Origin: Synechococcus sp. CC9311
GTDB taxonomy: Bacteria; Cyanobacteriota; Cyanobacteriia; PCC-6307; Cyanobiaceae
Assembly: GCF_000014585.1 (NCBI RefSeq)
Contig: NC_008319.1
Coordinates: 1,736,001-1,800,000 of the forward strand
Length of the DNA stretch: 64,000 bases
Direction of reading: 5' to 3'
Position numbers and translations under genes: made by a program. The first letter of the stretch is position 1, and the number at the start of each line of letters is the position of its first letter. Below the pieces are notes generated by a model. The model searched no databases. It was given only the letters and a program-made list of their open reading frames with translations, and was not told the origin of the DNA. Of the stretch, positions 1-64,000 are shown in pieces.

Positions 1-90
1 ATCGGACTTGAGCAGGCGCTTGGAGAATACAACAAGTCAATACAAGTCAATCCAGCAACAGTATCAAATGATCAAAAGCAGAGAAATTAA
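1..90 (+). CDS. C-terminal end of a possible TPR-type protein (partial)
   Basis: The window opens inside an open frame that reads 29 codons to a TAA at 88-90. The residues include A-x-x-E-Y-N-K-S-I-Q-V-N-P, which resembles the second helix and closing Asn-Pro of a tetratricopeptide repeat. The start lies outside the window, so length and function are unknown. It is co-directional with the flavodoxin gene about 100 bases downstream. The TPR assignment rests on one partial repeat and is an inference. Confidence 0.45.
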   Translation: MGLEQALGEYNKSIQVNPATVSNDQKQRN

Positions 91-188
91 TTAGACAATC
101 AAATCGCAAGAATATACAGCAATAAGCACTCAGATGCACAAGGTTGGGAGGTGGAAACAACCAAAATAGATTGGTCTACGTTCAAGTC

Positions 189-698
189 ATGGCCTACACA
201 ATCTTTTTCGCAACTTCCACAGGAAAGACTGAAGATGTTGCCGACAAGCTCAAAGATCTATTACCAGGTACAGAAAGCAAAGATGTAGACAGCATCGGAT
301 CTGCAGCAGAGCTAGCTGAAGCAGAGGCACTCATATGCTGTGTTCCTACATGGAATACAGGCGCAGATGAAGGTCGTTCTGGAACAGCTTGGGATACTTA
401 TGCTGAAGAAATACCAAGTATGGATTTCAGTGGAAAATCAGTTGCAATAGTAGGACTTGGTGATTCATCATCCTATTCTGACTATTTCTGCGATGCAATG
501 GAAGAGTTATACACAGCATTCGTACAAGCAGGTGCAAACCTAATCGGAAAAGTACCCACAGACGGGTACACTTTCGCAGAATCAAAAAGTGTCATTGATG
601 GAAAGTTCTGTGGTTTGGCTATTGACGAAGACAATGAGTCAGATCTAACAGATCAACGACTCAGCGACTGGGTCAAACAAATCAATTCAGAAGCTTAA
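189..698 (+). CDS. isiB: Flavodoxin
   Basis: Long-chain flavodoxin of 169 residues, a soluble FMN electron carrier that replaces ferredoxin under iron limitation and takes electrons from photosystem I. The N-terminus carries the FMN phosphate loop (FFATSTGKTED, residues 5-15). Aromatic flavin-contacting loops follow: a Pro-Thr-Trp-Asn segment near residue 55 and a Gly-Leu-Gly-Asp segment near 90, then the approximately 20-residue insertion of long-chain types. The open frame extends upstream to a TTG at 144, but homologues begin at the MAYTIFF methionine, so ATG 189 is preferred. It sits in an AT-rich block with a ferredoxin and a thioredoxin-reductase-like protein. It is a typical iron-stress gene, but I could not identify a Fur box in the 98 bases upstream of the start. 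Confidence 0.93.
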   Translation: MAYTIFFATSTGKTEDVADKLKDLLPGTESKDVDSIGSAAELAEAEALICCVPTWNTGADEGRSGTAWDTYAEEIPSMDFSGKSVAIVGLGDSSSYSDYFCDAMEELYTAFVQAGANLIGKVPTDGYTFAESKSVIDGKFCGLAIDEDNESDLTDQRLSDWVKQINSEA

Positions 699-712
699 AA
701 GCGAAATAATAA

Positions 713-731
713 AGCGCCCATAATGGGCGCT
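713..731. terminator. Bidirectional rho-independent terminator
   Basis: An 8-bp GC-rich stem (AGCGCCCA, loop TAA, TGGGCGCT) is flanked by AAA on the left and TTTTT on the right. It can therefore terminate the flavodoxin transcript on the plus strand and the converging TrxR-like transcript (ending at 741) on the minus strand. Confidence 0.9.
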
Positions 732-740
732 TTTTGATGT

Positions 741-1700
741 CTATTTATGGACCCAGTCAACACGAAACTCAGTTCTAGAATTGAGAAATTTATCGATTGA
801 CATTGCCGCAATACAACCATCTGAGCAGGCAACAACAGCCTGCTTAAAAGGGGTATTACGAATATCGCCAATGGCCCAAACTCCAGGAATAGAAGTCATC
901 ATATTCTCATCCACATCAACTCCGCCATCGGCTCGCAGTGGAATCATTCCATGAAGGAAATCGGTGATAGGAAGCGTACCTGTAGAGTATAAAAATGCTC
1001 CAGTAACATCTAAGGAAAAAGTTTCCTTATCTCTAGTAGACTGAACTTTTGCAAAATTCAACCCGGAATCAGTTCCATGAATCGACAATAACTTCGTTCG
1101 CTCCCATTGTTTTACATTTGGAAGATCTGTGAGTAACTCAACCCGATTCGTAGATCGACTTGGCTTTCCACTTGTAACCCAATGAACTGTTTTGGCAAAT
1201 TTAGCGAGTACAAGTGCCTCATCAACAGCCTCTTGATTAGAGCCATAAACCAAGACATCTTCATCACGATAAAAAGCGGCATCGCAGGTAGCACAGTAAC
1301 TAACACCACGACCTAAAAATTCCTTTTCTCCAGGAAGGGTCGAAGTCCTTCCCATCGCGCCCGTCGCCAAAACAATCGTACGAGAACGAAAGACACCTTC
1401 CGGTGTATAAACAAGTTTTTGATCACCAGACAAATCTAAGCTGAATACCTGAGCACGCAGATAATTTGTTCCATAAGAAATGGCTTGATCTCGCATCATA
1501 TCTAGCAGATCAGAACCAGATATCTCATTAGAGACCCCAGGATAATTAGCTATTTTATGAGTAATAGCTAAAGCACCTACCGATTTGTTTTTGTCTAATA
1601 TATAGGTCTTTAATGATGACCTTGACGTATAAAGAGCACACGAGCAGCCTGCAGGACCACCTCCTATGATCAACACATCGGTATCAATATAATCTGTCAT
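741..1700 (-). CDS. Thioredoxin-reductase-like flavoprotein without NADPH motifs (DDOR/FFTR-type)
   Basis: Protein of 319 residues with the low-molecular-weight thioredoxin reductase fold. An FAD-binding GGGPAG motif lies at residues 13-18 and a redox-active CATC at 136-139. The C-terminal FAD motif starts with AIGDIRN and ends Ala-Cys-Ser-Asp-Gly-Cys-Ile-Ala-Ala. The NADPH site is abnormal. The usual GGG(N/D)(S/T)AxEEA is YGSNQEAVDEA (152-162), and the HRRxxxR that binds the 2'-phosphate is HWVTSGKPS (173-181). This makes NADPH use doubtful. Related cyanobacterial proteins are described as diflavin-linked disulfide oxidoreductases or ferredoxin/flavin-dependent reductases; assignment to one of them is my inference. 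It overlaps the upstream hydrolase by 4 bases and is flanked by flavodoxin and ferredoxin, both plausible electron donors. Confidence 0.8.
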   Translation of the reverse strand: MTDYIDTDVLIIGGGPAGCSCALYTSRSSLKTYILDKNKSVGALAITHKIANYPGVSNEISGSDLLDMMRDQAISYGTNYLRAQVFSLDLSGDQKLVYTPEGVFRSRTIVLATGAMGRTSTLPGEKEFLGRGVSYCATCDAAFYRDEDVLVYGSNQEAVDEALVLAKFAKTVHWVTSGKPSRSTNRVELLTDLPNVKQWERTKLLSIHGTDSGLNFAKVQSTRDKETFSLDVTGAFLYSTGTLPITDFLHGMIPLRADGGVDVDENMMTSIPGVWAIGDIRNTPFKQAVVACSDGCIAAMSIDKFLNSRTEFRVDWVHK

Positions 1701-2458
1701 AATGAAATCTTTCTCGAGAGTGAAGAGTGAAATTGATTAGGGAAGGCAGGTGAAAATGAATCTGGAATCATCTCGAGAAAAGAATTAATCAATCTTCCAT
1801 AAAATTTGGGCTGCGAAAAATGAGAGAAATGATGACCTCCTGGTAAAGAATAGAATCGATCCCCATTCTTTAGATGAGGCTTCCAACGGAGGGCAGAGTT
1901 CTGATCAATAACAAAATCATGAGAGCCATTGATGATCGACAAGGGAATGTCAATCGAAGAAAGGTTGGGAAGAAGAGAATGAGAAGCGATGGAACCAGGA
2001 ATAAAATCAGAATCAAGACATTTTTCGAAGAAGCCAGAAAGAACTAAATTAGTATCATTGGATTTCTTGTCGAACAGAAGTGGAATAATATGAGACAAGA
2101 TAGAAGATCTTGCACAGGGCAATTTCCGCCTCATTTCCAAATAATGACTCGTCCATTGATTAGTAGAAATTGGGTCGACAGAAATTAAAGTGAGTGACCG
2201 GAATAATTTTGGGAATTGTCGCGCAAACAAAGAAGCGACAGTACCACTAAGACCATGTGCTACAACATGAGGTGGATGATCTAATTGATCAACTGTTTCT
2301 CTAAGAAAATCAAAAATTGTGGATAATGAACATATCTCATCAAGATCATGCTGAAAAGACCAACGGCGTACATGCCTTGACTGACTTAAAATGCAAGCAA
2401 GCTTCTTATTAAAGCAAAAAACAGAAGGCTGCAAATCAATCCAAAGAATCGATGACAT
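1697..2458 (-). CDS. Alpha/beta-hydrolase fold protein
   Basis: Protein of 253 residues with the layout of a small alpha/beta hydrolase. The nucleophile elbow is AHGLSGT, with Ser71 as the likely nucleophile and Thr where Gly is usual. A late INGSHD segment supplies the acid, and the LPGGHHFSHF segment near the C-terminus supplies the histidine. The substrate cannot be inferred. Its stop overlaps the start of the TrxR-like gene by 4 bases, so the two are probably co-translated. The gene is AT-rich like its neighbours. The start is the first ATG; the N-terminus lacks the usual early beta-strand with an oxyanion HG motif, so the protein may be divergent. Confidence 0.72.
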   Translation of the reverse strand: MSSILWIDLQPSVFCFNKKLACILSQSRHVRRWSFQHDLDEICSLSTIFDFLRETVDQLDHPPHVVAHGLSGTVASLFARQFPKLFRSLTLISVDPISTNQWTSHYLEMRRKLPCARSSILSHIIPLLFDKKSNDTNLVLSGFFEKCLDSDFIPGSIASHSLLPNLSSIDIPLSIINGSHDFVIDQNSALRWKPHLKNGDRFYSLPGGHHFSHFSQPKFYGRLINSFLEMIPDSFSPAFPNQFHSSLSRKISL

Positions 2459-2529
2459 GCTTAAATTATGCTTTTATCATGCTGCTTCACCATTAGCGAT
2501 GACACGAACGAAGAAGCACAGTACAGAGA

Positions 2530-2748
2530 TCAATATGTTACGAATGAACCAGACGAATGATCACCATTCATCCCAGGTATGACCTGAATAATTCCTTGCT
2601 TTACCTTTAATTCTAATGTGGAAATTAATCGATACTCAGCACTATCAGCAGTAGTTTTCAAAAAAGAAAGAGCATTCAATGCAGAGAGAGGTATCACCAT
2701 TGAGGTAACTGCATCCAAGTAGATTGCGACAATAGACGAGACTTTCAT
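2530..2748 (-). CDS. Small hypothetical protein (72 aa)
   Basis: Short open frame between the hydrolase and the ferredoxin, on the same strand as both. The N-terminal third is hydrophobic (IVAIYLDAVTSMVIPLSALN); the remainder is polar and includes a KVKQG segment. I do not recognise a family. Support is only its ATG start and co-orientation with neighbours, so it could be a chance frame. Confidence 0.35.
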   Translation of the reverse strand: MKVSSIVAIYLDAVTSMVIPLSALNALSFLKTTADSAEYRLISTLELKVKQGIIQVIPGMNGDHSSGSFVTY

Positions 2749-2788
2749 GAGGCAAGAAAGAAGTGGGAATGAACAATAAGCTACTTAT

Positions 2789-2816
2789 GCTGCTAAGAAC
2801 TGAATTAATTAGCAGC
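2789..2816 (-). terminator. Possible terminator downstream of the ferredoxin gene
   Basis: Perfect 8-bp inverted repeat (GCTGCTAA / TTAGCAGC) with a 12-base AT-rich loop, 19 bases past the ferredoxin stop. There is no clean T-run on the minus strand, so it may be a weak terminator or an mRNA-stabilising hairpin. Confidence 0.4.
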
Positions 2817-2835
2817 TAACAACTTGAGGAAGCAA

Positions 2836-3132
2836 TCACCAAAGTTCCTCTTCACAATCGGTCTTAACGACCAGGTCAGAGGTGGCATATGCTACACATA
2901 AGAGTGCATATTTATCTTTAATTTGTGCCTCATCCAGAAAGCTTTGATCACTTTGATCCAAAGTTCCCTGAATAAGTCGACCTACGCATGAACTACATGC
3001 ACCAGCGCGACAGGAGTACGACATATCAATACCGGCTTGCTCTGCTGCATCCAAAATATACTCATCATCAGGACAGTGAAATGACACCTCTCCTTGGGGT
3101 GTGATCAGCTGAACATTAAAAGATGTCATCAC
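2836..3132 (-). CDS. Plant-type [2Fe-2S] ferredoxin
   Basis: Soluble one-electron carrier of 98 residues. The cluster loop CRAGACSSC with a fourth cysteine in the ALLCVAY segment gives the plant-type CX4CX2CX(n)C pattern. The protein is acidic and ends EEELW, as photosynthetic ferredoxins of the PetF family do. Two adjacent ATGs are possible starts (3132 or 3129). It is encoded near flavodoxin and the TrxR-like flavoprotein, so it may feed electrons into that enzyme; this is inference. It differs enough from the usual PetF that I do not assign petF. Confidence 0.87.
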
Positions 3133-3168
3133 AAGAAAAGTCCAGCGATTATTTTATTGCATTCATCC

Positions 3169-3191
3169 ATCAATTCGAAACATCGATTGAT
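3169..3191. promoter_or_regulatory. Imperfect palindrome upstream of the ferredoxin gene
   Basis: ATCAATTCGA (3169-3178) and TCGATTGAT (3183-3191) form an inverted repeat with one unpaired base, 37 bases or more upstream of the ferredoxin start and between it and the plus-strand HTH gene. It has the size and symmetry of a dimeric repressor operator, but no known consensus is matched. Confidence 0.25.
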
Positions 3192-3370
3192 CGGCAATGT
3201 ATCATTGAGCACTTTTAGCTCAACAATGGCAACAACCAGCAAGACACTTCATCATAAATCTCTACCTAAAAATATATACCTGAGATGACTGGTCTGATAG
3301 AGCAAAGAATATCATCTTATCAATGAATTGCAAATACACTTGATAATCTTAATTGGTGAATTTAATCAAC

Positions 3371-3586
3371 ATGAAAGAAGAAAGATTTTCTCGTTTTCTC
3401 GGTTCAGCAAACGGATGGAGATCCAAGCGCTTAAGGCTTGCAATCGCCTTACGACAGCAAGGATGGTCGTATCAGGAAATTGGAGAGCATCTAAGTACAA
3501 CTCCACGCTCAATAGGAAGGGACATCAAATGTTTCGTTATTAAATCAAAAGAGAAGCTAGCCATGCAGACACAAGCGACATCATGA
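3371..3586 (+). CDS. Small helix-turn-helix protein
   Basis: Seventy-one residues if started at ATG 3371; in-frame TTG 3353 and GTG 3356 are alternatives. The centre reads ALRQQGWSYQEIGEHLSTTP and then RSIGRDIKCF, a typical helix-turn-helix in which the second helix would be the recognition helix, as in sigma-70 region 4 or resolvase-type DNA-binding domains. There is no other domain. It diverges from the ferredoxin gene and could regulate the redox block, but this is inferred from position only. Confidence 0.65.
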   Translation: MKEERFSRFLGSANGWRSKRLRLAIALRQQGWSYQEIGEHLSTTPRSIGRDIKCFVIKSKEKLAMQTQATS

Positions 3587-4019
3587 TGCAAAGAAGAAGA
3601 CTTTCAATTTAAGGAAAGCCCCTCCCATCAATATGAAATCTAATCAGGCAATAGCTTTATGAAAAGCTTTGCCATTCATTAGAGATGGAATCAACTGTCT
3701 TTATTCTTGACTTTTTTATTTCTGTCAGAATAGAGCTTGCTCCATTGAGAATGATTTTCTGATGTTTTTCGATTGATCCAATCTTCAAGAATCTGAGTTG
3801 ACTCATCACATCTGGATAAGAACTCTGAATCATCGTGATCTTGCATTGGAATGGCCTCAGCGACTGAGAAATCATCAGCGAATCAGCGATGAACATATAT
3901 GCGAATGTTTCGCTAATACTGCAACCTTTGATGCAAACAGTGCTAAAGGATGTGAGATTAAGAAATCAGTATCATATGGTTAATTGATTAAGATAAGGTG
4001 TTTGGCTTATAAAAGGTAA
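3587..4019. other. 433-base AT-rich stretch without a convincing gene
   Basis: This lies between the small HTH gene and the end of chpX and marks the change from the AT-rich left block to the higher-GC chromosome. The only open frame of note is a 79-codon minus-strand frame (3657-3896) with an ATG start and a mixed polar composition. I recognise no family in it and do not call it. No tRNA, hairpin with T-run or repeat stood out. Confidence 0.5.
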
Positions 4020-5162
4020 TCAGAGCAGTGCTCCTCGCTGACATCCCATCAAGCGCTCAGACCATGATTCTGCATAAGCACGATTGGCTTGTTGCTGATC
4101 AATATCAGTCGTATCAAGTGGATATGGCATCGTGCCGGAGATTGCACCATTGGTGACACAAAACATCGATTTTTGAAAACTAATGCAGATCTGAACATGA
4201 ACATCATGCATTCCCCTGCCATGCGACTTGTACCAGTTACTGAGCTCCTCAGGAAGATTTCGGTACATATCTTGCATGCACAGACTTGGTGGAATACCCG
4301 CTCCCATACTGGGAATTGGATCTGCGTACAAGGCTCCATACTTGAAATCACTGATGTCAGCTGAAATTTGTCGAGCCTGAGCGTTATATGACACGGTGCC
4401 AAGGAAGGGCATTCCCCTAAAAAAGACAGCCTCCACGTATGGCACAGCCACATCAACCAGAAATGTCAGTCCGGCCTCTGGAGGTAGAACCCATACGTCT
4501 TCATTCCCAACCGTGACTTTATAAGTCATCGGATCACCAGCGGCAGCAACTAAACCATCTCTGATGTGATGAACAGCATCAATAACAGAAACAATTTCAC
4601 CGTTGCGATATCGACGAGAAAGATCAAGGAAGAGGTCACTCATCACCCGCCAAAACAGACCAAGAGCATAAATAGTGGCCATCGATCGGATTGCTTCAGG
4701 AGCAAAACCTGGATAAAGCCGATGCACCAATGCCAACAAGGGATCACGGCGACTACGCAACGCAATGATTTTCTGACAGGTTTCCAGGAAAGGCTCTGAA
4801 TCGAAATAAGCATCCATTCCACCAGTGCCGTGCCAAAACATTGCCTTTTGGCAGTATTCGGCATACTCAAAGTTGATGCGATCGCCACGCAGGTGCTGCC
4901 ATAAGCGTTCAACACTGAAACCTTCGTGAAAGAATCGCATCACTGGAAATGGATTCAGCAGCTGGTTTTCACCCTGATTCACCAGGTTGCGGCTGTAAGC
5001 ATCAAGAACGATCCCGTAGCTATCGAGAACATTGACAATCTGCAGTAGATGATCAGGTGTATCAGCTAATAAAGGCTGGTCAGAGAGTAAACGACGAATC
5101 AGCTCTTCACGATCAGGGAGGATTGGAATTGTTGGGACATCAGTGATCTTCGTAGCAGTCAT
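4020..5162 (-). CDS. chpX: CO2 hydration protein of the NDH-1 CO2-uptake complex
   Basis: A 380-residue protein of the cyanobacterial ChpX/ChpY (CupB/CupA) family, which converts CO2 to bicarbonate at the thylakoid side of specialised NDH-1 complexes. The family's conserved HGTGGMDAYF segment is present at about residue 111, as is a long middle region rich in conserved aromatic and histidine residues. Its start overlaps the ndhD4 stop by 4 bases, so ndhF4-ndhD4-chpX is one operon encoding the membrane module of the constitutive, low-affinity CO2 uptake system. The pairing with ndhD4/ndhF4 rather than ndhD3/ndhF3, and the gene order, favour chpX over chpY. Confidence 0.9.
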   Translation of the reverse strand: MTATKITDVPTIPILPDREELIRRLLSDQPLLADTPDHLLQIVNVLDSYGIVLDAYSRNLVNQGENQLLNPFPVMRFFHEGFSVERLWQHLRGDRINFEYAEYCQKAMFWHGTGGMDAYFDSEPFLETCQKIIALRSRRDPLLALVHRLYPGFAPEAIRSMATIYALGLFWRVMSDLFLDLSRRYRNGEIVSVIDAVHHIRDGLVAAAGDPMTYKVTVGNEDVWVLPPEAGLTFLVDVAVPYVEAVFFRGMPFLGTVSYNAQARQISADISDFKYGALYADPIPSMGAGIPPSLCMQDMYRNLPEELSNWYKSHGRGMHDVHVQICISFQKSMFCVTNGAISGTMPYPLDTTDIDQQQANRAYAESWSERLMGCQRGALL

Positions 5163-6667
5163 GAAAGTCCTCCTGTGATGGGTAAAAGCGCTAAATCGCT
5201 GAGGCCGGTTGTTGCTGCCTGACTCATCCCGACCAAAAGATCCGGAGCCAGACCCAGGAGCAGCACAATGAATGACAGCGCTATCGCCGGAAGCTGCTCA
5301 TGGAGCGGAACGATGGATAGAACGGTTGGGTTAGGCACTCTGCCTGGAGCAATGGCCAAACGTCCAAAGAACGCTCGGTTCACAAGCAACAAGAAATACA
5401 CAGCGGTCAAACCTGATCCCACCATGCAGAGCAAGGTGGCGATTGGAAAGGGCTGAAGGCTTCCCCTGAAGACAAGAAATTCAGAGATAAATCCTGCCAT
5501 ACCTGGGATTCCTGCACTGGCCATCACACCCACGATCATCAGGGATCCTGTGAGGGGTAAGCCGCGCTGAGGGTTAAGAAGTCCCCGAAGAACATTCAGA
5601 TCTCTTGTTCCCGTTCGTTCATAGACAACACCCACAGCGAGAAAAAGTATCGCTGAAATCAAACCATGGCTCACCATTTGGAACAGCGCACCGATCAAAC
5701 CCAATGGCGTTGCAGCGGCGGCAGCGAGCAAGACATATCCCATATGTCCAACAGAGCTATAAGCCACCATCCGCTTCATATCGGATTGAGCAATGGCAGC
5801 TAGGGAGCCATACAGCACAGAAATCGCTGCCCAAAGAGCCAGCCAGGGGGCCGCTACCTCCCAAGCCTCAGGGAAGAGACCAAGACAAAATCGCAGTAAT
5901 CCGTAGGTGCCAAGCTTGAGGAGAACCCCTGCTAAGAGAACCGACACCGGAGTTGAGGCTTCGGTGTGAGCATCAGGAAGCCAGGTATGAAAGGGAAAAA
6001 GAGGGATCTTGATCCCAAAGCCAATCAAAAGCGACCCCATCAGCAACAGCTGAGAGGTGAGCCCCATCTCTCCTGCAAGAATTGGGCTGATGCCAAAATC
6101 AACGCTCCCTGTCACAAGAGCGATCCCAAGAAATGCTGCCAGGATCAAAACTCCAGACACGGCCGTAACAATCAGGAATTTGGTAGAGGCATAAGCTCTA
6201 TTAGCACCCCCCCAGATCGCAATCAGCAGCCAAAGTGGAATAAGTTCAAGCTCATAAAACAGGAAAAAGAGCAAAAGGTTTTGAGCCAAAAAGGCTCCAT
6301 TTACAGCGCCGCTAATGATTAACAAAAGCGCAAAATAAATCCTTGGACGATTCTCGATCTTTCTTGATGCCACTGCTGACACGAGACAGAGCACTGCATT
6401 CATCAAAACCAGCGGAAGGGATATTCCATCGACCGCCAAGGAATAATCAAGCCCAACACTGGGAAGCCAGGGCAAGTGTTCCTGAAGCTGCAAGCCCGAG
6501 TTGCTTGGATCAAACCAGAAAAGCACCGCAAAACTGGCAATGCACTGAACCGAAAGAATGACCAGGGTGAGGCGTCTCAGTTGAGCTGGGGTCGATCCCT
6601 CAGGCCAAAGGGACAACAGGAGAGCTCCCAAGAAGGGGATGATCAGTAACAGAGTGAGAATCATCAT
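5159..6667 (-). CDS. ndhD4: NAD(P)H-quinone oxidoreductase subunit 4 (NdhD4)
   Basis: A 502-residue polytopic membrane protein of the NuoM/NdhD antiporter-like family, with about 14 hydrophobic segments. The conserved core includes FLFYELELIPLWLLIAIWGG, with the functional Glu, and FPFHTWLPDAHTEAST, the signature of proton-pumping subunits. It sits between ndhF4 (4-base gap) and chpX (4-base overlap). Together they form the distal membrane arm that tailors NDH-1 for CO2 uptake. Assignment to the D4 paralogue rests on the ndhF-ndhD-chpX operon structure. Confidence 0.92.
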   Translation of the reverse strand: MMILTLLLIIPFLGALLLSLWPEGSTPAQLRRLTLVILSVQCIASFAVLFWFDPSNSGLQLQEHLPWLPSVGLDYSLAVDGISLPLVLMNAVLCLVSAVASRKIENRPRIYFALLLIISGAVNGAFLAQNLLLFFLFYELELIPLWLLIAIWGGANRAYASTKFLIVTAVSGVLILAAFLGIALVTGSVDFGISPILAGEMGLTSQLLLMGSLLIGFGIKIPLFPFHTWLPDAHTEASTPVSVLLAGVLLKLGTYGLLRFCLGLFPEAWEVAAPWLALWAAISVLYGSLAAIAQSDMKRMVAYSSVGHMGYVLLAAAAATPLGLIGALFQMVSHGLISAILFLAVGVVYERTGTRDLNVLRGLLNPQRGLPLTGSLMIVGVMASAGIPGMAGFISEFLVFRGSLQPFPIATLLCMVGSGLTAVYFLLLVNRAFFGRLAIAPGRVPNPTVLSIVPLHEQLPAIALSFIVLLLGLAPDLLVGMSQAATTGLSDLALLPITGGLS

Positions 6668-6671
6668 TAAT

Positions 6672-8516
6672 TCAGTTCAGCCACCAGCTCAGGGATGACA
6701 AAAGCAACACAATTGCCGCGATTACAGTTAAAAGATAGCTTTGACTTCGGCCACTGATACTCAACTTCAGACCTTCAGCACTCTGAAGAGAGAATCGAGC
6801 AAGACCATGTAGTAATCCATCAACAACGTTTCGATCAAAGCTATAAGCAAGCTTCGAGAATAAAGACACTACATTAACGATGGTCAAACGATAAAATCTT
6901 TCGGTATAGAAGTCATTTTCAAGAAGGTCCTGGAACCAACGCAGCACCGGATTGAGAGATCGAGACCAGGCTTTGTTGAGGGGGATAAAAGCTCCTACCA
7001 ACAAACCGATCAACCCACTCCCCACGACGACACCAGCCGCCCAAAGAGGGAAAGCAAGCAAACCATCAAGAGACTCAAGACGAATCAAAAGGAGCGGAGT
7101 TAAAACAACGATGACGGCAAGAGACACCATCGGGAAGGCCATCTGCCAGTTCACCTCTGCCGCTCGACGCGTCTTTGTCAAAGAGCGGCCAAGGAAGACT
7201 TGGCGGTAAACCCTGGTGAGATTGAGAGCTGTTAGAGCATTGGTGAGAAGGAAAACTGGTACGAAAATCACTGAGCGAGCTCCCACCAGCTCAACTGCCT
7301 GAGCTAGGCAAAGAAATCCTCCAAGAGGAAGAAGTCCCACAAGCCCAGCACTCCCCAGCAAATAAGAACCTGTTGTGGCAGGCATTCTCCCGCCAAGACC
7401 ACCAAGCTCAGTGATGTCCTGACAATTGGTGGAAGCGATCACGCCACCCACACTCATCGAAAGCAGTGCCTTCGAAACAGCGTGGGCGAACAGGAGCAGC
7501 AGAGCGAGTACGGGCACCTGCAAGGAAATAGCAATAAAGACAAGTCCTAGATAGGCAGTCGTGGAATAGGAGAGCGTGCGTTTGATATCCACCTGAGCGA
7601 TCGAGACCAGAGACCCCCCAATCGCACTGATCGTTCCAATCACCTGGAGAACAACGAGCGTTACTGGCGCGTTCTGCAGCAGAGGCATCACCTTGAGCAA
7701 AACAATGGCACCGCAGGTCACAACCACAGAGTTGCGAAGAATTGAGGCTGGGTTAGGACCTTCCATGGCTTCATCAAGCCAGAGATGCATCGGAAACTGG
7801 GCACACTTACCAGTAGGACCAGCAATCAGGCCTAGTCCGAGCAACGTTGCGGCCAGTGGGCTAATTGTTTCTGCAGCAGACCAGGCATAGAGATCGTCAA
7901 AACTGGTCACACCTGACCACGTTGCTAAGGCAACCATGCCCATCAAAAGCATCACATCGCCAACGCGCTTGGTGAGGAATGCATCCCTTGCCGCAGTCAC
8001 GACAAGAGGCTGGGAGTACCAAAAGCCCACTAGGAGGTAAGTCGAAAGCGTGAGCATTTCCAACAGGAAATAGCTCTGGAACAAGGAGTCACTCAAAACA
8101 ACCCCCGACATAGCTCCTTCGAAGAAACCAAGCAATGCAAAGAACCTGGCTAACGCCCACTCCTTATCGAGGTAACCGAGCGAATACAACTGAGAGAAAA
8201 AACTCAAACCCGTGATCAGCTCAAGAGCAGACACATTGGTGAGAGAGAGACTGAAGCTGATCTCCAGATTGAGATCAGCCACACTCAGCCAAGGGAACGT
8301 CAGAAGAGTGGGTCCACCGGCCATTACATCGCGCAAAACAAGGCTTCCATGCACGAAAGCCAGCAGTGTGAGCAGGATGTTGAGATAGGCCGCAGGGCGA
8401 TGGGAATCCCTCCGGAATACCCCCAAAGCCCAAGGCAGTGAGATCAACATCCCGGAAAACCCGTAGAGCGGGATCAACCAGGCGGTTTGCAGAGGCAGCG
8501 TTGCAGCTGAGGTCAA
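6672..8516 (-). CDS. ndhF4: NAD(P)H-quinone oxidoreductase subunit 5 (NdhF4)
   Basis: A 614-residue polytopic protein of the NuoL/NdhF family. It has the motif FPMHLWLDEAMEGPNPAS, where the usual Leu-Pro-Asp-Ala is Leu-Asp-Glu-Ala as in the CO2-uptake NdhF types, and a long C-terminal region ending in a final transmembrane helix. It is first in the ndhF4-ndhD4-chpX operon and lies 79 bases downstream of csoS1E on the same strand, so the CO2-uptake module may be read from the carboxysome transcript or from a local promoter. A hairpin with one mismatch at 8521-8540 abuts its start region. Confidence 0.92.
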   Translation of the reverse strand: MTSAATLPLQTAWLIPLYGFSGMLISLPWALGVFRRDSHRPAAYLNILLTLLAFVHGSLVLRDVMAGGPTLLTFPWLSVADLNLEISFSLSLTNVSALELITGLSFFSQLYSLGYLDKEWALARFFALLGFFEGAMSGVVLSDSLFQSYFLLEMLTLSTYLLVGFWYSQPLVVTAARDAFLTKRVGDVMLLMGMVALATWSGVTSFDDLYAWSAAETISPLAATLLGLGLIAGPTGKCAQFPMHLWLDEAMEGPNPASILRNSVVVTCGAIVLLKVMPLLQNAPVTLVVLQVIGTISAIGGSLVSIAQVDIKRTLSYSTTAYLGLVFIAISLQVPVLALLLLFAHAVSKALLSMSVGGVIASTNCQDITELGGLGGRMPATTGSYLLGSAGLVGLLPLGGFLCLAQAVELVGARSVIFVPVFLLTNALTALNLTRVYRQVFLGRSLTKTRRAAEVNWQMAFPMVSLAVIVVLTPLLLIRLESLDGLLAFPLWAAGVVVGSGLIGLLVGAFIPLNKAWSRSLNPVLRWFQDLLENDFYTERFYRLTIVNVVSLFSKLAYSFDRNVVDGLLHGLARFSLQSAEGLKLSISGRSQSYLLTVIAAIVLLLSSLSWWLN

Positions 8517-8595
8517 AGGAAACGGGGCTTTTGCGCCGTTGAAAGGAATGTTGGGGCGGGAATCTAAACGGAGTTGGAGAGACCTGACGTATTGA

Positions 8596-9135
8596 TCACA
8601 TCCGGCGCGTCACATTTGTACAGGAGAGAGCTGGCTCCACTTCATCGTGGGGACGAGCAATGATATGAGCAGCAACAAGGCCATCTCCAACCCGCTCACA
8701 GGCATCGGCTCCAGCGCGCACGGCAGCGTTCACCGCTCCGGTCTCTCCACGGACCATCACCGTGACGTATCCCCCACCAACGTATTCACGACTGATGAGC
8801 TGCACTTCAGCAGCTTTTGTCATTGCATCAGCGGCCTCAATTGCCGGAACCATGCCTCTGGTCTCAATCATGCCAAGAGCAATACCGAAGGCACGCCTAG
8901 GAGAAGAACTCGCAGAAGCCTGAAGGGAGGAGCCTTTTCCACTGCCACCACTCGTAGGTGTGCCTCTCGAGGAGCTGCGAGCAGATGATCTCGCAGCGGG
9001 AGCAGACGCACTGGCAACAGGCTTCACATCCACAGTTGCCTTTGCTGCTGCTGAGGTGGAGGAAGCAGCTTTGCTAGCTGGTGTTGAAGCAGCGGAATCT
9101 GCGCTGGAACGACGACGGGGTGAAGGAGTGGCCAT
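8596..9135 (-). CDS. csoS1E: Carboxysome shell protein with disordered N-terminal extension (CsoS1E)
   Basis: A 179-residue protein. Residues 1 to about 82 are low-complexity, rich in Ser, Ala, Arg and Thr with PRRR and SSR clusters. They are followed by one BMC domain (about 83-170) nearly identical to CsoS1A, including IALGMIETRG, EVQLISREYVGGGYVTVMV and GDGLVAAHIIARPH. The BMC domain forms hexamers that tile the shell. The basic tail is likely unstructured and could contact cargo, DNA or another shell protein. This matches the CsoS1E paralogue of some marine Synechococcus. It follows csoS4B by 46 bases. Confidence 0.88.
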   Translation of the reverse strand: MATPSPRRRSSADSAASTPASKAASSTSAAAKATVDVKPVASASAPAARSSARSSSRGTPTSGGSGKGSSLQASASSSPRRAFGIALGMIETRGMVPAIEAADAMTKAAEVQLISREYVGGGYVTVMVRGETGAVNAAVRAGADACERVGDGLVAAHIIARPHDEVEPALSCTNVTRRM

Positions 9136-9181
9136 TGGATGGATTGAGATGAGGTGGAACGGAGAGCAGAACGAGACTTAG

Positions 9182-9433
9182 TTATCCATCTGGCATCCAG
9201 TGGTCGATGATTCCTCCGATGGTGAGGTCTGTGAGAACAGTGTTATCTGGACAGGCATGGCGTGCAGCAGAACCACTAGCCGTAAAAACCCAGTTGCCTT
9301 CTCGCGCTCCAACAGGGTCAACAGCAACGAGTTTTTTACCCTTGTTGTTTTTAAGAATTCGCAGGTGCATATGGTCCAAACCTCCGACGCGGAAAGTACA
9401 GACCAAAGTTCCCATTACCTGCATGATTTCCAT
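9182..9433 (-). CDS. csoS4B: Carboxysome pentameric vertex protein CsoS4B
   Basis: An 83-residue BMC-P (EutN/CcmL-type) protein that caps the icosahedral vertices of the alpha-carboxysome as a pentamer. It contains the family features of a central VAVDPVGAREGNWV segment and a C-terminal IGGIIDHW. A longer frame starts at 9487, but the family N-terminus MEIMQVMGTLVCT places the start at ATG 9433. That ATG shares one base with the csoS4A stop (TAATG), which implies translational coupling. Confidence 0.93.
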   Translation of the reverse strand: MEIMQVMGTLVCTFRVGGLDHMHLRILKNNKGKKLVAVDPVGAREGNWVFTASGSAARHACPDNTVLTDLTIGGIIDHWMPDG

Positions 9434-9717
9434 TATCTCTTCGCCTCTTTCGATGCAGATGATGGCTTCGGTGGATCGGGATCCCAATGGTCAATGATCC
9501 CAACAATGGTGAGATCACTGGGATACGACTTACTTCCTGCAGCTTCTCTAGCTGCAGAACTGCTGACACAAATCACCCAATCACCTGGCTTGGCGCCAAC
9601 AGCATCGACGGCCACCTTTTGAGTGCTGCCGTCTAGAACAACCTGAAGGTGTTTGTGTTCGAAATCAGGAATGCGATTTGTAGAAACCAGTGGCTTGACG
9701 ACCTTGACGATAAGCAT
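9433..9717 (-). CDS. csoS4A: Carboxysome pentameric vertex protein CsoS4A
   Basis: A 94-residue BMC-P protein, paralogue of CsoS4B. It begins MLIVKVVKPLVSTNRI, has the core VAVDAVGAKPGDWV, and ends with IVGIIDHWDPDPPKP and a short basic tail. It forms the other vertex pentamer of the shell. It starts 2 bases after the csoSCA stop and ends in the TAATG overlap with csoS4B. Confidence 0.94.
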   Translation of the reverse strand: MLIVKVVKPLVSTNRIPDFEHKHLQVVLDGSTQKVAVDAVGAKPGDWVICVSSSAAREAAGSKSYPSDLTIVGIIDHWDPDPPKPSSASKEAKR

Positions 9718-9719
9718 GA

Positions 9720-11510
9720 TCAGTGAGCCTCCTGAACTACAGGATCGAGTGTGGACCCTACAACTTCTGCTGGAGATGTTTGAGTTCGATCTCGAATCGT
9801 TAAACAGGTATGAAGTAGGCCGTCACGAACGAGATCGGAGTATCGATTGGAGATGGCCGAGTTAACTCTCTGACAATCTGAAATAGCTCGTTCACGCGCA
9901 CCAGGCACAGAGCTTGAATAATCAAAACGGATCACAATGGGAATAGGTAAGTCATGTGAAACGTTTAAGCCTTTAAAGATTTTCACACCAACATCCAAAT
10001 CTGGTGCGCCTTCTTCAACAGTATCTAAGTGAGCAAAATATGTAAGATTTCGCAAATGGACTTCCTTGAAACCGATCCCTACACCTATAAAACGTTCTGC
10101 ATGACCCGCATCGGGATAAGGACCACCGTGAAGATCGGATACGTAATCAATCTGAGAAATATTGTTAGCAATTAAGCGCGTAATCAAGGACACCATTCCC
10201 GAATCCATCGTTCCAGGTGCACCAGATTCAACAGCTTCAGCAATCTGAATCAATGCCTGATCAGGAGACATTGTTGACGTTGCCTTATAAAGATCTTGAG
10301 CTGACACCCATCGGTCTAACTGAGTGGAACTGTCGCTTGCGGGTGGATGAACCCTGATCGCATCAGTATCGGTATCGAGTCCAATCAACAACAAATCAAC
10401 GGAAGCGCCACAACAAAAACTGTTCTCAACAGCTTGTCTGAAATCAAGAAGACGCTGATATCCGGCTGAGGCCGCCAATTTGTCATCACTTCCGTGGGCA
10501 GCGCAGCCCTGATGGCTGGGATCCAAGGAACTGAAATGATAGGTCACAACCTTGAGATAACGGGTGTCTTGAATAGCAGCGTTAGGGATGGACTCTCGAT
10601 AACGCCGGTGTTCTGTTTTGACCCATCGGTTGACTGTATTTTCGACGTCAAATAATGCTCCCGCATGGGAACGACGACGCACGGAGCTGAACGGAATTCG
10701 TAAGGCGTAAGCAATGGAATGAGCCAGCCGACCATCAGCACAAGGCGTCACATCGAGGAGATGGAAGCCACAATCGAGAAGAAAGCCTTCAAAAGTCTGT
10801 GCCGCTTCACTTCCTGAAGAGGCAGCAAGAGGATCGCTCTGAAAAAAGCAATCACTAAAGACACGATGCGACTCAAAAACGCACCACGCGTAGAGCGCTC
10901 TCATATCTAATGGGCGAACCCAGGCTCGCTCAAGGATGTGCTTGGGCAAGTCAAATCCAAGTTCACGCTGGGCTAATAGCTGAGCTTGATCAATAAAGTC
11001 AGCATGATGTTGAAGCGCTGAGATCTTTTGAAGGACAGGAACAATCCTTTCGAAGCGACCTTTAACTTCCAGTTCGTAGGACCGTAAATGGTCATTAGCA
11101 ACCGAGTCCGTTAAAGGATGCAGGCGATTAAAGGATTGACGATTTGATGTTGAGAGGTTGGCTGTTGAACGGTTAGATCTTGAGAGCTTCGAACTACTTG
11201 ACAGTGCACTTGACGACTTTTGATCGCGACGGACCCAGCCGGGCTGTTGGGGCACTGGACGCCTGCTGTCTTGGCTTGTCCTGACGCGACCGGCACCAAG
11301 CGTGCCTTGAGCCAAAACGGCTGCCTTGCCCGATGTCGTGAGTGCACGCCTCCTTTCAAGAGAGGCCGCACGGGCAGAAAGCGGATTCACATCAGCTTGC
11401 TTGGACTCAGAGGCAGGCGAAGATTCGGCTCTCTCTTGTTGCAACTGACGTCGCGTAGGAGCGGAGGGAGACAGAGATCGCCCGCCGCGGGAAGGCACAG
11501 AGCGGACCAT
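9720..11510 (-). CDS. csoSCA: Carboxysomal shell-associated beta-type carbonic anhydrase CsoSCA
   Basis: A 596-residue enzyme (formerly CsoS3) that dehydrates bicarbonate to CO2 inside the carboxysome. The zinc site is visible: CADGR gives the Cys, Asp and Arg, and VVTYHFSSLDPSHQGC gives the His and second Cys with the 11-residue spacing of the family. The first 130 or so residues are basic and disordered. Residues 51-64 (LERRRALTTSGKAA) closely match the first CsoS2 N-repeat LERRKALTTAGKKA, followed in both by a downstream RVR. In CsoS2 this motif binds RuBisCO, so the tail probably recruits CsoSCA to RuBisCO. It starts 7 bases after csoS2. Confidence 0.95.
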   Translation of the reverse strand: MVRSVPSRGGRSLSPSAPTRRQLQQERAESSPASESKQADVNPLSARAASLERRRALTTSGKAAVLAQGTLGAGRVRTSQDSRRPVPQQPGWVRRDQKSSSALSSSSKLSRSNRSTANLSTSNRQSFNRLHPLTDSVANDHLRSYELEVKGRFERIVPVLQKISALQHHADFIDQAQLLAQRELGFDLPKHILERAWVRPLDMRALYAWCVFESHRVFSDCFFQSDPLAASSGSEAAQTFEGFLLDCGFHLLDVTPCADGRLAHSIAYALRIPFSSVRRRSHAGALFDVENTVNRWVKTEHRRYRESIPNAAIQDTRYLKVVTYHFSSLDPSHQGCAAHGSDDKLAASAGYQRLLDFRQAVENSFCCGASVDLLLIGLDTDTDAIRVHPPASDSSTQLDRWVSAQDLYKATSTMSPDQALIQIAEAVESGAPGTMDSGMVSLITRLIANNISQIDYVSDLHGGPYPDAGHAERFIGVGIGFKEVHLRNLTYFAHLDTVEEGAPDLDVGVKIFKGLNVSHDLPIPIVIRFDYSSSVPGARERAISDCQRVNSAISNRYSDLVRDGLLHTCLTIRDRTQTSPAEVVGSTLDPVVQEAH

Positions 11511-11517
11511 TAGTCGA

Positions 11518-13905
11518 TCAGCCCCTTGCTCCGCCAGAGACGGTAATCAGTGAACCCTTTGAGGTGTTACCACTGGAACCTGTCACCCGGCTTTCAGGCC
11601 ATTCGGACTGCTCATTGCGCTTTCGTTCAAATGGGGGCATGGCTCCCATTGCACCAGAGCGGCTTGGATTACGACGGCGAGCCGAAACTCCTTCGGTACC
11701 CGTCACATGATCACCCCGATCCCAGTCATCACCTGTGACTTTGGTGGACGATCCTTCTCCGGTGACCCGGGAAGCAGGTTCTTGAGCAGCTACATCAACC
11801 TCAGGGGTGGTGGGTTGAAATTGACGTTGGCCCTGAAGTTGACTGTGACGCTCTTGAAATTCACGATTATCAAACCTGAATTGCTCCGTGCCGGTGATTT
11901 TGCCACCGGCCAAATCAAAAGGGCCAGTAATACGGCTGCTGTCTTCGTAAGCGGTGCCGGTAACGCCTTTGCTGGTCTCACGTTGTTGCTGCGCGGCACG
12001 CGCAGGTGAAACCACACTGAATCGAGTCCAACTCGACCCTTCTGGTGAGTGGCCATGCGTATCTGTTCCGAGGGGAGCCTCTGCACCACAAGCTGCTGAA
12101 AGCTGATCGGCACCGATGTAAGGAGTACCCGTTACAGCTTCACAAGCTCCACGTTCGCCACCGGTCATCACTCCTCCGATACCTGGTTGAAGTCCAGTCA
12201 TTGGAGCGGCAGGCGTGCCGGGGCGGACCGGCGTCCGTTCGCGAATGGCTTGAACAGCGGAGTTACCGCAATATTGACCAGCTTGCTCAAGGCCTGCGTA
12301 AGGGGTCCCCGTTACAGCCTTACAACTTCCCGGTTCGTCACCAGTGACTTTTTCAGAACGACCGGTGCGCGTGCCGCTCACCACTTGGTTGCGATTGGTG
12401 ATACTGAATCCAACTTTGGCGGCTTCAGGATCTGGCTTGGCTCCACAAAATGAGTTGACCTGTTCTGAACTGATGTATTGATCCCCAGTCACGCGATGAC
12501 AGGATCCGAACTCATCACCCGTAACGCTTGAAGAACGGCCTACCATCGTGCCTGTAACACCTGTTCCTGAAAGGGTTTCAGAAAGACCAACCTTGGCAGC
12601 AGGACGTCCTTCGGAAAGCGGATCAGATCCTAAATATTGATCACCGGTCAACGAGCGGTTCGCACCAGCTTCATCACCAGTCACGCTCGAGGATCGCCCC
12701 ACCATCACCCCACTTACAGGCCGCCCTTGCTGAGTCAGGCTGTGGCCAACTTTGCGAGGTGAGGGGGTCGTTCCACCGCAATAGGCGGCGCTTTGATTGG
12801 CCGAAATATATTCTGTACCCGTCACGCTTTTGCAGGTGCCGGGCTCATCCCCAGTCACTTTCTCAGAGCGACCAACTTCGTTGCCTGTGACTCGATTGCC
12901 ATGGGAAGTGGCAGACACACGAACCTTGGCAGGTGTGGTTGGAGTTGGAGCGCTCTGACAGAAGGTCTGAAAGACCTCTGCACCTAGATACTCAGTACCA
13001 GTGATGGAACGACAAGTGCTGGCTTCGTTGCCTGTCGTCTTGACGGAGCGATTGGCTTGAGTGCCAGTCACAGTTTGGCCGCCGGTGGTTTCTGACTCAC
13101 CCACCTTCCAGTGCGCATCGGCGGCAGCGGCTTGCTTGGATCCGTTTCGATTCGGGCCTGTGGGACGGGTTACTCCAGGGCTTTGCTTGCTGCGAGCTCC
13201 TGATTTCGCGCGAAGCTCACGTACTTGCTGAGCCAGCTCGCGACTGGTGAGGTCAGGATTTGCCTGACGGGCCACTGCAGCAGCGCTTGTGGGTTGTTTG
13301 CCTGCTGTTTTCCCGTGCTTAGACATCGCTTCACGACGGGCTAAGACAAGTGATCTACTTGGATTTTCGATGGCACGACGCTTTGGAGCTTGGCTGCGTC
13401 GGGAGGAGTTTTTGGTCGAAAGATCCATAGATACAGCCTGACGACTCAAACGCGTTGGGGGTTCAGCTGCAGCATTGCCTCCACAACCACAGTCCTTTTT
13501 GCTGACTGCAGGGGCTGTAGTGGATGTCGTTGTCGCTGTTTTACGAGCGACTTCAGCTCTATTTCTATCTTTCGTAGTGTCTGCTGATTTTCCACGACGT
13601 GAAAGGGCTTCTCTACGAGCCAGAACGAGTTCACGACTTGGTTGGCTAACGGGTTTCACCCGAGAGCGATGGGCACCTGATGAAGAGGTGAGTGATTGAT
13701 TTCTTGGTCGCTCAGTCGCGACAGGGGTCGCAGCATGTATGGGAGCTGCTGCAATTGGATCTGCGTTGGTGCGCGTTTTGCGAGCATCGTCGGCCGACCG
13801 AACGCGATTCGCACCTGCTGAAACAGCAACGGATGCCTTTTTGCCAGCAGTAGTGAGGGCCTTACGGCGCTCGAGTGCTAGTTCGCGACTAGAAAGTCTT
13901 GCCAT
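11518..13905 (-). CDS. csoS2: Carboxysome assembly scaffold CsoS2
   Basis: A 795-residue intrinsically disordered scaffold that links RuBisCO to the shell. Four N-terminal repeats of the form SRELALERRxALxxxGKxA begin near residues 6, 90, 183 and 221 (the last degenerate); this class binds RuBisCO. From about 267 to 550 there are five middle repeats built on VTGTxxGRSxxVTGDExGxCxxVTGTxY with paired cysteines. The C-terminal region has further VTG motifs and ends in the conserved ITVSGGARG shell-binding peptide. A Cys-Gly cluster DCGCGG lies at 138-143. No clear slippery heptamer with a downstream stop was found, so only the full-length form is expected. It starts 99 bases downstream of cbbS, past a terminator-like hairpin. 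Confidence 0.96.
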   Translation of the reverse strand: MARLSSRELALERRKALTTAGKKASVAVSAGANRVRSADDARKTRTNADPIAAAPIHAATPVATERPRNQSLTSSSGAHRSRVKPVSQPSRELVLARREALSRRGKSADTTKDRNRAEVARKTATTTSTTAPAVSKKDCGCGGNAAAEPPTRLSRQAVSMDLSTKNSSRRSQAPKRRAIENPSRSLVLARREAMSKHGKTAGKQPTSAAAVARQANPDLTSRELAQQVRELRAKSGARSKQSPGVTRPTGPNRNGSKQAAAADAHWKVGESETTGGQTVTGTQANRSVKTTGNEASTCRSITGTEYLGAEVFQTFCQSAPTPTTPAKVRVSATSHGNRVTGNEVGRSEKVTGDEPGTCKSVTGTEYISANQSAAYCGGTTPSPRKVGHSLTQQGRPVSGVMVGRSSSVTGDEAGANRSLTGDQYLGSDPLSEGRPAAKVGLSETLSGTGVTGTMVGRSSSVTGDEFGSCHRVTGDQYISSEQVNSFCGAKPDPEAAKVGFSITNRNQVVSGTRTGRSEKVTGDEPGSCKAVTGTPYAGLEQAGQYCGNSAVQAIRERTPVRPGTPAAPMTGLQPGIGGVMTGGERGACEAVTGTPYIGADQLSAACGAEAPLGTDTHGHSPEGSSWTRFSVVSPARAAQQQRETSKGVTGTAYEDSSRITGPFDLAGGKITGTEQFRFDNREFQERHSQLQGQRQFQPTTPEVDVAAQEPASRVTGEGSSTKVTGDDWDRGDHVTGTEGVSARRRNPSRSGAMGAMPPFERKRNEQSEWPESRVTGSSGNTSKGSLITVSGGARG

Positions 13906-13961
13906 GTCCGCCCGAGAATGTCGTCGTGAATTGAAGGGAACGAGTCCCTACAGAAAAAGTT

Positions 13962-13984
13962 GAGCCCTGATCAACTCAGGGCTC
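13962..13984 (-). terminator. Terminator-like attenuator between cbbS and csoS2
   Basis: Perfect 9-bp stem GAGCCCTGA / TCAGGGCTC with a 5-base loop, followed on the minus strand by AACTTTTTC. It begins 20 bases past the cbbS stop and lies 56 bases upstream of the csoS2 ATG. The structure is that of an intrinsic terminator. Within an operon it would act as a partial terminator or processing site that keeps RuBisCO mRNA above shell-gene mRNA. Confidence 0.75.
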
Positions 13985-14004
13985 GAAATCGTGAAGACGA
14001 AGGA

Positions 14005-14346
14005 TCAGCGTCCTTCGAAAACCACGAAACAGGCACCTTGGCCTTGGGTGTATGCGTCGTAGCCGACCATGCGCACGTGATGGTCGGGGTATGCGCGATG
14101 GCAGGCCTCGAGTTCACTCACGACAACGTTGAGATCCTTCTCACCGAAAAACGGGAGCTTCCAATAGGACCAATAAGAGGCCATGGAATTGGAAGGATGG
14201 ACGTGCTCAATGAGCGGGCTCCAACCTTGGGCAATGATGTAAGCGATCTGGTCATAGATCTCGTCCTGGGTCATCGGCGGAAGAAAGCCGAATGTCTCCA
14301 GGGTGGCGACTGTTTGGTAGTCACCCACGGTGCTCTGAAAAGGCAT
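14005..14346 (-). CDS. cbbS: Ribulose bisphosphate carboxylase small subunit (form IA)
   Basis: A 113-residue small subunit that caps the L8S8 RuBisCO. It contains the usual PPMTQDEIYDQIAYII helix, the YWSYWKLPFFGE segment and the C-terminal QGACFVVFEGR. An open frame starts three codons earlier (14355), but the family starts MPFQSTVGDYQT, which fixes ATG 14346. It follows cbbL by 103 bases; that spacer contains a stem-loop. The protein is cargo of the alpha-carboxysome. Confidence 0.97.
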   Translation of the reverse strand: MPFQSTVGDYQTVATLETFGFLPPMTQDEIYDQIAYIIAQGWSPLIEHVHPSNSMASYWSYWKLPFFGEKDLNVVVSELEACHRAYPDHHVRMVGYDAYTQGQGACFVVFEGR

Positions 14347-14420
14347 GGGGATCACGCTTTAAAAAAATGTTTTGGCTGGACCAAAGTCCTCGAGCCGGAT
14401 TTATATCGAAGTTCGGGAGA

Positions 14421-14440
14421 GGGGTGAAAAAATTCACCCC
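14421..14440 (-). promoter_or_regulatory. Intercistronic stem-loop between cbbL and cbbS
   Basis: Perfect 8-bp stem (GGGGTGAA / TTCACCCC) with a 4-base loop, 10 bases downstream of the cbbL stop on the minus-strand transcript. There is no T-run after it, so it more likely protects the cbbL 3' end or marks an RNase processing site than terminates transcription. Confidence 0.55.
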
Positions 14441-14449
14441 TGTCACCGA

Positions 14450-15862
14450 TCACTGAACGTCGAGTTTGTCGACGGTGTCGAATTCGAACTTGATCTCCTT
14501 CCAGGTCTCGAGAGCGATCGCCAGCTCAGGGCTGTGCTTACCGGCTTCCATAAGGATGTCGCGGCTTTCCTTCTCGATTTCACGACCGGCGTTGCGTGCC
14601 TTGACGCAGGCCTCGAGGGCCACACGGTTGGCAGCAGCACCAGCTGCGGAACCCCAGGGGTGACCGTGGGTACCACCACCGAACTGGAGAACGGAGTCAT
14701 CTCCGAAGATGGCAACCAGTGCGGGCATATGCCACACGTGGATACCGCCGGAAGCAACGGCGAAGACGCCAGGCATGGAACCCCAGTCCTGATCGAAGAA
14801 GTTGCCGCGGCTGCGATCTTCAGGAACGAAGGATTCGCGGAGTTGGTCGATATAGCCGAGGGTGGTCTGACGATCACCTTCCAGCTTGCCCACCACGGTG
14901 CCGGTGTGGAGTTGGTCACCACCTGACAAACGCAGGCACTTGGCGAGGACGCGGAAGTGAATACCGTGCTTGGGATGACGGTCAATCACAGCGTGCATCG
15001 CACGGTGAATGTGCAGCAACATGCCGTTCTTGCGGCACCACTTCGACAAACCAGTGTTAGCTGTAAAGCCACCGGTGATGAAGTCGTGCATGATGATCGG
15101 CTGATTGAGTTCCTTGGCGAACTCAGCACGCTCATACATCTCTTCAGGAGTGTTCGCGGTCACGTTGAGGTAGTGACCCTTTCGCTCTCCCGTTTCCTGT
15201 TCGGCCAGCTTGATGGCTTCTGCAACAAATTCGAAGCGGTTCTGCCAACGCTGGAACGGCTGGGAATTGATGTTCTCGTCGTCTTTGGTGAAGTCCAGAC
15301 CGCCACGGAGGCATTCATAGACAACACGGCCGTAGTTCTTACCGCTTAAGCCAAGCTTTGGCTTAATGGTGCAACCCAGAAGAGGGCGGCCGTACTTATT
15401 CATACGGTCACGCTCAACGGCAATACCGTTTGGCGGTCCAGCGCAGCACTTGATAAATGCAATCGGGAAGCGAATGTCTTCCAGACGGAGATGACGCAGT
15501 GCTTTGAAACCAAACACGTTGCCGACCAATGAGGTCAGAACGTTAGTGATTGAACCCTCTTCGAACAGGTCGAGGGGGTAAGCGATGAAGGCATAGAACG
15601 ACTCCTTGTCACCAGGGACGTCTTCGATGCGATAGCAGCGGCCTTTGTAGAAGTCGAGGTCGGTGAGGAGCTCGGACCACACAGTGGACCAGGTACCAGT
15701 TGAAGATTCAGCGGCAACAGCAGCTGCAACTTCTTCTTTGGGAACACCTTCTTGGCCGGTGCACTTGAAGCAGGCCAGCAGGTCGGTGTCGAGGGGAACG
15801 TAATCGGGAGTCCAGTAAGTGTCTCTGTACTCCTTGACCCCAGCGTCGTACTTCTTGCTCAT
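14450..15862 (-). CDS. cbbL: Ribulose bisphosphate carboxylase large subunit (form IA)
   Basis: A 470-residue catalytic subunit that fixes CO2 onto ribulose-1,5-bisphosphate. Active-site elements are intact: [15 protein letters not shown] with the catalytic Lys, [10 protein letters not shown] with the carbamylated Lys and metal ligands, and loop 6 [11 protein letters not shown]. The N-terminus [17 protein letters not shown] is that of form IA enzymes packaged in alpha-carboxysomes. It is second in the cso operon, 68 bases after csoS1A. Confidence 0.98.
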
Positions 15863-15902
15863 GGATTAATTCCGTTAATTCGGTAAGGGAAAAGAGAGGC
15901 GC

Positions 15903-15919
15903 AACCCCGTCAGGGGGTT
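15903..15919 (-). promoter_or_regulatory. Stem-loop between csoS1A and cbbL
   Basis: Six-bp inverted repeat AACCCC / GGGGTT with a 5-base loop, 11 bases after the csoS1A stop on the transcript. It lacks a T-run. It is probably a processing or stability element setting csoS1A versus cbbL mRNA levels. Confidence 0.4.
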
Positions 15920-15930
15920 AACAGCTGATC

Positions 15931-16242
15931 TCAGTCCTTTTGTCCGAGGAAATTGCCGTTGCCGAGTGCTGGCTCAACTTCGCGATGAGGGCGAGCAATG
16001 ATGTGCGCCGCGACGAGGCCGTCGCCGACACGTTCGCAAGCATCTGCACCTGCACGCACTGCAGCGTTCACAGCACCTGTTTCGCCACGGACCAAAACTG
16101 TGACGTAGCCACCGCCGACGAATTCACGACCAATCAGGCGCACTTCAGCAGCCTTGGTCATTGCATCAGCTGCTTCGATCGCTGGGACCAGGCCGCGTGT
16201 CTCGATCATGCCGAGAGCGATACCCATGGTTTCGTTAGCCAT
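15931..16242 (-). CDS. csoS1A: Major carboxysome shell hexamer protein CsoS1A
   Basis: A 103-residue single-BMC-domain protein whose hexamers tile the facets of the alpha-carboxysome shell; the central pore passes bicarbonate and RuBP. The family core is complete (IALGMIETRGLVPAIEAADAMTKAAEV, GGYVTVLVRGETGAVNAAVRAGADAC, VAAHIIARPH). It is the first gene of the cso operon. Its BMC domain is nearly the same as that of csoS1E in this window, showing recent duplication or concerted evolution. Confidence 0.97.
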   Translation of the reverse strand: MANETMGIALGMIETRGLVPAIEAADAMTKAAEVRLIGREFVGGGYVTVLVRGETGAVNAAVRAGADACERVGDGLVAAHIIARPHREVEPALGNGNFLGQKD

Positions 16243-16562
16243 TGCCTACCGAGTAAGGGGGGTGGAATGTTCGCCGATGACATTGGTCTGCCGGAGGCCA
16301 ACTCGTCAAGCCGTTTGGGCCTTTTTCAAGATCATTGTCCATACTGAACCTCATAAGCACTACTGATCACCCTTGCCTGTACTGATCTAAAGCCCTGTGC
16401 GGGTTCGAGTGAGCACACCAACACAAGCAGTAGTCAAGGGTCCACAAACCCCATATCTTTGCCGACGAAGCCAAGTTTTTTCGCGAAAGCGGAGTGGAAT
16501 GTTCAACCCCAGCTGAGCTTCATTTTCGAATTTGACCGATATTTCTACCCTTAACCCACACA
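16243..16562. promoter_or_regulatory. Divergent promoter region of the carboxysome operon and rdgB
   Basis: These 320 bases without a gene separate csoS1A (minus) from rdgB (plus), so promoters and leaders for both must lie here. The part next to csoS1A should hold the main promoter of the 12-kb CO2-fixation cluster. I could not identify a confident -10/-35 pair or a LysR-type operator. No small RNA or tRNA was recognised. Confidence 0.55.
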
Positions 16563-17165
16563 ATGGGATTCAACCGATCCTCTTCAGTGCTCACTCTGAC
16601 GATTGCCAGTGGCAATCCACGCAAAGTTGCTGAAATCGAGGCAATGCTCGGGCCTCTTCCACTCAAAGTGGTACGTCAACCTCCAGAACTGGAGGTTGAG
16701 GAAACAGGTGTGTCCTATCTAGAGAACGCTCTCCTAAAGGCTTCTGCTGCAGCCGAGCTCACAGGCACTTGGTCTCTTGCTGATGATTCCGGGCTAGAGG
16801 TAGATGCTCTTAACAGCGCTCCCGGTCTATACACAGCCCGCCTGGCGCCCACAGACAGCGAGAAAATCTCCAAACTGCTGCGATCGATGGCTGAACAGCC
16901 CTATCGCAGTGCCCTCTTTCGTAGCGCGATGGTGCTTTGCTCCCCAGATGGAACGACGATTGAGAGCTCAGAAGGCATTTGCTGGGGTGAACTCCTCAAA
17001 TCTCCTGCCTACCCAGGTGGTGGATTGGAATCACTCTTCTGGCTACGCGAAACGCGATGCAGCTATGGAGAATTGACAACAGCCCAACTAAGCCGACTTG
17101 GAAGTCGCGGGAAAGCGGCTAGGGACATGGCTCCGCGCTTACGTCAGCAATTAGGTATTCGTTGA
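16563..17165 (+). CDS. rdgB: Non-canonical purine NTP pyrophosphatase (RdgB/HAM1)
   Basis: A 200-residue enzyme that hydrolyses dITP, ITP and XTP to monophosphates, cleaning the nucleotide pool. Signature segments are IASGNPRKVAEIEAML near the N-terminus, SLADDSGLEVDAL with the catalytic acidic pair, and PGLYTARLA. Its insertion between csoS1A and csoS1D is typical of the marine picocyanobacterial carboxysome locus; a direct role in carbon fixation is not implied. Confidence 0.93.
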   Translation: MGFNRSSSVLTLTIASGNPRKVAEIEAMLGPLPLKVVRQPPELEVEETGVSYLENALLKASAAAELTGTWSLADDSGLEVDALNSAPGLYTARLAPTDSEKISKLLRSMAEQPYRSALFRSAMVLCSPDGTTIESSEGICWGELLKSPAYPGGGLESLFWLRETRCSYGELTTAQLSRLGSRGKAARDMAPRLRQQLGIR

Positions 17166-17207
17166 CCAACACTTTCGTATTGATCGTGGATCAGCCGGCC
17201 AAACCCA

Positions 17208-17993
17208 TCACCTTGATGAACAATTGCGATTGATCGTTTCAATCGCACGCATTGCCGCAGCCGCAGCCTCTTCAACATCACCTTCTCTCCCGGCAAGAGT
17301 GAGTCGTCCAAACGCGCCAACCGCCTTGACGTCCACCAATGTGATGTTCGAGGACTTTTCAGCCTCATTCGCAGCAATCAGAACGTAGCCAGCAGGCTCT
17401 GTTTCAAGAATGAACATGCTCATTCCGGCTTCGATCATCGATCCCCTGCGGTTCAGACGATTGATAAGGACGGCATGGTCAGGCGTAATAGCCCGAATCA
17501 CTTCCGTCCAACTGACATCAGCAGGAGTTCGTCGGTCAACGGAACTGCCAATCGCCTCTAGGACCACATCACCGGAATGGATCACAGTGCTTTGGTCTCG
17601 GTGATAAAGCGCCATTGATCCAAAGGCGCGCTCGACAACCATCTGGCCAAGACGGACATTGCTGGCCTTGAGAGCAATGTCCGTGACTCGATGCACCGCC
17701 ATCCCTGGTGAAACTTCCATCCAAAGACAGGCATCACCTGGGATCGGCAAAAAGCCCTGACTCACGGTGCCCATGTAGGCAGCGAGTTGCGGTTGAAGAG
17801 AGTCAAGAAAGACATAAGTGCGCAGTTCAATGGACTGCACATGGCTGTTTTGCCTCAACAGCCGTGGGGATTCGCTGTCGGTCGTGACAACACAGCTCGC
17901 TCCACTAGCCGAGGTGTGAACCTCAGTTCCGGTGACGAGAGCGCTTCCGCCTACTCGCCGCTCCCGGGCATCGAAGCTGGCGAAGCGATTCAT
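17208..17993 (-). CDS. csoS1D: Tandem-BMC carboxysome shell protein CsoS1D
   Basis: A 261-residue protein with an N-terminal extension of about 50 residues, then two BMC domains (roughly 55-150 and 155-255). Recognisable segments are [12 protein letters not shown] in the first and [20 protein letters not shown] in the second. It forms stacked pseudohexameric trimers with a large gated pore, thought to admit RuBP and release 3-phosphoglycerate. It is transcribed separately from the main cso operon, converging on rdgB and diverging from a conserved small HTH-like gene. Confidence 0.93.
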
Positions 17994-18089
17994 TGCGGGG
18001 ATGTTACCGGAAGGTTGCTCACAAAATTCGTCTCGCGACTTGCATCAGCCAATGGAACCGATACTGTCCGCGCAAATCGGGAGTGCAGC

Positions 18090-18494
18090 ATGGCAGCCAA
18101 TCAAACCCATAGCCCAGAAACAACCTCCTTGAGTTCTGAGCTCAGCGCCGAACAAGCGCTTGGGATGATCGGAATGGGCTTAATGCAAAAGCTCAATCAG
18201 GAGGGCCCCGGTCGTTGGATTTGGAGCGATGCTGAAGATGGTGGTGCTGCCAATCTTGTTGAGTTGCGCCAAAGACTCGAACTGACAGACCTAGCAATTA
18301 AGACAGGAGCCCCATTAAGTACGGCAGAAGTCACCCAATTACTTGGAATCCGCCCTAGTTCCGAACAAGTTGAAAGAGGAGGCCTAAGGGCGAGCCGTTT
18401 GAGCAGAAATGTGTGGCGTCTGACCCAGATCAGCTCGGATTCATCTCAATCAACAGGTGGATTCGGCGACGATCGTTTCCGTCGTCGCCTTTGA
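18090..18494 (+). CDS. Conserved hypothetical protein with HTH-like segment, divergent from csoS1D
   Basis: A 134-residue protein. The reading frame is open further upstream, but ATG 18090 (MAANQTHSPETT) avoids overlap with csoS1D. The middle has an LSAEQALGMIGMGLMQKL helix and GRWIWSDAEDGG. The second half reads GAPLSTAEVTQLLGIRPS, compatible with a helix-turn-helix, followed by GLRASRLSRNVWRL. I recognise no named family. Head-to-head placement with csoS1D, 96 bases apart, suggests shared regulation; a role as a regulator is a guess. Confidence 0.7.
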   Translation: MAANQTHSPETTSLSSELSAEQALGMIGMGLMQKLNQEGPGRWIWSDAEDGGAANLVELRQRLELTDLAIKTGAPLSTAEVTQLLGIRPSSEQVERGGLRASRLSRNVWRLTQISSDSSQSTGGFGDDRFRRRL

Positions 18495-18513
18495 ACAGCG
18501 CCGTTGATTGCAA

Positions 18514-19044
18514 TTATTCGGAATCAGCCTTGCCGGAGGCGTCGTCCTTCGACTTACCAGAAGAGGCTTGATTGTCTGAGTCCATCAGCTCTTCAACTTC
18601 GATGCAATCCGTAGTTTCGGACAGTTGCTCATGAGCGGCAATTACAGGAGCTGCTTGTGCTTTGAGTTGTTGGGCTGCTTCCTCGAGGGTCATCGTTTTG
18701 TTCTGTCTGATCTGACCTACAAATTTTTCGTAGATCGCAACCTGGTCGCGATATTCATTCAATTTTGAGGCTTGGAGTTCAACCTCAGCTTTATCGAGAG
18801 TGGCGAGAGCTTTTTTAAGCGACTCACCAGCGGACTCAGCATCAGCCACCGTTGACGCAGGGGTTAACGCATCGATTTTGTCCAAGGCTTTTTCCACCTC
18901 AGCAGTCGCATTACAGACCAGTCCAGAGTCTGAGACCACCTTCACCTGGTCTGTGACTGCCTTTTTTTCCACTGACTGACAGGCGGCCAACGCCAAACCC
19001 AGAACCAAAACAGCAGGGAAAACTCGCGAAGACAACATCAGCAC
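18514..19044 (-). CDS. Hypothetical lipoprotein
   Basis: A 176-residue secreted protein. Residues 1-22 form a lipoprotein signal peptide (hydrophobic VLVLGLAL, then lipobox LAAC with Cys22 as the lipidation site). The mature part is largely helical with many Lys, Glu, Ala and Gln, consistent with a coiled-coil helical bundle, and ends in a Ser/Asp/Lys-rich tail. A second ATG two codons in is an alternative start. I know no function for it. Confidence 0.72.
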   Translation of the reverse strand: MLMLSSRVFPAVLVLGLALAACQSVEKKAVTDQVKVVSDSGLVCNATAEVEKALDKIDALTPASTVADAESAGESLKKALATLDKAEVELQASKLNEYRDQVAIYEKFVGQIRQNKTMTLEEAAQQLKAQAAPVIAAHEQLSETTDCIEVEELMDSDNQASSGKSKDDASGKADSE

Positions 19045-19172
19045 ACTGGCGTCATTTGCGTTGAAATTTAGTCATTTCCAGCGAATCTGGCCCAACTGGA
19101 AATCAAAACCGATCCCGAAGAATTTTGTTAGGTCTGAGCACTACGTGATTCTGGCGTCATCGTGACTGATAG

Positions 19173-20477
<1,305 letters not shown>

Positions 20478-20489
20478 AGCCATCAAGCC

Positions 20490-22058
20490 ATGCAACTCAC
20501 CCTCTGGACATACGAAGGACCACCTCACGTCGGTGCCATGCGCATTGCGGCATCAATGAAAGGTGTCCACTACGTACTGCACGCGCCTCAGGGCGACACC
20601 TATGCCGATCTCTTATTCACGATGATCGAGCGTCGAGATCAACGACCTCCCGTCACCTACACCACCTTTCAAGCTAGAGATCTCGGGGGTGACACCGCGG
20701 AGCTAGTGAAGCGCCATGTCAGAGAAGCCGTTGATCGCTTCCAACCCGACGCCCTTCTGGTTGGCGAAAGTTGCACCGCGGAATTGATTCAAGACCAACC
20801 TGGTGCCTTAGCCGCCGGCATGGGCTTGACCATGCCAATCGTGAATTTAGAGCTGCCTGCCTACAGCAAAAAAGAGAATTGGGGTGCAGCAGAAACCTTT
20901 TATCAACTGGTTAGGACTCTGCTGAAAGATCAGGCTCCTGCTGAGCTCAACCATGACCCCAAGGCCTGGCAGCACGAGGGACGTCGTCCCCGCGTGAATC
21001 TACTTGGACCTTCTTTGCTCGGCTTTCGCTGTCGAGACGATGTCCTCGAAATTCAACGGCTACTCAACATGCATGGCATCGACGTGGGAGTAGTCGCTCC
21101 GTTGGGAGCCACGGTGGCAGATGTGCATCGACTCCCTGAAGCCGATCTGAATGTGTGCCTCTACCCAGAGATCGCCGAATCCAGCTGCGCTTGGCTCGAG
21201 CGCAGTTTTGGCATCCCGTTCACCACCACCGTGCCGATTGGAATTGGTGCAACCCATGATTTCCTCGTTGAAGTTCACAATCTGCTGGGGATGACACCCC
21301 CTTCCCCTCAAGAGGGGATTCGTCAGTCAAGGCTGCCCTGGTATTCCGAATCGGTGGACTCCACCTACCTCACAGGAAAAAGGGTGTTCATCTTTGGAGA
21401 TGGAACCCATGCCTTGGCAGCAGCACGCATCTGCAAAGAGGAACTGGGCTTTGAAGTGGTTGGCTTAGGCACCTACAGCAGAGAAATGGCTCGACCCGTG
21501 CGAGCAGCAGCGAAAGCGATGGGGATTGAGGCCCTCATCAGTGACGATTACCTCGCGGTGGAGGCAGCAATGGCCGCAGCCGCACCTGAACTGGTGCTCG
21601 GCACACAAATGGAGCGACACAGTGCCAAACGACTAGGGCTCCCCTGTGCAGTGATCAGCACACCGATGCATGTCCAAGACGTGCCTGCACGCAACAGTCC
21701 TCAAATGGGCTGGGAAGGAGCGAACGTGATCTTCGACAGCTGGGTGCACCCGCTGATGATGGGCTTAGAGGAACACCTGATCGGCATGTTCCGTCACGAT
21801 TTTGAGTTCGTGGATGGCCACCAAAGCCATCTCGGACATTCTGGAGGTTCTGGAGCGATTGCAGACACTGAGGTAGCGGTGAGCACCCTCACGGACGAGC
21901 TGGTCTGGACTGCTGAAGGAGAAGCGGAGCTGAAAAAGATCCCTTTCTTCGTTCGGGGGAAAGTACGCCGAAACACAGAAGCCTTCGCAAAATCCACTGG
22001 GCGCAACCAAATCGACAGCGAAACGCTCTACGACGCGAAAGCCCACTTCAGCGCCTAA
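20490..22058 (+). CDS. chlB: Light-independent protochlorophyllide reductase subunit B
   Basis: A 522-residue catalytic subunit of DPOR. The N-terminal [20 protein letters not shown] and [11 protein letters not shown] are typical; Asp36 is the unusual oxygen ligand of the NB cluster. Further conserved elements are [15 protein letters not shown] and the C-terminal small domain ([20 protein letters not shown]) that resembles a metal/pigment contact region. Co-transcribed with chlN. Confidence 0.96.
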
Positions 22059-22197
22059 GAACCCAACCCAATTGTTCAGACCCAAATTTATTACCTGGAA
22101 CAACGCATAATCGGCTGAGTCTTTGTACTCAATGATCCAGCTATTTTCATGCCAATTCGCTCAATTCTCGTCAGTATTTCAACACCATGAATCCTGA

Positions 22198-24135
<1,938 letters not shown>

Positions 24136-24192
24136 TCATCCCAGTTTGACCCTTCAGGTGTCATGGGAGGCAACTCTCAAAGAACCAGGGGT

Positions 24193-24627
24193 TCAGCGCC
24201 AGATAATGCGAAGACGGTTTGGAGCAATCCACTGATCCTGTTCATCCATCAGGCGGTCTCTTCCACCGAGAGTGAACAAACGGTCAAATCGTTGCTGTAG
24301 GCCACGGAGCTTGTTGGTCTCCACATCCACAACAGCAGCAAGCTCTCCATGGCGGTCTAAGCGCTCCTGGTAAGCAATAGAAAGCCTGACAAGGCTGACG
24401 CCACCAAGGCTAATCAGGCCGATTTTCACAGCCAGTGCGAGGCCACTGCAGAGCATGTCTCTACGATCACCCTGATTTTGAATCAGGGCAGCACGTGTTA
24501 CTGCATCGACCGGGGCCTTAGCGGAGCGATCAGATGACCTCGATCGTTGTCGTGTTGGCGATGAAGCTGCCTTAGCCATATCCGCTTTTAACGCAGCGGA
24601 CAAAGACTGCAAGAGTCCATCGCGCAA
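24193..24627 (-). CDS. Membrane protein with one TM helix and coiled coil (DivIC/FtsB-like layout)
   Basis: A 144-residue protein with a basic, Ser-rich N-terminus, one predicted transmembrane helix at about 59-80 (CSGLALAVKIGLISLGGVSL), then a helical region rich in Glu, Leu and Arg (about 85-120). The topology resembles septum-initiator proteins FtsB/DivIC, but the similarity is only architectural. Met17 is an alternative start. It follows psaM by 13 bases and may be in one transcript with psaM and por. Confidence 0.68.
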   Translation of the reverse strand: MRDGLLQSLSAALKADMAKAASSPTRQRSRSSDRSAKAPVDAVTRAALIQNQGDRRDMLCSGLALAVKIGLISLGGVSLVRLSIAYQERLDRHGELAAVVDVETNKLRGLQQRFDRLFTLGGRDRLMDEQDQWIAPNRLRIIWR

Positions 24628-24640
24628 CCAATACGTCTGT

Positions 24641-24745
24641 TTATGCCCGATACAAGCTCACACACAAGCGCACAGCCAACACACCGGCATGGGCAGCCAC
24701 CACTAAGGCGATCAAAACTTCAGCTTGAGTAATAGAAGTGACCAT
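24641..24745 (-). CDS. psaM: Photosystem I reaction centre subunit XII (PsaM)
   Basis: A 34-residue, single-helix membrane protein of photosystem I. I translated it directly from the minus strand: it starts MVTSITQAEVLIALVVAAHA and ends with RLCVSLYRA. The ITQAEVLIAL start and the conserved His-Ala-Gly in mid-helix are PsaM features. It is too short for routine ORF lists. It diverges from crr6 across 79 bases and precedes a small membrane protein gene and por. Confidence 0.88.
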   Translation of the reverse strand: MVTSITQAEVLIALVVAAHAGVLAVRLCVSLYRA

Positions 24746-24824
24746 GACGGATTGATAACGCTCCACCATTCTTTCTCCTAACCCCCTCTACAAGCCATCA
24801 TTCGCAAAGGCCTGTCACACCACC

Positions 24825-25316
24825 ATGGATGCCCAAAGTCGGACGGAACCGGTTGTTATCGATGCCGTTGCCATTCAGACGCTTGATCTCAAGGCGCTGA
24901 ACCCATGGATGGAGCGGCCGCTCACAGACCTCCTCAACGATGGAGCAGGGTTAGAGCTCCAGTACAACTGGCCACGGGATGCCGATGATCCTAGAGAGCT
25001 GAGTGAATGCCCAGAACCACGTCTTTGGGCCCTCAGGGCAGATGCCGTTTACCCCTGGCTGCCCCTAGTGCTGGAACGATCAGGCGGAAGCCTGATCCAA
25101 CATGTGGCGATGGTGGTTCCCCACGACTTCAGTCCAAGTGAAGGGATTCGCTTCGACCCTCAAGCCCTGGAAATCTGGATCACCCACCGATTCATGCTTC
25201 TCGATCACCTGGGAGCACAACTTCCTCAATCTCAGCGATGGAACTTGCTCCAGATGGCCGCCACCATTGGCTACGAGGTGGATGCAGCGTTCTGGACCCT
25301 CCTTGATCAACACTGA
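24825..25316 (+). CDS. CRR6-family NDH-1 assembly factor (DUF1817)
   Basis: A 163-residue soluble protein matching the chlororespiratory reduction 6 (DUF1817) family, which matures the NdhI subunit of the cyanobacterial and plastid NDH-1 complex. The C-terminal part carries the family pattern: HVAMVVPHDFSPSEGIRFDP, ALEIWITHRFMLLDHL and IGYEVDAAFWTLLDQ. Its stop and the next gene's ATG share one base (TGATG), so the two are translationally coupled. Confidence 0.82.
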   Translation: MDAQSRTEPVVIDAVAIQTLDLKALNPWMERPLTDLLNDGAGLELQYNWPRDADDPRELSECPEPRLWALRADAVYPWLPLVLERSGGSLIQHVAMVVPHDFSPSEGIRFDPQALEIWITHRFMLLDHLGAQLPQSQRWNLLQMAATIGYEVDAAFWTLLDQH

Positions 25317-26305
25317 TGGAGATCACACCCTGGATGGTGATCGGCTTCCTGCTGGCCGCCTATTCGGTGACTGCCAATGATTCGCTGCAGACCCTAGGGA
25401 GCTACCTGTCATCCAACGAACAATGCACTCCCAAAGGCGTGCAAATGGTGTTTCTCTGCACGATGACAGCCAGCGTGATGATGGTGGGCTGGTTCATCAA
25501 CGACGGGGAGCCGGCCTGGGGGCGTCTCACAGCCTTTCCTCAACCTGATTGCTTCACCTGGCCTTACCTCATTCCACCCATTGCGGTGCTAGCCCTCACG
25601 GCGTGGGGGGCTCCTGTGAGCACCTCCTTTCTTGTGCTCTCAGCGTTTGTACCGGGAAACATCGGCACGCTTGTTGAGCAATCTGTCTCGGGGTATCTCC
25701 TCTCCCTCAGCCTGGGGCTCGCCGTCTGGGGGCTGGGTTTAACGCTGCTCGAGAGCTTATTCAAACAAAAACATCAAGCCAGCTCCGATTTCAACAGACT
25801 CTGGTACGGCCTTCAGTGGTGCTCAACAGGCTCGCTCTGGAGCCTCTGGCTGGTGCAGGATCTGGCGAACATTTTTATTTTTTTACCGCGCCGCATTGGC
25901 TTCATTCCGATGCTGCTTTGCACCACCGCGCTGTGTTCAGGACTATGCGCATTGGTGAGTCTTGGAGGGGGACCTATCCAGGAGGTACTGCGCTCAAAAA
26001 CCAACGCAGCGGACCTGCGCTCAGCCACCGTGATCGATCTCATGTTTGCGATCTGTCTGCTCACACAGACCCAGCTCAGCAGCTTCCCCCTCAGTACGAC
26101 TTGGGTTTTTCTCGGACTTCTAGGCGGCCGCGAAATTGCCCTGACGTTGAGACAACGATCAGCTGAGAATGATCGCTCAACGAACGCTATCGCTCACCTC
26201 AGTAAAAATCTGAGCCAAGACATCTGGAAAGCGGGGGTTGGCCTGATCGTGAGCTTGACGATCGCCCTGGGCATTCAGCCACTCATCTCCCTTACATCCA
26301 GCTGA
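25316..26305 (+). CDS. PiT-like multi-pass membrane protein
   Basis: A 329-residue protein with about 8-9 hydrophobic segments. Two half-repeats resemble inorganic phosphate transporters of the PiT family: AAYSVTANDSLQTLGSYLSS (compare GANDVANAFG) with GAPVSTSFLVLSAF in the first half, and SSFPLSTTWVFLGLLGGRE in the second. Several PiT residues are changed, so the substrate is uncertain. It overlaps crr6 by one base. It is likely an inner or thylakoid membrane transporter; an ion-symport function is inferred only. Confidence 0.68.
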   Translation: MEITPWMVIGFLLAAYSVTANDSLQTLGSYLSSNEQCTPKGVQMVFLCTMTASVMMVGWFINDGEPAWGRLTAFPQPDCFTWPYLIPPIAVLALTAWGAPVSTSFLVLSAFVPGNIGTLVEQSVSGYLLSLSLGLAVWGLGLTLLESLFKQKHQASSDFNRLWYGLQWCSTGSLWSLWLVQDLANIFIFLPRRIGFIPMLLCTTALCSGLCALVSLGGGPIQEVLRSKTNAADLRSATVIDLMFAICLLTQTQLSSFPLSTTWVFLGLLGGREIALTLRQRSAENDRSTNAIAHLSKNLSQDIWKAGVGLIVSLTIALGIQPLISLTSS

Positions 26306-26317
26306 AGGCCCACTGAA

Positions 26318-27094
26318 TCAACCCAGGAGCGCAAGCTGAAATGCTCTTCGAGCACTATCTAAAGCCAACAGAATGGCTAGTCCCCGCAGCATCCAGGCCA
26401 GCCGATCGGCTCTCACCTCATCCAAACGCGATGCGCTCCACTGAGCCCCCACCGCTGCCACTCCACCCAGAATCAACCCCAAAGTGGGTTGACCTCTCCC
26501 TTCAGAAAGAAACTGAAAAGACGCCGCCGCGGTGGAACACGCCACTGCCACTGTGCTGAATCGGATCGCGAGTCGAATCGGGACTGCCAACCCACGCACC
26601 ATCACGGGCACCATCACGAGCCCTCCTCCTAAGCCCAGCATTCCGCCTGCAAATCCTGCCAAACCACCCACCGCGGTTAGTCCTGGAAGCGACAACGTCT
26701 GATCGGAATCAGAGCCCGAATCGTGGGGACGCGAACGAATCGTGGAAGCCAAAAATAGATAAAGCAGCGATTGAAGCGCTAACAAATGCCATCCAGCGGC
26801 CAAGCGCCCCAGGCGACTGAAGAACAACGCCGTCACAAAAGCGGCAATACCAATGGCCAATCCAGCCTGAGCAGGCACAGTTCGAGCGCGAAGGTGTGTG
26901 GCCGTGCCACTGAGTGCAGTCGGCACAATGGCAAAAGTGCTTGTCGCCAAAGCCTGATGCGGTGATAACCCCATCCAGAGCAACAAAGGGGCAAAAATCA
27001 AACCACCTCCAATTCCCAGCAGACCGGCCAATCCCCCGGCAAGCAGTCCCAGAGGCACCACCAGTAGCCAATCCAAAATCTCCATTCCGGCCAT
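26318..27094 (-). CDS. TauE/SafE-family membrane transporter
   Basis: A 258-residue polytopic protein of the TSUP family, members of which export sulfite, sulfoacetate or other organic anions. The duplicated motif GLLAGGLAGLLGIGGGLIFAP (about 14-34) and GGLAGFAGGMLGLGGGLVMVP mark the two halves. The frame opens 43 codons upstream, but ATG 27094 has an AGGA six bases before it and fits the family start. That start codon overlaps, on the other strand, the ATG of the lipoate-ligase-like gene (shared CATG). Confidence 0.85.
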   Translation of the reverse strand: MAGMEILDWLLVVPLGLLAGGLAGLLGIGGGLIFAPLLLWMGLSPHQALATSTFAIVPTALSGTATHLRARTVPAQAGLAIGIAAFVTALFFSRLGRLAAGWHLLALQSLLYLFLASTIRSRPHDSGSDSDQTLSLPGLTAVGGLAGFAGGMLGLGGGLVMVPVMVRGLAVPIRLAIRFSTVAVACSTAAASFQFLSEGRGQPTLGLILGGVAAVGAQWSASRLDEVRADRLAWMLRGLAILLALDSARRAFQLALLG

Positions 27095-27929
27095 GTCGAT
27101 TCCTGCATCCTGCCGGTCTGAGTTCGAAACTCTCGGCCGACTGATCCCAGCTATCGCAGGCCAAGGTCCAGAACACATGGCCTTTGATGCCCTGTTGTTG
27201 AAACAGTGCCAAAGCACAAGCAACCCTGGCCCGGTGCTCCGCTTCTATCACTGGGAAGGGTCCTGGTTGTCACTCGGTCGCCACCAGACACCACGCTCCA
27301 ATCATTGGCTCGATCTGTTACGAAACAGACGCTTAAACATGGTCCGACGTCCTAGCGGTGGAGGGGCTGTTCTGCATGGCGGTGGCCTGACCTACGCCCT
27401 GATCTGGCCGGATCCACCCCGACAGCGACGCGAAGCGTATCGCCGGGTGAACGCCTGGATATCTTCTGGGTTAGCGCGACTCGGCCTTGAACTTCATCCA
27501 GGGGATGATCCTGCCCTCGCTGGAAGCCAACATTGCTTTGCAAGCGCCACCGCGGCCGATTTAGTGGATCCTTCAGGGCAAAAACGCATCGGCAGCGCCC
27601 AGTTTTGGCAAAAGGGGCACCTTTTGCAGCACGGTGAAATCCCCTTGGCCCCGTCCGAACAGCTTTGGAAAGAGGTCTTTGGAACAGCGCCACCTTGTTG
27701 GCAGCCCAGCGCGCCTTCGGCTGCCAGTGTGGAAATAGCTCTTACCGAGGCGATTTCAGAGATCTGGCCAGGACTCCGCTGGGGCGTGACTCCAATGAGT
27801 GGTCTGGAACAGCAGCTCGTAGCGGAACGCGCCTCCAATTATCAAGTCAATGATTCTGAGGTCTCATCCAACAATCCTGAGGCACGCATGGACATAACCG
27901 CCTGGAGAAGAGGTAGGCCAAAGGGGTAG
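27093..27929 (+). CDS. Lipoate/biotin protein ligase A/B family protein
   Basis: A 278-residue protein of the BPL/LplA/LipB fold, which transfers lipoyl, octanoyl or biotinyl groups to carrier proteins. Family features: RLIPAIAGQGPEHMAFDALL, the GRHQ segment after SWLSL, RRPSGGGAVLHGGGLTYALI and GSAQFWQKGHLLQHGEI with the likely catalytic/adenylate-contact lysine. The ATG at 27093 is the only start that keeps the conserved RLIP segment. Its 3' end overlaps the convergent M50 protease gene by 88 bases. Confidence 0.82.
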   Translation: MSIPASCRSEFETLGRLIPAIAGQGPEHMAFDALLLKQCQSTSNPGPVLRFYHWEGSWLSLGRHQTPRSNHWLDLLRNRRLNMVRRPSGGGAVLHGGGLTYALIWPDPPRQRREAYRRVNAWISSGLARLGLELHPGDDPALAGSQHCFASATAADLVDPSGQKRIGSAQFWQKGHLLQHGEIPLAPSEQLWKEVFGTAPPCWQPSAPSAASVEIALTEAISEIWPGLRWGVTPMSGLEQQLVAERASNYQVNDSEVSSNNPEARMDITAWRRGRPKG

Positions 27930-29104
27930 TCATTTCGGCGCCTGGAGGCTTCGAGGAGGGAGGCCGGCAATTTGAGGGACAATCCCTTCAAAACTGCTTC
28001 GCCTACATCACTGCGATCGAGAGTTCCGGAGGGAAGACCAGCAGCACCGGTTACAAGTAAGCGGCCATGTTCACTTTGCTCGAGTGCGAGAACGGCTTTC
28101 CAGAGTGGATCTGACTCTTGAAGAGAAGGGAGTTCAGCCAGTGGTCGCATGTGCTCCCCAACCGTCTGTTGATCCCAGTACTGGACAGAGAGGTCCTTCA
28201 GTGGCTGATCAGTGATATATCCGATCCAGCGCCCAGACCGACAAATGAGCACCCAGTCGGGCATGAGATCGCTCTCAGACTCAGCTCCTCTCAAGCGCAT
28301 TTGGCTGAGGCTGCGCAAGGTTTGATCGGCTTCCAACACCCGGAAACGTTTGGAAGAAGCAGGCCCTACAAGCAAGTTGATCAAGAGCTGCTGCAGAGCC
28401 AGAGTCTGAGACTGGGACCGCGAGGCTCCCATGCCGAACCAACCCAGCATCACAAGCCATAGGCCCATCAATCCACCACCACGAAGAAAGATGTAAGAGC
28501 CGAGCAAGATCCCTGCCAGGGAGAGAAATCGCCCCGTGGCCGTAGCCACCTGGATACCGCGGCGTTGGCTCCCTGTGAATTGCCAGACAAGCGCTTTAAG
28601 AATCAAGCCGCCGTCGAGAGGCAGTCCTGGCAAAAGGTTGAAAATAGCCAGGACCAAATTCAGAACACCAAGCTGACCAACAAGATTGCCCAGCAAAGGA
28701 TTGGCATGGTTTGCCGCGTGCTGACTAGCCAAAAGCATGCCAGCCAAAACAAGGCTGACCGCTGGACCAGCCGCGGCCACTCGGAACGATCCCATCGCCG
28801 TAGAGCATTCCCGTTCCATACGGGCAACGCCTCCAATCAAGTGAAGCGTGATACTGCTCACCTTGATGCCTTCCCTTAGCGCGACAAGGGAATGCCCCAG
28901 TTCGTGCAAGAGCAGCGAAACAAACAGGAGGAGTGCAGTGGCCAAACCCAATAACCAGCTCAAGACTGGCGCACTAGATGCTTCAGGGAGAGTCGCGGCC
29001 TGTTGCTGAAAAGCAAGGGTTAACAACCCCAAAATGATGAACCAGCTCGGTTGGATCCGAAGCGGAATTCCGCAAATCCGAATCAGCTGCCAGCCATCGC
29101 CCAT
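27842..29104 (-). CDS. Site-2 type zinc metalloprotease (M50) with CBS-like C-terminus
   Basis: A 420-residue membrane protease. Zinc ligands are in LLLHELGHSLVA and in NLLPGLPLDGGLIL, the paired motifs of M50 intramembrane proteases. About six transmembrane segments are followed from about residue 225 by a soluble part with a CBS-like arrangement, which may sense nucleotides. Such enzymes cleave membrane-bound anti-sigma factors or transcription factors. ATG 29104 (MGDGWQLIRICGIP) fits the family better than the longer frame. The last 88 bases lie antisense within the lplA-like gene. Confidence 0.86.
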   Translation of the reverse strand: MGDGWQLIRICGIPLRIQPSWFIILGLLTLAFQQQAATLPEASSAPVLSWLLGLATALLLFVSLLLHELGHSLVALREGIKVSSITLHLIGGVARMERECSTAMGSFRVAAAGPAVSLVLAGMLLASQHAANHANPLLGNLVGQLGVLNLVLAIFNLLPGLPLDGGLILKALVWQFTGSQRRGIQVATATGRFLSLAGILLGSYIFLRGGGLMGLWLVMLGWFGMGASRSQSQTLALQQLLINLLVGPASSKRFRVLEADQTLRSLSQMRLRGAESESDLMPDWVLICRSGRWIGYITDQPLKDLSVQYWDQQTVGEHMRPLAELPSLQESDPLWKAVLALEQSEHGRLLVTGAAGLPSGTLDRSDVGEAVLKGLSLKLPASLLEASRRRNDYPFGLPLLQAVMSMRASGLLDETSESLT

Positions 29105-29177
29105 GGGCTCCTCCTTTGGGCACTGCCGTGGCCCGTGGTCCAATCCTAGAAAGGAACCACTCGAGCACCTAGATCGA

Positions 29178-29861
29178 ATGTCCGACGCGGCTATCGCTCT
29201 GAAGATCTGTGGGCTCACCGATCATTTTCAAGCCTGTTTCATCGCTGCCATGGGAGCGCAGGCGATCGGCGTGATCGGCGTGGACCAAACACCCCGTTTC
29301 GTCGAGGAGCCGCGTCGACGATTCATTTTTATGGAATTGGAAAAGCTGCATCCGACTGTTGAGCGGGTCTGGGTGGTCGCCGATCCCTCCGATCACGCTA
29401 TTGGAAGCGCACTTCAAGGAGAGGGCACGCCAACCGTCGTTCAACTCCATGGATCGGAGACGCCAGAGCGCTGCATCCAGCTGAAACAACGCCATCCCAA
29501 AGTGCGCTGGTGGAAAGCCTTGAAATTGCGGACTGAACACGATCTGAGTGAACTCAGCTCCTTTGAACCGCACACCGACGCCCTGTTGCTTGATGCCTGG
29601 AGCCCTGATCAACTTGGTGGCACCGGCCACCGTCTAAACCCAAGCTGGTTCACCCACTTGCATGACCAGCTCAAACCAAACACCGTCTGGTGGTTGGCTG
29701 GAGGAATCAGCGCCGAATGGGTCCCTGAACTTCTCAGCCTGGTATCGCCCTATGGACTCGACGCATCAAGCCGTCTTGAGTCGCAACCGGGAGTGAAAGA
29801 CCTCAACAAAGTTCGTGCCCTTGTTCAAGCCGTTCATGACAACGAACCACTTCGGCAATAA
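29178..29861 (+). CDS. trpF: Phosphoribosylanthranilate isomerase
   Basis: A 227-residue TIM-barrel enzyme of tryptophan synthesis (step 3). It has the N-terminal LKICGLTDHFQA with the catalytic Cys, VVQLHGSETPERC, ALLLDAWSPDQLGGTG with the catalytic Asp, and the phosphate-binding WLAGGIS and GLDASSRLE. The open frame extends upstream, but ATG 29178 gives the family start. It diverges from the M50 protease across 73 bases. Confidence 0.93.
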   Translation: MSDAAIALKICGLTDHFQACFIAAMGAQAIGVIGVDQTPRFVEEPRRRFIFMELEKLHPTVERVWVVADPSDHAIGSALQGEGTPTVVQLHGSETPERCIQLKQRHPKVRWWKALKLRTEHDLSELSSFEPHTDALLLDAWSPDQLGGTGHRLNPSWFTHLHDQLKPNTVWWLAGGISAEWVPELLSLVSPYGLDASSRLESQPGVKDLNKVRALVQAVHDNEPLRQ

Positions 29862-29886
29862 GTTGTGTTCAATTAGAGCAATTTTC

Positions 29887-30384
29887 ATGGCCTATCGGGC
29901 TGCAACATCTGTATTGCTTGTTTCATGGATCAATCTTTTTCCTGTCTCAACACAAGCGCAAGGAATGCTGCCAGGTTGTCGTCTTGAAAACGGAAGCTTG
30001 CAGTGCGTTCCAGGGTTAACGGCAGATCCTGAGAAACAGATCAACGTTCTCGACAAAGAGATCTCAACAGACCTCCAGAGGGAAGGTCACATCACACAAA
30101 CCATCCAAGGACTGAAGCAATTCATCCTGACTGGAGAAGCCAAAGAAGGACAACTCCTAAGAGCCAAATTTGATCTGCAAGCAAACAAGATCAACAGTGT
30201 TCATATTCATTGGTACCAACGTCAAGACAATGGTCCTTGGACACTATTGACTGATACCAACGAAGAAACTTATCGAATCAACCAAGCCAATTTCGGCGCA
30301 AAAGTGATGGCTGTGATGGTTGTCACAACCAGTGATGGAGAAGTGAGCAGGGTGAGCAGCAATGTGATCGGTCCAATTCAATAA
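29887..30384 (+). CDS. Hypothetical exported protein
   Basis: A 165-residue protein beginning MAYRAATSVLLVSWINLF with a likely signal peptide cleaved after VSTQA. The mature part has two early cysteines (GCRLENGSLQC) that may form a disulfide, then a beta-rich domain (VHIHWYQRQDNGPWTLLTD) like a small Ig-type or carbohydrate-binding fold. It follows trpF by 25 bases but is probably functionally unrelated. I recognise no family. Confidence 0.66.
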   Translation: MAYRAATSVLLVSWINLFPVSTQAQGMLPGCRLENGSLQCVPGLTADPEKQINVLDKEISTDLQREGHITQTIQGLKQFILTGEAKEGQLLRAKFDLQANKINSVHIHWYQRQDNGPWTLLTDTNEETYRINQANFGAKVMAVMVVTTSDGEVSRVSSNVIGPIQ

Positions 30385-30427
30385 CACCGATTAACTCCTG
30401 CTGATCACCATCAGAACAGCCTAATAA

Positions 30428-31171
30428 TCAAGTATTAAGCATCGATTCCTGTTGCCGCACAAGCTCAAAAAATTCTTGCTTAAGGCTGGGGTCATGACGG
30501 AAATCGCCACGAACAACTGAATTCACCATGCTGGTTTGAGGTTCACGCACACCTCTCCATTTCATGCAGTAGTGCTGGGCCTTAATAATGATTCCCAGCC
30601 CCTGGGGAGCACACAAGCGTTCAATTTCGTCGGCAAGGATCATGACCGCCTCCTCTTGAATGTGAGGCCTTGAAAACACCCAATCAGCTACTCGGGTGAA
30701 CTTAGAAAGACCAATCACACGATCACCGGGCTTAATTCCGATCCAGCAGTTCCCCATAATTGGAACAAGGTGATGGGAGCAGGCAGAGCGAACGGTGATA
30801 GGGCCAACAGTATAAATTTCGTCCAGTTGCTTGACGTTTGGGAAGCTCGCAACTTTGGGTTGATGATGATATCTACCCTTGAACACCTCACGGAGATACA
30901 TCCGAGCCACCCGCTCGGCGGTCTCAGCAGTGTTGTGATCATTTTCAATGTCAATGACCAGGCTTCGAAGAAGATCCCTAACACGATCAGCAACCTCGAT
31001 CTCGAGCTCATCGAGCTCACCTGTTTCGATGAATGCTGCAACGTTGTCATTGGCCAGGAAAGAAATGCCCTGATCAATTAGTCTCTGGCGGATTCTCTCA
31101 GAAACGGACTGAACTCCAGTATTGAGTTGAGGCAAAGTGCCGTTGGAGATAGCAGGAAAAGTAGAAGTCAT
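30428..31171 (-). CDS. folE: GTP cyclohydrolase I
   Basis: A 247-residue enzyme converting GTP to 7,8-dihydroneopterin triphosphate for folate and pterin synthesis. The zinc ligands are in RSACSHHLVPIMG and QHYCMKWRGVREP, with VIGLSKFTRV in between. The N-terminal 60 residues are longer than the bacterial core. It is the last gene of the ADO-AAR-accA-SDR-folE series, 11 bases after the SDR. Confidence 0.95.
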   Translation of the reverse strand: MTSTFPAISNGTLPQLNTGVQSVSERIRQRLIDQGISFLANDNVAAFIETGELDELEIEVADRVRDLLRSLVIDIENDHNTAETAERVARMYLREVFKGRYHHQPKVASFPNVKQLDEIYTVGPITVRSACSHHLVPIMGNCWIGIKPGDRVIGLSKFTRVADWVFSRPHIQEEAVMILADEIERLCAPQGLGIIIKAQHYCMKWRGVREPQTSMVNSVVRGDFRHDPSLKQEFFELVRQQESMLNT

Positions 31172-31182
31172 GTCAGGGGTGT

Positions 31183-31890
31183 TTAGAAGGCACCAGTAGC
31201 TGGCATCAAAGTGAGGTCTTCAACAATTTGTGTGGACGGCTGTTGCGCAAGATGAAGAAGTGTAACAGCAGCCTGCTCGACTGGGAGCATGGCACGCCGG
31301 TCAAAAGAGCTTTGAACCATTGGCGAGTCCCAAAGTGACGTATCAACAGCACCGAGCGTGAGCGTGCAGGCGCGGATCCCGTGAGCCCTTTCCTCTTCAG
31401 CAAGACAACGCGTGAAGCTGGCTAAGGCTGCTTTCACTGTGCAATAAGCACCCCAATTCGGGAAAGCATTTCGAGCAGCATGACTACTGATGTTGATCAC
31501 CAGTCCACCTGCATCGCGCATAGCAGGAACCACGGCAGCACACATTTGAAACACACTGGTGAGATTGAGCTGCATCAACCAATCCCAGCGATCCAGGGGC
31601 ATCTCAAGTAGCCCTCCTGTCCAAGCAGCACCAGCATTATTAATCAGTACAGACGGTGTAAGCCCCTGACTGAGCAATGTTGCCACCCCTGGAGCGATCT
31701 CCTCAGGCTTGGTGAGATCTACAGCTCCGAACACGATGCGTTGACCGGTCGAAGCCAATTCGGTGGCAAGAGATTGAAGAGGTGCTTCGCTGCGCGACAA
31801 CAGGATGAGATCCCACCCAGCTTCAGCGAAAGCAAGAGCAGCACTACGGCCAATGCCGCGAGATGCTCCGGTAATTAGTACAGAGGGCAA
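31183..31890 (-). CDS. Short-chain dehydrogenase/reductase
   Basis: A 235-residue NAD(P)-dependent SDR. It has the TGASRGIG loop near the N-terminus, VLINNAGAAW, the ISS serine and the catalytic YCTVK. It lies 24 bases after accA and 11 before folE, in the known cyanobacterial alkane gene neighbourhood. An involvement in fatty aldehyde or acyl metabolism is plausible but unproven; the substrate cannot be read from the sequence. Confidence 0.87.
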   Translation of the reverse strand: MPSVLITGASRGIGRSAALAFAEAGWDLILLSRSEAPLQSLATELASTGQRIVFGAVDLTKPEEIAPGVATLLSQGLTPSVLINNAGAAWTGGLLEMPLDRWDWLMQLNLTSVFQMCAAVVPAMRDAGGLVINISSHAARNAFPNWGAYCTVKAALASFTRCLAEEERAHGIRACTLTLGAVDTSLWDSPMVQSSFDRRAMLPVEQAAVTLLHLAQQPSTQIVEDLTLMPATGAF

Positions 31891-31914
31891 TGAGCCTCAG
31901 CGATCCCGATAATC

Positions 31915-32904
31915 CTAAGAAGCTGAATCAGCATCTGACGAGGCTTGATCGATGAAGCGGCCCATCGCTCGAAACTTTCGGTAACGCTGATCCCGCAATT
32001 CCTGCGGTGGGAGTGCCAAAAGCTCAGACAGATTGCGTTCAAGAGCTTCCCGCAGCGTTGCTCCCGCCTCAAGCGGGGCCCAATTGTTTCCCCCAGACGG
32101 TTCCGCAAGCACCTCATCAACCACACCAAGACTGAGTAAGTCTTTGCCGGTGATGCGCAACGCCGCCGCCGCTTCCGGTGCTTTGGCTGCATCACGCCAG
32201 AGAATCGAGGCGCAGGCCTCAGGACTCGCCACCGTATAAACGCTGTGTTCAAACATCAGAAGCCGGTCAGCAACACCAATTCCAAGAGCACCACCAGATC
32301 CGCCTTCCCCAATCACAGTGGCAATAATTGGCACTCTCAGGCGGAACATCTCACGGAGGTTGACAGCGATTGCTTCACCCTGGCCCTGCTCTTCGGCCAG
32401 TAAGCCCGCATAAGCACCAGGAGTATCGATAAAAGCAAAAATCGGCAGACCAAAACGATCGGCATGCTCCATTAATCGCAGGGCCTTGCGATATCCACCT
32501 GGGGTCGCCATCCCAAAGTTTCGAGCCACGTTTTCCTTGGTGTCACGACCCTTTTGATGCCCTAATAGCACCACCGAGCGATCACCGATGCGACCGAGGC
32601 CACCCACCAAAGCCTGATCGTCGCTACCACGTCGATCACCATGGAGCTCAACCCAGTCATCGCAGAACATCTGAATAAAATCCAGAGTGCTCGGACGATG
32701 AGGATGGCGAGCAACCTGAATTTTCTGCGCTGGAGTCAGGTTTTGAAAAATCTCTTCGCGTCTGCGAGCAGCAAGGGTTTCAAGCTGAAGCAACTGCTGA
32801 CTGACATCAACTTCTGAGTCCCTTGCCAACTGGCGAATTTGCTCAATCTGCTGTTCAAGCTCAATGAGTGGCTTTTCAAACTCGAGCAGGGGGCGACGTG
32901 CCAT
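31915..32904 (-). CDS. accA: Acetyl-CoA carboxylase carboxyltransferase subunit alpha
   Basis: A 329-residue subunit of the carboxyltransferase that makes malonyl-CoA for fatty acid synthesis. The N-terminal helical domain ([19 protein letters not shown]) and core segments [15 protein letters not shown]-like, [33 protein letters not shown] and [15 protein letters not shown] are typical. It lies 20 bases downstream of the acyl-ACP reductase, linking supply of acyl chains with their conversion to alkanes. Confidence 0.96.
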
Positions 32905-32924
32905 GAAAACCGGATCTGTGAACG

Positions 32925-33971
32925 TCAGGCAGCGGCAGCCTGAAGCTGCCCCTGAAGGTTGAGAGTTGAGAAACCGTGACGGACCGAAGCAGCGCCAATG
33001 AAATCCATCTTCTCAAGGGTGATGTTGTTCCTACCCCAGCTGAAGTTGGTATGACAAGCCTCAAATTCGAGAAGAATTGCTTCTGCAAAGCAAGCAAACA
33101 TTTGGCGCTGAGGCTTCTCCATCTGCCATTCAGCATTCTCCATCATGGTCCAGCCGATATCAGATACAAATTCAACGATGCCTCCCTTTAGGACATGAAC
33201 ACCTTGTCCAGCAACACGAGAATCAAGGTTTTTGGGATAGCCACCGTCAATCATCAGGCAGGGTTTCTGTAGGCGATCCGAATCAATTTCCAACGTGCGG
33301 GGCATACTCGCTACCCAGACCACAACATCAGCCTCGGGAAGCGCTTCATCCAAACTGAGAATGCGGCCGCCCTCCAATTCCTGTTGCAGGTCTTTCAGGG
33401 GCTGTTGCTGACGAGCGACCATGAGTAGCTCTTTAATTCCAGTGCGCTGCGTTAACCATCGACAAACGGCACTCCCGATGTCTCCAGTAGCTCCCACCAC
33501 CGCAACCCGAGCCTTACTGAGGTCGATACCAAGCAAAGGCGCATTGATTTCAACCTGTCGACTGATGACCCATGCCGTATGGGTGTTTCCAGTCGTAAAT
33601 CGCTCCCATTCCAGCGTGGTGCTGCGAATGGTTTGATGCTTCAGAAGGTTGAAATTCTCGAAAATAATCGAAGTAAAACCACCCAGAGCCGTGATGTTGA
33701 TGCCTTTCTTCTGAGCTAGCTCCATGGCATTCAGCACTTTGCGCCTTGCCGTTTTGAAGCGGCTCAGCATCTCTGGCACAAAGCAGGAATCGATATAGGC
33801 GCCTTCAATTTTTTTTCCAGTCAGGCTCGTGACTTCAAGATGCTCTACCAACTGAGGCGGTGCACTGCACCAAACGTCGAGATCACCCTCGGCAATGTGA
33901 TCGAAACCCAGCTCTAAAGCCTTACGCCTAGCAGCTTCAAAACTGGTGGAATGTCCGATCAGACCAAACAT
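32925..33971 (-). CDS. aar: Long-chain acyl-ACP reductase (AAR)
   Basis: A 348-residue NADPH-dependent enzyme that reduces fatty acyl-ACP to fatty aldehyde, the first step of cyanobacterial alkane synthesis. It begins [20 protein letters not shown]. It has the SCFVPEM segment with the conserved cysteine near the acyl site, [12 protein letters not shown], and the nucleotide-binding [14 protein letters not shown] 157-base gap separates it from the upstream ADO gene, leaving room for a separate promoter. Confidence 0.95.
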
Positions 33972-34128
33972 GTGCTGCCGAAGGTCGTACTTAACAGTAG
34001 GGATCTGAATCGCATCAACCGATCAGGCGATGGATTTGGCATCCACCTAAGCACGGGGCGGGTTCAGGGTGAACGGACAAGGGCGAAATTGACGCCCACC
34101 ATCCGCAACACCGTTGGGTTAAAAGCAG

Positions 34129-34857
34129 TTAGATAGATAGTGCTGCTGCCGCCATGCGAGCGATATCGCGGGAGCTAAACCCGATCTCGTTCAAAGCTTC
34201 CTGATAGGCAATCAAAAAATCTTCGATCAGATCTTCCTTTTCCATATGGAGAACAGAAGCATCAGCAGCCACCTGCTCGAGCATCGAACGAATGAGAGGA
34301 AGATTCACTTTGTTGGCTTCCATCAACTCATCGCGGCTTGCCTCAAAGTTGGCCTTCAGCCACTCTTGGCCATAGTTGAGGTGGGTGTACTCATCTTTAA
34401 CGACACCTTCAGTGATTTTGCGGGCGAAGGGGTCAGCAACAGGGATGTAAATGTGATAGGCCGAGATCGCGAAGGCCTCGATCAATAGCGCTTGGATGAG
34501 CAGACAAGTAACCACCTTCCCCTCTTTCAGAGCAGATTGGAAGTTGCCATGCAAGGGGGCAAAAAACTCTTGAGCAAAGGGCATGTCAGCCACAACGTCC
34601 AGGTTTTTTGCACAGGCGGTAAAGCCCTTCATGTGCTTCATTTCCATCTTCGCCAACTTGGCGAGTTCCTCAGCCTGTTCAGGGATCAGCGTGCCTAATG
34701 AAAGGTAATTGTCATGCGCTTCTTTCTCGCCTTCGATCACGATGGCGTTGATGCGGCTGTAAGCATCTTTGTAAGCATCGGTCGTGAAATCAGGTAGCTC
34801 TGCCAAACCCTGCTGATCGTCGAGCACAGCGACTAATGTGGAGTCAAGGGTTGGCAT
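34129..34857 (-). CDS. ado: Aldehyde-deformylating oxygenase (ADO)
   Basis: A 242-residue ferritin-like di-iron enzyme that converts fatty aldehydes to alkanes or alkenes (mainly C15/C17) plus formate. The four iron-binding helices are visible: [34 protein letters not shown] and [11 protein letters not shown], giving the two ExxH pairs and extra glutamates. It needs reduced ferredoxin. It precedes AAR on the same strand. Confidence 0.96.
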
Positions 34858-34928
34858 GATTCTCTTCCGGTTATCAGCAATGTCGACGACTGTAACCAGT
34901 GTTGAACAGAACAGACGTGCTCAAAGGG

Positions 34929-35774
34929 TCAGTTGACAACCGCAACACGTTGAGAAGGGGGCCAATCACTCGCCAATAAACTGCCAAAAAGGTGCACCCA
35001 ATGGCGCACCAGACAGGATTCCAAGGCTTCACCACATTCGATGCTGGCGGCGCGTGAATCACCGATTACCCCACTATTACTTAAGTCAGTCGTTAACCAA
35101 GCCGTAGGAGCCGCCCCTTCAAGACTCCAGCCGGGCGGGGGGGTAGCGAGAGAGGAAGGCTGGCGATGGTCACCATCTACAGGCCGTGCCTCCCCCACCA
35201 ACTCCGGCTCGAGAGCAAGCATCAAACTTGTCTCAGCCTGAGCGGCATGCAGTCCGCCCGTTAGCTCATCTCCAGGAATTAATGCATCTAGACCGGGAAC
35301 ACCACTCCACATGAAGCAAGGAAGAATCGCCATCGATGGCGATTGAACTCGCAGCTCCCTCGCCGCAGCCTGCAGCAATCCGATCTGCCCCCCATGGGCG
35401 TTGAACAACACCAAACGTTTTACCCCTTGAGTACACAACTGCTTACCCACCTCAAGGATCAGCTGGGTCAACAATCCCGAGGACAAGCTCAAGGTTCCAG
35501 GGAAGCCTGAATGCTCTGGCGAGAACCCAATGGACTGCGAGGGAAGGCTCCAAATCGGGGCGTTTGGAGCAAGCTCTGACAACACAGAGGAGAGGATTCG
35601 CTCGGAAAATAAAGCGTCAGTAGCAAGTGGGAGATGGGGGCCATGTTGTTCAAAAGCGCCCATTGGCCAAACCACGGTGGAACTGGAATGCTGCAAGGCC
35701 TTTTCCGCTTCTGGCCAACTCAACTTGTCCAAGCGTCGTGTCGTTGAAAGACCCAAGTGAGCTTGTGCAGTCAT
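34929..35774 (-). CDS. Creatininase-family amidohydrolase
   Basis: A 281-residue protein of the creatininase/FAPy-deformylase (ArfB/MftE) superfamily. It has the metal-binding VVWPMGAFEQHGPHLPLATD motif near residue 40 and FNAHGGQIG with the conserved His, plus a late AAQAETSLML segment with the metal-ligand Glu. The open frame continues upstream, but ATG 35774 (MTAQAHLGL) fits best. It precedes ADO by 71 bases. The substrate is unknown; riboflavin-like or pterin-like amides are possible given family members. Confidence 0.84.
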   Translation of the reverse strand: MTAQAHLGLSTTRRLDKLSWPEAEKALQHSSSTVVWPMGAFEQHGPHLPLATDALFSERILSSVLSELAPNAPIWSLPSQSIGFSPEHSGFPGTLSLSSGLLTQLILEVGKQLCTQGVKRLVLFNAHGGQIGLLQAAARELRVQSPSMAILPCFMWSGVPGLDALIPGDELTGGLHAAQAETSLMLALEPELVGEARPVDGDHRQPSSLATPPPGWSLEGAAPTAWLTTDLSNSGVIGDSRAASIECGEALESCLVRHWVHLFGSLLASDWPPSQRVAVVN

Positions 35775-35830
35775 GAGCCGACAGGCCTCCCATTTCCTGC
35801 CAGACTGGCTGATCGAGGATATTGAGACCC

Positions 35831-37120
35831 ATGGCGGGATCAGAAAGCCAACATTCCATAGAGAGCAAAGGGCAAAGCCCGGCAGCGCAGCCTCCACGCA
35901 AGCCGTTGCAGGTCATGCATATCAGCCGCAAAGACGAACAGGACCGCCTCCATCGTGAGGCGGAAGAAGCGCGGGCGGCCGCAGATGCGGCGATGGCACG
36001 AGCTGTTGAGTTGGAGAAAGCTGCGCAAAGAGCTCAGAACACAACGGCTAAGCCCCCCATGGCTCCTACATCGACGGCTAAGCCATCGGCCGTAGACGAC
36101 GACGATGTTCGCTTTGGGACCGATGAGTTCAGTGGCATGAGCATGGCCGATCTTCTCGGCCCATCCGATTCGAATGGAAAGTCCTCGAAGTCCATTCCAC
36201 GTCCTGCCAAAACTTCAAATCGAAGTGTCGACGACTTTGATTTCGACGAAGGTGCTTTCCTAGCCGCCCTCGATGCCAACGAACCTGTTGGCACAACAGG
36301 TGAAGTGGTGACTGGAACTGTGATCGGAATGGAAAGCGATGGTGTTTATGTCGACATCGGCGGCAAGGCCCCTGGCTTTATGCCTAAGAACGAATGTGGT
36401 CTCGGAGTGATCACCAACCTGAAGGAGAGATTCCCCAAGGGTCTCGAAATTGAAGTTTTGGTGACTCGCGAACAAAATGCTGATGGGATGGTCACCATCA
36501 GCTGCCGCGCTCTCGCCCTACGTCAGAGCTGGGACAAGGTGAAGCAGCTTGAGAAAGACGGCAGGGTCTCTCAGGTCAAAGTCACCGGTTTCAACCGTGG
36601 TGGTGTGACCTGCGATCTAGAAGGACTAAGAGGCTTCATCCCGCGTTCCCAATTGCAAGACGGTGAAAACCATGAAACGTTGGTAGGCAAAACCTTGGGT
36701 GTGGCCTTCCTCGAGGTCAACTCTGAAACACGGAAATTGGTCCTTTCTGAGAAGAGAGCAGCCACTGCCGCTCGTTTCTCCGAACTAGAAATTGGACAAC
36801 TAGTGGAAGGTCATGTGGCGGCCATCAAGCCCTATGGACTGTTCGTGGATCTGGGAGGGATCAGCGGACTTCTGCATCAATCCGCCATCACCGGAGGGAG
36901 CATGCGGTCGATGCGTGAAATTTTCGATCAGGGCGATGCTGTTAAAGCGTTGATCACGGAGTTGGATCCTGGTCGCGGACGTATCGCACTAAATACGGCA
37001 ATGCTGGAAGGACAGCCCGGTGAATTACTTGTTGAAAAAGACAAAGTGATGGCGGAAGCAACCGATCGAGCCAACAGGGCTCGTAACGTCCTGAAGCAAC
37101 AGGAGCAATCAGCTGGATGA
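35831..37120 (+). CDS. S1-domain RNA-binding protein (ribosomal protein S1 homologue B)
   Basis: A 429-residue protein with three S1 domains. An N-terminal coiled-coil-like stretch (REAEEARAAADAAMARAVE) and a long acidic linker are followed by S1 domains at about 158-227, 244-310 and 325-400. The clearest are GEVVTGTVIGMESDGVYVDI and GQLVEGHVAAIKPYGLFVDL. This is the cyanobacterial Rps1b/Nbp1 type, which binds mRNA or the ribosome but lacks the six-domain length of S1. ATG 35831 is preferred over an upstream TTG. It overlaps tab2 by 4 bases. Confidence 0.88.
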   Translation: MAGSESQHSIESKGQSPAAQPPRKPLQVMHISRKDEQDRLHREAEEARAAADAAMARAVELEKAAQRAQNTTAKPPMAPTSTAKPSAVDDDDVRFGTDEFSGMSMADLLGPSDSNGKSSKSIPRPAKTSNRSVDDFDFDEGAFLAALDANEPVGTTGEVVTGTVIGMESDGVYVDIGGKAPGFMPKNECGLGVITNLKERFPKGLEIEVLVTREQNADGMVTISCRALALRQSWDKVKQLEKDGRVSQVKVTGFNRGGVTCDLEGLRGFIPRSQLQDGENHETLVGKTLGVAFLEVNSETRKLVLSEKRAATAARFSELEIGQLVEGHVAAIKPYGLFVDLGGISGLLHQSAITGGSMRSMREIFDQGDAVKALITELDPGRGRIALNTAMLEGQPGELLVEKDKVMAEATDRANRARNVLKQQEQSAG

Positions 37121-38031
37121 TCTCCGCCGAACAGATCCAGAACGATGCGAATGAACATTCAAGCGGGATCCTTTCAGGAGACTGGGAACTCGATTTTTAT
37201 TCCAGACCCATCCTCGAGCCTGATGGCAAAAAACGTTGGGAGCTGCTGATTATCAGCTCTCCCTCTGAGGGAACGACCAGCAGTTTTCGCTTTGAAAAAC
37301 GATGCCCTGCCGGCAGCGTCAATTCCACCTGGTTAACCAGCGCTCTCACCGAAGCGATTGCAGCCGCCCAACAGCAAGGCTGGTCAGAGCCTCGAAAGCT
37401 GCGCTCGTGGAGAAGCTCCATGCGCACCATGGTTCAGAGGGCTGCATCTGAACTAGGTCTCGAGATGGTGCCAAGCCGTCGAACTTATGCATTGTTGGAT
37501 TGGATCGCTGAACGCGAACAGGATCTGTACCCCAATGAAGAGGGGTATATGGCAGGGCCTCTTGCTCCCCCGCCAGCACTCATCAGCACACCTCCTCGTC
37601 CCCTACCAGAATCCGTACGCGGTGATGCCTGGAATTGGGCCGAACTTCCTGCTTCAGCCTTACGTGAAGCCGCAGGATGGCCCATCGGATTCCGAGGCCT
37701 GCTCCCAGTTCCCATCACGATTAAGGATGACCAAGTCATCCCAGGCTTACGCCTGTTTAGTCAAACCAGAGGATTAGCCCTGGCTGGTCTCCTCGGTGGG
37801 ATTGAACCTGTTCGCCTAAAGGTGAGCGGTACCCAACTTCTGTTGGAAGCGGGTCAAGATGACTGCTGGCTCGTAAGCGATCTCAGTTCTGAGGAAGCCA
37901 AGCACGTTTCAGACCTGATGAAGGGGGCTTCTGAGCACGCCGAAGGTTTGCAATTCATCGCTGTTCAAACGTCACCAGAAGCTGAGCGATTTGAAGGGTT
38001 TTGGATGCTGCGGGATCAAGCGGAACCATGA
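37117..38031 (+). CDS. Tab2/Atab2-family protein
   Basis: A 304-residue protein of the Tab2 (DUF1092) family, an RNA-binding translation factor needed for photosystem I PsaB synthesis in green algae and plants; cyanobacterial members are less studied. The family start is clear (WELDFYSRPILEPDGKKRWE), as is the conserved RRTYALLDWIAEREQDLYP. It overlaps the S1-domain gene (ATGA) and pgeF (ATGA), a tight coupling with another RNA-binding protein. Confidence 0.88.
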   Translation: MISAEQIQNDANEHSSGILSGDWELDFYSRPILEPDGKKRWELLIISSPSEGTTSSFRFEKRCPAGSVNSTWLTSALTEAIAAAQQQGWSEPRKLRSWRSSMRTMVQRAASELGLEMVPSRRTYALLDWIAEREQDLYPNEEGYMAGPLAPPPALISTPPRPLPESVRGDAWNWAELPASALREAAGWPIGFRGLLPVPITIKDDQVIPGLRLFSQTRGLALAGLLGGIEPVRLKVSGTQLLLEAGQDDCWLVSDLSSEEAKHVSDLMKGASEHAEGLQFIAVQTSPEAERFEGFWMLRDQAEP

Positions 38032-38846
38032 CCTCAGCTGCCGATCCGTTCCAGCAGCCCGACAACCTGTTCAACACACTTGAGCAATGGACATGGGTGG
38101 GCTGCTACGGCGGTTATTACCTCACCTCGGATGCAATACAGGCCGCAGGATTCGAGCATGGATTTTTCACCCGTCTTTGGCACAACCGCGGGCCAGATGC
38201 CTTAGCGGCCTATCTCTCTGCGGGAGTGAGTGTCCACCGCCCCCAACAAGTCCACGGCAACCGAGTTCTTAACGCTGGAGACGCCACCTCTTCTCCCTGG
38301 CCTGATGCCGACGGTTTGGTCAGCGACCGTGGTGGCCAAAGCCTCTGGGTTTGCGGCGCCGATTGCACGCCCGTTCTTCTTGCAGACCCCACCAGCGGGC
38401 ACGTTGCTGCTTGTCATGCCGGTTGGCGAGGGGTCGCCAGTGGCATTCTGCCTGCTGCAATACAACGTTTGGCAACGCGAGGCGCTAAAGCGGAAAACCT
38501 AATTGTTGCCCTAGGTCCAGCAGTCAGTGGTGCTCTCTATCAGGTACAGATCGACGTGGCAGAGCAGGTAGGACAAGCTCTCCATTCCGATCGATCTCTA
38601 GCGATTACCGAATTAGAAGCCATGGGAATCCTTCTGCCCGATCCAGCCCCCAACAAGTGTCGCCTCGACATCCGTCTTGCCGCCCAGGAGCAGCTGCAAG
38701 GCTGCGGTATTCCAGAGCAACAAATCAATCTCTGCCCTCTCTGCACCATTTCAGAGCCAAGTTTGTTCCACTCCTGGCGTCGAGATCAGGTCAAAGCGGT
38801 TCAGTGGAGCGGAATCGTTGGTCAAGCTGCCGACTCCTCAGAGTGA
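38028..38846 (+). CDS. pgeF: Peptidoglycan editing factor PgeF (YfiH/laccase-domain)
   Basis: A 272-residue protein of the DUF152 family, a zinc- or copper-dependent amidase/oxidase that in E. coli removes misincorporated L-Ser from peptidoglycan precursors. The metal motif is present: VHRPQQVHGN, CADCTPVLLAD-like (CGADCTPVLLADP) and VAACHAGWRG with the catalytic Cys and His. The start is ATG 38028 within the tab2 stop overlap. Its last 9 bases overlap the convergent flavoprotein gene. Confidence 0.9.
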   Translation: MTSAADPFQQPDNLFNTLEQWTWVGCYGGYYLTSDAIQAAGFEHGFFTRLWHNRGPDALAAYLSAGVSVHRPQQVHGNRVLNAGDATSSPWPDADGLVSDRGGQSLWVCGADCTPVLLADPTSGHVAACHAGWRGVASGILPAAIQRLATRGAKAENLIVALGPAVSGALYQVQIDVAEQVGQALHSDRSLAITELEAMGILLPDPAPNKCRLDIRLAAQEQLQGCGIPEQQINLCPLCTISEPSLFHSWRRDQVKAVQWSGIVGQAADSSE

Positions 38847-40505
38847 GGAACCCAGCCGAACACCCACGGCCTCTGCCACTCGTATTCCATCAATCGCTGC
38901 AGACAGGATCCCCCCCGCATAGCCAGCCCCTTCTCCAGCAGGGGTAAGTCCCACCGTATTGATCGACTCGAAATGTTCGTCACGAGGAATCCGCAGGGGA
39001 GACGATGTGCGGGTCTCCACTGCTGTTAACAACGCATCTGGATGGTCATACCCCTTGATGCGACGAGCAAAACGCGGCAAAGCCTCTTGCAATGCCTCCA
39101 CCATTGACGTCGGGAGAAGGCTGCGTAAATCACGCGGCGACACACCAGGTTGATAAGAAGCGCCGATCGCACCGAGTTCCGTTGTTGGCCGTCCAGCCAA
39201 AAAGTCCTGCAGCCGCTGAACTGGAGCGCTGTAATCAGCCCCCCCGAGAACAAAGGCTTTGTGTTCCAGCGCACGCTGGAAGGCAAGACCAGCCAAGGGA
39301 TCCCCTGGCCAGGCGGCATAGGCCGCCAAGTCGTCCTCATTTACAGGAACAACCAATGCTGCGTTGGCATTGCGCTCATTGCGCGAATGCTGGCTCATGC
39401 CGTTGGTGACGACCCGGCCCTTCTCAGAGGTAGCTCCAACCACCAACCCGCCTGGGCACATACAAAAGCTGTAGACACAGCGACCATTTTCAGCATGGTG
39501 AACGAGCTTGTATTCCGCCGCCCCGAGGAGTGGATGGCCTGCATTCAGCCCCCAGCGAGCTTCATCGACCAAGGCCTGGGGATGCTCAATGCGAAAGCCG
39601 ACAGAAAAGGGCTTTGCTTCAAGAGCGACTCCAACCTCCTGAAGCATCTTGAAGCTATCTCGAGCTGAATGCCCTGGAGCCAACACCACCTGACGGCAGG
39701 GCAATACCGTCCCATCCGACAAGGACAGGCCAACCACTTGCTGCGACTTACCTGAAGCATGAGGTCCACCGCAGGGTTCCAGCAGAAGCTGATCAACCCG
39801 ACTGCCGAAACGAACCTCCCCGCCGAGCGCCTCAATTTTGGCCCGCAGCCCCCTCACCACCGTGGCCAATTTGAAGGTTCCGATATGGGGTCGATGCTCC
39901 GTAAGAATCTCGCGATTCGCTCCACAGGCCACCAGTTCCTCCAGAACTTTGCAGCCGTAATGATCAGGATCACTAACCTGGCTATACAGCTTCCCATCCG
40001 AGAAGGTTCCGGCACCGCCCTCGCCGAACTGGGCATTGGATTCGGGATTGAACTCAGCCGTTCGGCGCCAAAATCCAAATGTATCGGCTGTTCGCTGTTT
40101 GACTGGCTGTCCCCGTTCCAGCAACAACGGGCGGAACCCCATCTGAGCCAGAAGAAGAGCGGCGAAATAACCACAGGGACCAGCTCCAACCACCACAGGC
40201 CGCTGCTCGGAATGCCCGCCAAACCCTTCCGGAGCCTGCGCTACAAATTTGTAGTGGGTGTCTGGGGTCGCACGAAGTCTTCGATCGCCATGCCTTCGGC
40301 GCATCAGAGTCGCTTCGCCTTCCACTGCTACATCAACGGAATAAATCAGCTGAATGCGATCGCGACGACGAGCATCCACACTCCGCTTAACCAACTGACA
40401 ATGCAGGAGACGTGCCGGGGGAATCTTCAGGCAACGCAGAACCGCTTTCTCCAGATCATCAGGGCCGTGATCCAAAGGAAGACGGAGCTCACTAAGTCGC
40501 AACAC
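38838..40505 (-). CDS. FAD-dependent dehydrogenase (COG2509 type)
   Basis: A 555-residue flavoprotein. The first 95 or so residues form a conserved alpha/beta N-terminal domain found in this family, ending at the FAD-binding VVVGAGPCGYFAALLLAQMG (about 105-124). Later features are FGEGGAGTFSDGKL, VVLAPGHSARDSF, FCMCPGGLVVGATSE and the C-terminal GEGAGYAGGILSAAIDGI. The substrate of this widespread group is not established. Confidence 0.86.
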   Translation of the reverse strand: MLRLSELRLPLDHGPDDLEKAVLRCLKIPPARLLHCQLVKRSVDARRRDRIQLIYSVDVAVEGEATLMRRRHGDRRLRATPDTHYKFVAQAPEGFGGHSEQRPVVVGAGPCGYFAALLLAQMGFRPLLLERGQPVKQRTADTFGFWRRTAEFNPESNAQFGEGGAGTFSDGKLYSQVSDPDHYGCKVLEELVACGANREILTEHRPHIGTFKLATVVRGLRAKIEALGGEVRFGSRVDQLLLEPCGGPHASGKSQQVVGLSLSDGTVLPCRQVVLAPGHSARDSFKMLQEVGVALEAKPFSVGFRIEHPQALVDEARWGLNAGHPLLGAAEYKLVHHAENGRCVYSFCMCPGGLVVGATSEKGRVVTNGMSQHSRNERNANAALVVPVNEDDLAAYAAWPGDPLAGLAFQRALEHKAFVLGGADYSAPVQRLQDFLAGRPTTELGAIGASYQPGVSPRDLRSLLPTSMVEALQEALPRFARRIKGYDHPDALLTAVETRTSSPLRIPRDEHFESINTVGLTPAGEGAGYAGGILSAAIDGIRVAEAVGVRLGSSL

Positions 40506-40544
40506 CGGCTTTAAAAACTCCCCTCACTAGCTCCTTATGAAAAT

Positions 40545-40763
40545 TTAGACAGAGGGATCCTTTTCGTCCTCTTTTATCTCCGGACTTGATGATGGAATCA
40601 ATAGAGCGAACAAACCTGCAGCCAAAAGCAACCCTCCAAGTCCAAGGGCGAGGGGTTGATTCTCGCCTGGCACATCACCCCAGACCGCCGTACTAAAAAA
40701 AGCAGCTGATAGAAGTAAACAGGGCACCATCACGATGCCAGCAGCGAAGCGATTTTTTTCCAT
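40545..40763 (-). CDS. Small membrane protein
   Basis: A 72-residue protein beginning MEKNRFAAGIVMVPCLLLSA with two hydrophobic helices (about 7-25 and 36-56) and a charged C-terminal tail (EIKEDEKDPSV). The longer frame upstream overlaps the preceding gene, so ATG 40763 is preferred; it starts one base after the preceding stop. I recognise no family. Confidence 0.68.
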   Translation of the reverse strand: MEKNRFAAGIVMVPCLLLSAAFFSTAVWGDVPGENQPLALGLGGLLLAAGLFALLIPSSSPEIKEDEKDPSV

Positions 40764-40764
40764 C

Positions 40765-41190
40765 TCAGCCTTCGGTGCAACTTTGCGTGGCCAAGCCGTT
40801 TGTGACCAGGGAAACCCCAAGGTCCTGATCGGCATCAAGGGGAGTAACGCGAGCAATCAAAACACCCTCTTCATTTCCCTCTGGACGCAGGTTCACGCGC
40901 TTGCGTCGAGGCACCGCTTTTTTCAAAAGCTCAACGGCAGCCTCTTCATTGACAGGATCGACTGCGATACATGCCAAACGAACGCTGTAATTGCGGTTGC
41001 GATCACCAATCTGAAGAAGGGTGGAGGAACGCACTTGCAACACTTCTGCTGCCATGGACTTCATTGGGAAAGACACCAGCACCAACAGGATCAGAAGACT
41101 GGAGCAAAAACGGATCACAGAGCATCTCCGCAAACGGTGCGCAAACCGCGATCGCTGGCCGTGAAGATGGAGCAGTCCGGACATGATCAT
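40765..41190 (-). CDS. Exported SNase-like (thermonuclease-fold) protein
   Basis: A 141-residue protein with a basic N-terminus and a hydrophobic segment (FCSSLLILLVLVSFP) ending MKSMAA, a likely signal peptide. The mature part resembles a shortened staphylococcal-nuclease domain: QIGDRNRNYSVRLACIAVDP, then EEAAVELLKKAVPRRKRVNL and GVLIARV. I cannot confirm that the catalytic Arg-Glu-Arg set is complete. It overlaps the ilvB stop by 4 bases. Confidence 0.72.
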   Translation of the reverse strand: MIMSGLLHLHGQRSRFAHRLRRCSVIRFCSSLLILLVLVSFPMKSMAAEVLQVRSSTLLQIGDRNRNYSVRLACIAVDPVNEEAAVELLKKAVPRRKRVNLRPEGNEEGVLIARVTPLDADQDLGVSLVTNGLATQSCTEG

Positions 41191-42968
41191 CTGGAATCCT
41201 GAGCCAACTCAGGATGGGAAGGAAGACCCACCATCTGTGCATTGCTGGCGCCTGGTGGAACCATCGGATAACAATTTTCACCGCGTCTGACGTGGACATC
41301 AATAAGGGTTGGACGGGGTGATGCAAAGGCTTCACTCAGCTTGCTGTGCAAATCATCTCGTTCAGTGATCTTGACTCCATCGACCCCAAAAGCCCTGGCT
41401 AATGCACTGAAATCAGGCATGCCATTGAGCATGTCGGATGCTGAATATCGCTCGTCATAAAAACTTTCTTGCCACTGCCGAACCATTCCCTGCCAGTGGT
41501 TATTCACAATCACAACTTTCACAGGAAGTGAATACTGAGCCAGTGTTCCTAGTTCCTGAATATTCATCAGGATGCTGGCATCACCAGCAATACAAACCAC
41601 TTTCTGATCCGGGAATGCCACCTGAGCCCCTAGAGCAGCTGGCATTCCAAAGCCCATGGTTCCCAGTCCTGCGCTGCTGATCCAACAACGCGGCCTATTG
41701 CGCAAGTACTGCGCAGCCCACATCTGATGTTGGCCTACATCAGTGGTGATGATCGCGTCACTCGCGAGATCACGAACAGCCAACAGCACTTCTTGAGGAA
41801 AGATCGCTCCTTCCTTAGCAGGAATGGTGAGCGGATATAGCTCTTTCCAGCTGTTGATCTGTTCCAACCAAGACGAGGTTGTCAACTCGGCGGAATGCGG
41901 TCGACTCTGATCCACAAGTTGAGCAAGGCTTAAACCCACATCACCCAGCACGACCACATCGGGGCACCTGTTCTTACCAACCTCCGCAGGATCAATCTCA
42001 AAATGAATGACCTTGGCCTTGGGAGCAAACGTGTCGAGCTTGCCTGTCACGCGGTCATCAAAACGAGCACCAACGGCAATCAACAGATCGCAGTCTGTGA
42101 CTGCAAAGTTGGCATATGCCGTTCCATGCATCCCCAACATGCCTAAGGCGAGTGGATGATTTTCGTCAAAAGCTCCCTTCCCCATCAGGGTGGTGGTCAC
42201 AGGGATCTGAAAGCGCTCAGCCAAGATTCGGAGGCTGTCGTGGGCACCTGCGCTGACCGCGCCACCCCCGACGTAAAAGAGGGGACGACTCGACTTACGC
42301 ATCAAGGCAAGAGCATCGATCACCTCCTGAACTGCAGGCTTAGCTGGCTGCCTAAACCCAGGAGGTTGAATCGATCCCGGTTGAACTGGGACGTAATCGA
42401 ATTCTTCTTGCCCTACATCTTTAGGGATATCAATCAACACAGGGCCAGGGCGACCTGACGAAGCAATCAGAAAAGCTTGAGCAACGACGGAAGCAAGATC
42501 AGCTGGGTCACGAACCACCCAGGAGTGCTTCACGATCGGCAAAGTGATGCCGAAAATATCTGTTTCCTGAAAAGCATCAGTCCCAATCGCAGGCCTAGGG
42601 ACTTGACCTGTAATGACCACCATTGGAACAGAATCCATTTGGGCCGTGGCAATGCCTGTGACCAGGTTGGTGGCTCCTGGTCCAGATGTCCCGAAACAGA
42701 CGCCAACCCGACCAGTGGCGCGGGCATAGGCATCGGCCGCATGGGTGCCGCCCTGCTCATGACGCACCAAAATGTGCTTCAGCCAGCCCTCACTTTCAGC
42801 AATGTGCAGAGCGTCATAGATCGGCAGAATCGCACCGCCCGGATAGCCAAAAATGGTGTCGACCCCATGGAGCCTGAGGGCATTCATCAAGGCGTGGGCG
42901 CCGGTGATACGGCGTTGACCATTCCAATCCAATGCATCCGCGGCCGTGGGAACGGATGTCAGGGTCAC
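41187..42968 (-). CDS. ilvB: Acetolactate synthase large subunit
   Basis: A 593-residue thiamine-diphosphate enzyme that starts branched-chain amino acid synthesis. Hallmarks: FGYPGGAILPIYDAL, the RHEQGGTHAADAYARATGRVG segment with the catalytic Glu, GTSGPGATNLVTGIATAQMD, and the TPP motif beginning GDASILMNIQELGTLAQY and ending NNHWQGM. The small subunit gene is not in this window. It is preceded by hemH on the same strand (60-base gap) and overlaps the SNase-like gene. Confidence 0.95.
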   Translation of the reverse strand: MTLTSVPTAADALDWNGQRRITGAHALMNALRLHGVDTIFGYPGGAILPIYDALHIAESEGWLKHILVRHEQGGTHAADAYARATGRVGVCFGTSGPGATNLVTGIATAQMDSVPMVVITGQVPRPAIGTDAFQETDIFGITLPIVKHSWVVRDPADLASVVAQAFLIASSGRPGPVLIDIPKDVGQEEFDYVPVQPGSIQPPGFRQPAKPAVQEVIDALALMRKSSRPLFYVGGGAVSAGAHDSLRILAERFQIPVTTTLMGKGAFDENHPLALGMLGMHGTAYANFAVTDCDLLIAVGARFDDRVTGKLDTFAPKAKVIHFEIDPAEVGKNRCPDVVVLGDVGLSLAQLVDQSRPHSAELTTSSWLEQINSWKELYPLTIPAKEGAIFPQEVLLAVRDLASDAIITTDVGQHQMWAAQYLRNRPRCWISSAGLGTMGFGMPAALGAQVAFPDQKVVCIAGDASILMNIQELGTLAQYSLPVKVVIVNNHWQGMVRQWQESFYDERYSASDMLNGMPDFSALARAFGVDGVKITERDDLHSKLSEAFASPRPTLIDVHVRRGENCYPMVPPGASNAQMVGLPSHPELAQDSR

Positions 42969-43028
42969 GGCTGCCTCACAGGGATCTGACCCTCAAGATT
43001 AAGTGGCCATCTGGCCAATTGGCACTGT

Positions 43029-44204
43029 TTAAAGCAAACCAACAGCATGCAGTGGGCCATGGCCGCTGATCAGCTCGAGAAGGAATGCGGAAAAACCAAT
43101 CATTGCCAAGCGTCCATTCCACACTTCAGAACTGTTGTTCCAACCCCACTCCCACTTCTCCTGGGGGTAGAGCTTCACGGTGGTAGGAAGTTCGGCCGCC
43201 TGGTCGAGATTCACTTCAGGGCCTTCAAGGCTGGCGACGACTAAATCAGCCAATCCAGAAATGAAGGGTGGATACGTGTCCAGAGCCCGAACGCGTCGGA
43301 AATTCACGACCCCTGACTCTGTCGCAAGTTCGCGGTATTCGATGTCAATTTCCTCGAGCGTTTCAATGTGCTCACTCACGAAACTGATGGGGACCACCAC
43401 CAAATCTTGCGTCTTCGCCCGTCCGAGCTCTTCGAGGGCTTCCTCTGTGTAGGGCTTCAGCCATTCAACCGGCCCAACTCGGCTTTGATAAGCAAGAGTG
43501 TGTGGGTTGGAATGTCCAACAATGGTCTCCAATTCAGCCATGATCAGAGCCGCACAAGCTTCAATCTCCTGCTGATAGGGGTCTCCGGCCTCTTCCACGT
43601 AGCTCTTCGGCACTCCGTGGGCGCTAAAGAAGATGTGCGCGTGTTCAACGTCATCACTGGCTCGAACCTGCTCGGCGATGAGCTCGGCCATCGAACGCAC
43701 ATAGCCTGGATGGTCGTACCAACTACGAATACAGCGCAAAGGCAACGCCTCAAACCGCTCATCCATTTGCCGCAGCCGTTGGAGCTCGCGGAAGCTCGAA
43801 CCGCTGGTACTGATCGAGAAATGGGGATAGAGGGGAAGGACGACAACCTCATCAATGCCGTCAGCCTTGATATCAGCCACCGCCGACTCGGTAAACGGGT
43901 GCCAATAGCGCATAGCCACGTAGCTGGTCGCATCCACGCCCCGCTGGCGCAGAAGACTCTGCAGCTCTCGCGCTTGCTGCTCGGTGATTCGGCGCAGAGG
44001 TGAGCCGCCGCCGATTGAGCGATAGGCCTCCTGCGACTTACTACTTCGCAACGTGCTGATCAACCAAGCCAGGGGTTTCTGCAGAATCGGATTCGGCAGC
44101 CGAATGATCTCTGGATCTGCAAACAGGTTGTACAGAAAAGGGCCAACATCCTGAATCCGTTCTGGTCCACCCAGATTGAGCAGAAGAATGCCAACCCGAG
44201 CCAT
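43029..44204 (-). CDS. hemH: Ferrochelatase with C-terminal chlorophyll-binding (CAB/HLIP) domain
   Basis: A 391-residue enzyme inserting Fe2+ into protoporphyrin IX. The catalytic domain covers about residues 1-325, with the His in [19 protein letters not shown] and [17 protein letters not shown] linker leads to a single helix with the light-harvesting-like motif ([19 protein letters not shown], about 361-379). This C-terminal domain is typical of cyanobacterial and plastid type II ferrochelatases and links heme synthesis with chlorophyll. Confidence 0.96.
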
Positions 44205-44276
44205 CGAAGTTTCTTTGTATTAAGGGGTTGAGCGTAACTCCCATCAACGTCATGGTGACACTGTCTTTACAGGGTC

Positions 44277-45458
44277 ATGAACTTCGACACCGCTCTAAAG
44301 GCTGCCAATGCGGCCCTGGCCGAGCAGGGCTGCGGTCTTCGTGTGGAGCGGCGAGGACAAAAACTCAATCTGCGTGGACGGCTGCCATGCCGCCAGCAAC
44401 CCAACCAATGGAAAACTCAGCGCCTGAGTCTTGGACTGCTCGCCGACCTGAATGGGTTGAAAGAGGCTGAGCGCATCTTGCAGCTTGTGGAGTTGCAGTT
44501 ACAAAGACAGCTTTTTGCATGGGACCAATGGTTACCGAAGCAAAAAATTCAGCAGAACAACAACTCAAAAGGCACATCAACCACGCTTGCCAATCCTCTG
44601 GATCGCGATCTGGAGACGTTTAAAGAAGCGTTTTTCGCAGATCCCCGTCGTCGTCGCTCCCCCGCGGGAAGCCGCACCACTTGGAGCGGGGCCTACCAGC
44701 CCTACCTAAGACGTCTCAAGGCATTGGCTCTTGAACACCAATCGGCCCTGACTCCTGACCTATTACTGCTGACGTTGAACAGTTATCACGATGGAAGCCG
44801 GAGTCGCCAACAGTGTTCCACTGCCCTAGGGGCACTCGCCCGTCATCAAAACCTGCCCCTTCCGGATGCATGGCGTGCAGAGGCAGGCGGATACGGCCTG
44901 CACCGCGCTCGTTTTCGGCAGTTACCTAGCGACCCGCAAATTCTCGAAGCCATGCTGCGTATTCCGAATCCAGGTTGGCGACTTGTTTATGGGCTGATGG
45001 CCACCTACGGACTTCGCAACCATGAAGTGTTTTTCACAGATGTTTCGGCTTTGGCTGATGGAGGAGACAGGGTGATTCGCGTTCTTCCCACAACCAAAAC
45101 CGGTGAGCATCAGGTTTGGCCCTTCCATCCGGAGTGGGTGGATCGCTTCAACTTGACGCATCTCGCCTCTAACACTGCGGCGCTCCCTCCGGTTTGCACC
45201 GATCTTCGCCAGACCACACTTCAACAAGTTGGACGGCGTGTAGCAGAGCAATTCAGGAGGTACGACGTTCCCCTTACGCCCTATGACCTGCGCCATGCGT
45301 GGGCCGTACGCACCATCCACATTGGACTTCCCGATACCGTGGCTGCCAGGATGATGGGGCATTCCGTAGCGATTCACACCCGCACCTATCACCACTGGAT
45401 CACCAGGCGAGATCAACAGCAGGCCGTCGATGCCGCGTTGGCCAGGAGAGAAGCCTGA
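44277..45458 (+). CDS. Tyrosine recombinase/integrase-family protein
   Basis: A 393-residue protein whose C-terminal half is a tyrosine-recombinase domain. Catalytic residues can be placed: Arg in YGLRNHEV, Lys in TTKTGEHQVW, box II PYDLRHAWAVR (Arg present, the usual first His replaced by Tyr), MMGHSVAIHT (His) and RTYHHW (nucleophile Tyr). The N-terminal region has the AP2-like/core-binding layout. It overlaps the methyltransferase start by one base and is surrounded by housekeeping genes. There is no att-like repeat or phage gene nearby, so it appears resident rather than mobile. Confidence 0.82.
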   Translation: MNFDTALKAANAALAEQGCGLRVERRGQKLNLRGRLPCRQQPNQWKTQRLSLGLLADLNGLKEAERILQLVELQLQRQLFAWDQWLPKQKIQQNNNSKGTSTTLANPLDRDLETFKEAFFADPRRRRSPAGSRTTWSGAYQPYLRRLKALALEHQSALTPDLLLLTLNSYHDGSRSRQQCSTALGALARHQNLPLPDAWRAEAGGYGLHRARFRQLPSDPQILEAMLRIPNPGWRLVYGLMATYGLRNHEVFFTDVSALADGGDRVIRVLPTTKTGEHQVWPFHPEWVDRFNLTHLASNTAALPPVCTDLRQTTLQQVGRRVAEQFRRYDVPLTPYDLRHAWAVRTIHIGLPDTVAARMMGHSVAIHTRTYHHWITRRDQQQAVDAALARREA

Positions 45459-46123
45459 TGAGATCACCTCTGCGCCAACTGGCCTATCGCTATCGCTGGA
45501 TTTACGACACCGTCACAGGGATCTCTGCGCTGAGTGTTGGAGGTGTAGATCGACTCCGCCGTCTTGGGCTCGAAGCGCTCGATCCTGTTCTGCCAAGGGG
45601 TGCCAGGGTGATGGACTTCTGCTGCGGCTCAGGAGAAGCGGCGGCGCCCTGGATCGAAGCAGGATTTCAGGTCACGGGGCTCGATGTCTCACCCAAGGTT
45701 CTGGAACTCGCCGCAACCCGCTACCCACTCCTGACATGCATTGAGGGGCTGGCAGAAGCTCCGCCCTGCGCACCAGCCAGCTTTGATGCCATTCAAATCA
45801 GCCTGGCGCTGCATGAATTCCCACGGACAGAACGTCAGCAGGTGTTGCTGTCCTGTTTGGAATTACTCAAACCAGGCGGCTGGCTTGTGGTTATCGATCT
45901 CCATCCTGCCGGTCCTCTTTTGCAACTCCCCCAACAGCTGTTTTGCGCTTTGTTTGAGACAGAAACTGCGATTGCATTGCTCGAGGACGATATCCCCAAG
46001 CAATTGCAGGAGATCGGCTTTACCAGTGTTGAGCAGTCTGTTCTGGCCGGGTCTGCTCTCCAACGCATCACAGCACGCTGCCCCTCCAGCGGCATGCTGG
46101 AGGTCACAGGGAAGATGCCATGA
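45458..46123 (+). CDS. SAM-dependent methyltransferase
   Basis: A 221-residue class I methyltransferase. Motif I is VMDFCCGSGEAAAPWIEAG, followed by VTGLDVSPKVLELA, FDAIQISLALHEFP (motif IV) and LLKPGGWLVVIDLHP. The substrate is unknown; the layout is like UbiE/MenG-type enzymes. The ATG shares one base with the recombinase stop and the 3' end overlaps cobO by 4, so all three genes are co-translated. Confidence 0.85.
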   Translation: MRSPLRQLAYRYRWIYDTVTGISALSVGGVDRLRRLGLEALDPVLPRGARVMDFCCGSGEAAAPWIEAGFQVTGLDVSPKVLELAATRYPLLTCIEGLAEAPPCAPASFDAIQISLALHEFPRTERQQVLLSCLELLKPGGWLVVIDLHPAGPLLQLPQQLFCALFETETAIALLEDDIPKQLQEIGFTSVEQSVLAGSALQRITARCPSSGMLEVTGKMP

Positions 46124-46824
46124 GCTCGGATCGAACGTCAGCCGGAAAGCCATCGTCTGTGGACCCATCAGGGTTAGATCAATCAGCCGAGTCACTGGGG
46201 ATGGGAGGCGATTTAGCCCCAGAGAAAGACGCGGATGCTTACAGAAAGCGCATGGAACGCCGACAAGACGTGCAGCGACAACGTGTCTCAGAGCGAAGTG
46301 TTGAAAAGGGATTGGTCCTGGTCTTCACCGGTCACGGCAAAGGAAAGACCACCGCGTCTCTGGGCCTGGCCTTAAGGACTCTGGGTCACGGACACCGTGT
46401 TGCCGTTGTCCAATTCATCAAAGGTGGATGGGAGCCTGGAGAAGCCAAAGCATTAAAAGCCTTTGGAGAGTCGCTGAGTTGGCATGCACTCGGAGAGGGT
46501 TTCACCTGGGAGACGCAAGATCGTGAACGTGATCGTCAGCTGGTGCAAGCAGCTTGGGACACCTCGCTCTCTTATCTCAGAGATCCCAAACAAAAGCTTG
46601 TGGTGCTGGACGAAGTGAATGTGGCGTTAAAACTTGGCTATCTCGAGTTGGATCAAGTCCTGCAAGGCCTCGAAGAGCGGCCTGAGCTCACCCACGTTGC
46701 TCTCACCGGCAGAGGAGCTCCGGACGGGCTGATCCAAAGAGCCGATTTAGTTACGGAAATGTCCCTCGTCAAGCACCCATTCCGGGAGCAGGGCGTCAAA
46801 GCACAGCAAGGAATTGAGTTCTGA
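46120..46824 (+). CDS. cobO: Cob(I)alamin adenosyltransferase (CobO/BtuR type)
   Basis: A 234-residue ATP:corrinoid adenosyltransferase. It has the P-loop VFTGHGKGKTTASLGLALRT, VAVVQFIKGGW, and the LVVLDEVNVALKLGYL Walker-B-like region, ending with the family's ...PFREQGVKAQQGIEF. The first 65 residues are a polar extension beyond the core. It makes adenosyl-corrinoid for (pseudo)cobalamin. Confidence 0.93.
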   Translation: MSSDRTSAGKPSSVDPSGLDQSAESLGMGGDLAPEKDADAYRKRMERRQDVQRQRVSERSVEKGLVLVFTGHGKGKTTASLGLALRTLGHGHRVAVVQFIKGGWEPGEAKALKAFGESLSWHALGEGFTWETQDRERDRQLVQAAWDTSLSYLRDPKQKLVVLDEVNVALKLGYLELDQVLQGLEERPELTHVALTGRGAPDGLIQRADLVTEMSLVKHPFREQGVKAQQGIEF

Positions 46825-46964
46825 ACAAATCGAGGTCTAATCAATGCGTCCACAGCGATCTGGGTGACTTCCATACCCAGTTGGCAGGGCAAGATCAGAA
46901 GCACATCAGCTTTCTCGATCCCTTAAGAACAGCCTTGCTACTGTCCTAAAGATAAGGATATTGA

Positions 46965-47672
<708 letters not shown>

Positions 47673-47680
47673 TCATCGTC

Positions 47681-48229
47681 ATGTCGAACTCAGATCTCGA
47701 AGCCAACATGCGCAAGTCGGTGGAAGCCACCCAGCGCAACTTCAACACCATTCGCACGGGCCGAGCCAATCCTTCGTTGTTGGATCGAATCAATGTTGAG
47801 TATTACGGCGCTGACACACCACTGAAGTCACTAGCCAGTCTCTCCACTCCCGACTCGCAAACGATTGCCGTTCAACCCTTCGATATGGGATCCCTGGCGC
47901 TTATCGAAAAAGCGATCGCCACGAGTGACTTGGGATTCACGCCCAACAACGACGGCAAGATCATTCGCATCAACGTGCCACCTCTCACAGAAGAGCGCAG
48001 AAAAGAGTTCTGCAAGCTTGCTGCAAAGTATTCAGAAGAGGGAAAGGTGGCATTGCGCAGCGTGCGTCGTGACGCGATTGACAAAATCAAGAAACAGGAA
48101 AAGGAGGGTGATCTTTCAGAGGATCAAAGCCGAGATGAGCAAGATCAAGTTCAGAAAACAACCGATCGTTTCATTGCAGAACTTGAAAAACATCTAGCTG
48201 ATAAAGAGGTTGAAATCCTCAAGGTTTGA
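47681..48229 (+). CDS. frr: Ribosome recycling factor
   Basis: A 182-residue protein that, with EF-G, splits ribosomes after termination. The family blocks are complete: [52 protein letters not shown] and the C-terminal helix with [18 protein letters not shown]. It overlaps the following flavoprotein gene by 4 bases (TTGA). Confidence 0.97.
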
Positions 48230-49356
48230 GCACCACTGACGTTGTTGTTATCGGGGCCGGTGCAGCCGGCTCCAGCACGGCTTTCCATCTCGCCCACCTA
48301 GGACATCGCGTCACCGTTCTGGAACGCGAGCGTTCAGAGCGGATCAAACCATGCGGTGGTGGGATGGCGGCATCCGTTCAGCAGTGGTTCCCCTTCGACC
48401 TTCAACCAGCTGTGGATGACGTCATCCAACAGGTTGATTTCAGCTGGTGTCTCACTGATCCAGTGGTTGCTGAGCTTCCAGGTTCTGCACCATTCTGGAT
48501 CGTCAAACGTGAACGGCTTGACGCACTGTTGCTTCAGCAAGCGATCGCTTTAGGTGCAGAGCTGCGCCGACCCTTCGAGGTTGTAGACCTTGAACGAGAT
48601 GAAAACCACTGGCTTGTTCGCAGCAAAGACGGTGAAGTCATCGATGCCAAAGCCGTTGTTTTGGCTGATGGCTCAGGTTCTCCCTGGCCCACACGCTTTG
48701 GAATCGGCCCTCGAGCTCTCCACATGGCCAAGACGCTCTCTGTTCGACTCGAAGGAATGGGAACCTTGCAACCAGGAACAGCAAGGTTTGAATTTGGGCT
48801 CGTTCACCATGGTTTCGCCTGGGCGTTTCCTCTGGCGAACGGCATCAATGTGGGAGTTGGCACTTTTATTGGGCGACGGGCCAGTGACGCGGAAGCCGTG
48901 CTCGAGCAACTCCTACCGGATCTGGGGTTTTCTTCCACAGACGGGCTGCGACAAAACGCCGATTTAAGAGTTTGGAATGGCCACACACCCCTCCATGGCA
49001 AAGGCATCGTGGCAGTAGGGGATGCCGCATCGCTCTGCGATCCCTTTCTGGCCGAAGGCCTCAGGCCATCGCTAATGAGCGGCTGCGAAGCAGCAGCCAG
49101 TCTTGATTCTTGGCTGAATGGGACTCAGCCAGATCTGTCCAACTACACAGCGAGCATGCGCGAACGTTGGGGCGATTCGATGGCTTGGGGACGCCGCATA
49201 GCCCAAGTGTTTTATCGATTTCCGAAAGTGGGCTATCAACTCGGAATCAAGCGCCCCACTGCGCCGCAGCGCATTGCCCAAATTCTTTCTGGTGAGATGG
49301 GATACGGCGACATCGCGCAGAGGGTCATCCGCCGATTGATGCTGCAAAGGGGTTAA
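48226..49356 (+). CDS. Geranylgeranyl-reductase-family flavoprotein
   Basis: A 376-residue FAD enzyme of the geranylgeranyl reductase family. The dinucleotide motif is [18 protein letters not shown]; later come [18 protein letters not shown] and [22 protein letters not shown]. It is shorter and more divergent than ChlP. The only start that preserves the N-terminal beta-strand is TTG 48226, overlapping the frr stop. The substrate is unknown; it could act on isoprenoid side chains. The 3' end overlaps the photolyase gene by 4 bases. Confidence 0.84.
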
Positions 49357-50867
49357 AGATCAAGCGTTAGCTGTTGTGAACCATCGGGCCTAGGGTTTCG
49401 TCGTCGTCGATGGCGGCCCTTGCCTGTAGGTGCCAAGCCCGAACGTCTCGACCCGTGACGCTGCTGAATGCCATCGGCAATGGCAGAAAACCCAGAGCGC
49501 TCCCTGATCGCCCAAATCCTCTGCTTGGCTTCCCTCGCCGCAAGCGCAGGTTCCACCATGGGCAAGGGATAGTCCACTCCAAGCTGGAGCCCAGCTTGTC
49601 GTTGCGCTGCCGTCGACAACTTCCACGGCTCATGCACGTAGACATTGGAAACGAGATGGAGTTCAGGCACCCAAGTGCGAATGAATTCACCGTTCAAGTC
49701 ATGGTCTTGCCCCTGCTTGATCGGGTTGTAAACCCGAACGGTATTGATGGCCGTACTGCCTGACTGCATCTGGCACTGGCTCCAATGGATTCCGGGCTCA
49801 TAGTCCACGAACTGCCGCGCCAGATGAAGGCCGCTATCACGCCACGGCAACCAGAGGTGGTAGCTGGCAAATGACATCAACATCGCTCGCATCCTGAAGT
49901 TGATCCAACCGTGGGCCCGCAAGGCACGCATGCAGGCATCTACGAAAGGCACTCCAGTGCGTCCCTCAGCCCAGGCGAGGAGCCGCTGATCATTCGTGCA
50001 GCGCAGCCCACGCATGAACGGATGAAAATCTTCGAATTCAATCGACGGCTGCGCTTCAAGCTTTTGAATGAAGTGACAATGCCAATGCAAACGGGACTCG
50101 AAGCTGCTAATTCCACGGCCGCTGAAGCCACGGCTTGTTTGGATCACCTCTCGCATCGAAAGACATCCCCAGGTGAGATAAGCGGAGAGCCGAGAACAAC
50201 CGGTGAAAGCGGTGTTGGGGCTGGAAATGGAGCGCGCATACCCCGGCGCCCGATGTTCGAGGAAATCATCCAGTTCCAGCAATGCCATCGACCGGCCACC
50301 GCTTTGGCGATGCGGGCATGGATCAGATGCCAACGTCGGATGGGGGCAGTCAGGAATAACGCCGGCATCGATCCCCTCGATGGATGGCAGACCTAACGGG
50401 GATGGAGTGATCGGTTCGGCCATCTGCGCTTCCCAGCGTTTAGCCCAACGAGTGCGCGAACGCAGCCGGCGGATCACACCAAACTGGGGGATTTCCTTCC
50501 AAGCGATGCCGTGCTGCCGGCACCAAAGGGCTACCCGTTGGTCGCGCTGATAGGTCCAACCATTGCCGGTTTCCTCATGGCTCCAGAGCGCCTCAAGACC
50601 AAATTGACGATGGGCTCGCTCGAACACCTCCACCACATCACCACTGCGGACCAAAAGCGGTTGGCCTAGCGCCGCAAGAGCCAGGCGCAAATCCAGCAAA
50701 GACTCCCGACAAAACAACCACTGCCTCTCCGAGGCGTCTTGCTGCTGCCACAACTCGGGCTCAACGACATAAAGCGGGAGAACTGGTCCCCTGAGCAAGG
50801 CCTGCTGCAAAGGCTTGTGATCTTTCACCCGAAGGTCTCGCTTGAACCAGACAAGCTGGAGCGCCAT
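49353..50867 (-). CDS. Cryptochrome/photolyase-family protein
   Basis: A 504-residue flavoprotein. The N-terminal alpha/beta domain (LVWFKRDLRVKDHKPLQQAL) would hold an antenna. The FAD domain follows, including SRLSAYLTWGCLSMREV, TGVPFVDACMRALRAHGWIN and LARQFVDYEPGIHWSQCQMQ. The segment around CQMQSGSTAINTVRVYNPIKQ differs from classical CPD photolyase and is shared by a marine cyanobacterial branch. DNA repair with blue light is the default function; the lesion is not determinable. The C-terminus is a basic low-complexity tail (KGRHRRRRNPRP). It is convergent with the flavoprotein gene. Confidence 0.86.
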   Translation of the reverse strand: MALQLVWFKRDLRVKDHKPLQQALLRGPVLPLYVVEPELWQQQDASERQWLFCRESLLDLRLALAALGQPLLVRSGDVVEVFERAHRQFGLEALWSHEETGNGWTYQRDQRVALWCRQHGIAWKEIPQFGVIRRLRSRTRWAKRWEAQMAEPITPSPLGLPSIEGIDAGVIPDCPHPTLASDPCPHRQSGGRSMALLELDDFLEHRAPGYARSISSPNTAFTGCSRLSAYLTWGCLSMREVIQTSRGFSGRGISSFESRLHWHCHFIQKLEAQPSIEFEDFHPFMRGLRCTNDQRLLAWAEGRTGVPFVDACMRALRAHGWINFRMRAMLMSFASYHLWLPWRDSGLHLARQFVDYEPGIHWSQCQMQSGSTAINTVRVYNPIKQGQDHDLNGEFIRTWVPELHLVSNVYVHEPWKLSTAAQRQAGLQLGVDYPLPMVEPALAAREAKQRIWAIRERSGFSAIADGIQQRHGSRRSGLAPTGKGRHRRRRNPRPDGSQQLTLDL

Positions 50868-50955
50868 TGAAGCCGACCCCCCTAAAGCCTCATCGATTGA
50901 CCCTAACGATGGAGTACAGACTCAGCGAGCCTCTGTTGCAAGCCTCTGAAATGAA

Positions 50956-50983
50956 ACGCCCTTGCTCTATTGAGTGAGGGCGT
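50956..50983 (-). terminator. Terminator of the transaldolase transcript
   Basis: A 12-bp stem (ACGCCCTTGCTC / GAGTGAGGGCGT, with two G-U type pairs) and a TATT loop, 32 bases past the transaldolase stop. On the minus strand it is followed by TTTCATTTC. It separates the ftsI/tal transcript from the photolyase gene. Confidence 0.75.
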
Positions 50984-51014
50984 ACTTGATGGCAAAAGCC
51001 TCAAACCAGCTCGA

Positions 51015-52187
51015 TCAAACAGCAGTCAAGGACAAAGCACCACCGAAACCCAAACGCACATCGTCTGGTGTCAAACGACCGTCATGATCTTGGTCTAAGG
51101 CGTCAAAGACCGCATCACTTCCCAACCATTCATCGCGGGTGATGCAACCATCGCCGTTGAAGTCGTTCAACATAAAAATTTCTTGAACGGCATGGCTAAA
51201 TGCGGATCCACCCTCAAGCTGAGCCAAACGGTGCGCGAGTTGCTGCTCGAGAGTTTCGATCGCTTTGCTGAAACCTTTGATGCCTTCACTGAGCTTGTCA
51301 GTGGCCATTCGATCTTCAGCCATCATTGAGATGAAGAGCTCCTGATCTACGTGCATTTGCTCTGAAACAGGAGCGAGATTCGCAGGATCAAGCTTGCGAA
51401 TTAGCGCAGCATCACTACTTCGCAATTGGTCCAGCAATTTCGGGGAAATTGTCAATAGATCACAACCGGCAAGCTCAGTGATCTCATCAAGATTGCGGAA
51501 GCTAGCTCCCATGATTTCGGTTTTATACCCGTATGTCTTGAAGTAGTTGAAGATGCTGGTGACTGAAATCACACCAGGATCTTCGGGACCTGGATAGGAA
51601 TCGCGTCCTGTGTCGGCCTTGAACCAATCGAGAATGCGACCCACAAATGGCGAGATCAAGGTCACGCTTGCCTCAGCGCAAGCCACAGCTTGAGAGAAGC
51701 CAAACAACAGGGTGAGGTTGCAATGAATTCCATCCTTCTCAAGAACTTCAGCCGCTTTAATTCCCTCCCAAGTGGAGGCAATTTTGATCAAAACACGATC
51801 ATTACTGATTCCTGAGTCGTTGTAGAGGCGAATAAGCTTCCGCCCTTTTTCAATCGTTGCCTCGGTGTCATAACTCAGGCGGGCATCCACTTCCGTTGAA
51901 ACTCGGCCAGGAACGATCTTCAGAATTTCCTTTCCGAATATCACGCTGATTTCATCAAGCGCTTCGTGAACCACTTGCTCCACCGGAGCGCTCTCTCCTA
52001 AAAGCCGGCGAGATGACCGCAGAGCTTCATCAATGAGATTCTCATAAGCAGGAATCTGAGCTGCAGCAAGGATCAGGGAGGGGTTGGTCGTCGCATCACG
52101 AGGAGTGAAACGCCTGATCGCTTCGAGATCACCCGTATCGGCCACCACCACTGTCATGGCGGAAAGCTGCTCAAGGAGGGTGGCCAT
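51015..52187 (-). CDS. tal: Transaldolase with C-terminal EF-hand pair
   Basis: A 390-residue protein. Residues 1 to about 325 are a TalB-type transaldolase of the pentose phosphate pathway, with TTNPSLIL, the Schiff-base lysine in [12 protein letters not shown], and [17 protein letters not shown]. The last 50 residues carry two EF-hands: [13 protein letters not shown] (342-354) and [13 protein letters not shown] (365-377), each with the acidic positions for Ca2+. This fusion suggests calcium control of sugar-phosphate flux; that is inference. It lies 54 bases after ftsI. Confidence 0.95.
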
Positions 52188-52241
52188 GGCGCACTTAAAA
52201 CTCTATGAATTCAAAGTAGCGACGTTTTTCAAACTGACAGC

Positions 52242-54053
52242 TCAGGGGAGAGATGTGTCCGTTTGTGCAGATTTAACCGGGCCACTTGGTGGAATTTTTT
52301 CAATCACCAAAAGCCCATCAATGATGGATTTAGCCACAGGCAAAGCCACAGTTGAGCCATAGGCATGGGCCCCTTGTGGTTCATCAACCACCACCAGCAC
52401 GACATAACGAGGGTTCTCTATCGGAAGCGTTGCGACAAAACTGCAAATCAGAGCTCCTGGGACATACACACCATTCACTGCCTTTTGGGCCGTGCCTGTT
52501 TTGCCACCAATGCGATAACCAGGGGTGCGAACCCCCTTACCACTACCTTTTTCCACCACTGATTCCATCCAGTTCAAAACCGTGCGAGTGACCTCTGGGC
52601 GGAGCAGGGGCTGTCCCATCCGCGCTCCACTTGGCGCCAACGCATGACCAGCCCTTAAACCACGAGTGATGTGAGGGCTCACAAGCCTCCCGCCATTGGC
52701 GATCAGTGCGTGGAGTTGAACAAGCTTGAGAGGCGTGAGCGAGAAGCCTTGACCAAATGCTGCGGTTGCTGGCTCGATGGCCTGAGTGGTGAATTGCTCC
52801 TTGGTCTTCAACTGGCCCGCCACCGCACCTGGAAGGTCTGTATCCGGCTTCGCATCGAGCCCAAGTCGGTTCAACCAGTCCCAGTAATTAGAGGGACGCA
52901 TTTTGCGCATCGCCTGGACCATGCCGACATTGCTCGACACCTGAAGCACCGTTGCAAAATCCACAACGCCATTGCCCTTGCGGTCGTGGTTGCGAATCGG
53001 CCAGCCACCAATGGTGAGGGCCCCACTGTCGTAAACCGTCTCATTGGGTTGGATCACACCTTCTTGCAGCGCTAAAGCCAAATTGATCGGTTTAAAAGTT
53101 GACCCCGGTTCGTAAAGATCTTGAACGGACCATTCCCTAAAACGTTCTGGCTTGAAGTCCCAATAACGATTCGCGTCATACGTCGGCGTTGAGGCGAGCG
53201 CCATTAATTCGCCATTGAGGACATCCATCACGATTGCCACTCCCTTTTTGGCTTTCCAGGTTTTTACCTGTGCCGTCAGCGCCTTTGCAGCCAGCTCCTG
53301 CAAGCGAGCATCCAAGGTGAGCTGCAATCTCAGGTCATCCCCGAAAAACACCCCGGGGGCCAGGTTGTCTGGCAACGGAGTTCCATCTGCTCCGCGACGA
53401 AGACTACGGGCCTGTTCGTGGCGCTGGAGATCTTCATCACGACTTTGCTCCAGCCCCGCCTGAGGCTGACGCTCTTGATTGAGGAAACCAACGACATTGG
53501 CAAAGAGAGATCCCTGCGGATAAACGCGGTAGGGATAGGGCTCGAGATCGATGCCACTGATTCCTAGGGAACGAACTGTTGTTGCTGTTTCAGGGTCGAC
53601 GCCCTCCGCCAACTTGATGCCAGAAGAGCTGTCTCCCATTCTTTTGTTGATCTCGCCAGTCGAAAGGGCCAACACGGGAGACAGGAGTGCAGCAACCTCT
53701 TTACGGTCACGAATCAGCGTTGGCTCGTCGCCAGGAAAGTTGAAGTAACGAGGATGGGCCCAGAGTCGGTAGCGCTCCTCGTCTAAGGCCACGAGTCTGC
53801 CGTTGCGATCCACTATCGGCCGACGGCTGCCAAGGGGCTTGGTGCGTTGCGTTTGCACCAATCGGGCCCGCGTCTCCAACTCAGAGGCTTGAAAAATCTG
53901 TAGCCAGGCCATACGCCCGACCAATCCAAACAAGCCTGCACACAGCAGGACAAACACCACTTTCATTCGACCGGCCGGCACCGGCTCAAGACGGATCACC
54001 CGTCGTCGTTCACGACGAGCCTTGGAGGTCGAGCCTTGCCGGTTGGCTGGCAT
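52242..54053 (-). CDS. ftsI: Peptidoglycan D,D-transpeptidase FtsI (PBP2/PBP3 family)
   Basis: A 603-residue class B penicillin-binding protein of the septum. A transmembrane anchor (about 31-50) is followed by the dimerisation domain and the transpeptidase: SxxK at STFK (318-321), SxN at SSN (373-375) and the KTGT triad in IGGKTGTAQK. It starts 4 bases after the small membrane protein in the FtsL position, which supports the septal FtsI identity. Confidence 0.93.
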   Translation of the reverse strand: MPANRQGSTSKARRERRRVIRLEPVPAGRMKVVFVLLCAGLFGLVGRMAWLQIFQASELETRARLVQTQRTKPLGSRRPIVDRNGRLVALDEERYRLWAHPRYFNFPGDEPTLIRDRKEVAALLSPVLALSTGEINKRMGDSSSGIKLAEGVDPETATTVRSLGISGIDLEPYPYRVYPQGSLFANVVGFLNQERQPQAGLEQSRDEDLQRHEQARSLRRGADGTPLPDNLAPGVFFGDDLRLQLTLDARLQELAAKALTAQVKTWKAKKGVAIVMDVLNGELMALASTPTYDANRYWDFKPERFREWSVQDLYEPGSTFKPINLALALQEGVIQPNETVYDSGALTIGGWPIRNHDRKGNGVVDFATVLQVSSNVGMVQAMRKMRPSNYWDWLNRLGLDAKPDTDLPGAVAGQLKTKEQFTTQAIEPATAAFGQGFSLTPLKLVQLHALIANGGRLVSPHITRGLRAGHALAPSGARMGQPLLRPEVTRTVLNWMESVVEKGSGKGVRTPGYRIGGKTGTAQKAVNGVYVPGALICSFVATLPIENPRYVVLVVVDEPQGAHAYGSTVALPVAKSIIDGLLVIEKIPPSGPVKSAQTDTSLP

Positions 54054-54057
54054 CTGT

Positions 54058-54513
54058 TTAATACCCGTGATGAATTGAACGATCCATCAAGGAGCCAATG
54101 AAAGCCAGATGATCGTGGGATCCGCCGGATTCCGCCTCAGTGGGACGTTCGAGATACAACAATTTTTCTGCGGTCGTCGGAACCATCGACTTTGGCGTCT
54201 GGGTTCGATCGAGGAGATAACGCTCCAGCATGGCTGTGGACTCCGTCAGCCGATGGCCCACACCTCGTGTGTTCTCCAAGCGTTCAAAGGCGACCGTCCA
54301 GCGGTATTGCCAGTGAAGAGTGAGGCCACTGAGAGCCAGCACGGCTGTAAAAACACCAATCAAACTGCCATCAGCCGCACGATGAAGGCCAGCAAGCAGA
54401 GGAGAGCGGCGTGCAACACGCTTGGCCGACAGTGAGCCCTGGATGAGCTCGAAGGCACCAGTGGCTGATGCATGTTCCTGTGGAGCAGGTTGAGTTTGGG
54501 GAACCGCGACCAC
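54058..54513 (-). CDS. FtsL-like single-pass membrane protein
   Basis: A 151-residue protein with a polar N-terminus, one transmembrane helix (about 51-67, LIGVFTAVLALSGLTLHW) and a heptad-like helix (about 68-105) containing ERLENTRGVGHRLTESTAML. The position directly before ftsI and this topology match FtsL, the divisome coiled-coil partner. Sequence similarity to FtsL is too weak to name it. Confidence 0.7.
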   Translation of the reverse strand: MVAVPQTQPAPQEHASATGAFELIQGSLSAKRVARRSPLLAGLHRAADGSLIGVFTAVLALSGLTLHWQYRWTVAFERLENTRGVGHRLTESTAMLERYLLDRTQTPKSMVPTTAEKLLYLERPTEAESGGSHDHLAFIGSLMDRSIHHGY

Positions 54514-54600
54514 TTTGAACGAATATGGTGATTCGCCAGTGAACCACCCGTATGGTCCGCCCGCAAGGCTGAAATGTCTTACAGCATCAGGGAAATTGGC

Positions 54601-55947
54601 TCAACTTCCGAGCAAGACAAGATTCAGGAAGGTGACACCGTTCCAGAGAGCATGCATCACCACACAAGGAAGAAGACGACCACTGCTCAAACGCAGCAAT
54701 GCCAACCCCAAACCAAGAACCAATAAAGGAAGTAATTCACCAATGCTGAGGTGAGCAACCGCAAACACAAGGGCGCTACCGAACACGCTCCAACCACGCC
54801 CGAACGAACGTCCTAAAACCGGCAACAACACCCCACGGAATACGGTTTCTTCAAACAAAGGGGCTAACACAACCGCGGTGATGGCCAGCAGAAACAAGGC
54901 CAACGGATCTCTGCCGTTCAGCACCATTTCCAGCAATGGATTACTGCCTCCCTGATCGCCGATAAACCGACTCATCAGCCAACCGGTCAACACCACTGGT
55001 GGCATCACCATCAACCAGGCGCGACCGCCCTGAAACAGAGCTGTCCACCACGGGCGCACGCGCCACTGCAGCCAACCGCCTGCAGGCACCAAACGTTGAT
55101 CCAGACCATCAAGCTGACTTTTAAGAATGAGAAGCGGTGGCGTTGCTAAAGCGCAATAGCCAATGAGCACAGCCACCGACTGGTTGAGCGGCGCCGCAAT
55201 GCTCCGAGCCACCAAGGCTGAAAGAGGCGTTACAAGAAGCGGGACCAACACCTCACCCAACACAACAAAACCGCCAGCGATCAGAAGCACCATGTCAACC
55301 AAGCCAAGGGGAGCGGCTTGCAGCTCAGGCCAGGCGGACTGCTTTCGGCGAAAAAGCAACCAAAGCTGCCGAACCAGCAGAAGAGATCCCAACAACAACG
55401 CTCCGAGCGGCATCAGCTCACTGAGAACAAGACGTCGGGCCGCGGCCTTGGCTGCTGAGCTTTCCACACAATCAGCCTGGACCCCTCCCAGCGCTTCACA
55501 GACCAGACGCTGGGTTAAGGGATCAGGACTGTTATCAGTCAACAGGTCTTGATCACGAGAGGAGAGATCGCGAGGAAGGGGCTCGGTGGCCAGGGTCTCC
55601 TGAAGCGTCCGAAGGTTGGGTAGCTGGAGTGGAGTCTCCAGCAGGGTCTTGCGACGCCCTGGGTCGTTTTCTAACGATGCAAATAAGAGTGTTTGGCGAT
55701 CACTGAGGCTGTCGAGAGGGATCTCTCTAAGAGTTTCAAGCAAGCTCTTGGCTGGATCTTGGCCAACAAGCAGAGGTTTGAGCGATGGCGTCAACGCCGG
55801 TTCGGCCAACAACGCAAGCTCTTGCTGCTCCAAAGACAACGCGGGAGCCACAGAGGGTCGCCCGAGGCTATCCATCAAGCCGAGGAACCAAACGCTGCAA
55901 GCCAGCACCATCGAAACGACAGCCAAAAGGACTTTCCACTTGGGCAC
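54601..55947 (-). CDS. CPBP-family intramembrane metalloprotease
   Basis: A 448-residue membrane protein if started at GTG 55947 (MPKWKVLLAVVSM, directly before the first helix). The longer frame to 56232 would overlap a divergent gene and is Arg-rich, so it is not used. A luminal region of about 165 residues lies between the first helix and the protease domain. The protease motif is intact: LFEETVFRGVLLP, then VFAVAHLS and VMHALWNGV. Such CAAX/bacteriocin-processing proteases cut substrates in the membrane. Confidence 0.85.
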   Translation of the reverse strand: MPKWKVLLAVVSMVLACSVWFLGLMDSLGRPSVAPALSLEQQELALLAEPALTPSLKPLLVGQDPAKSLLETLREIPLDSLSDRQTLLFASLENDPGRRKTLLETPLQLPNLRTLQETLATEPLPRDLSSRDQDLLTDNSPDPLTQRLVCEALGGVQADCVESSAAKAAARRLVLSELMPLGALLLGSLLLVRQLWLLFRRKQSAWPELQAAPLGLVDMVLLIAGGFVVLGEVLVPLLVTPLSALVARSIAAPLNQSVAVLIGYCALATPPLLILKSQLDGLDQRLVPAGGWLQWRVRPWWTALFQGGRAWLMVMPPVVLTGWLMSRFIGDQGGSNPLLEMVLNGRDPLALFLLAITAVVLAPLFEETVFRGVLLPVLGRSFGRGWSVFGSALVFAVAHLSIGELLPLLVLGLGLALLRLSSGRLLPCVVMHALWNGVTFLNLVLLGS

Positions 55948-56077
55948 TGCGTTTGAACGTCCGTTCAGCGGGCTGGTCAACAGACGATGGGCGACTGCAA
56001 CCAATTCTCTCCGGCGAAGGGCTGCCAACAACCGATTTTGACCATTTCGGCGTGTAATTCGACCGTGCGCCCATACG

Positions 56078-57433
56078 ATGACCGCGCCTTTCCTCCTTGT
56101 TGCGGTGTCACTGCGTCTCCTCCTGGTCCGCCACGGCCTAAGCAGCTTCAACGTTGAGCGCCGCATCCAGGGTCGTAATGATCTTTCAACACTCACTGCG
56201 ACTGGCGAAGACCAAGCGCGGCGCATAGGCAAGGCCTTGGCCGACGTGCCGATTAATGCGGCCTACAGCTCTCCTCTTCAACGTGCTGCCGCCACCGCAG
56301 CCGGCGTTCTGAGCGTGCGTGAAGACGGGCTTTCCCCCGTCCTGGATGACGGACTACTGGAGATTGATCTTGAGCCCTGGAGCGGACTAACCGCCGATGA
56401 ACGGGCGATCAAGGATCCAGAGGGCTTCACCACCTGGCGTCAACGACCCGAAGCCCTGGAACTCACTCGCGCTGACGGCACTCATTATCAACCGGTTACC
56501 GAGTTGATGGTTCAGGCGCGGGCATTCTTGAAAGGCCTCATGGATCGGCATCCGGTGACCAGCGACGACACCGTGCTGGTGGTAGGTCACAACGCCATTC
56601 TCCGCTGCTTAATCCTGGTGTTGCTTGGCGAGCCCCAAGGTGGCTTCAGGCGGCTGCGCTTGGACAACGCATCGTTGTCGGTGTTCAACCTCTCCCCAGG
56701 ACCGAATGGTTACCAAGTTCAGATCGAATGCTTAAACAACATTGCCCACCTAGAACCTGCGCTGCCAGCCAAAGGCTCCAAGGCCCGTCTAATCCTTGTC
56801 CGCCACGGTGAAACGGATTGGAACCGGCAGGGACGTTTTCAGGGTCAGATTGATATTCCTCTCAATAGCAATGGCCATGCCCAAGCAGAAGCTGCGCGCT
56901 CCTTCCTCGAAGGTGTAACTCTTGATCGGGCCTACAGCAGCTCAATGTCTCGCCCAAGAGAAACCGCTGAGGGGATTTTGAAATCGCACTCAGGCGTCCC
57001 GCTCACCGTGACTGATGGCCTGATGGAAATCGGTCACGGGCTTTGGGAGGGAAAACTGGAATCAGAAATTCGGGAGGGCTGGGAAGAGTTACTCCAAGCC
57101 TGGAAGGAAGCTCCCGAAACCGTACAAATGCCGGAAGGAGAAACGATTCAAGATGTATGGGAACGCTCCGTGGACTGTTGGAACACCATCGCTGATGGCC
57201 TCAAGCCGTCCGAGACAGCCTTAGTTGTGGCGCATGATGCAGTCAATAAAACAATCCTTTGCCACCTCTTAGGGCTCGCGCCCAAAGACATTTGGTCTGT
57301 GAAACAAGGCAACGGTGGCGTCACGGTGATCGACATGCCCGAAGATCCCAGCCAACCTGCAGTTGTGAGTTGCCTGAATCTCACATCCCACCTCGGTGGG
57401 GTTCTGGATCGAACAGCAGCGGGAGCACTTTGA
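56078..57433 (+). CDS. Tandem histidine phosphatase (phosphoglycerate-mutase-like)
   Basis: A 451-residue protein made of two histidine-phosphatase domains. Each has its own RHG motif (LVRHGLSSFN, 18-20; LVRHGETDWN, 242-244) and distal His (VVGHNAIL, His171; VVAHDAVNK). Both domains look catalytically competent. Two-domain proteins of this type in cyanobacteria are often called 2-carboxy-D-arabinitol-1-phosphatase or PspA-like. The RuBisCO-related activity is not provable here. It lies 4 bases before the dihydroorotase-like gene. Confidence 0.88.
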   Translation: MTAPFLLVAVSLRLLLVRHGLSSFNVERRIQGRNDLSTLTATGEDQARRIGKALADVPINAAYSSPLQRAAATAAGVLSVREDGLSPVLDDGLLEIDLEPWSGLTADERAIKDPEGFTTWRQRPEALELTRADGTHYQPVTELMVQARAFLKGLMDRHPVTSDDTVLVVGHNAILRCLILVLLGEPQGGFRRLRLDNASLSVFNLSPGPNGYQVQIECLNNIAHLEPALPAKGSKARLILVRHGETDWNRQGRFQGQIDIPLNSNGHAQAEAARSFLEGVTLDRAYSSSMSRPRETAEGILKSHSGVPLTVTDGLMEIGHGLWEGKLESEIREGWEELLQAWKEAPETVQMPEGETIQDVWERSVDCWNTIADGLKPSETALVVAHDAVNKTILCHLLGLAPKDIWSVKQGNGGVTVIDMPEDPSQPAVVSCLNLTSHLGGVLDRTAAGAL

Positions 57434-57437
57434 ACCC

Positions 57438-58715
57438 ATGACTGAGACGATGCTGCTCGATCCGGTACAGGTTCTAGTCGCCAGCGATCAGCCGCTCCAA
57501 GTAGGAAGCGCTGCTCTCTTTGAGGGTGATCGTCTCATCGCCCTTGGGGACGAAGCGAGGGAGAGAGCTGCTGAGCGAGGTCTTGCAGGCCAGAACCGGG
57601 CCCACCAACTCCTGGCCCCATGTCTCGTCGACCCCCATTCAAGCCTTCCCAGTCCATTTACAGGCGGGGGAGAGACGCTCGAAACGCTCATCAACGCTGC
57701 AGGGCGAGCCGGTTATGGACAACTAGCGCTGCTTCCAAACGGTGAATCGGAGCGGGACAGCCCAGAACGCTTAAAGGGTTTCCAACCAAGGGATTGCGAT
57801 CTCAAAGTTCATTTATGGGGAAGCTTCAGCCATCGCGGTGAAGGAGAACGCCTCAGCAGTCACGCCGATCTTCTTGAAGCAGGTGCAATCGGTCTCAGTG
57901 CTGGGCAGAAGATCCCACCTACCAACCTCATCGACCGCGCGTTACTGCTTGGGGAGATGGCTGGGGCCCCTGTGCTGATTGCACCCAATGACGCCAGCTT
58001 GCGCGGCAACGGAATGATCCGGGAGGGCGTTGAAACACTACGAGCCGGATGGCCTGCCGATCCAACTATCAGCGAAACGCTTCCCATGGGGCAACTCCTG
58101 GAGCTGCAGCGACGGCACAACACTCGCAAGCTTGTGCTCATGAATCTCTCCACCGCTGATGGCGTAGAGATGCTGAGCCACACAACGTCTCCACCACTGG
58201 CCACTGTGAGCTGGTGGCACCTGGTACAGGATCGTTCCAACCAAACAGCAGAAGCCACCCATTGGTTTGTCACCCCTTCCATTGGAGGACAAGCCGATCG
58301 CCAAGCCTTAATTCAGGCCTTAGGAGAAGGAACGATCAATGCCGTTGCTGTCCATGGCATTCCCCTTGACGATGAGGAGTGCCTGTTGCCTCCCGATCAA
58401 CGTCCGAAAGGCTTATCAGGGCACCACTTGGTGCTGCCAACGCTCTGGCAACGCCTTGTGGTCGATTTGGGGTGGAGCGTAAACCAGCTATGGCAAGCGC
58501 TCAGTTTTGGGCCGGCACGGTTGCTTGGCCAAGACGAAGAACGACTCAGCATCGGAAGCAACCGCTGGTTGCTCTTTGATCCTGACCAAACCTGGGATCA
58601 AGCCCGTGATGCCCTCTACGCCCCCAAAGCGGCCAATCAACCGTGGATCGGCCTTGCAATTCGGGGGCAAGTGGTGAGTTGTGGACTCAAGATCCCAACG
58701 AACCAAGTCGATTAA
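57438..58715 (+). CDS. Dihydroorotase-like protein lacking catalytic metal ligands
   Basis: A 425-residue protein of the cyclic amidohydrolase (PyrC/allantoinase) family. The fold markers are present (APCLVDPHSSL at 60-70, ATHWFVTPSIGG, EGTINAVAVHGIPLDDEEC). However, the metal motif DxHxH is DPHSS, and the catalytic DHAPH is replaced by HGIPLDDEE. It is therefore probably not a metal-dependent dihydroorotase and may be a regulatory or structural homologue. It ends 29 bases inside the convergent lepB gene. Confidence 0.8.
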   Translation: MTETMLLDPVQVLVASDQPLQVGSAALFEGDRLIALGDEARERAAERGLAGQNRAHQLLAPCLVDPHSSLPSPFTGGGETLETLINAAGRAGYGQLALLPNGESERDSPERLKGFQPRDCDLKVHLWGSFSHRGEGERLSSHADLLEAGAIGLSAGQKIPPTNLIDRALLLGEMAGAPVLIAPNDASLRGNGMIREGVETLRAGWPADPTISETLPMGQLLELQRRHNTRKLVLMNLSTADGVEMLSHTTSPPLATVSWWHLVQDRSNQTAEATHWFVTPSIGGQADRQALIQALGEGTINAVAVHGIPLDDEECLLPPDQRPKGLSGHHLVLPTLWQRLVVDLGWSVNQLWQALSFGPARLLGQDEERLSIGSNRWLLFDPDQTWDQARDALYAPKAANQPWIGLAIRGQVVSCGLKIPTNQVD

Positions 58716-59460
58716 ACGGCCAGAAACGCCAGACCGCTCGACCAATAATCTGATCTTCAGGCAGGAAGGCCCCCCCCGGCCAATAGCGACCATCCCAGCT
58801 GTTACTGCGGTTGTCACCAAGAACGAGTACCCGTCCCTCCGGAACCGTGGCGTTCAGGGTGCGGCAAAGGCTCATCCCCCGCTTGTCCAGAGGGCAGTAA
58901 TTGGTCACATACGGTTCGTCGAGATCAACACCGTTCACACGAACCTCTCCTCGAGGGTTCACTACCACCTGATCACCTGCCACAGCCACAACGCGTTTGA
59001 TGTAGGCATCACAGGACGGATGACTGACGCCAGGAATCAACCCAATCAAAGGGATATTGGCGAGAACGCATTGGAAAGGGGGGGGTGACGTTGTTGAGCG
59101 CAGTGCAGGATCGAAGGCATAGGGGGAATTGAACACAACAATTTCTCCCCGCCGAGGTTTGCGGCCGCGATAGGTGAGCTTCTCGACAAGCAGCCGATCT
59201 TGGATCTGCAAGCCAGGGAGCATCGAGCCTGAGGGAATGAAGCGTGCCTCGGCCAAATAATGACGAATCCCGAAATAGAGAGCCATCGTGAAAAACAGCG
59301 GGCCCCAAAAATCCCAGAGCGGATGTCCAGAACCCCGGTCCTTTTTCAGAGCCTTGTTGGGCTCCTGATGAGGCTCGCTGCTGGTGGGCCGGTCATCGTC
59401 AGAACGACTGTTGTGTTGCTTATCAGCCAACAGGCACCTTGCTTCAATCCTCAAGATCAC
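58687..59460 (-). CDS. lepB: Signal peptidase I
   Basis: A 257-residue membrane peptidase that removes Sec/Tat signal peptides. One N-terminal transmembrane helix (about 52-68) is preceded by a 50-residue charged tail. Catalytic Ser is in IPSGSMLP, followed by LQIQDRLLVEK; Lys is in AYIKRVVAVAGD; the box E LVLGDNRSNSWDGR completes the set. Confidence 0.94.
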   Translation of the reverse strand: MILRIEARCLLADKQHNSRSDDDRPTSSEPHQEPNKALKKDRGSGHPLWDFWGPLFFTMALYFGIRHYLAEARFIPSGSMLPGLQIQDRLLVEKLTYRGRKPRRGEIVVFNSPYAFDPALRSTTSPPPFQCVLANIPLIGLIPGVSHPSCDAYIKRVVAVAGDQVVVNPRGEVRVNGVDLDEPYVTNYCPLDKRGMSLCRTLNATVPEGRVLVLGDNRSNSWDGRYWPGGAFLPEDQIIGRAVWRFWPFNRLGSLGS

Positions 59461-59511
59461 GATAGGCGCGATCAGCCTGCGCTTCTAGCCTGAAAACAGG
59501 CACGGTGATCC

Positions 59512-61017
59512 ATGGTCCGACCCCGCTGGCAGGGCGTGAAACCCCGCACCACCCAATTGTTCTGGAATCGCTGGGATCAGGTCTTAGCCCTGATTGCAGC
59601 GCTCAATTTGATCTGGGTGATTTTCGATGTCACCTATATCCCTCTGCGAAATTTCTGGCTGCAGAGAACGCTTTATCCCCTCCCCTCGATCAACTTGGCC
59701 TTGCCACTGCCCTGGCTGCCGGACATCACACCCTTCTATGACCCGCTGAAGGGCATCGAAGTTCACCGAGACACGATGTCCTATGTCGAGCATTTCCGCA
59801 GGCTCGAAAGCACCGCTTCAAAATTGGGCATCAACAGTGAAGCCGCACGACAATTGCGGCTTGAAATGGTGGTCAGGAATAGCCAATTATTGGATGAAAA
59901 CCCGTTCATCAGTTCTGGGAATGTAGGTGCATTCGAAAAGCTCAAGAACCGTCTTAGAGCAAGAGCTGGGATGGATTCAGCCAAGCAAGCGGCGGCCTAT
60001 CTCCTCAGCGACCGCTACTTGAGCAAGCATGACTGGGGAAAAGAGCGCCAGTTTTGGAACACCAAAGTGCTTCCGCTAGCGGAGACCAATTACTCGCGCG
60101 GGATTGATGAAAACGGAATGCCCATCGACCTCTCCTGGCGGATCGACATTCCTTTTCAAACGTTGTTCCTTTTGGACATCCTGGTCCGGACGCTCCGACT
60201 GAAACGGCGTTTTCGGGCGATTAGCTGGAGAGATGCCTTACTTAGGCGTTGGATTGACCTACCCCTCTTAATTCCATTTTGGCGCCTATTGCGAATCGTT
60301 CCAGTCACAGAGCGGCTATCCCGCGCTCAGCTTCTTAATCTTGAGCCCCTTCGAGCAGCCGTCAGTCGCGGGGTTGTCGCGGTCCTGGCACTCGAATTAT
60401 TTGAAGTGATCACATTGCGTGTTCTGGATGCCATGCAAGGCATCGTGCGCTCGCCGAACCTTCCCGAAAGGATTCTCCGGCTTTGTAGTCATCAGTCTGT
60501 TGACAGCAGCGAAGAACAGGAACTCGCGGAGCTGCTGCGGCTCTGGCTCCCTCTCATTCTCACGCAGGTAGGTCCAGGGATGCGGCCGCAACTCGTGGCG
60601 CTATTTGGCCACGCTCTTCAGCGAAATCTCGATGGCCTGGTCTTGCCGGCGCCGCTAAGGGAGCTGCCTGGAGTTCAAAAAGCTGAATCCGAACTGAGCC
60701 GTCAACTCGCCATGGGGATGGTGGATTCACTGTTGGGGCTTTCAAAGAGTGCGGGCGACCAACTTGGCCAGAAAGATCAAATTCTCGAAGATCTTGGGAT
60801 TCAAACACTCGATCGATTCTGGGAGGAGCTCGCACGAACGCTCGAACAAGGCGTCGTACTGGAACGGAGCCAAGAACTCTTGGTGGCGTTTCTCGAAGAA
60901 TTTAAACGCACCAGCATGTTCCAACTGCACACCCAAGGTGGCGTGGACGAACTGATCACAGAGCTCGATGGGCTTAATTTCAACCCAAAAGAGCCTGATT
61001 CCAATCCTCGGGCTTGA
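59512..61017 (+). CDS. Conserved hypothetical membrane protein (501 aa)
   Basis: Protein with a transmembrane helix at about 23-42 (QVLALIAALNLIWVIFDVTY), then a large soluble part with PLPWLPDITPFYDPLKGIE and EHFRRLEST, which looks helical. A second hydrophobic region lies around 210-225 (QTLFLLDILVRTL). The C-terminal half is helical and rich in Leu, Glu and Gln. I recognise no functional family; similar proteins exist in other cyanobacteria by overall layout. It diverges from lepB, and its last 38 bases overlap the convergent ArsC-like gene. Confidence 0.78.
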   Translation: MVRPRWQGVKPRTTQLFWNRWDQVLALIAALNLIWVIFDVTYIPLRNFWLQRTLYPLPSINLALPLPWLPDITPFYDPLKGIEVHRDTMSYVEHFRRLESTASKLGINSEAARQLRLEMVVRNSQLLDENPFISSGNVGAFEKLKNRLRARAGMDSAKQAAAYLLSDRYLSKHDWGKERQFWNTKVLPLAETNYSRGIDENGMPIDLSWRIDIPFQTLFLLDILVRTLRLKRRFRAISWRDALLRRWIDLPLLIPFWRLLRIVPVTERLSRAQLLNLEPLRAAVSRGVVAVLALELFEVITLRVLDAMQGIVRSPNLPERILRLCSHQSVDSSEEQELAELLRLWLPLILTQVGPGMRPQLVALFGHALQRNLDGLVLPAPLRELPGVQKAESELSRQLAMGMVDSLLGLSKSAGDQLGQKDQILEDLGIQTLDRFWEELARTLEQGVVLERSQELLVAFLEEFKRTSMFQLHTQGGVDELITELDGLNFNPKEPDSNPRA

Positions 61018-61348
61018 ATCCCACCAAAAAATCGCCGCTGGGCAAAGCAACAAAAGGGCGTTTGATCAAACGCCCATCTGCAGCCAACGCAGTCAGTGCA
61101 TCATCGTCACTCATCGCTTTCACAACCTGTGCTCCCAGAGCTCGATAGCTCTGGCCACTGGTGTTAAAGAGAAGTTGACGACGAACTAACCGTTCAAAAG
61201 CGAGCGAAAGCACCTCTTTTGAAGGAGGAGCAATTGTGATGTCAACGACCTCATAGGCCAAGTTGTTGGCATCCAGCCAAGCCAAGGCCTTACGACAAGT
61301 TGAACATCGGGAGTAGCTGTAAACCTTGATGGGTGGAGCCAAGCTCAA
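60980..61348 (-). CDS. Spx/MgsR-type ArsC-fold protein
   Basis: A 122-residue thioredoxin-fold protein with the CSTC redox motif at residues 15-18 (YSYSRCSTCRKALAWLD) and the ArsC-family RPFVALPSGDFLVGF end. Bacterial relatives (Spx, MgsR, YffB) act as redox-regulated transcription partners or small thiol enzymes. It overlaps the [2Fe-2S] ferredoxin gene by 4 bases, suggesting a joint redox function. Confidence 0.86.
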   Translation of the reverse strand: MSLAPPIKVYSYSRCSTCRKALAWLDANNLAYEVVDITIAPPSKEVLSLAFERLVRRQLLFNTSGQSYRALGAQVVKAMSDDDALTALAADGRLIKRPFVALPSGDFLVGFKPEDWNQALLG

Positions 61349-61704
61349 CGTCCAAACAAGTTCTTCACAGCACCTAGCAAGCTGTTTGAACCCTTGCCAA
61401 CTCCTTCGTCGGGGCGAGTCCGAACGGTCACATCGCCATTCACACTCGTGCGGCAGCTCAAGCGATAGTTCGCAGGACGGTCAGAAAGATAAACCTCTTC
61501 CACATCGCTTCGTGGTGAAAGGTTCTGAGCTCCTTCGAGAACCTCGATCACACAGGTTCCGCACTGGCCAACCCCGCCACAGTTGTTGAGGTTATTAAAA
61601 CCCTTATAAGGATTGACCCCGGATGAAAGGGCTGCTTTGCGTAAATTCGCTCCTTCGATGCAACCGACCTGTTGGCCTTCCTGCTCAAAACGGATGGTGG
61701 GCAC
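61345..61704 (-). CDS. [2Fe-2S] ferredoxin-domain protein
   Basis: A 119-residue electron carrier with the cluster loop NCGGVGQCGTC and a distal Cys in YRLSCRTSV. An N-terminal beta-grasp (PTIRFEQEGQQVGCIEG) matches the family. It has a 20-residue C-terminal extension ending VKNLFGR, unlike photosynthetic PetF, and resembles a specialised thylakoid-associated or regulatory ferredoxin. It is coupled to the Spx/ArsC-like gene. Confidence 0.88.
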   Translation of the reverse strand: MPTIRFEQEGQQVGCIEGANLRKAALSSGVNPYKGFNNLNNCGGVGQCGTCVIEVLEGAQNLSPRSDVEEVYLSDRPANYRLSCRTSVNGDVTVRTRPDEGVGKGSNSLLGAVKNLFGR

Positions 61705-61810
61705 GGGTCGTTCACAATCTAGGCGCGAACCAACTTACAAGAAGTACGGCCGTCTTAGCGCCTCAATCACAGATTTTGCCGAGAAAATCTGAATTCAGCA
61801 TCCTGACCAC

Positions 61811-62323
61811 CTAACCACCGGCCGCCCGAATGCATGCCTCCAACAGGGGAGCGACGGCATCCGAATCACGCCAACCTCCAATCGAAATGACACGACCATC
61901 CATATTTTTGTAAGTACGGAAAAACTCGGCCACATCCTCAAGCTGGCTAGGTGCAATTTGTTGGATGCTCTGAATTCCTGCTTGCCGAGGGTCAGCAACT
62001 GGAACACAGAGGATCTTGCCGTCGTAATGGCCGGTGTCATTCATGTCGAGCACCCCAATCGGCCTGGCCTTGATCAAACACCCCGCGAAGGTGGGTTCCG
62101 CCATGATCACCATTGCATCGAGAGGCGATCCGTCCTCGGCAAGGGTATTGGGAACAAATCCATAGTCGAAGGGGTAGCGAATCGAGGGATGGAGCACACG
62201 ATCCAGTGCCATCACTCCAACGTCTTCTGAAAACTCATATTTATTGCAACTACCTGCTGGGATCTCAACGATCAGATTGAGTAGCCCCGGAGAGGGAGAA
62301 GGAGGCAGGGACCTCAGATCCAT
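61811..62323 (-). CDS. ppa: Inorganic pyrophosphatase (soluble, family I)
   Basis: A 170-residue hexameric PPi hydrolase. The family start (LLNLIVEIPAGSCNKYEF), RYPFDYGFVPNTLAEDGSP and GHYDGKILCVPVADPR are clear. In the usual DGDPxD signature the second Asp (equivalent to E. coli Asp67, near the attacking water) is Ser here (DGSPLD, read directly from the bases). Its start lies 59 bases inside the upstream small gene on the same strand. Confidence 0.92.
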   Translation of the reverse strand: MDLRSLPPSPSPGLLNLIVEIPAGSCNKYEFSEDVGVMALDRVLHPSIRYPFDYGFVPNTLAEDGSPLDAMVIMAEPTFAGCLIKARPIGVLDMNDTGHYDGKILCVPVADPRQAGIQSIQQIAPSQLEDVAEFFRTYKNMDGRVISIGGWRDSDAVAPLLEACIRAAGG

Positions 62324-62501
62324 GGCGATCTTGCGCAGTGAGTGGTGTCAAAGAGTCGATTGGAGGTCGGTCGGTCAGCACAGCAGCCAACGGAATTCCA
62401 AGGCTGGTGAAAGCGACGATGAACCCCAAAAAGGCAAGTGTTGGAGCAGCAACTTGAAAGGAGGGTTGCTGAGAAAGTTCGCGGGCAGGCTCGGGGTCCA
62501 T
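62265..62501 (-). CDS. Small single-TM protein overlapping ppa
   Basis: A 78-residue protein with a transmembrane helix (about 18-40, VAAPTLAFLGFIVAFTSLGI) and a Pro/Ser/Thr-rich C-terminal tail. It overlaps the ppa coding region by 59 bases in another frame. I have the impression of similar small proteins in marine picocyanobacteria but cannot verify it. No function is known to me. Confidence 0.55.
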   Translation of the reverse strand: MDPEPARELSQQPSFQVAAPTLAFLGFIVAFTSLGIPLAAVLTDRPPIDSLTPLTAQDRHGSEVPASFSLSGATQSDR

Positions 62502-62623
62502 TCAGACAGGGTTAAGGACATCCGGTAGAGGGATTACCCCTATGCACTCCATGCGTGATGGCATGAAAAGCTCCGGAAAGGCGTTATGACAAAGCTAGAC
62601 AGAATTGTCGCACCATCAAAGCT

Positions 62624-63088
62624 CTAAGCGGCTGGACGTTCTTGACGGTCACGACGGGCCGCAAGGTCGGATGGAGCTGCAGGAAGATAATCGAGGTGAG
62701 CTCTAATCTGGCGCAATTCCTCGAGGATGGCGCCTAACACTTGCTGAATCGCAGTGGATGGAGAATTGAGGACTTCAACAGTGACTTCCTTGATTCTCAA
62801 AACATCTTTTGCGAAGCGCGCAACTTCGTTTGGATGAAAATGAAGAGGATCTTTTTGGTCGCTACGGTATTCAGGATTTAATTTCCTGGGATTAAAAGGA
62901 GGATTTAGATTACGAGGGTCAGTATTCGTATAGCGATATACAGAAGCTCTTGACCGGTTCAAAGATTTCTGGACATCGTCAATAGCAACTAAGGCGTCTG
63001 ATTGAGCCATCACTGCGTCAACATCTGTTCCGGATATTGAGGAATCTTCGGCAGCAGAAACAGAACTATTGATCGACCCAGGAAACAT
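62624..63088 (-). CDS. Conserved hypothetical protein with HTH-like N-terminal part
   Basis: A 154-residue protein. After a polar start, IDDVQKSLNRSRASVYRYTN reads like a helix-turn-helix of the Mer/Xis type. It is followed by a Pro/Asn-rich stretch (NLNPPFNPRKLNPEYRSD) and a C-terminal helix (AIQQVLGAILEELRQIRAHL). Met27 (MAQSDALVAI) is an alternative start. It diverges from proS. Confidence 0.7.
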   Translation of the reverse strand: MFPGSINSSVSAAEDSSISGTDVDAVMAQSDALVAIDDVQKSLNRSRASVYRYTNTDPRNLNPPFNPRKLNPEYRSDQKDPLHFHPNEVARFAKDVLRIKEVTVEVLNSPSTAIQQVLGAILEELRQIRAHLDYLPAAPSDLAARRDRQERPAA

Positions 63089-63236
63089 GAGACTGATTTA
63101 GGACTGACTGGATTGGGCAGACAGTAGCAGCTGAGACTCAGGATGCCAGCGTCGTTCCAAGCTATCGGGACACTTCCTGAAGCGACCTTTTTCTTGCAGC
63201 AGTGGTAGCTTCCACCCTCATTCAACGTTGATCGCT

Positions 63237-64000
63237 ATGCGCGTCTCCCGCCTGATGCTGGTGACGCTGCGGGATGTTCCCGCTGACGCCGAAATCGCCT
63301 CGCAACAATTGCTGATTCGTGGCGGATTTATCCGACGCGTTGGATCAGGAATCTATGCCTATCTCCCACTGATGTGGAGGGTTCTTCAAAGGGTGATGAG
63401 AATCGTCAGGGAGGAGATGAATCAAATTGGGGCTCTTGAAACGTTGCTACCGCAACTGCAACCCGCCGAATTATGGGAAAAGAGTGGCCGTTGGCAGGGC
63501 TACACCGCAGGCGAGGGGATCATGTTCCATCTTGAAGATCGCCAAGAGCGCTCCCTGGGACTAGGCCCTACCCACGAGGAAGTCATCACGGAATTAGCCA
63601 GTGATCTACTGAGGTCGTATCGCCAACTCCCCGTCACCCTTTACCAAATTCAGAGCAAATTCAGGGACGAAATTCGACCACGCTTTGGCTTGATGCGCGG
63701 CCGCGAATTCATCATGAAAGATGCCTATTCCTTTCATGGAGATGAAGGGGACCTGGCCAGAATGTATGAGGAGATGGAGAAGGCCTACACCCGTGTATTC
63801 CAACGTTGTGGTCTAACGGCTGTTGGTGTGGATGCCGATAGTGGAGCGATCGGCGGCGCCGCATCCCAGGAATTCATGGTGACGGCAGATGCTGGAGAAG
63901 ATTTAATCCTCATCAGTCCAGATGGTGATTACGCAGCAAATCAAGAGAAAGCGGTCTCGATCGCACCACCTGCTCTGCCGTTACCCAGCGGGGAATCTCG
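63237..64000 (+). CDS. proS: Prolyl-tRNA synthetase (5' part, runs off the window)
   Basis: The first 254 codons of the class II synthetase: [30 protein letters not shown] (motif 1), [11 protein letters not shown] and [20 protein letters not shown] (motif 2). The sequence past LPLPSGES would enter the editing insertion and lies outside the window. The start ATG 63237 follows a 148-base divergent spacer. Confidence 0.97.

Follow-up and report, generated by a model that had tools for sequence, protein, structure and literature searches.

The N-terminal tail of CsoSCA, the carboxysomal carbonic anhydrase, carries in marine Synechococcus a segment that is homologous to the first N-terminal repeat (N1) of CsoS2, the scaffold protein encoded by the adjoining gene. 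In our judgement it is highly likely that a single N1 repeat was captured by CsoSCA and was kept for CsoS2-type docking on form IA Rubisco, by which the enzyme would be drawn into the carboxysome. A motif shared by CsoS2 and CsoSCA has been in print since 2023, and in the present study that remark is widened to an enzyme's capture of a scaffold repeat across a clade; the comparisons described below support an origin by copying and make a function in Rubisco binding probable.

Gene layout and structure of the CsoSCA tail

In the window (the whole stretch of 64,000 nucleotides that was analysed), csoSCA (9720..11510, minus strand) has an ATG start and encodes a carboxysomal beta-carbonic anhydrase of 596 aa, which matched Pfam PF20687, PF20686 and PF08936, and PDB 8thm (E 1e-215). 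The protein has the N, catalytic and C domains of CsoSCA, and its gene adjoins csoS2 and the Rubisco genes. The csoS2 gene (11518..13905, minus strand; PF12288; 795 aa) is separated from csoSCA by 7 bp on the same strand, and upstream of the pair lie cbbS (14005..14346, minus strand), encoding the Rubisco small subunit with its start set at the ATG that aligns with residue 1 of PDB 7yyo_B, and cbbL (14450..15862, minus strand), encoding the form IA large subunit. Because the Pfam CsoSCA_N, cat and C matches fall inside residues 131-587, residues 1-130 were taken as the N-terminal tail.

The tail contains a PTAP-type box (residues 13-24, LSPSAPTRRQLQ; 11439..11474, minus strand), the segment copied from N1 (residues 44-84; 11259..11381, minus strand), which was identified by homology searches and trees, and a conserved QQPGWVRR box (residues 88-95; 11226..11249, minus strand). 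Within the copied segment, the CsoS2 pattern predicts a core Rubisco-binding motif, R47-x5-R53R54-x6-G61K62 (11325..11372, minus strand), and an RVR...D-x-R box (residues 74-84; 11259..11291, minus strand) was recognized by conservation, spacing and pN/pS. The source-type segment of CsoS2 consists of residues 1-46 (N1 and linker; 13768..13905, minus strand), in which the core of N1 occupies residues 5-24 (13893-13834); N2 and N3 occupy residues 89-108 (13582..13641, minus strand) and 182-201 (13303..13362, minus strand). In the AF2 model the tail was unstructured save for helices at residues 20-28 and 45-58, at low confidence (ten-residue means 39-50); the helix at 45-58 covers the motif, with a pLDDT of about 40 (blocks 39-43).

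Elsewhere in the window, positions 8596-9135 encode a protein with a long, low-complexity N-terminal extension rich in Ser, Ala and Arg, the second half of which resembles by eye the shell protein at 15931-16242. This protein is probably CsoS1E. No N1-type repeat was found in it at E values up to 10 when its own genome was searched with the N1 profile.

Likeness of the CsoSCA tail to CsoS2 repeat N1

An earlier note on this DNA had claimed that CsoSCA residues 51-64 (LERRRALTTSGKAA) match CsoS2 repeat 1 (LERRKALTTAGKKA) at 11 of 14 positions and that RVR and then D-x-R follow both cores. Both statements were borne out, the second as GRVRTSQDSRR in CsoSCA and NRVRSADDARK in CsoS2. The alignment with N1 extends over residues 44-84, the RVR...D-x-R tract behind the core included, and the core conforms in full to RxxxxxRRxxxxxxGK, the Rubisco-binding motif published for CsoS2 (PMC10614612). 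The best ungapped 14-residue match between the tail and the CsoS2 N-domain had 11 identities, whereas 300 shuffled tails gave no more than 9, and the local alignment score of 102 was reached by 0/500 shuffles. When the own genome (one contig of 2,606,748 bp) was searched in six frames with CsoSCA, csoS2 was found through residues 37-85 (E 3.2e-5, 50% identity); conversely, the N1 profile recovered csoS2 (in two places) and csoSCA, and no other protein, up to E 10. Among the 43 marine tails discussed below, R-x5-RR-x6-GK occurred in 40, versus 7 of 17,200 shuffled versions, which preserve composition only.

Profile comparisons gave the same picture. A repeat HMM was built from 169 distinct CsoS2 repeats, without any CsoSCA, and was run on 201 tails (121 from family genomes and 80 from named records; the 30 tails read later, 12 + 18, were excluded). 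All 47 motif tails scored 10.8-27.2 bits, the window tail 19.4, whereas the best of the other 154 tails reached 2.9 and the best reversed control 4.9. Alignment of 28 CsoSCA segments with 28 N1 segments by hhalign covered 39 columns with a probability of 98.1% and an E value of 1.1e-13. With a larger repeat set, the E values were 8e-15 for N1 (score 64.0, versus 20.5 for the best of 20 column-shuffled controls), 4e-7 for N2 and 1e-5 for N3, and the CsoSCA segment profile had no match to N4 (E 0.83). The repeat closest to the CsoSCA copy was N1 in 27 of 28 genomes, with a tie of N1 and N2 in the remaining one, G093. In a search of the PDB with the profile of Synechococcus CsoSCA segments, CsoS2 ranked first; the search also reached the Rubisco-fused peptide of 6uew (residues 473-496, NRSSGRDLARARREALSQQGKAAV), non-significantly at E 0.48 and below the unrelated protein 6fsq (E 0.12).

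The copy is of common descent with N1 and resembles a CsoS2 N-repeat in its core pattern, its GK, the downstream RVR/D-x-R tract and, at low confidence, a predicted helix; it differs from such a repeat in several respects. It is carried by an enzyme rather than a scaffold and is present once, whereas most CsoS2 proteins have 3 strict repeats. It lacks N1's second K behind GK and, outside record L154, also the EL that follows the first R; the L154 tail keeps RELALERR, the same as N1. GK stands 11 residues ahead of xRxR in 28/28 genomes, versus 8-10 residues in N1.

Distribution among genomes

Of 271 family genomes searched, 262 had a CsoSCA match, and the tail was read in 151 (121 + 12 + 18). 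The earlier note had named absence from closely related CsoSCA proteins as a test of its claim; the motif was found in 22 of the 24 genomes of the window's own genus (g1). It is also present in 18 of the 19 genomes of genus g20, that is, in 40/43 genomes of two genera, which were called marine Synechococcus from contigs and tails in common with named records. It was found in none of the 108 other family members with a CsoSCA tail read. A further 58 genomes of genus g22 were judged by frame length alone (509-510 aa); the seven g22 genomes that were read likewise have frames of 509-510 aa, with CsoSCA tails of 39-43 aa. Start codons were picked by rule, and a full scan of the upstream open frames left the calls of motif presence unchanged in all 231 tails.

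The named records were the 80 highest-ranking of 370 loci when ordered by similarity to the window protein, a ranking that favours motif-bearing Synechococcus, and they are partly the same contigs as the family genomes. Among these best 80, 19 of the 20 Synechococcus-titled records had the motif and 0/53 of the Prochlorococcus-titled ones; the sole Synechococcus-titled record without it, L225, has a tail of the g34 type.

Blikstad et al. (2023, PMC10614612) mentioned that "a handful" of Prochlorococcus CsoSCA have the CsoS2 motif and suggested an evolutionary relationship; they identified no motif shared among CsoSCA tails, the proteobacterial ones included. The same motif in a cyanobacterial CsoSCA tail is described in both studies. 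Unlike that handful from Prochlorococcus, the present cases comprise 40/43 marine Synechococcus, and the absence from the Prochlorococcus sampled here conflicts with the attribution in that paper. A difference in naming possibly lies behind the discrepancy: at NCBI, Parasynechococcus marenigrum WH 8102 is filed in Prochlorococcaceae and Synechococcus sp. CC9311 in Synechococcaceae. In the literature searched, chiefly open access and without preprints and including passages of PMC11086599, PMC12646314, PMC12918739, PMC13370225, PMC13249358, PMC11365436 and PMC4499774, no mention was found that CsoSCA of marine Synechococcus has the motif, or of its clade-wide spread, the N1 source, the RVR extension or the single gain.

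Origin and losses of the copy

Copying from csoS2, which the earlier note had offered as a possibility, is well supported, because the CsoSCA segments group with N1 in a tree and N1 gives the best profile E value. In a tree of 143 repeats with 14 CsoSCA rows, the CsoSCA copies formed one group (support 99) that joined N1 to the exclusion of N2 and N3 (support 100); finer placement is unsafe because of the few columns. On a tree of 133 rows made from the folded part of CsoSCA, 3 changes were enough for the motif label, where shuffled labels needed 34.7 on average. The trees were quick ones and left out the 18 tails read last. The simplest reading of the 133-row tree is one gain followed by two losses. 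Monophyly of the motif-bearing CsoSCA without losses was rejected by the AU test (p 7e-5), as was the topology with only G232 and G244 kept outside (p 0.003), whereas one clade of all 43 marine rows passed (p 0.22). The AU tests were run on 64 of the 133 rows. In the 133-row tree, the motif-less G076, which belongs to another genus and has a long branch, stood beside the marine rows (support 82).

These results bear on convergence, by which a CsoS2-like motif would have arisen independently in the tail, no other pattern being able to fit the Rubisco site. Disordered tails are able to gain short motifs de novo. The CsoSCA of H. neapolitanus has in fact reached the same site, with a different motif. 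The likeness seen here runs through the linker and the RVR tract, some 40 residues in all, is to N1 specifically and not to N2 or N3, and can be explained by a single gain on the tree, all of which argues for descent from N1 and leaves convergence very improbable.

The motif is missing in three of the 43 marine genomes (G086, G232 and G244). In G232 and G244 the tail passes directly from PTAPTRRQL to QQPAW[VI]RR; L040 is their closest motif-bearing neighbour on the tree, and there TGCAG stands at each end of the stretch that they lack, so that a deletion between short repeats is suggested. In G086 the N1-like core is gone and GRVR is kept. Since these genomes live without it, the copy is not indispensable in the clade.

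Of the 40 motif genomes, the 28 that have full flanks were used to analyse repeat identity, gene conversion and pN/pS. The CsoSCA copy and N1 were no more alike within genomes than between them (0.634 v 0.642 for aa, 0.558 v 0.571 for nt), and fractions of 0.97 (aa) and 0.99 (nt) of the permutations reached the observed within-genome value. The event is therefore old, with no sign of later exchange, and ongoing conversion between csoS2 and csoSCA was not seen in these 28 genomes. A recent or repeated conversion that keeps the copies alike might be suspected from the adjacency of the genes, 7 bp apart, and from G093 (locus L061), where an unusual V precedes GK in both the CsoSCA copy and N1; in view of the identities just given, it is barely credible.

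In the same locus, L061, a second copy of part of the tail's own head (RNGRPQAPSRRQLRQNQDRS) replaces the QQPGWVRR box, which may reflect modular shuffling within the CsoSCA tail. In another 15 loci (L088, L096, L099, L104, L107, L110, L111, L115, L124, L130, L131, L139 and L141-L143), csoS2 and csoSCA share one reading frame and are separated by one stop codon plus 3-6 nt. Read-through would yield a CsoS2-CsoSCA fusion, and the arrangement is probably due to chance. Apparent csoS2-csoSCA frames of about 1,320 aa proved on translation to have a stop codon between the two genes and are not fusions.

Selection on the copy and other elements of the tail

In the 28 genomes, pN/pS was 0.25 for the N1-like core, which is free of gaps, and 0.41 for the RVR box, compared with 0.92 and 0.74 for the long flanking spacers, 0.67 for the short linker, 0.39 for the head and 0.19 for the fold. 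These values indicate that the N1 copy is maintained by purifying selection. The invariance of R, RR and GK is built in, because the rows were selected by the motif pattern; L51, A56, L57, A64, R75 and R77, which lie outside that pattern, are likewise invariant in 28/28. The QQPGWVRR box (0.35) is retained in the three genomes without the N1 copy.

The strongest constraint in the tail was found on the PTAP-type box (0.21), which is present in the form P(x)AP[TS]R in 43/43 marine Synechococcus tails, including the three without the N1 copy. The box of the window protein, PSAPTRR, is one residue off PTAPx[RK]R; the strict form occurs in 75/133 tails and P[TSR]AP in 125/133. PTAPx[RK]R has been described in 87% of cyanobacterial CsoSCA and proposed as a possible binding motif (PMC10614612). 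Its ubiquity, its constraint and this proposal would suit a reading in which docking is performed by the older box and the N1 copy is a dispensable avidity helper. The N1 copy is nearly as constrained, has no gaps and appears to have been lost only twice, and we consider that reading possible but doubtful; it is in part compatible with capture and retention of N1 for docking, which we prefer. Because the older box persists beside the copy, the tail may hold two Rubisco contacts.

Other genera showed tail elements of their own. The tails of genus g34 have, at the position of the N1 copy, a conserved SKVLRQRELA two residues before [AS]R or similar (L090, L106, L116, L144, L145, L148 and L232-L239), strictly in 12 of 14 tails and in near forms in the other two, which is a candidate lineage-specific binding motif. 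A relation to CsoS2 repeats was not borne out by hhalign, which gave at best 13% (against N4, over 9 columns; score 16.5 versus at most 14.0 in 20 column shuffles). Furthermore, an RGTRAR/RGTAAR element and its neighbours are conserved in 18 matched tails (L101, L109, L113-L115, L120, L123, L147, L244 and L245, all of g18; L098 of g33; and some loci of g14), and hhalign showed no relation of the RGTRARA element of g18 and g33 to CsoS2 repeats.

Rubisco site and proposed docking

In H. neapolitanus, the CsoSCA tail is required for encapsulation and binds Rubisco at the CsoS2 site, where both compete, and CbbL Y72 is a contact of both peptides; the structure of the CsoS2 repeat on Rubisco is 6uew (PMC10614612). 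The corresponding positions were examined in the loci read. CbbL D98 and S344 were found in 116/116 loci with a readable CbbL, and CbbS D100 and Y102 (the latter equivalent to Y96 of H. neapolitanus) in 120/120. CbbL F345 was found in 112/116 and G361 in 109/116, and the departures (4/116 and 7/116) count against the preferred explanation. CbbL position 71, the counterpart of H. neapolitanus Y72, is F in 115/116 and Y in 1/116, and is thus aromatic throughout. By this conservation, the aromatic sandwich for the CsoS2 binding mode is predicted to be intact and the tyrosine hydroxyl used by the H. neapolitanus CsoSCA arginine is gone; there, R23 is hydrogen-bonded to Y72 (PMC10614612). The F at this position of cbbL (14450-15862) was observed even though Y72 is called conserved in alpha-carboxysome Rubisco in the same source.

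The H. neapolitanus precedent, the published description of 6uew, the conserved Rubisco contacts, the purifying selection on the copy, the match to 6uew, not significant by itself, and the low-confidence AF2 helix together lead us to think that the segment docks on Rubisco in the CsoS2 style, and CsoSCA and CsoS2 very probably hold Rubisco in the same manner. The H. neapolitanus peptide belongs to the same protein and the same kind of disordered tail, and very probably serves the same Rubisco site and purpose. It differs in motif (PRLDLIEQA, from PMC10614612; not seen by eye in the window CsoSCA tail) and presumably in binding mode. Its use of a different sequence at that site means that the function does not depend on a CsoS2-like motif. 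A Rubisco motif common to a scaffold and other organelle proteins is also known from the EPYC1-type pyrenoid motif (PMC10614612), which differs in sequence, Rubisco site and lineage.

Alternatively, the segment may be a real copy with a partner other than Rubisco, binding a CsoS1-family shell protein or CsoS2 and so anchoring the anhydrase at the shell. In H. neapolitanus, CsoSCA contacts CsoS1A at the shell (PMC12646314), and peptides of the CsoS2 N-region bound CsoS1 shell proteins in a peptide array (PMC4499774). On the other side, 6uew shows the CsoS2 repeat bound to Rubisco (per PMC10614612), the Rubisco contact positions are conserved in the loci read, and H. neapolitanus CsoSCA gave no detectable BLI binding to shell proteins or CsoS2B (PMC10614612). 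A partner other than Rubisco is thus improbable.

Under the preferred explanation, docking on Rubisco, the events may be pictured as follows. In the ancestor of the two marine Synechococcus genera, csoSCA would have gained one N1 copy with helix core, GK and RVR linker, inserted in frame into the disordered tail between the older PTAP-type box and the fold. Selection would have retained it for CsoS2-style docking on assembled form IA Rubisco, with the basic helix lying across the CbbL2 interface next to CbbS and an arginine sandwiched by two aromatic side chains. The docked CsoSCA oligomer would then be pulled into the Rubisco-CsoS2 condensate and hence into the carboxysome. Because CsoSCA is hexameric (PMC11086599), even a single repeat per chain would give multivalence.

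Implications

The recruitment of the anhydrase in cyanobacterial alpha-carboxysomes is unsettled, and the solved case is proteobacterial (PMC10614612). With a nearly clade-wide motif, a partner and structure solved elsewhere, and natural losses as controls, this recruitment becomes directly testable. The N1-type segment is also a small ready-made tag for loading enzymes into synthetic alpha-carboxysomes, and the case is a clean bacterial example of a disordered enzyme tail that gains a binding motif copied from its own scaffold, found almost throughout a clade of ocean primary producers. More tentatively, the tail of marine Synechococcus CsoSCA might be bivalent, with the PTAP-type box and the CsoS2 repeat, and the anhydrase a second Rubisco-cross-linking scaffold and not passive cargo. 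If so, each hexamer would carry up to twelve Rubisco stickers, and picocyanobacterial CsoSCA tails would be a site of motif turnover, at which a second element between the box and the fold differs by genus, being the N1 copy, SKVLRQRELA or RGTRARA.
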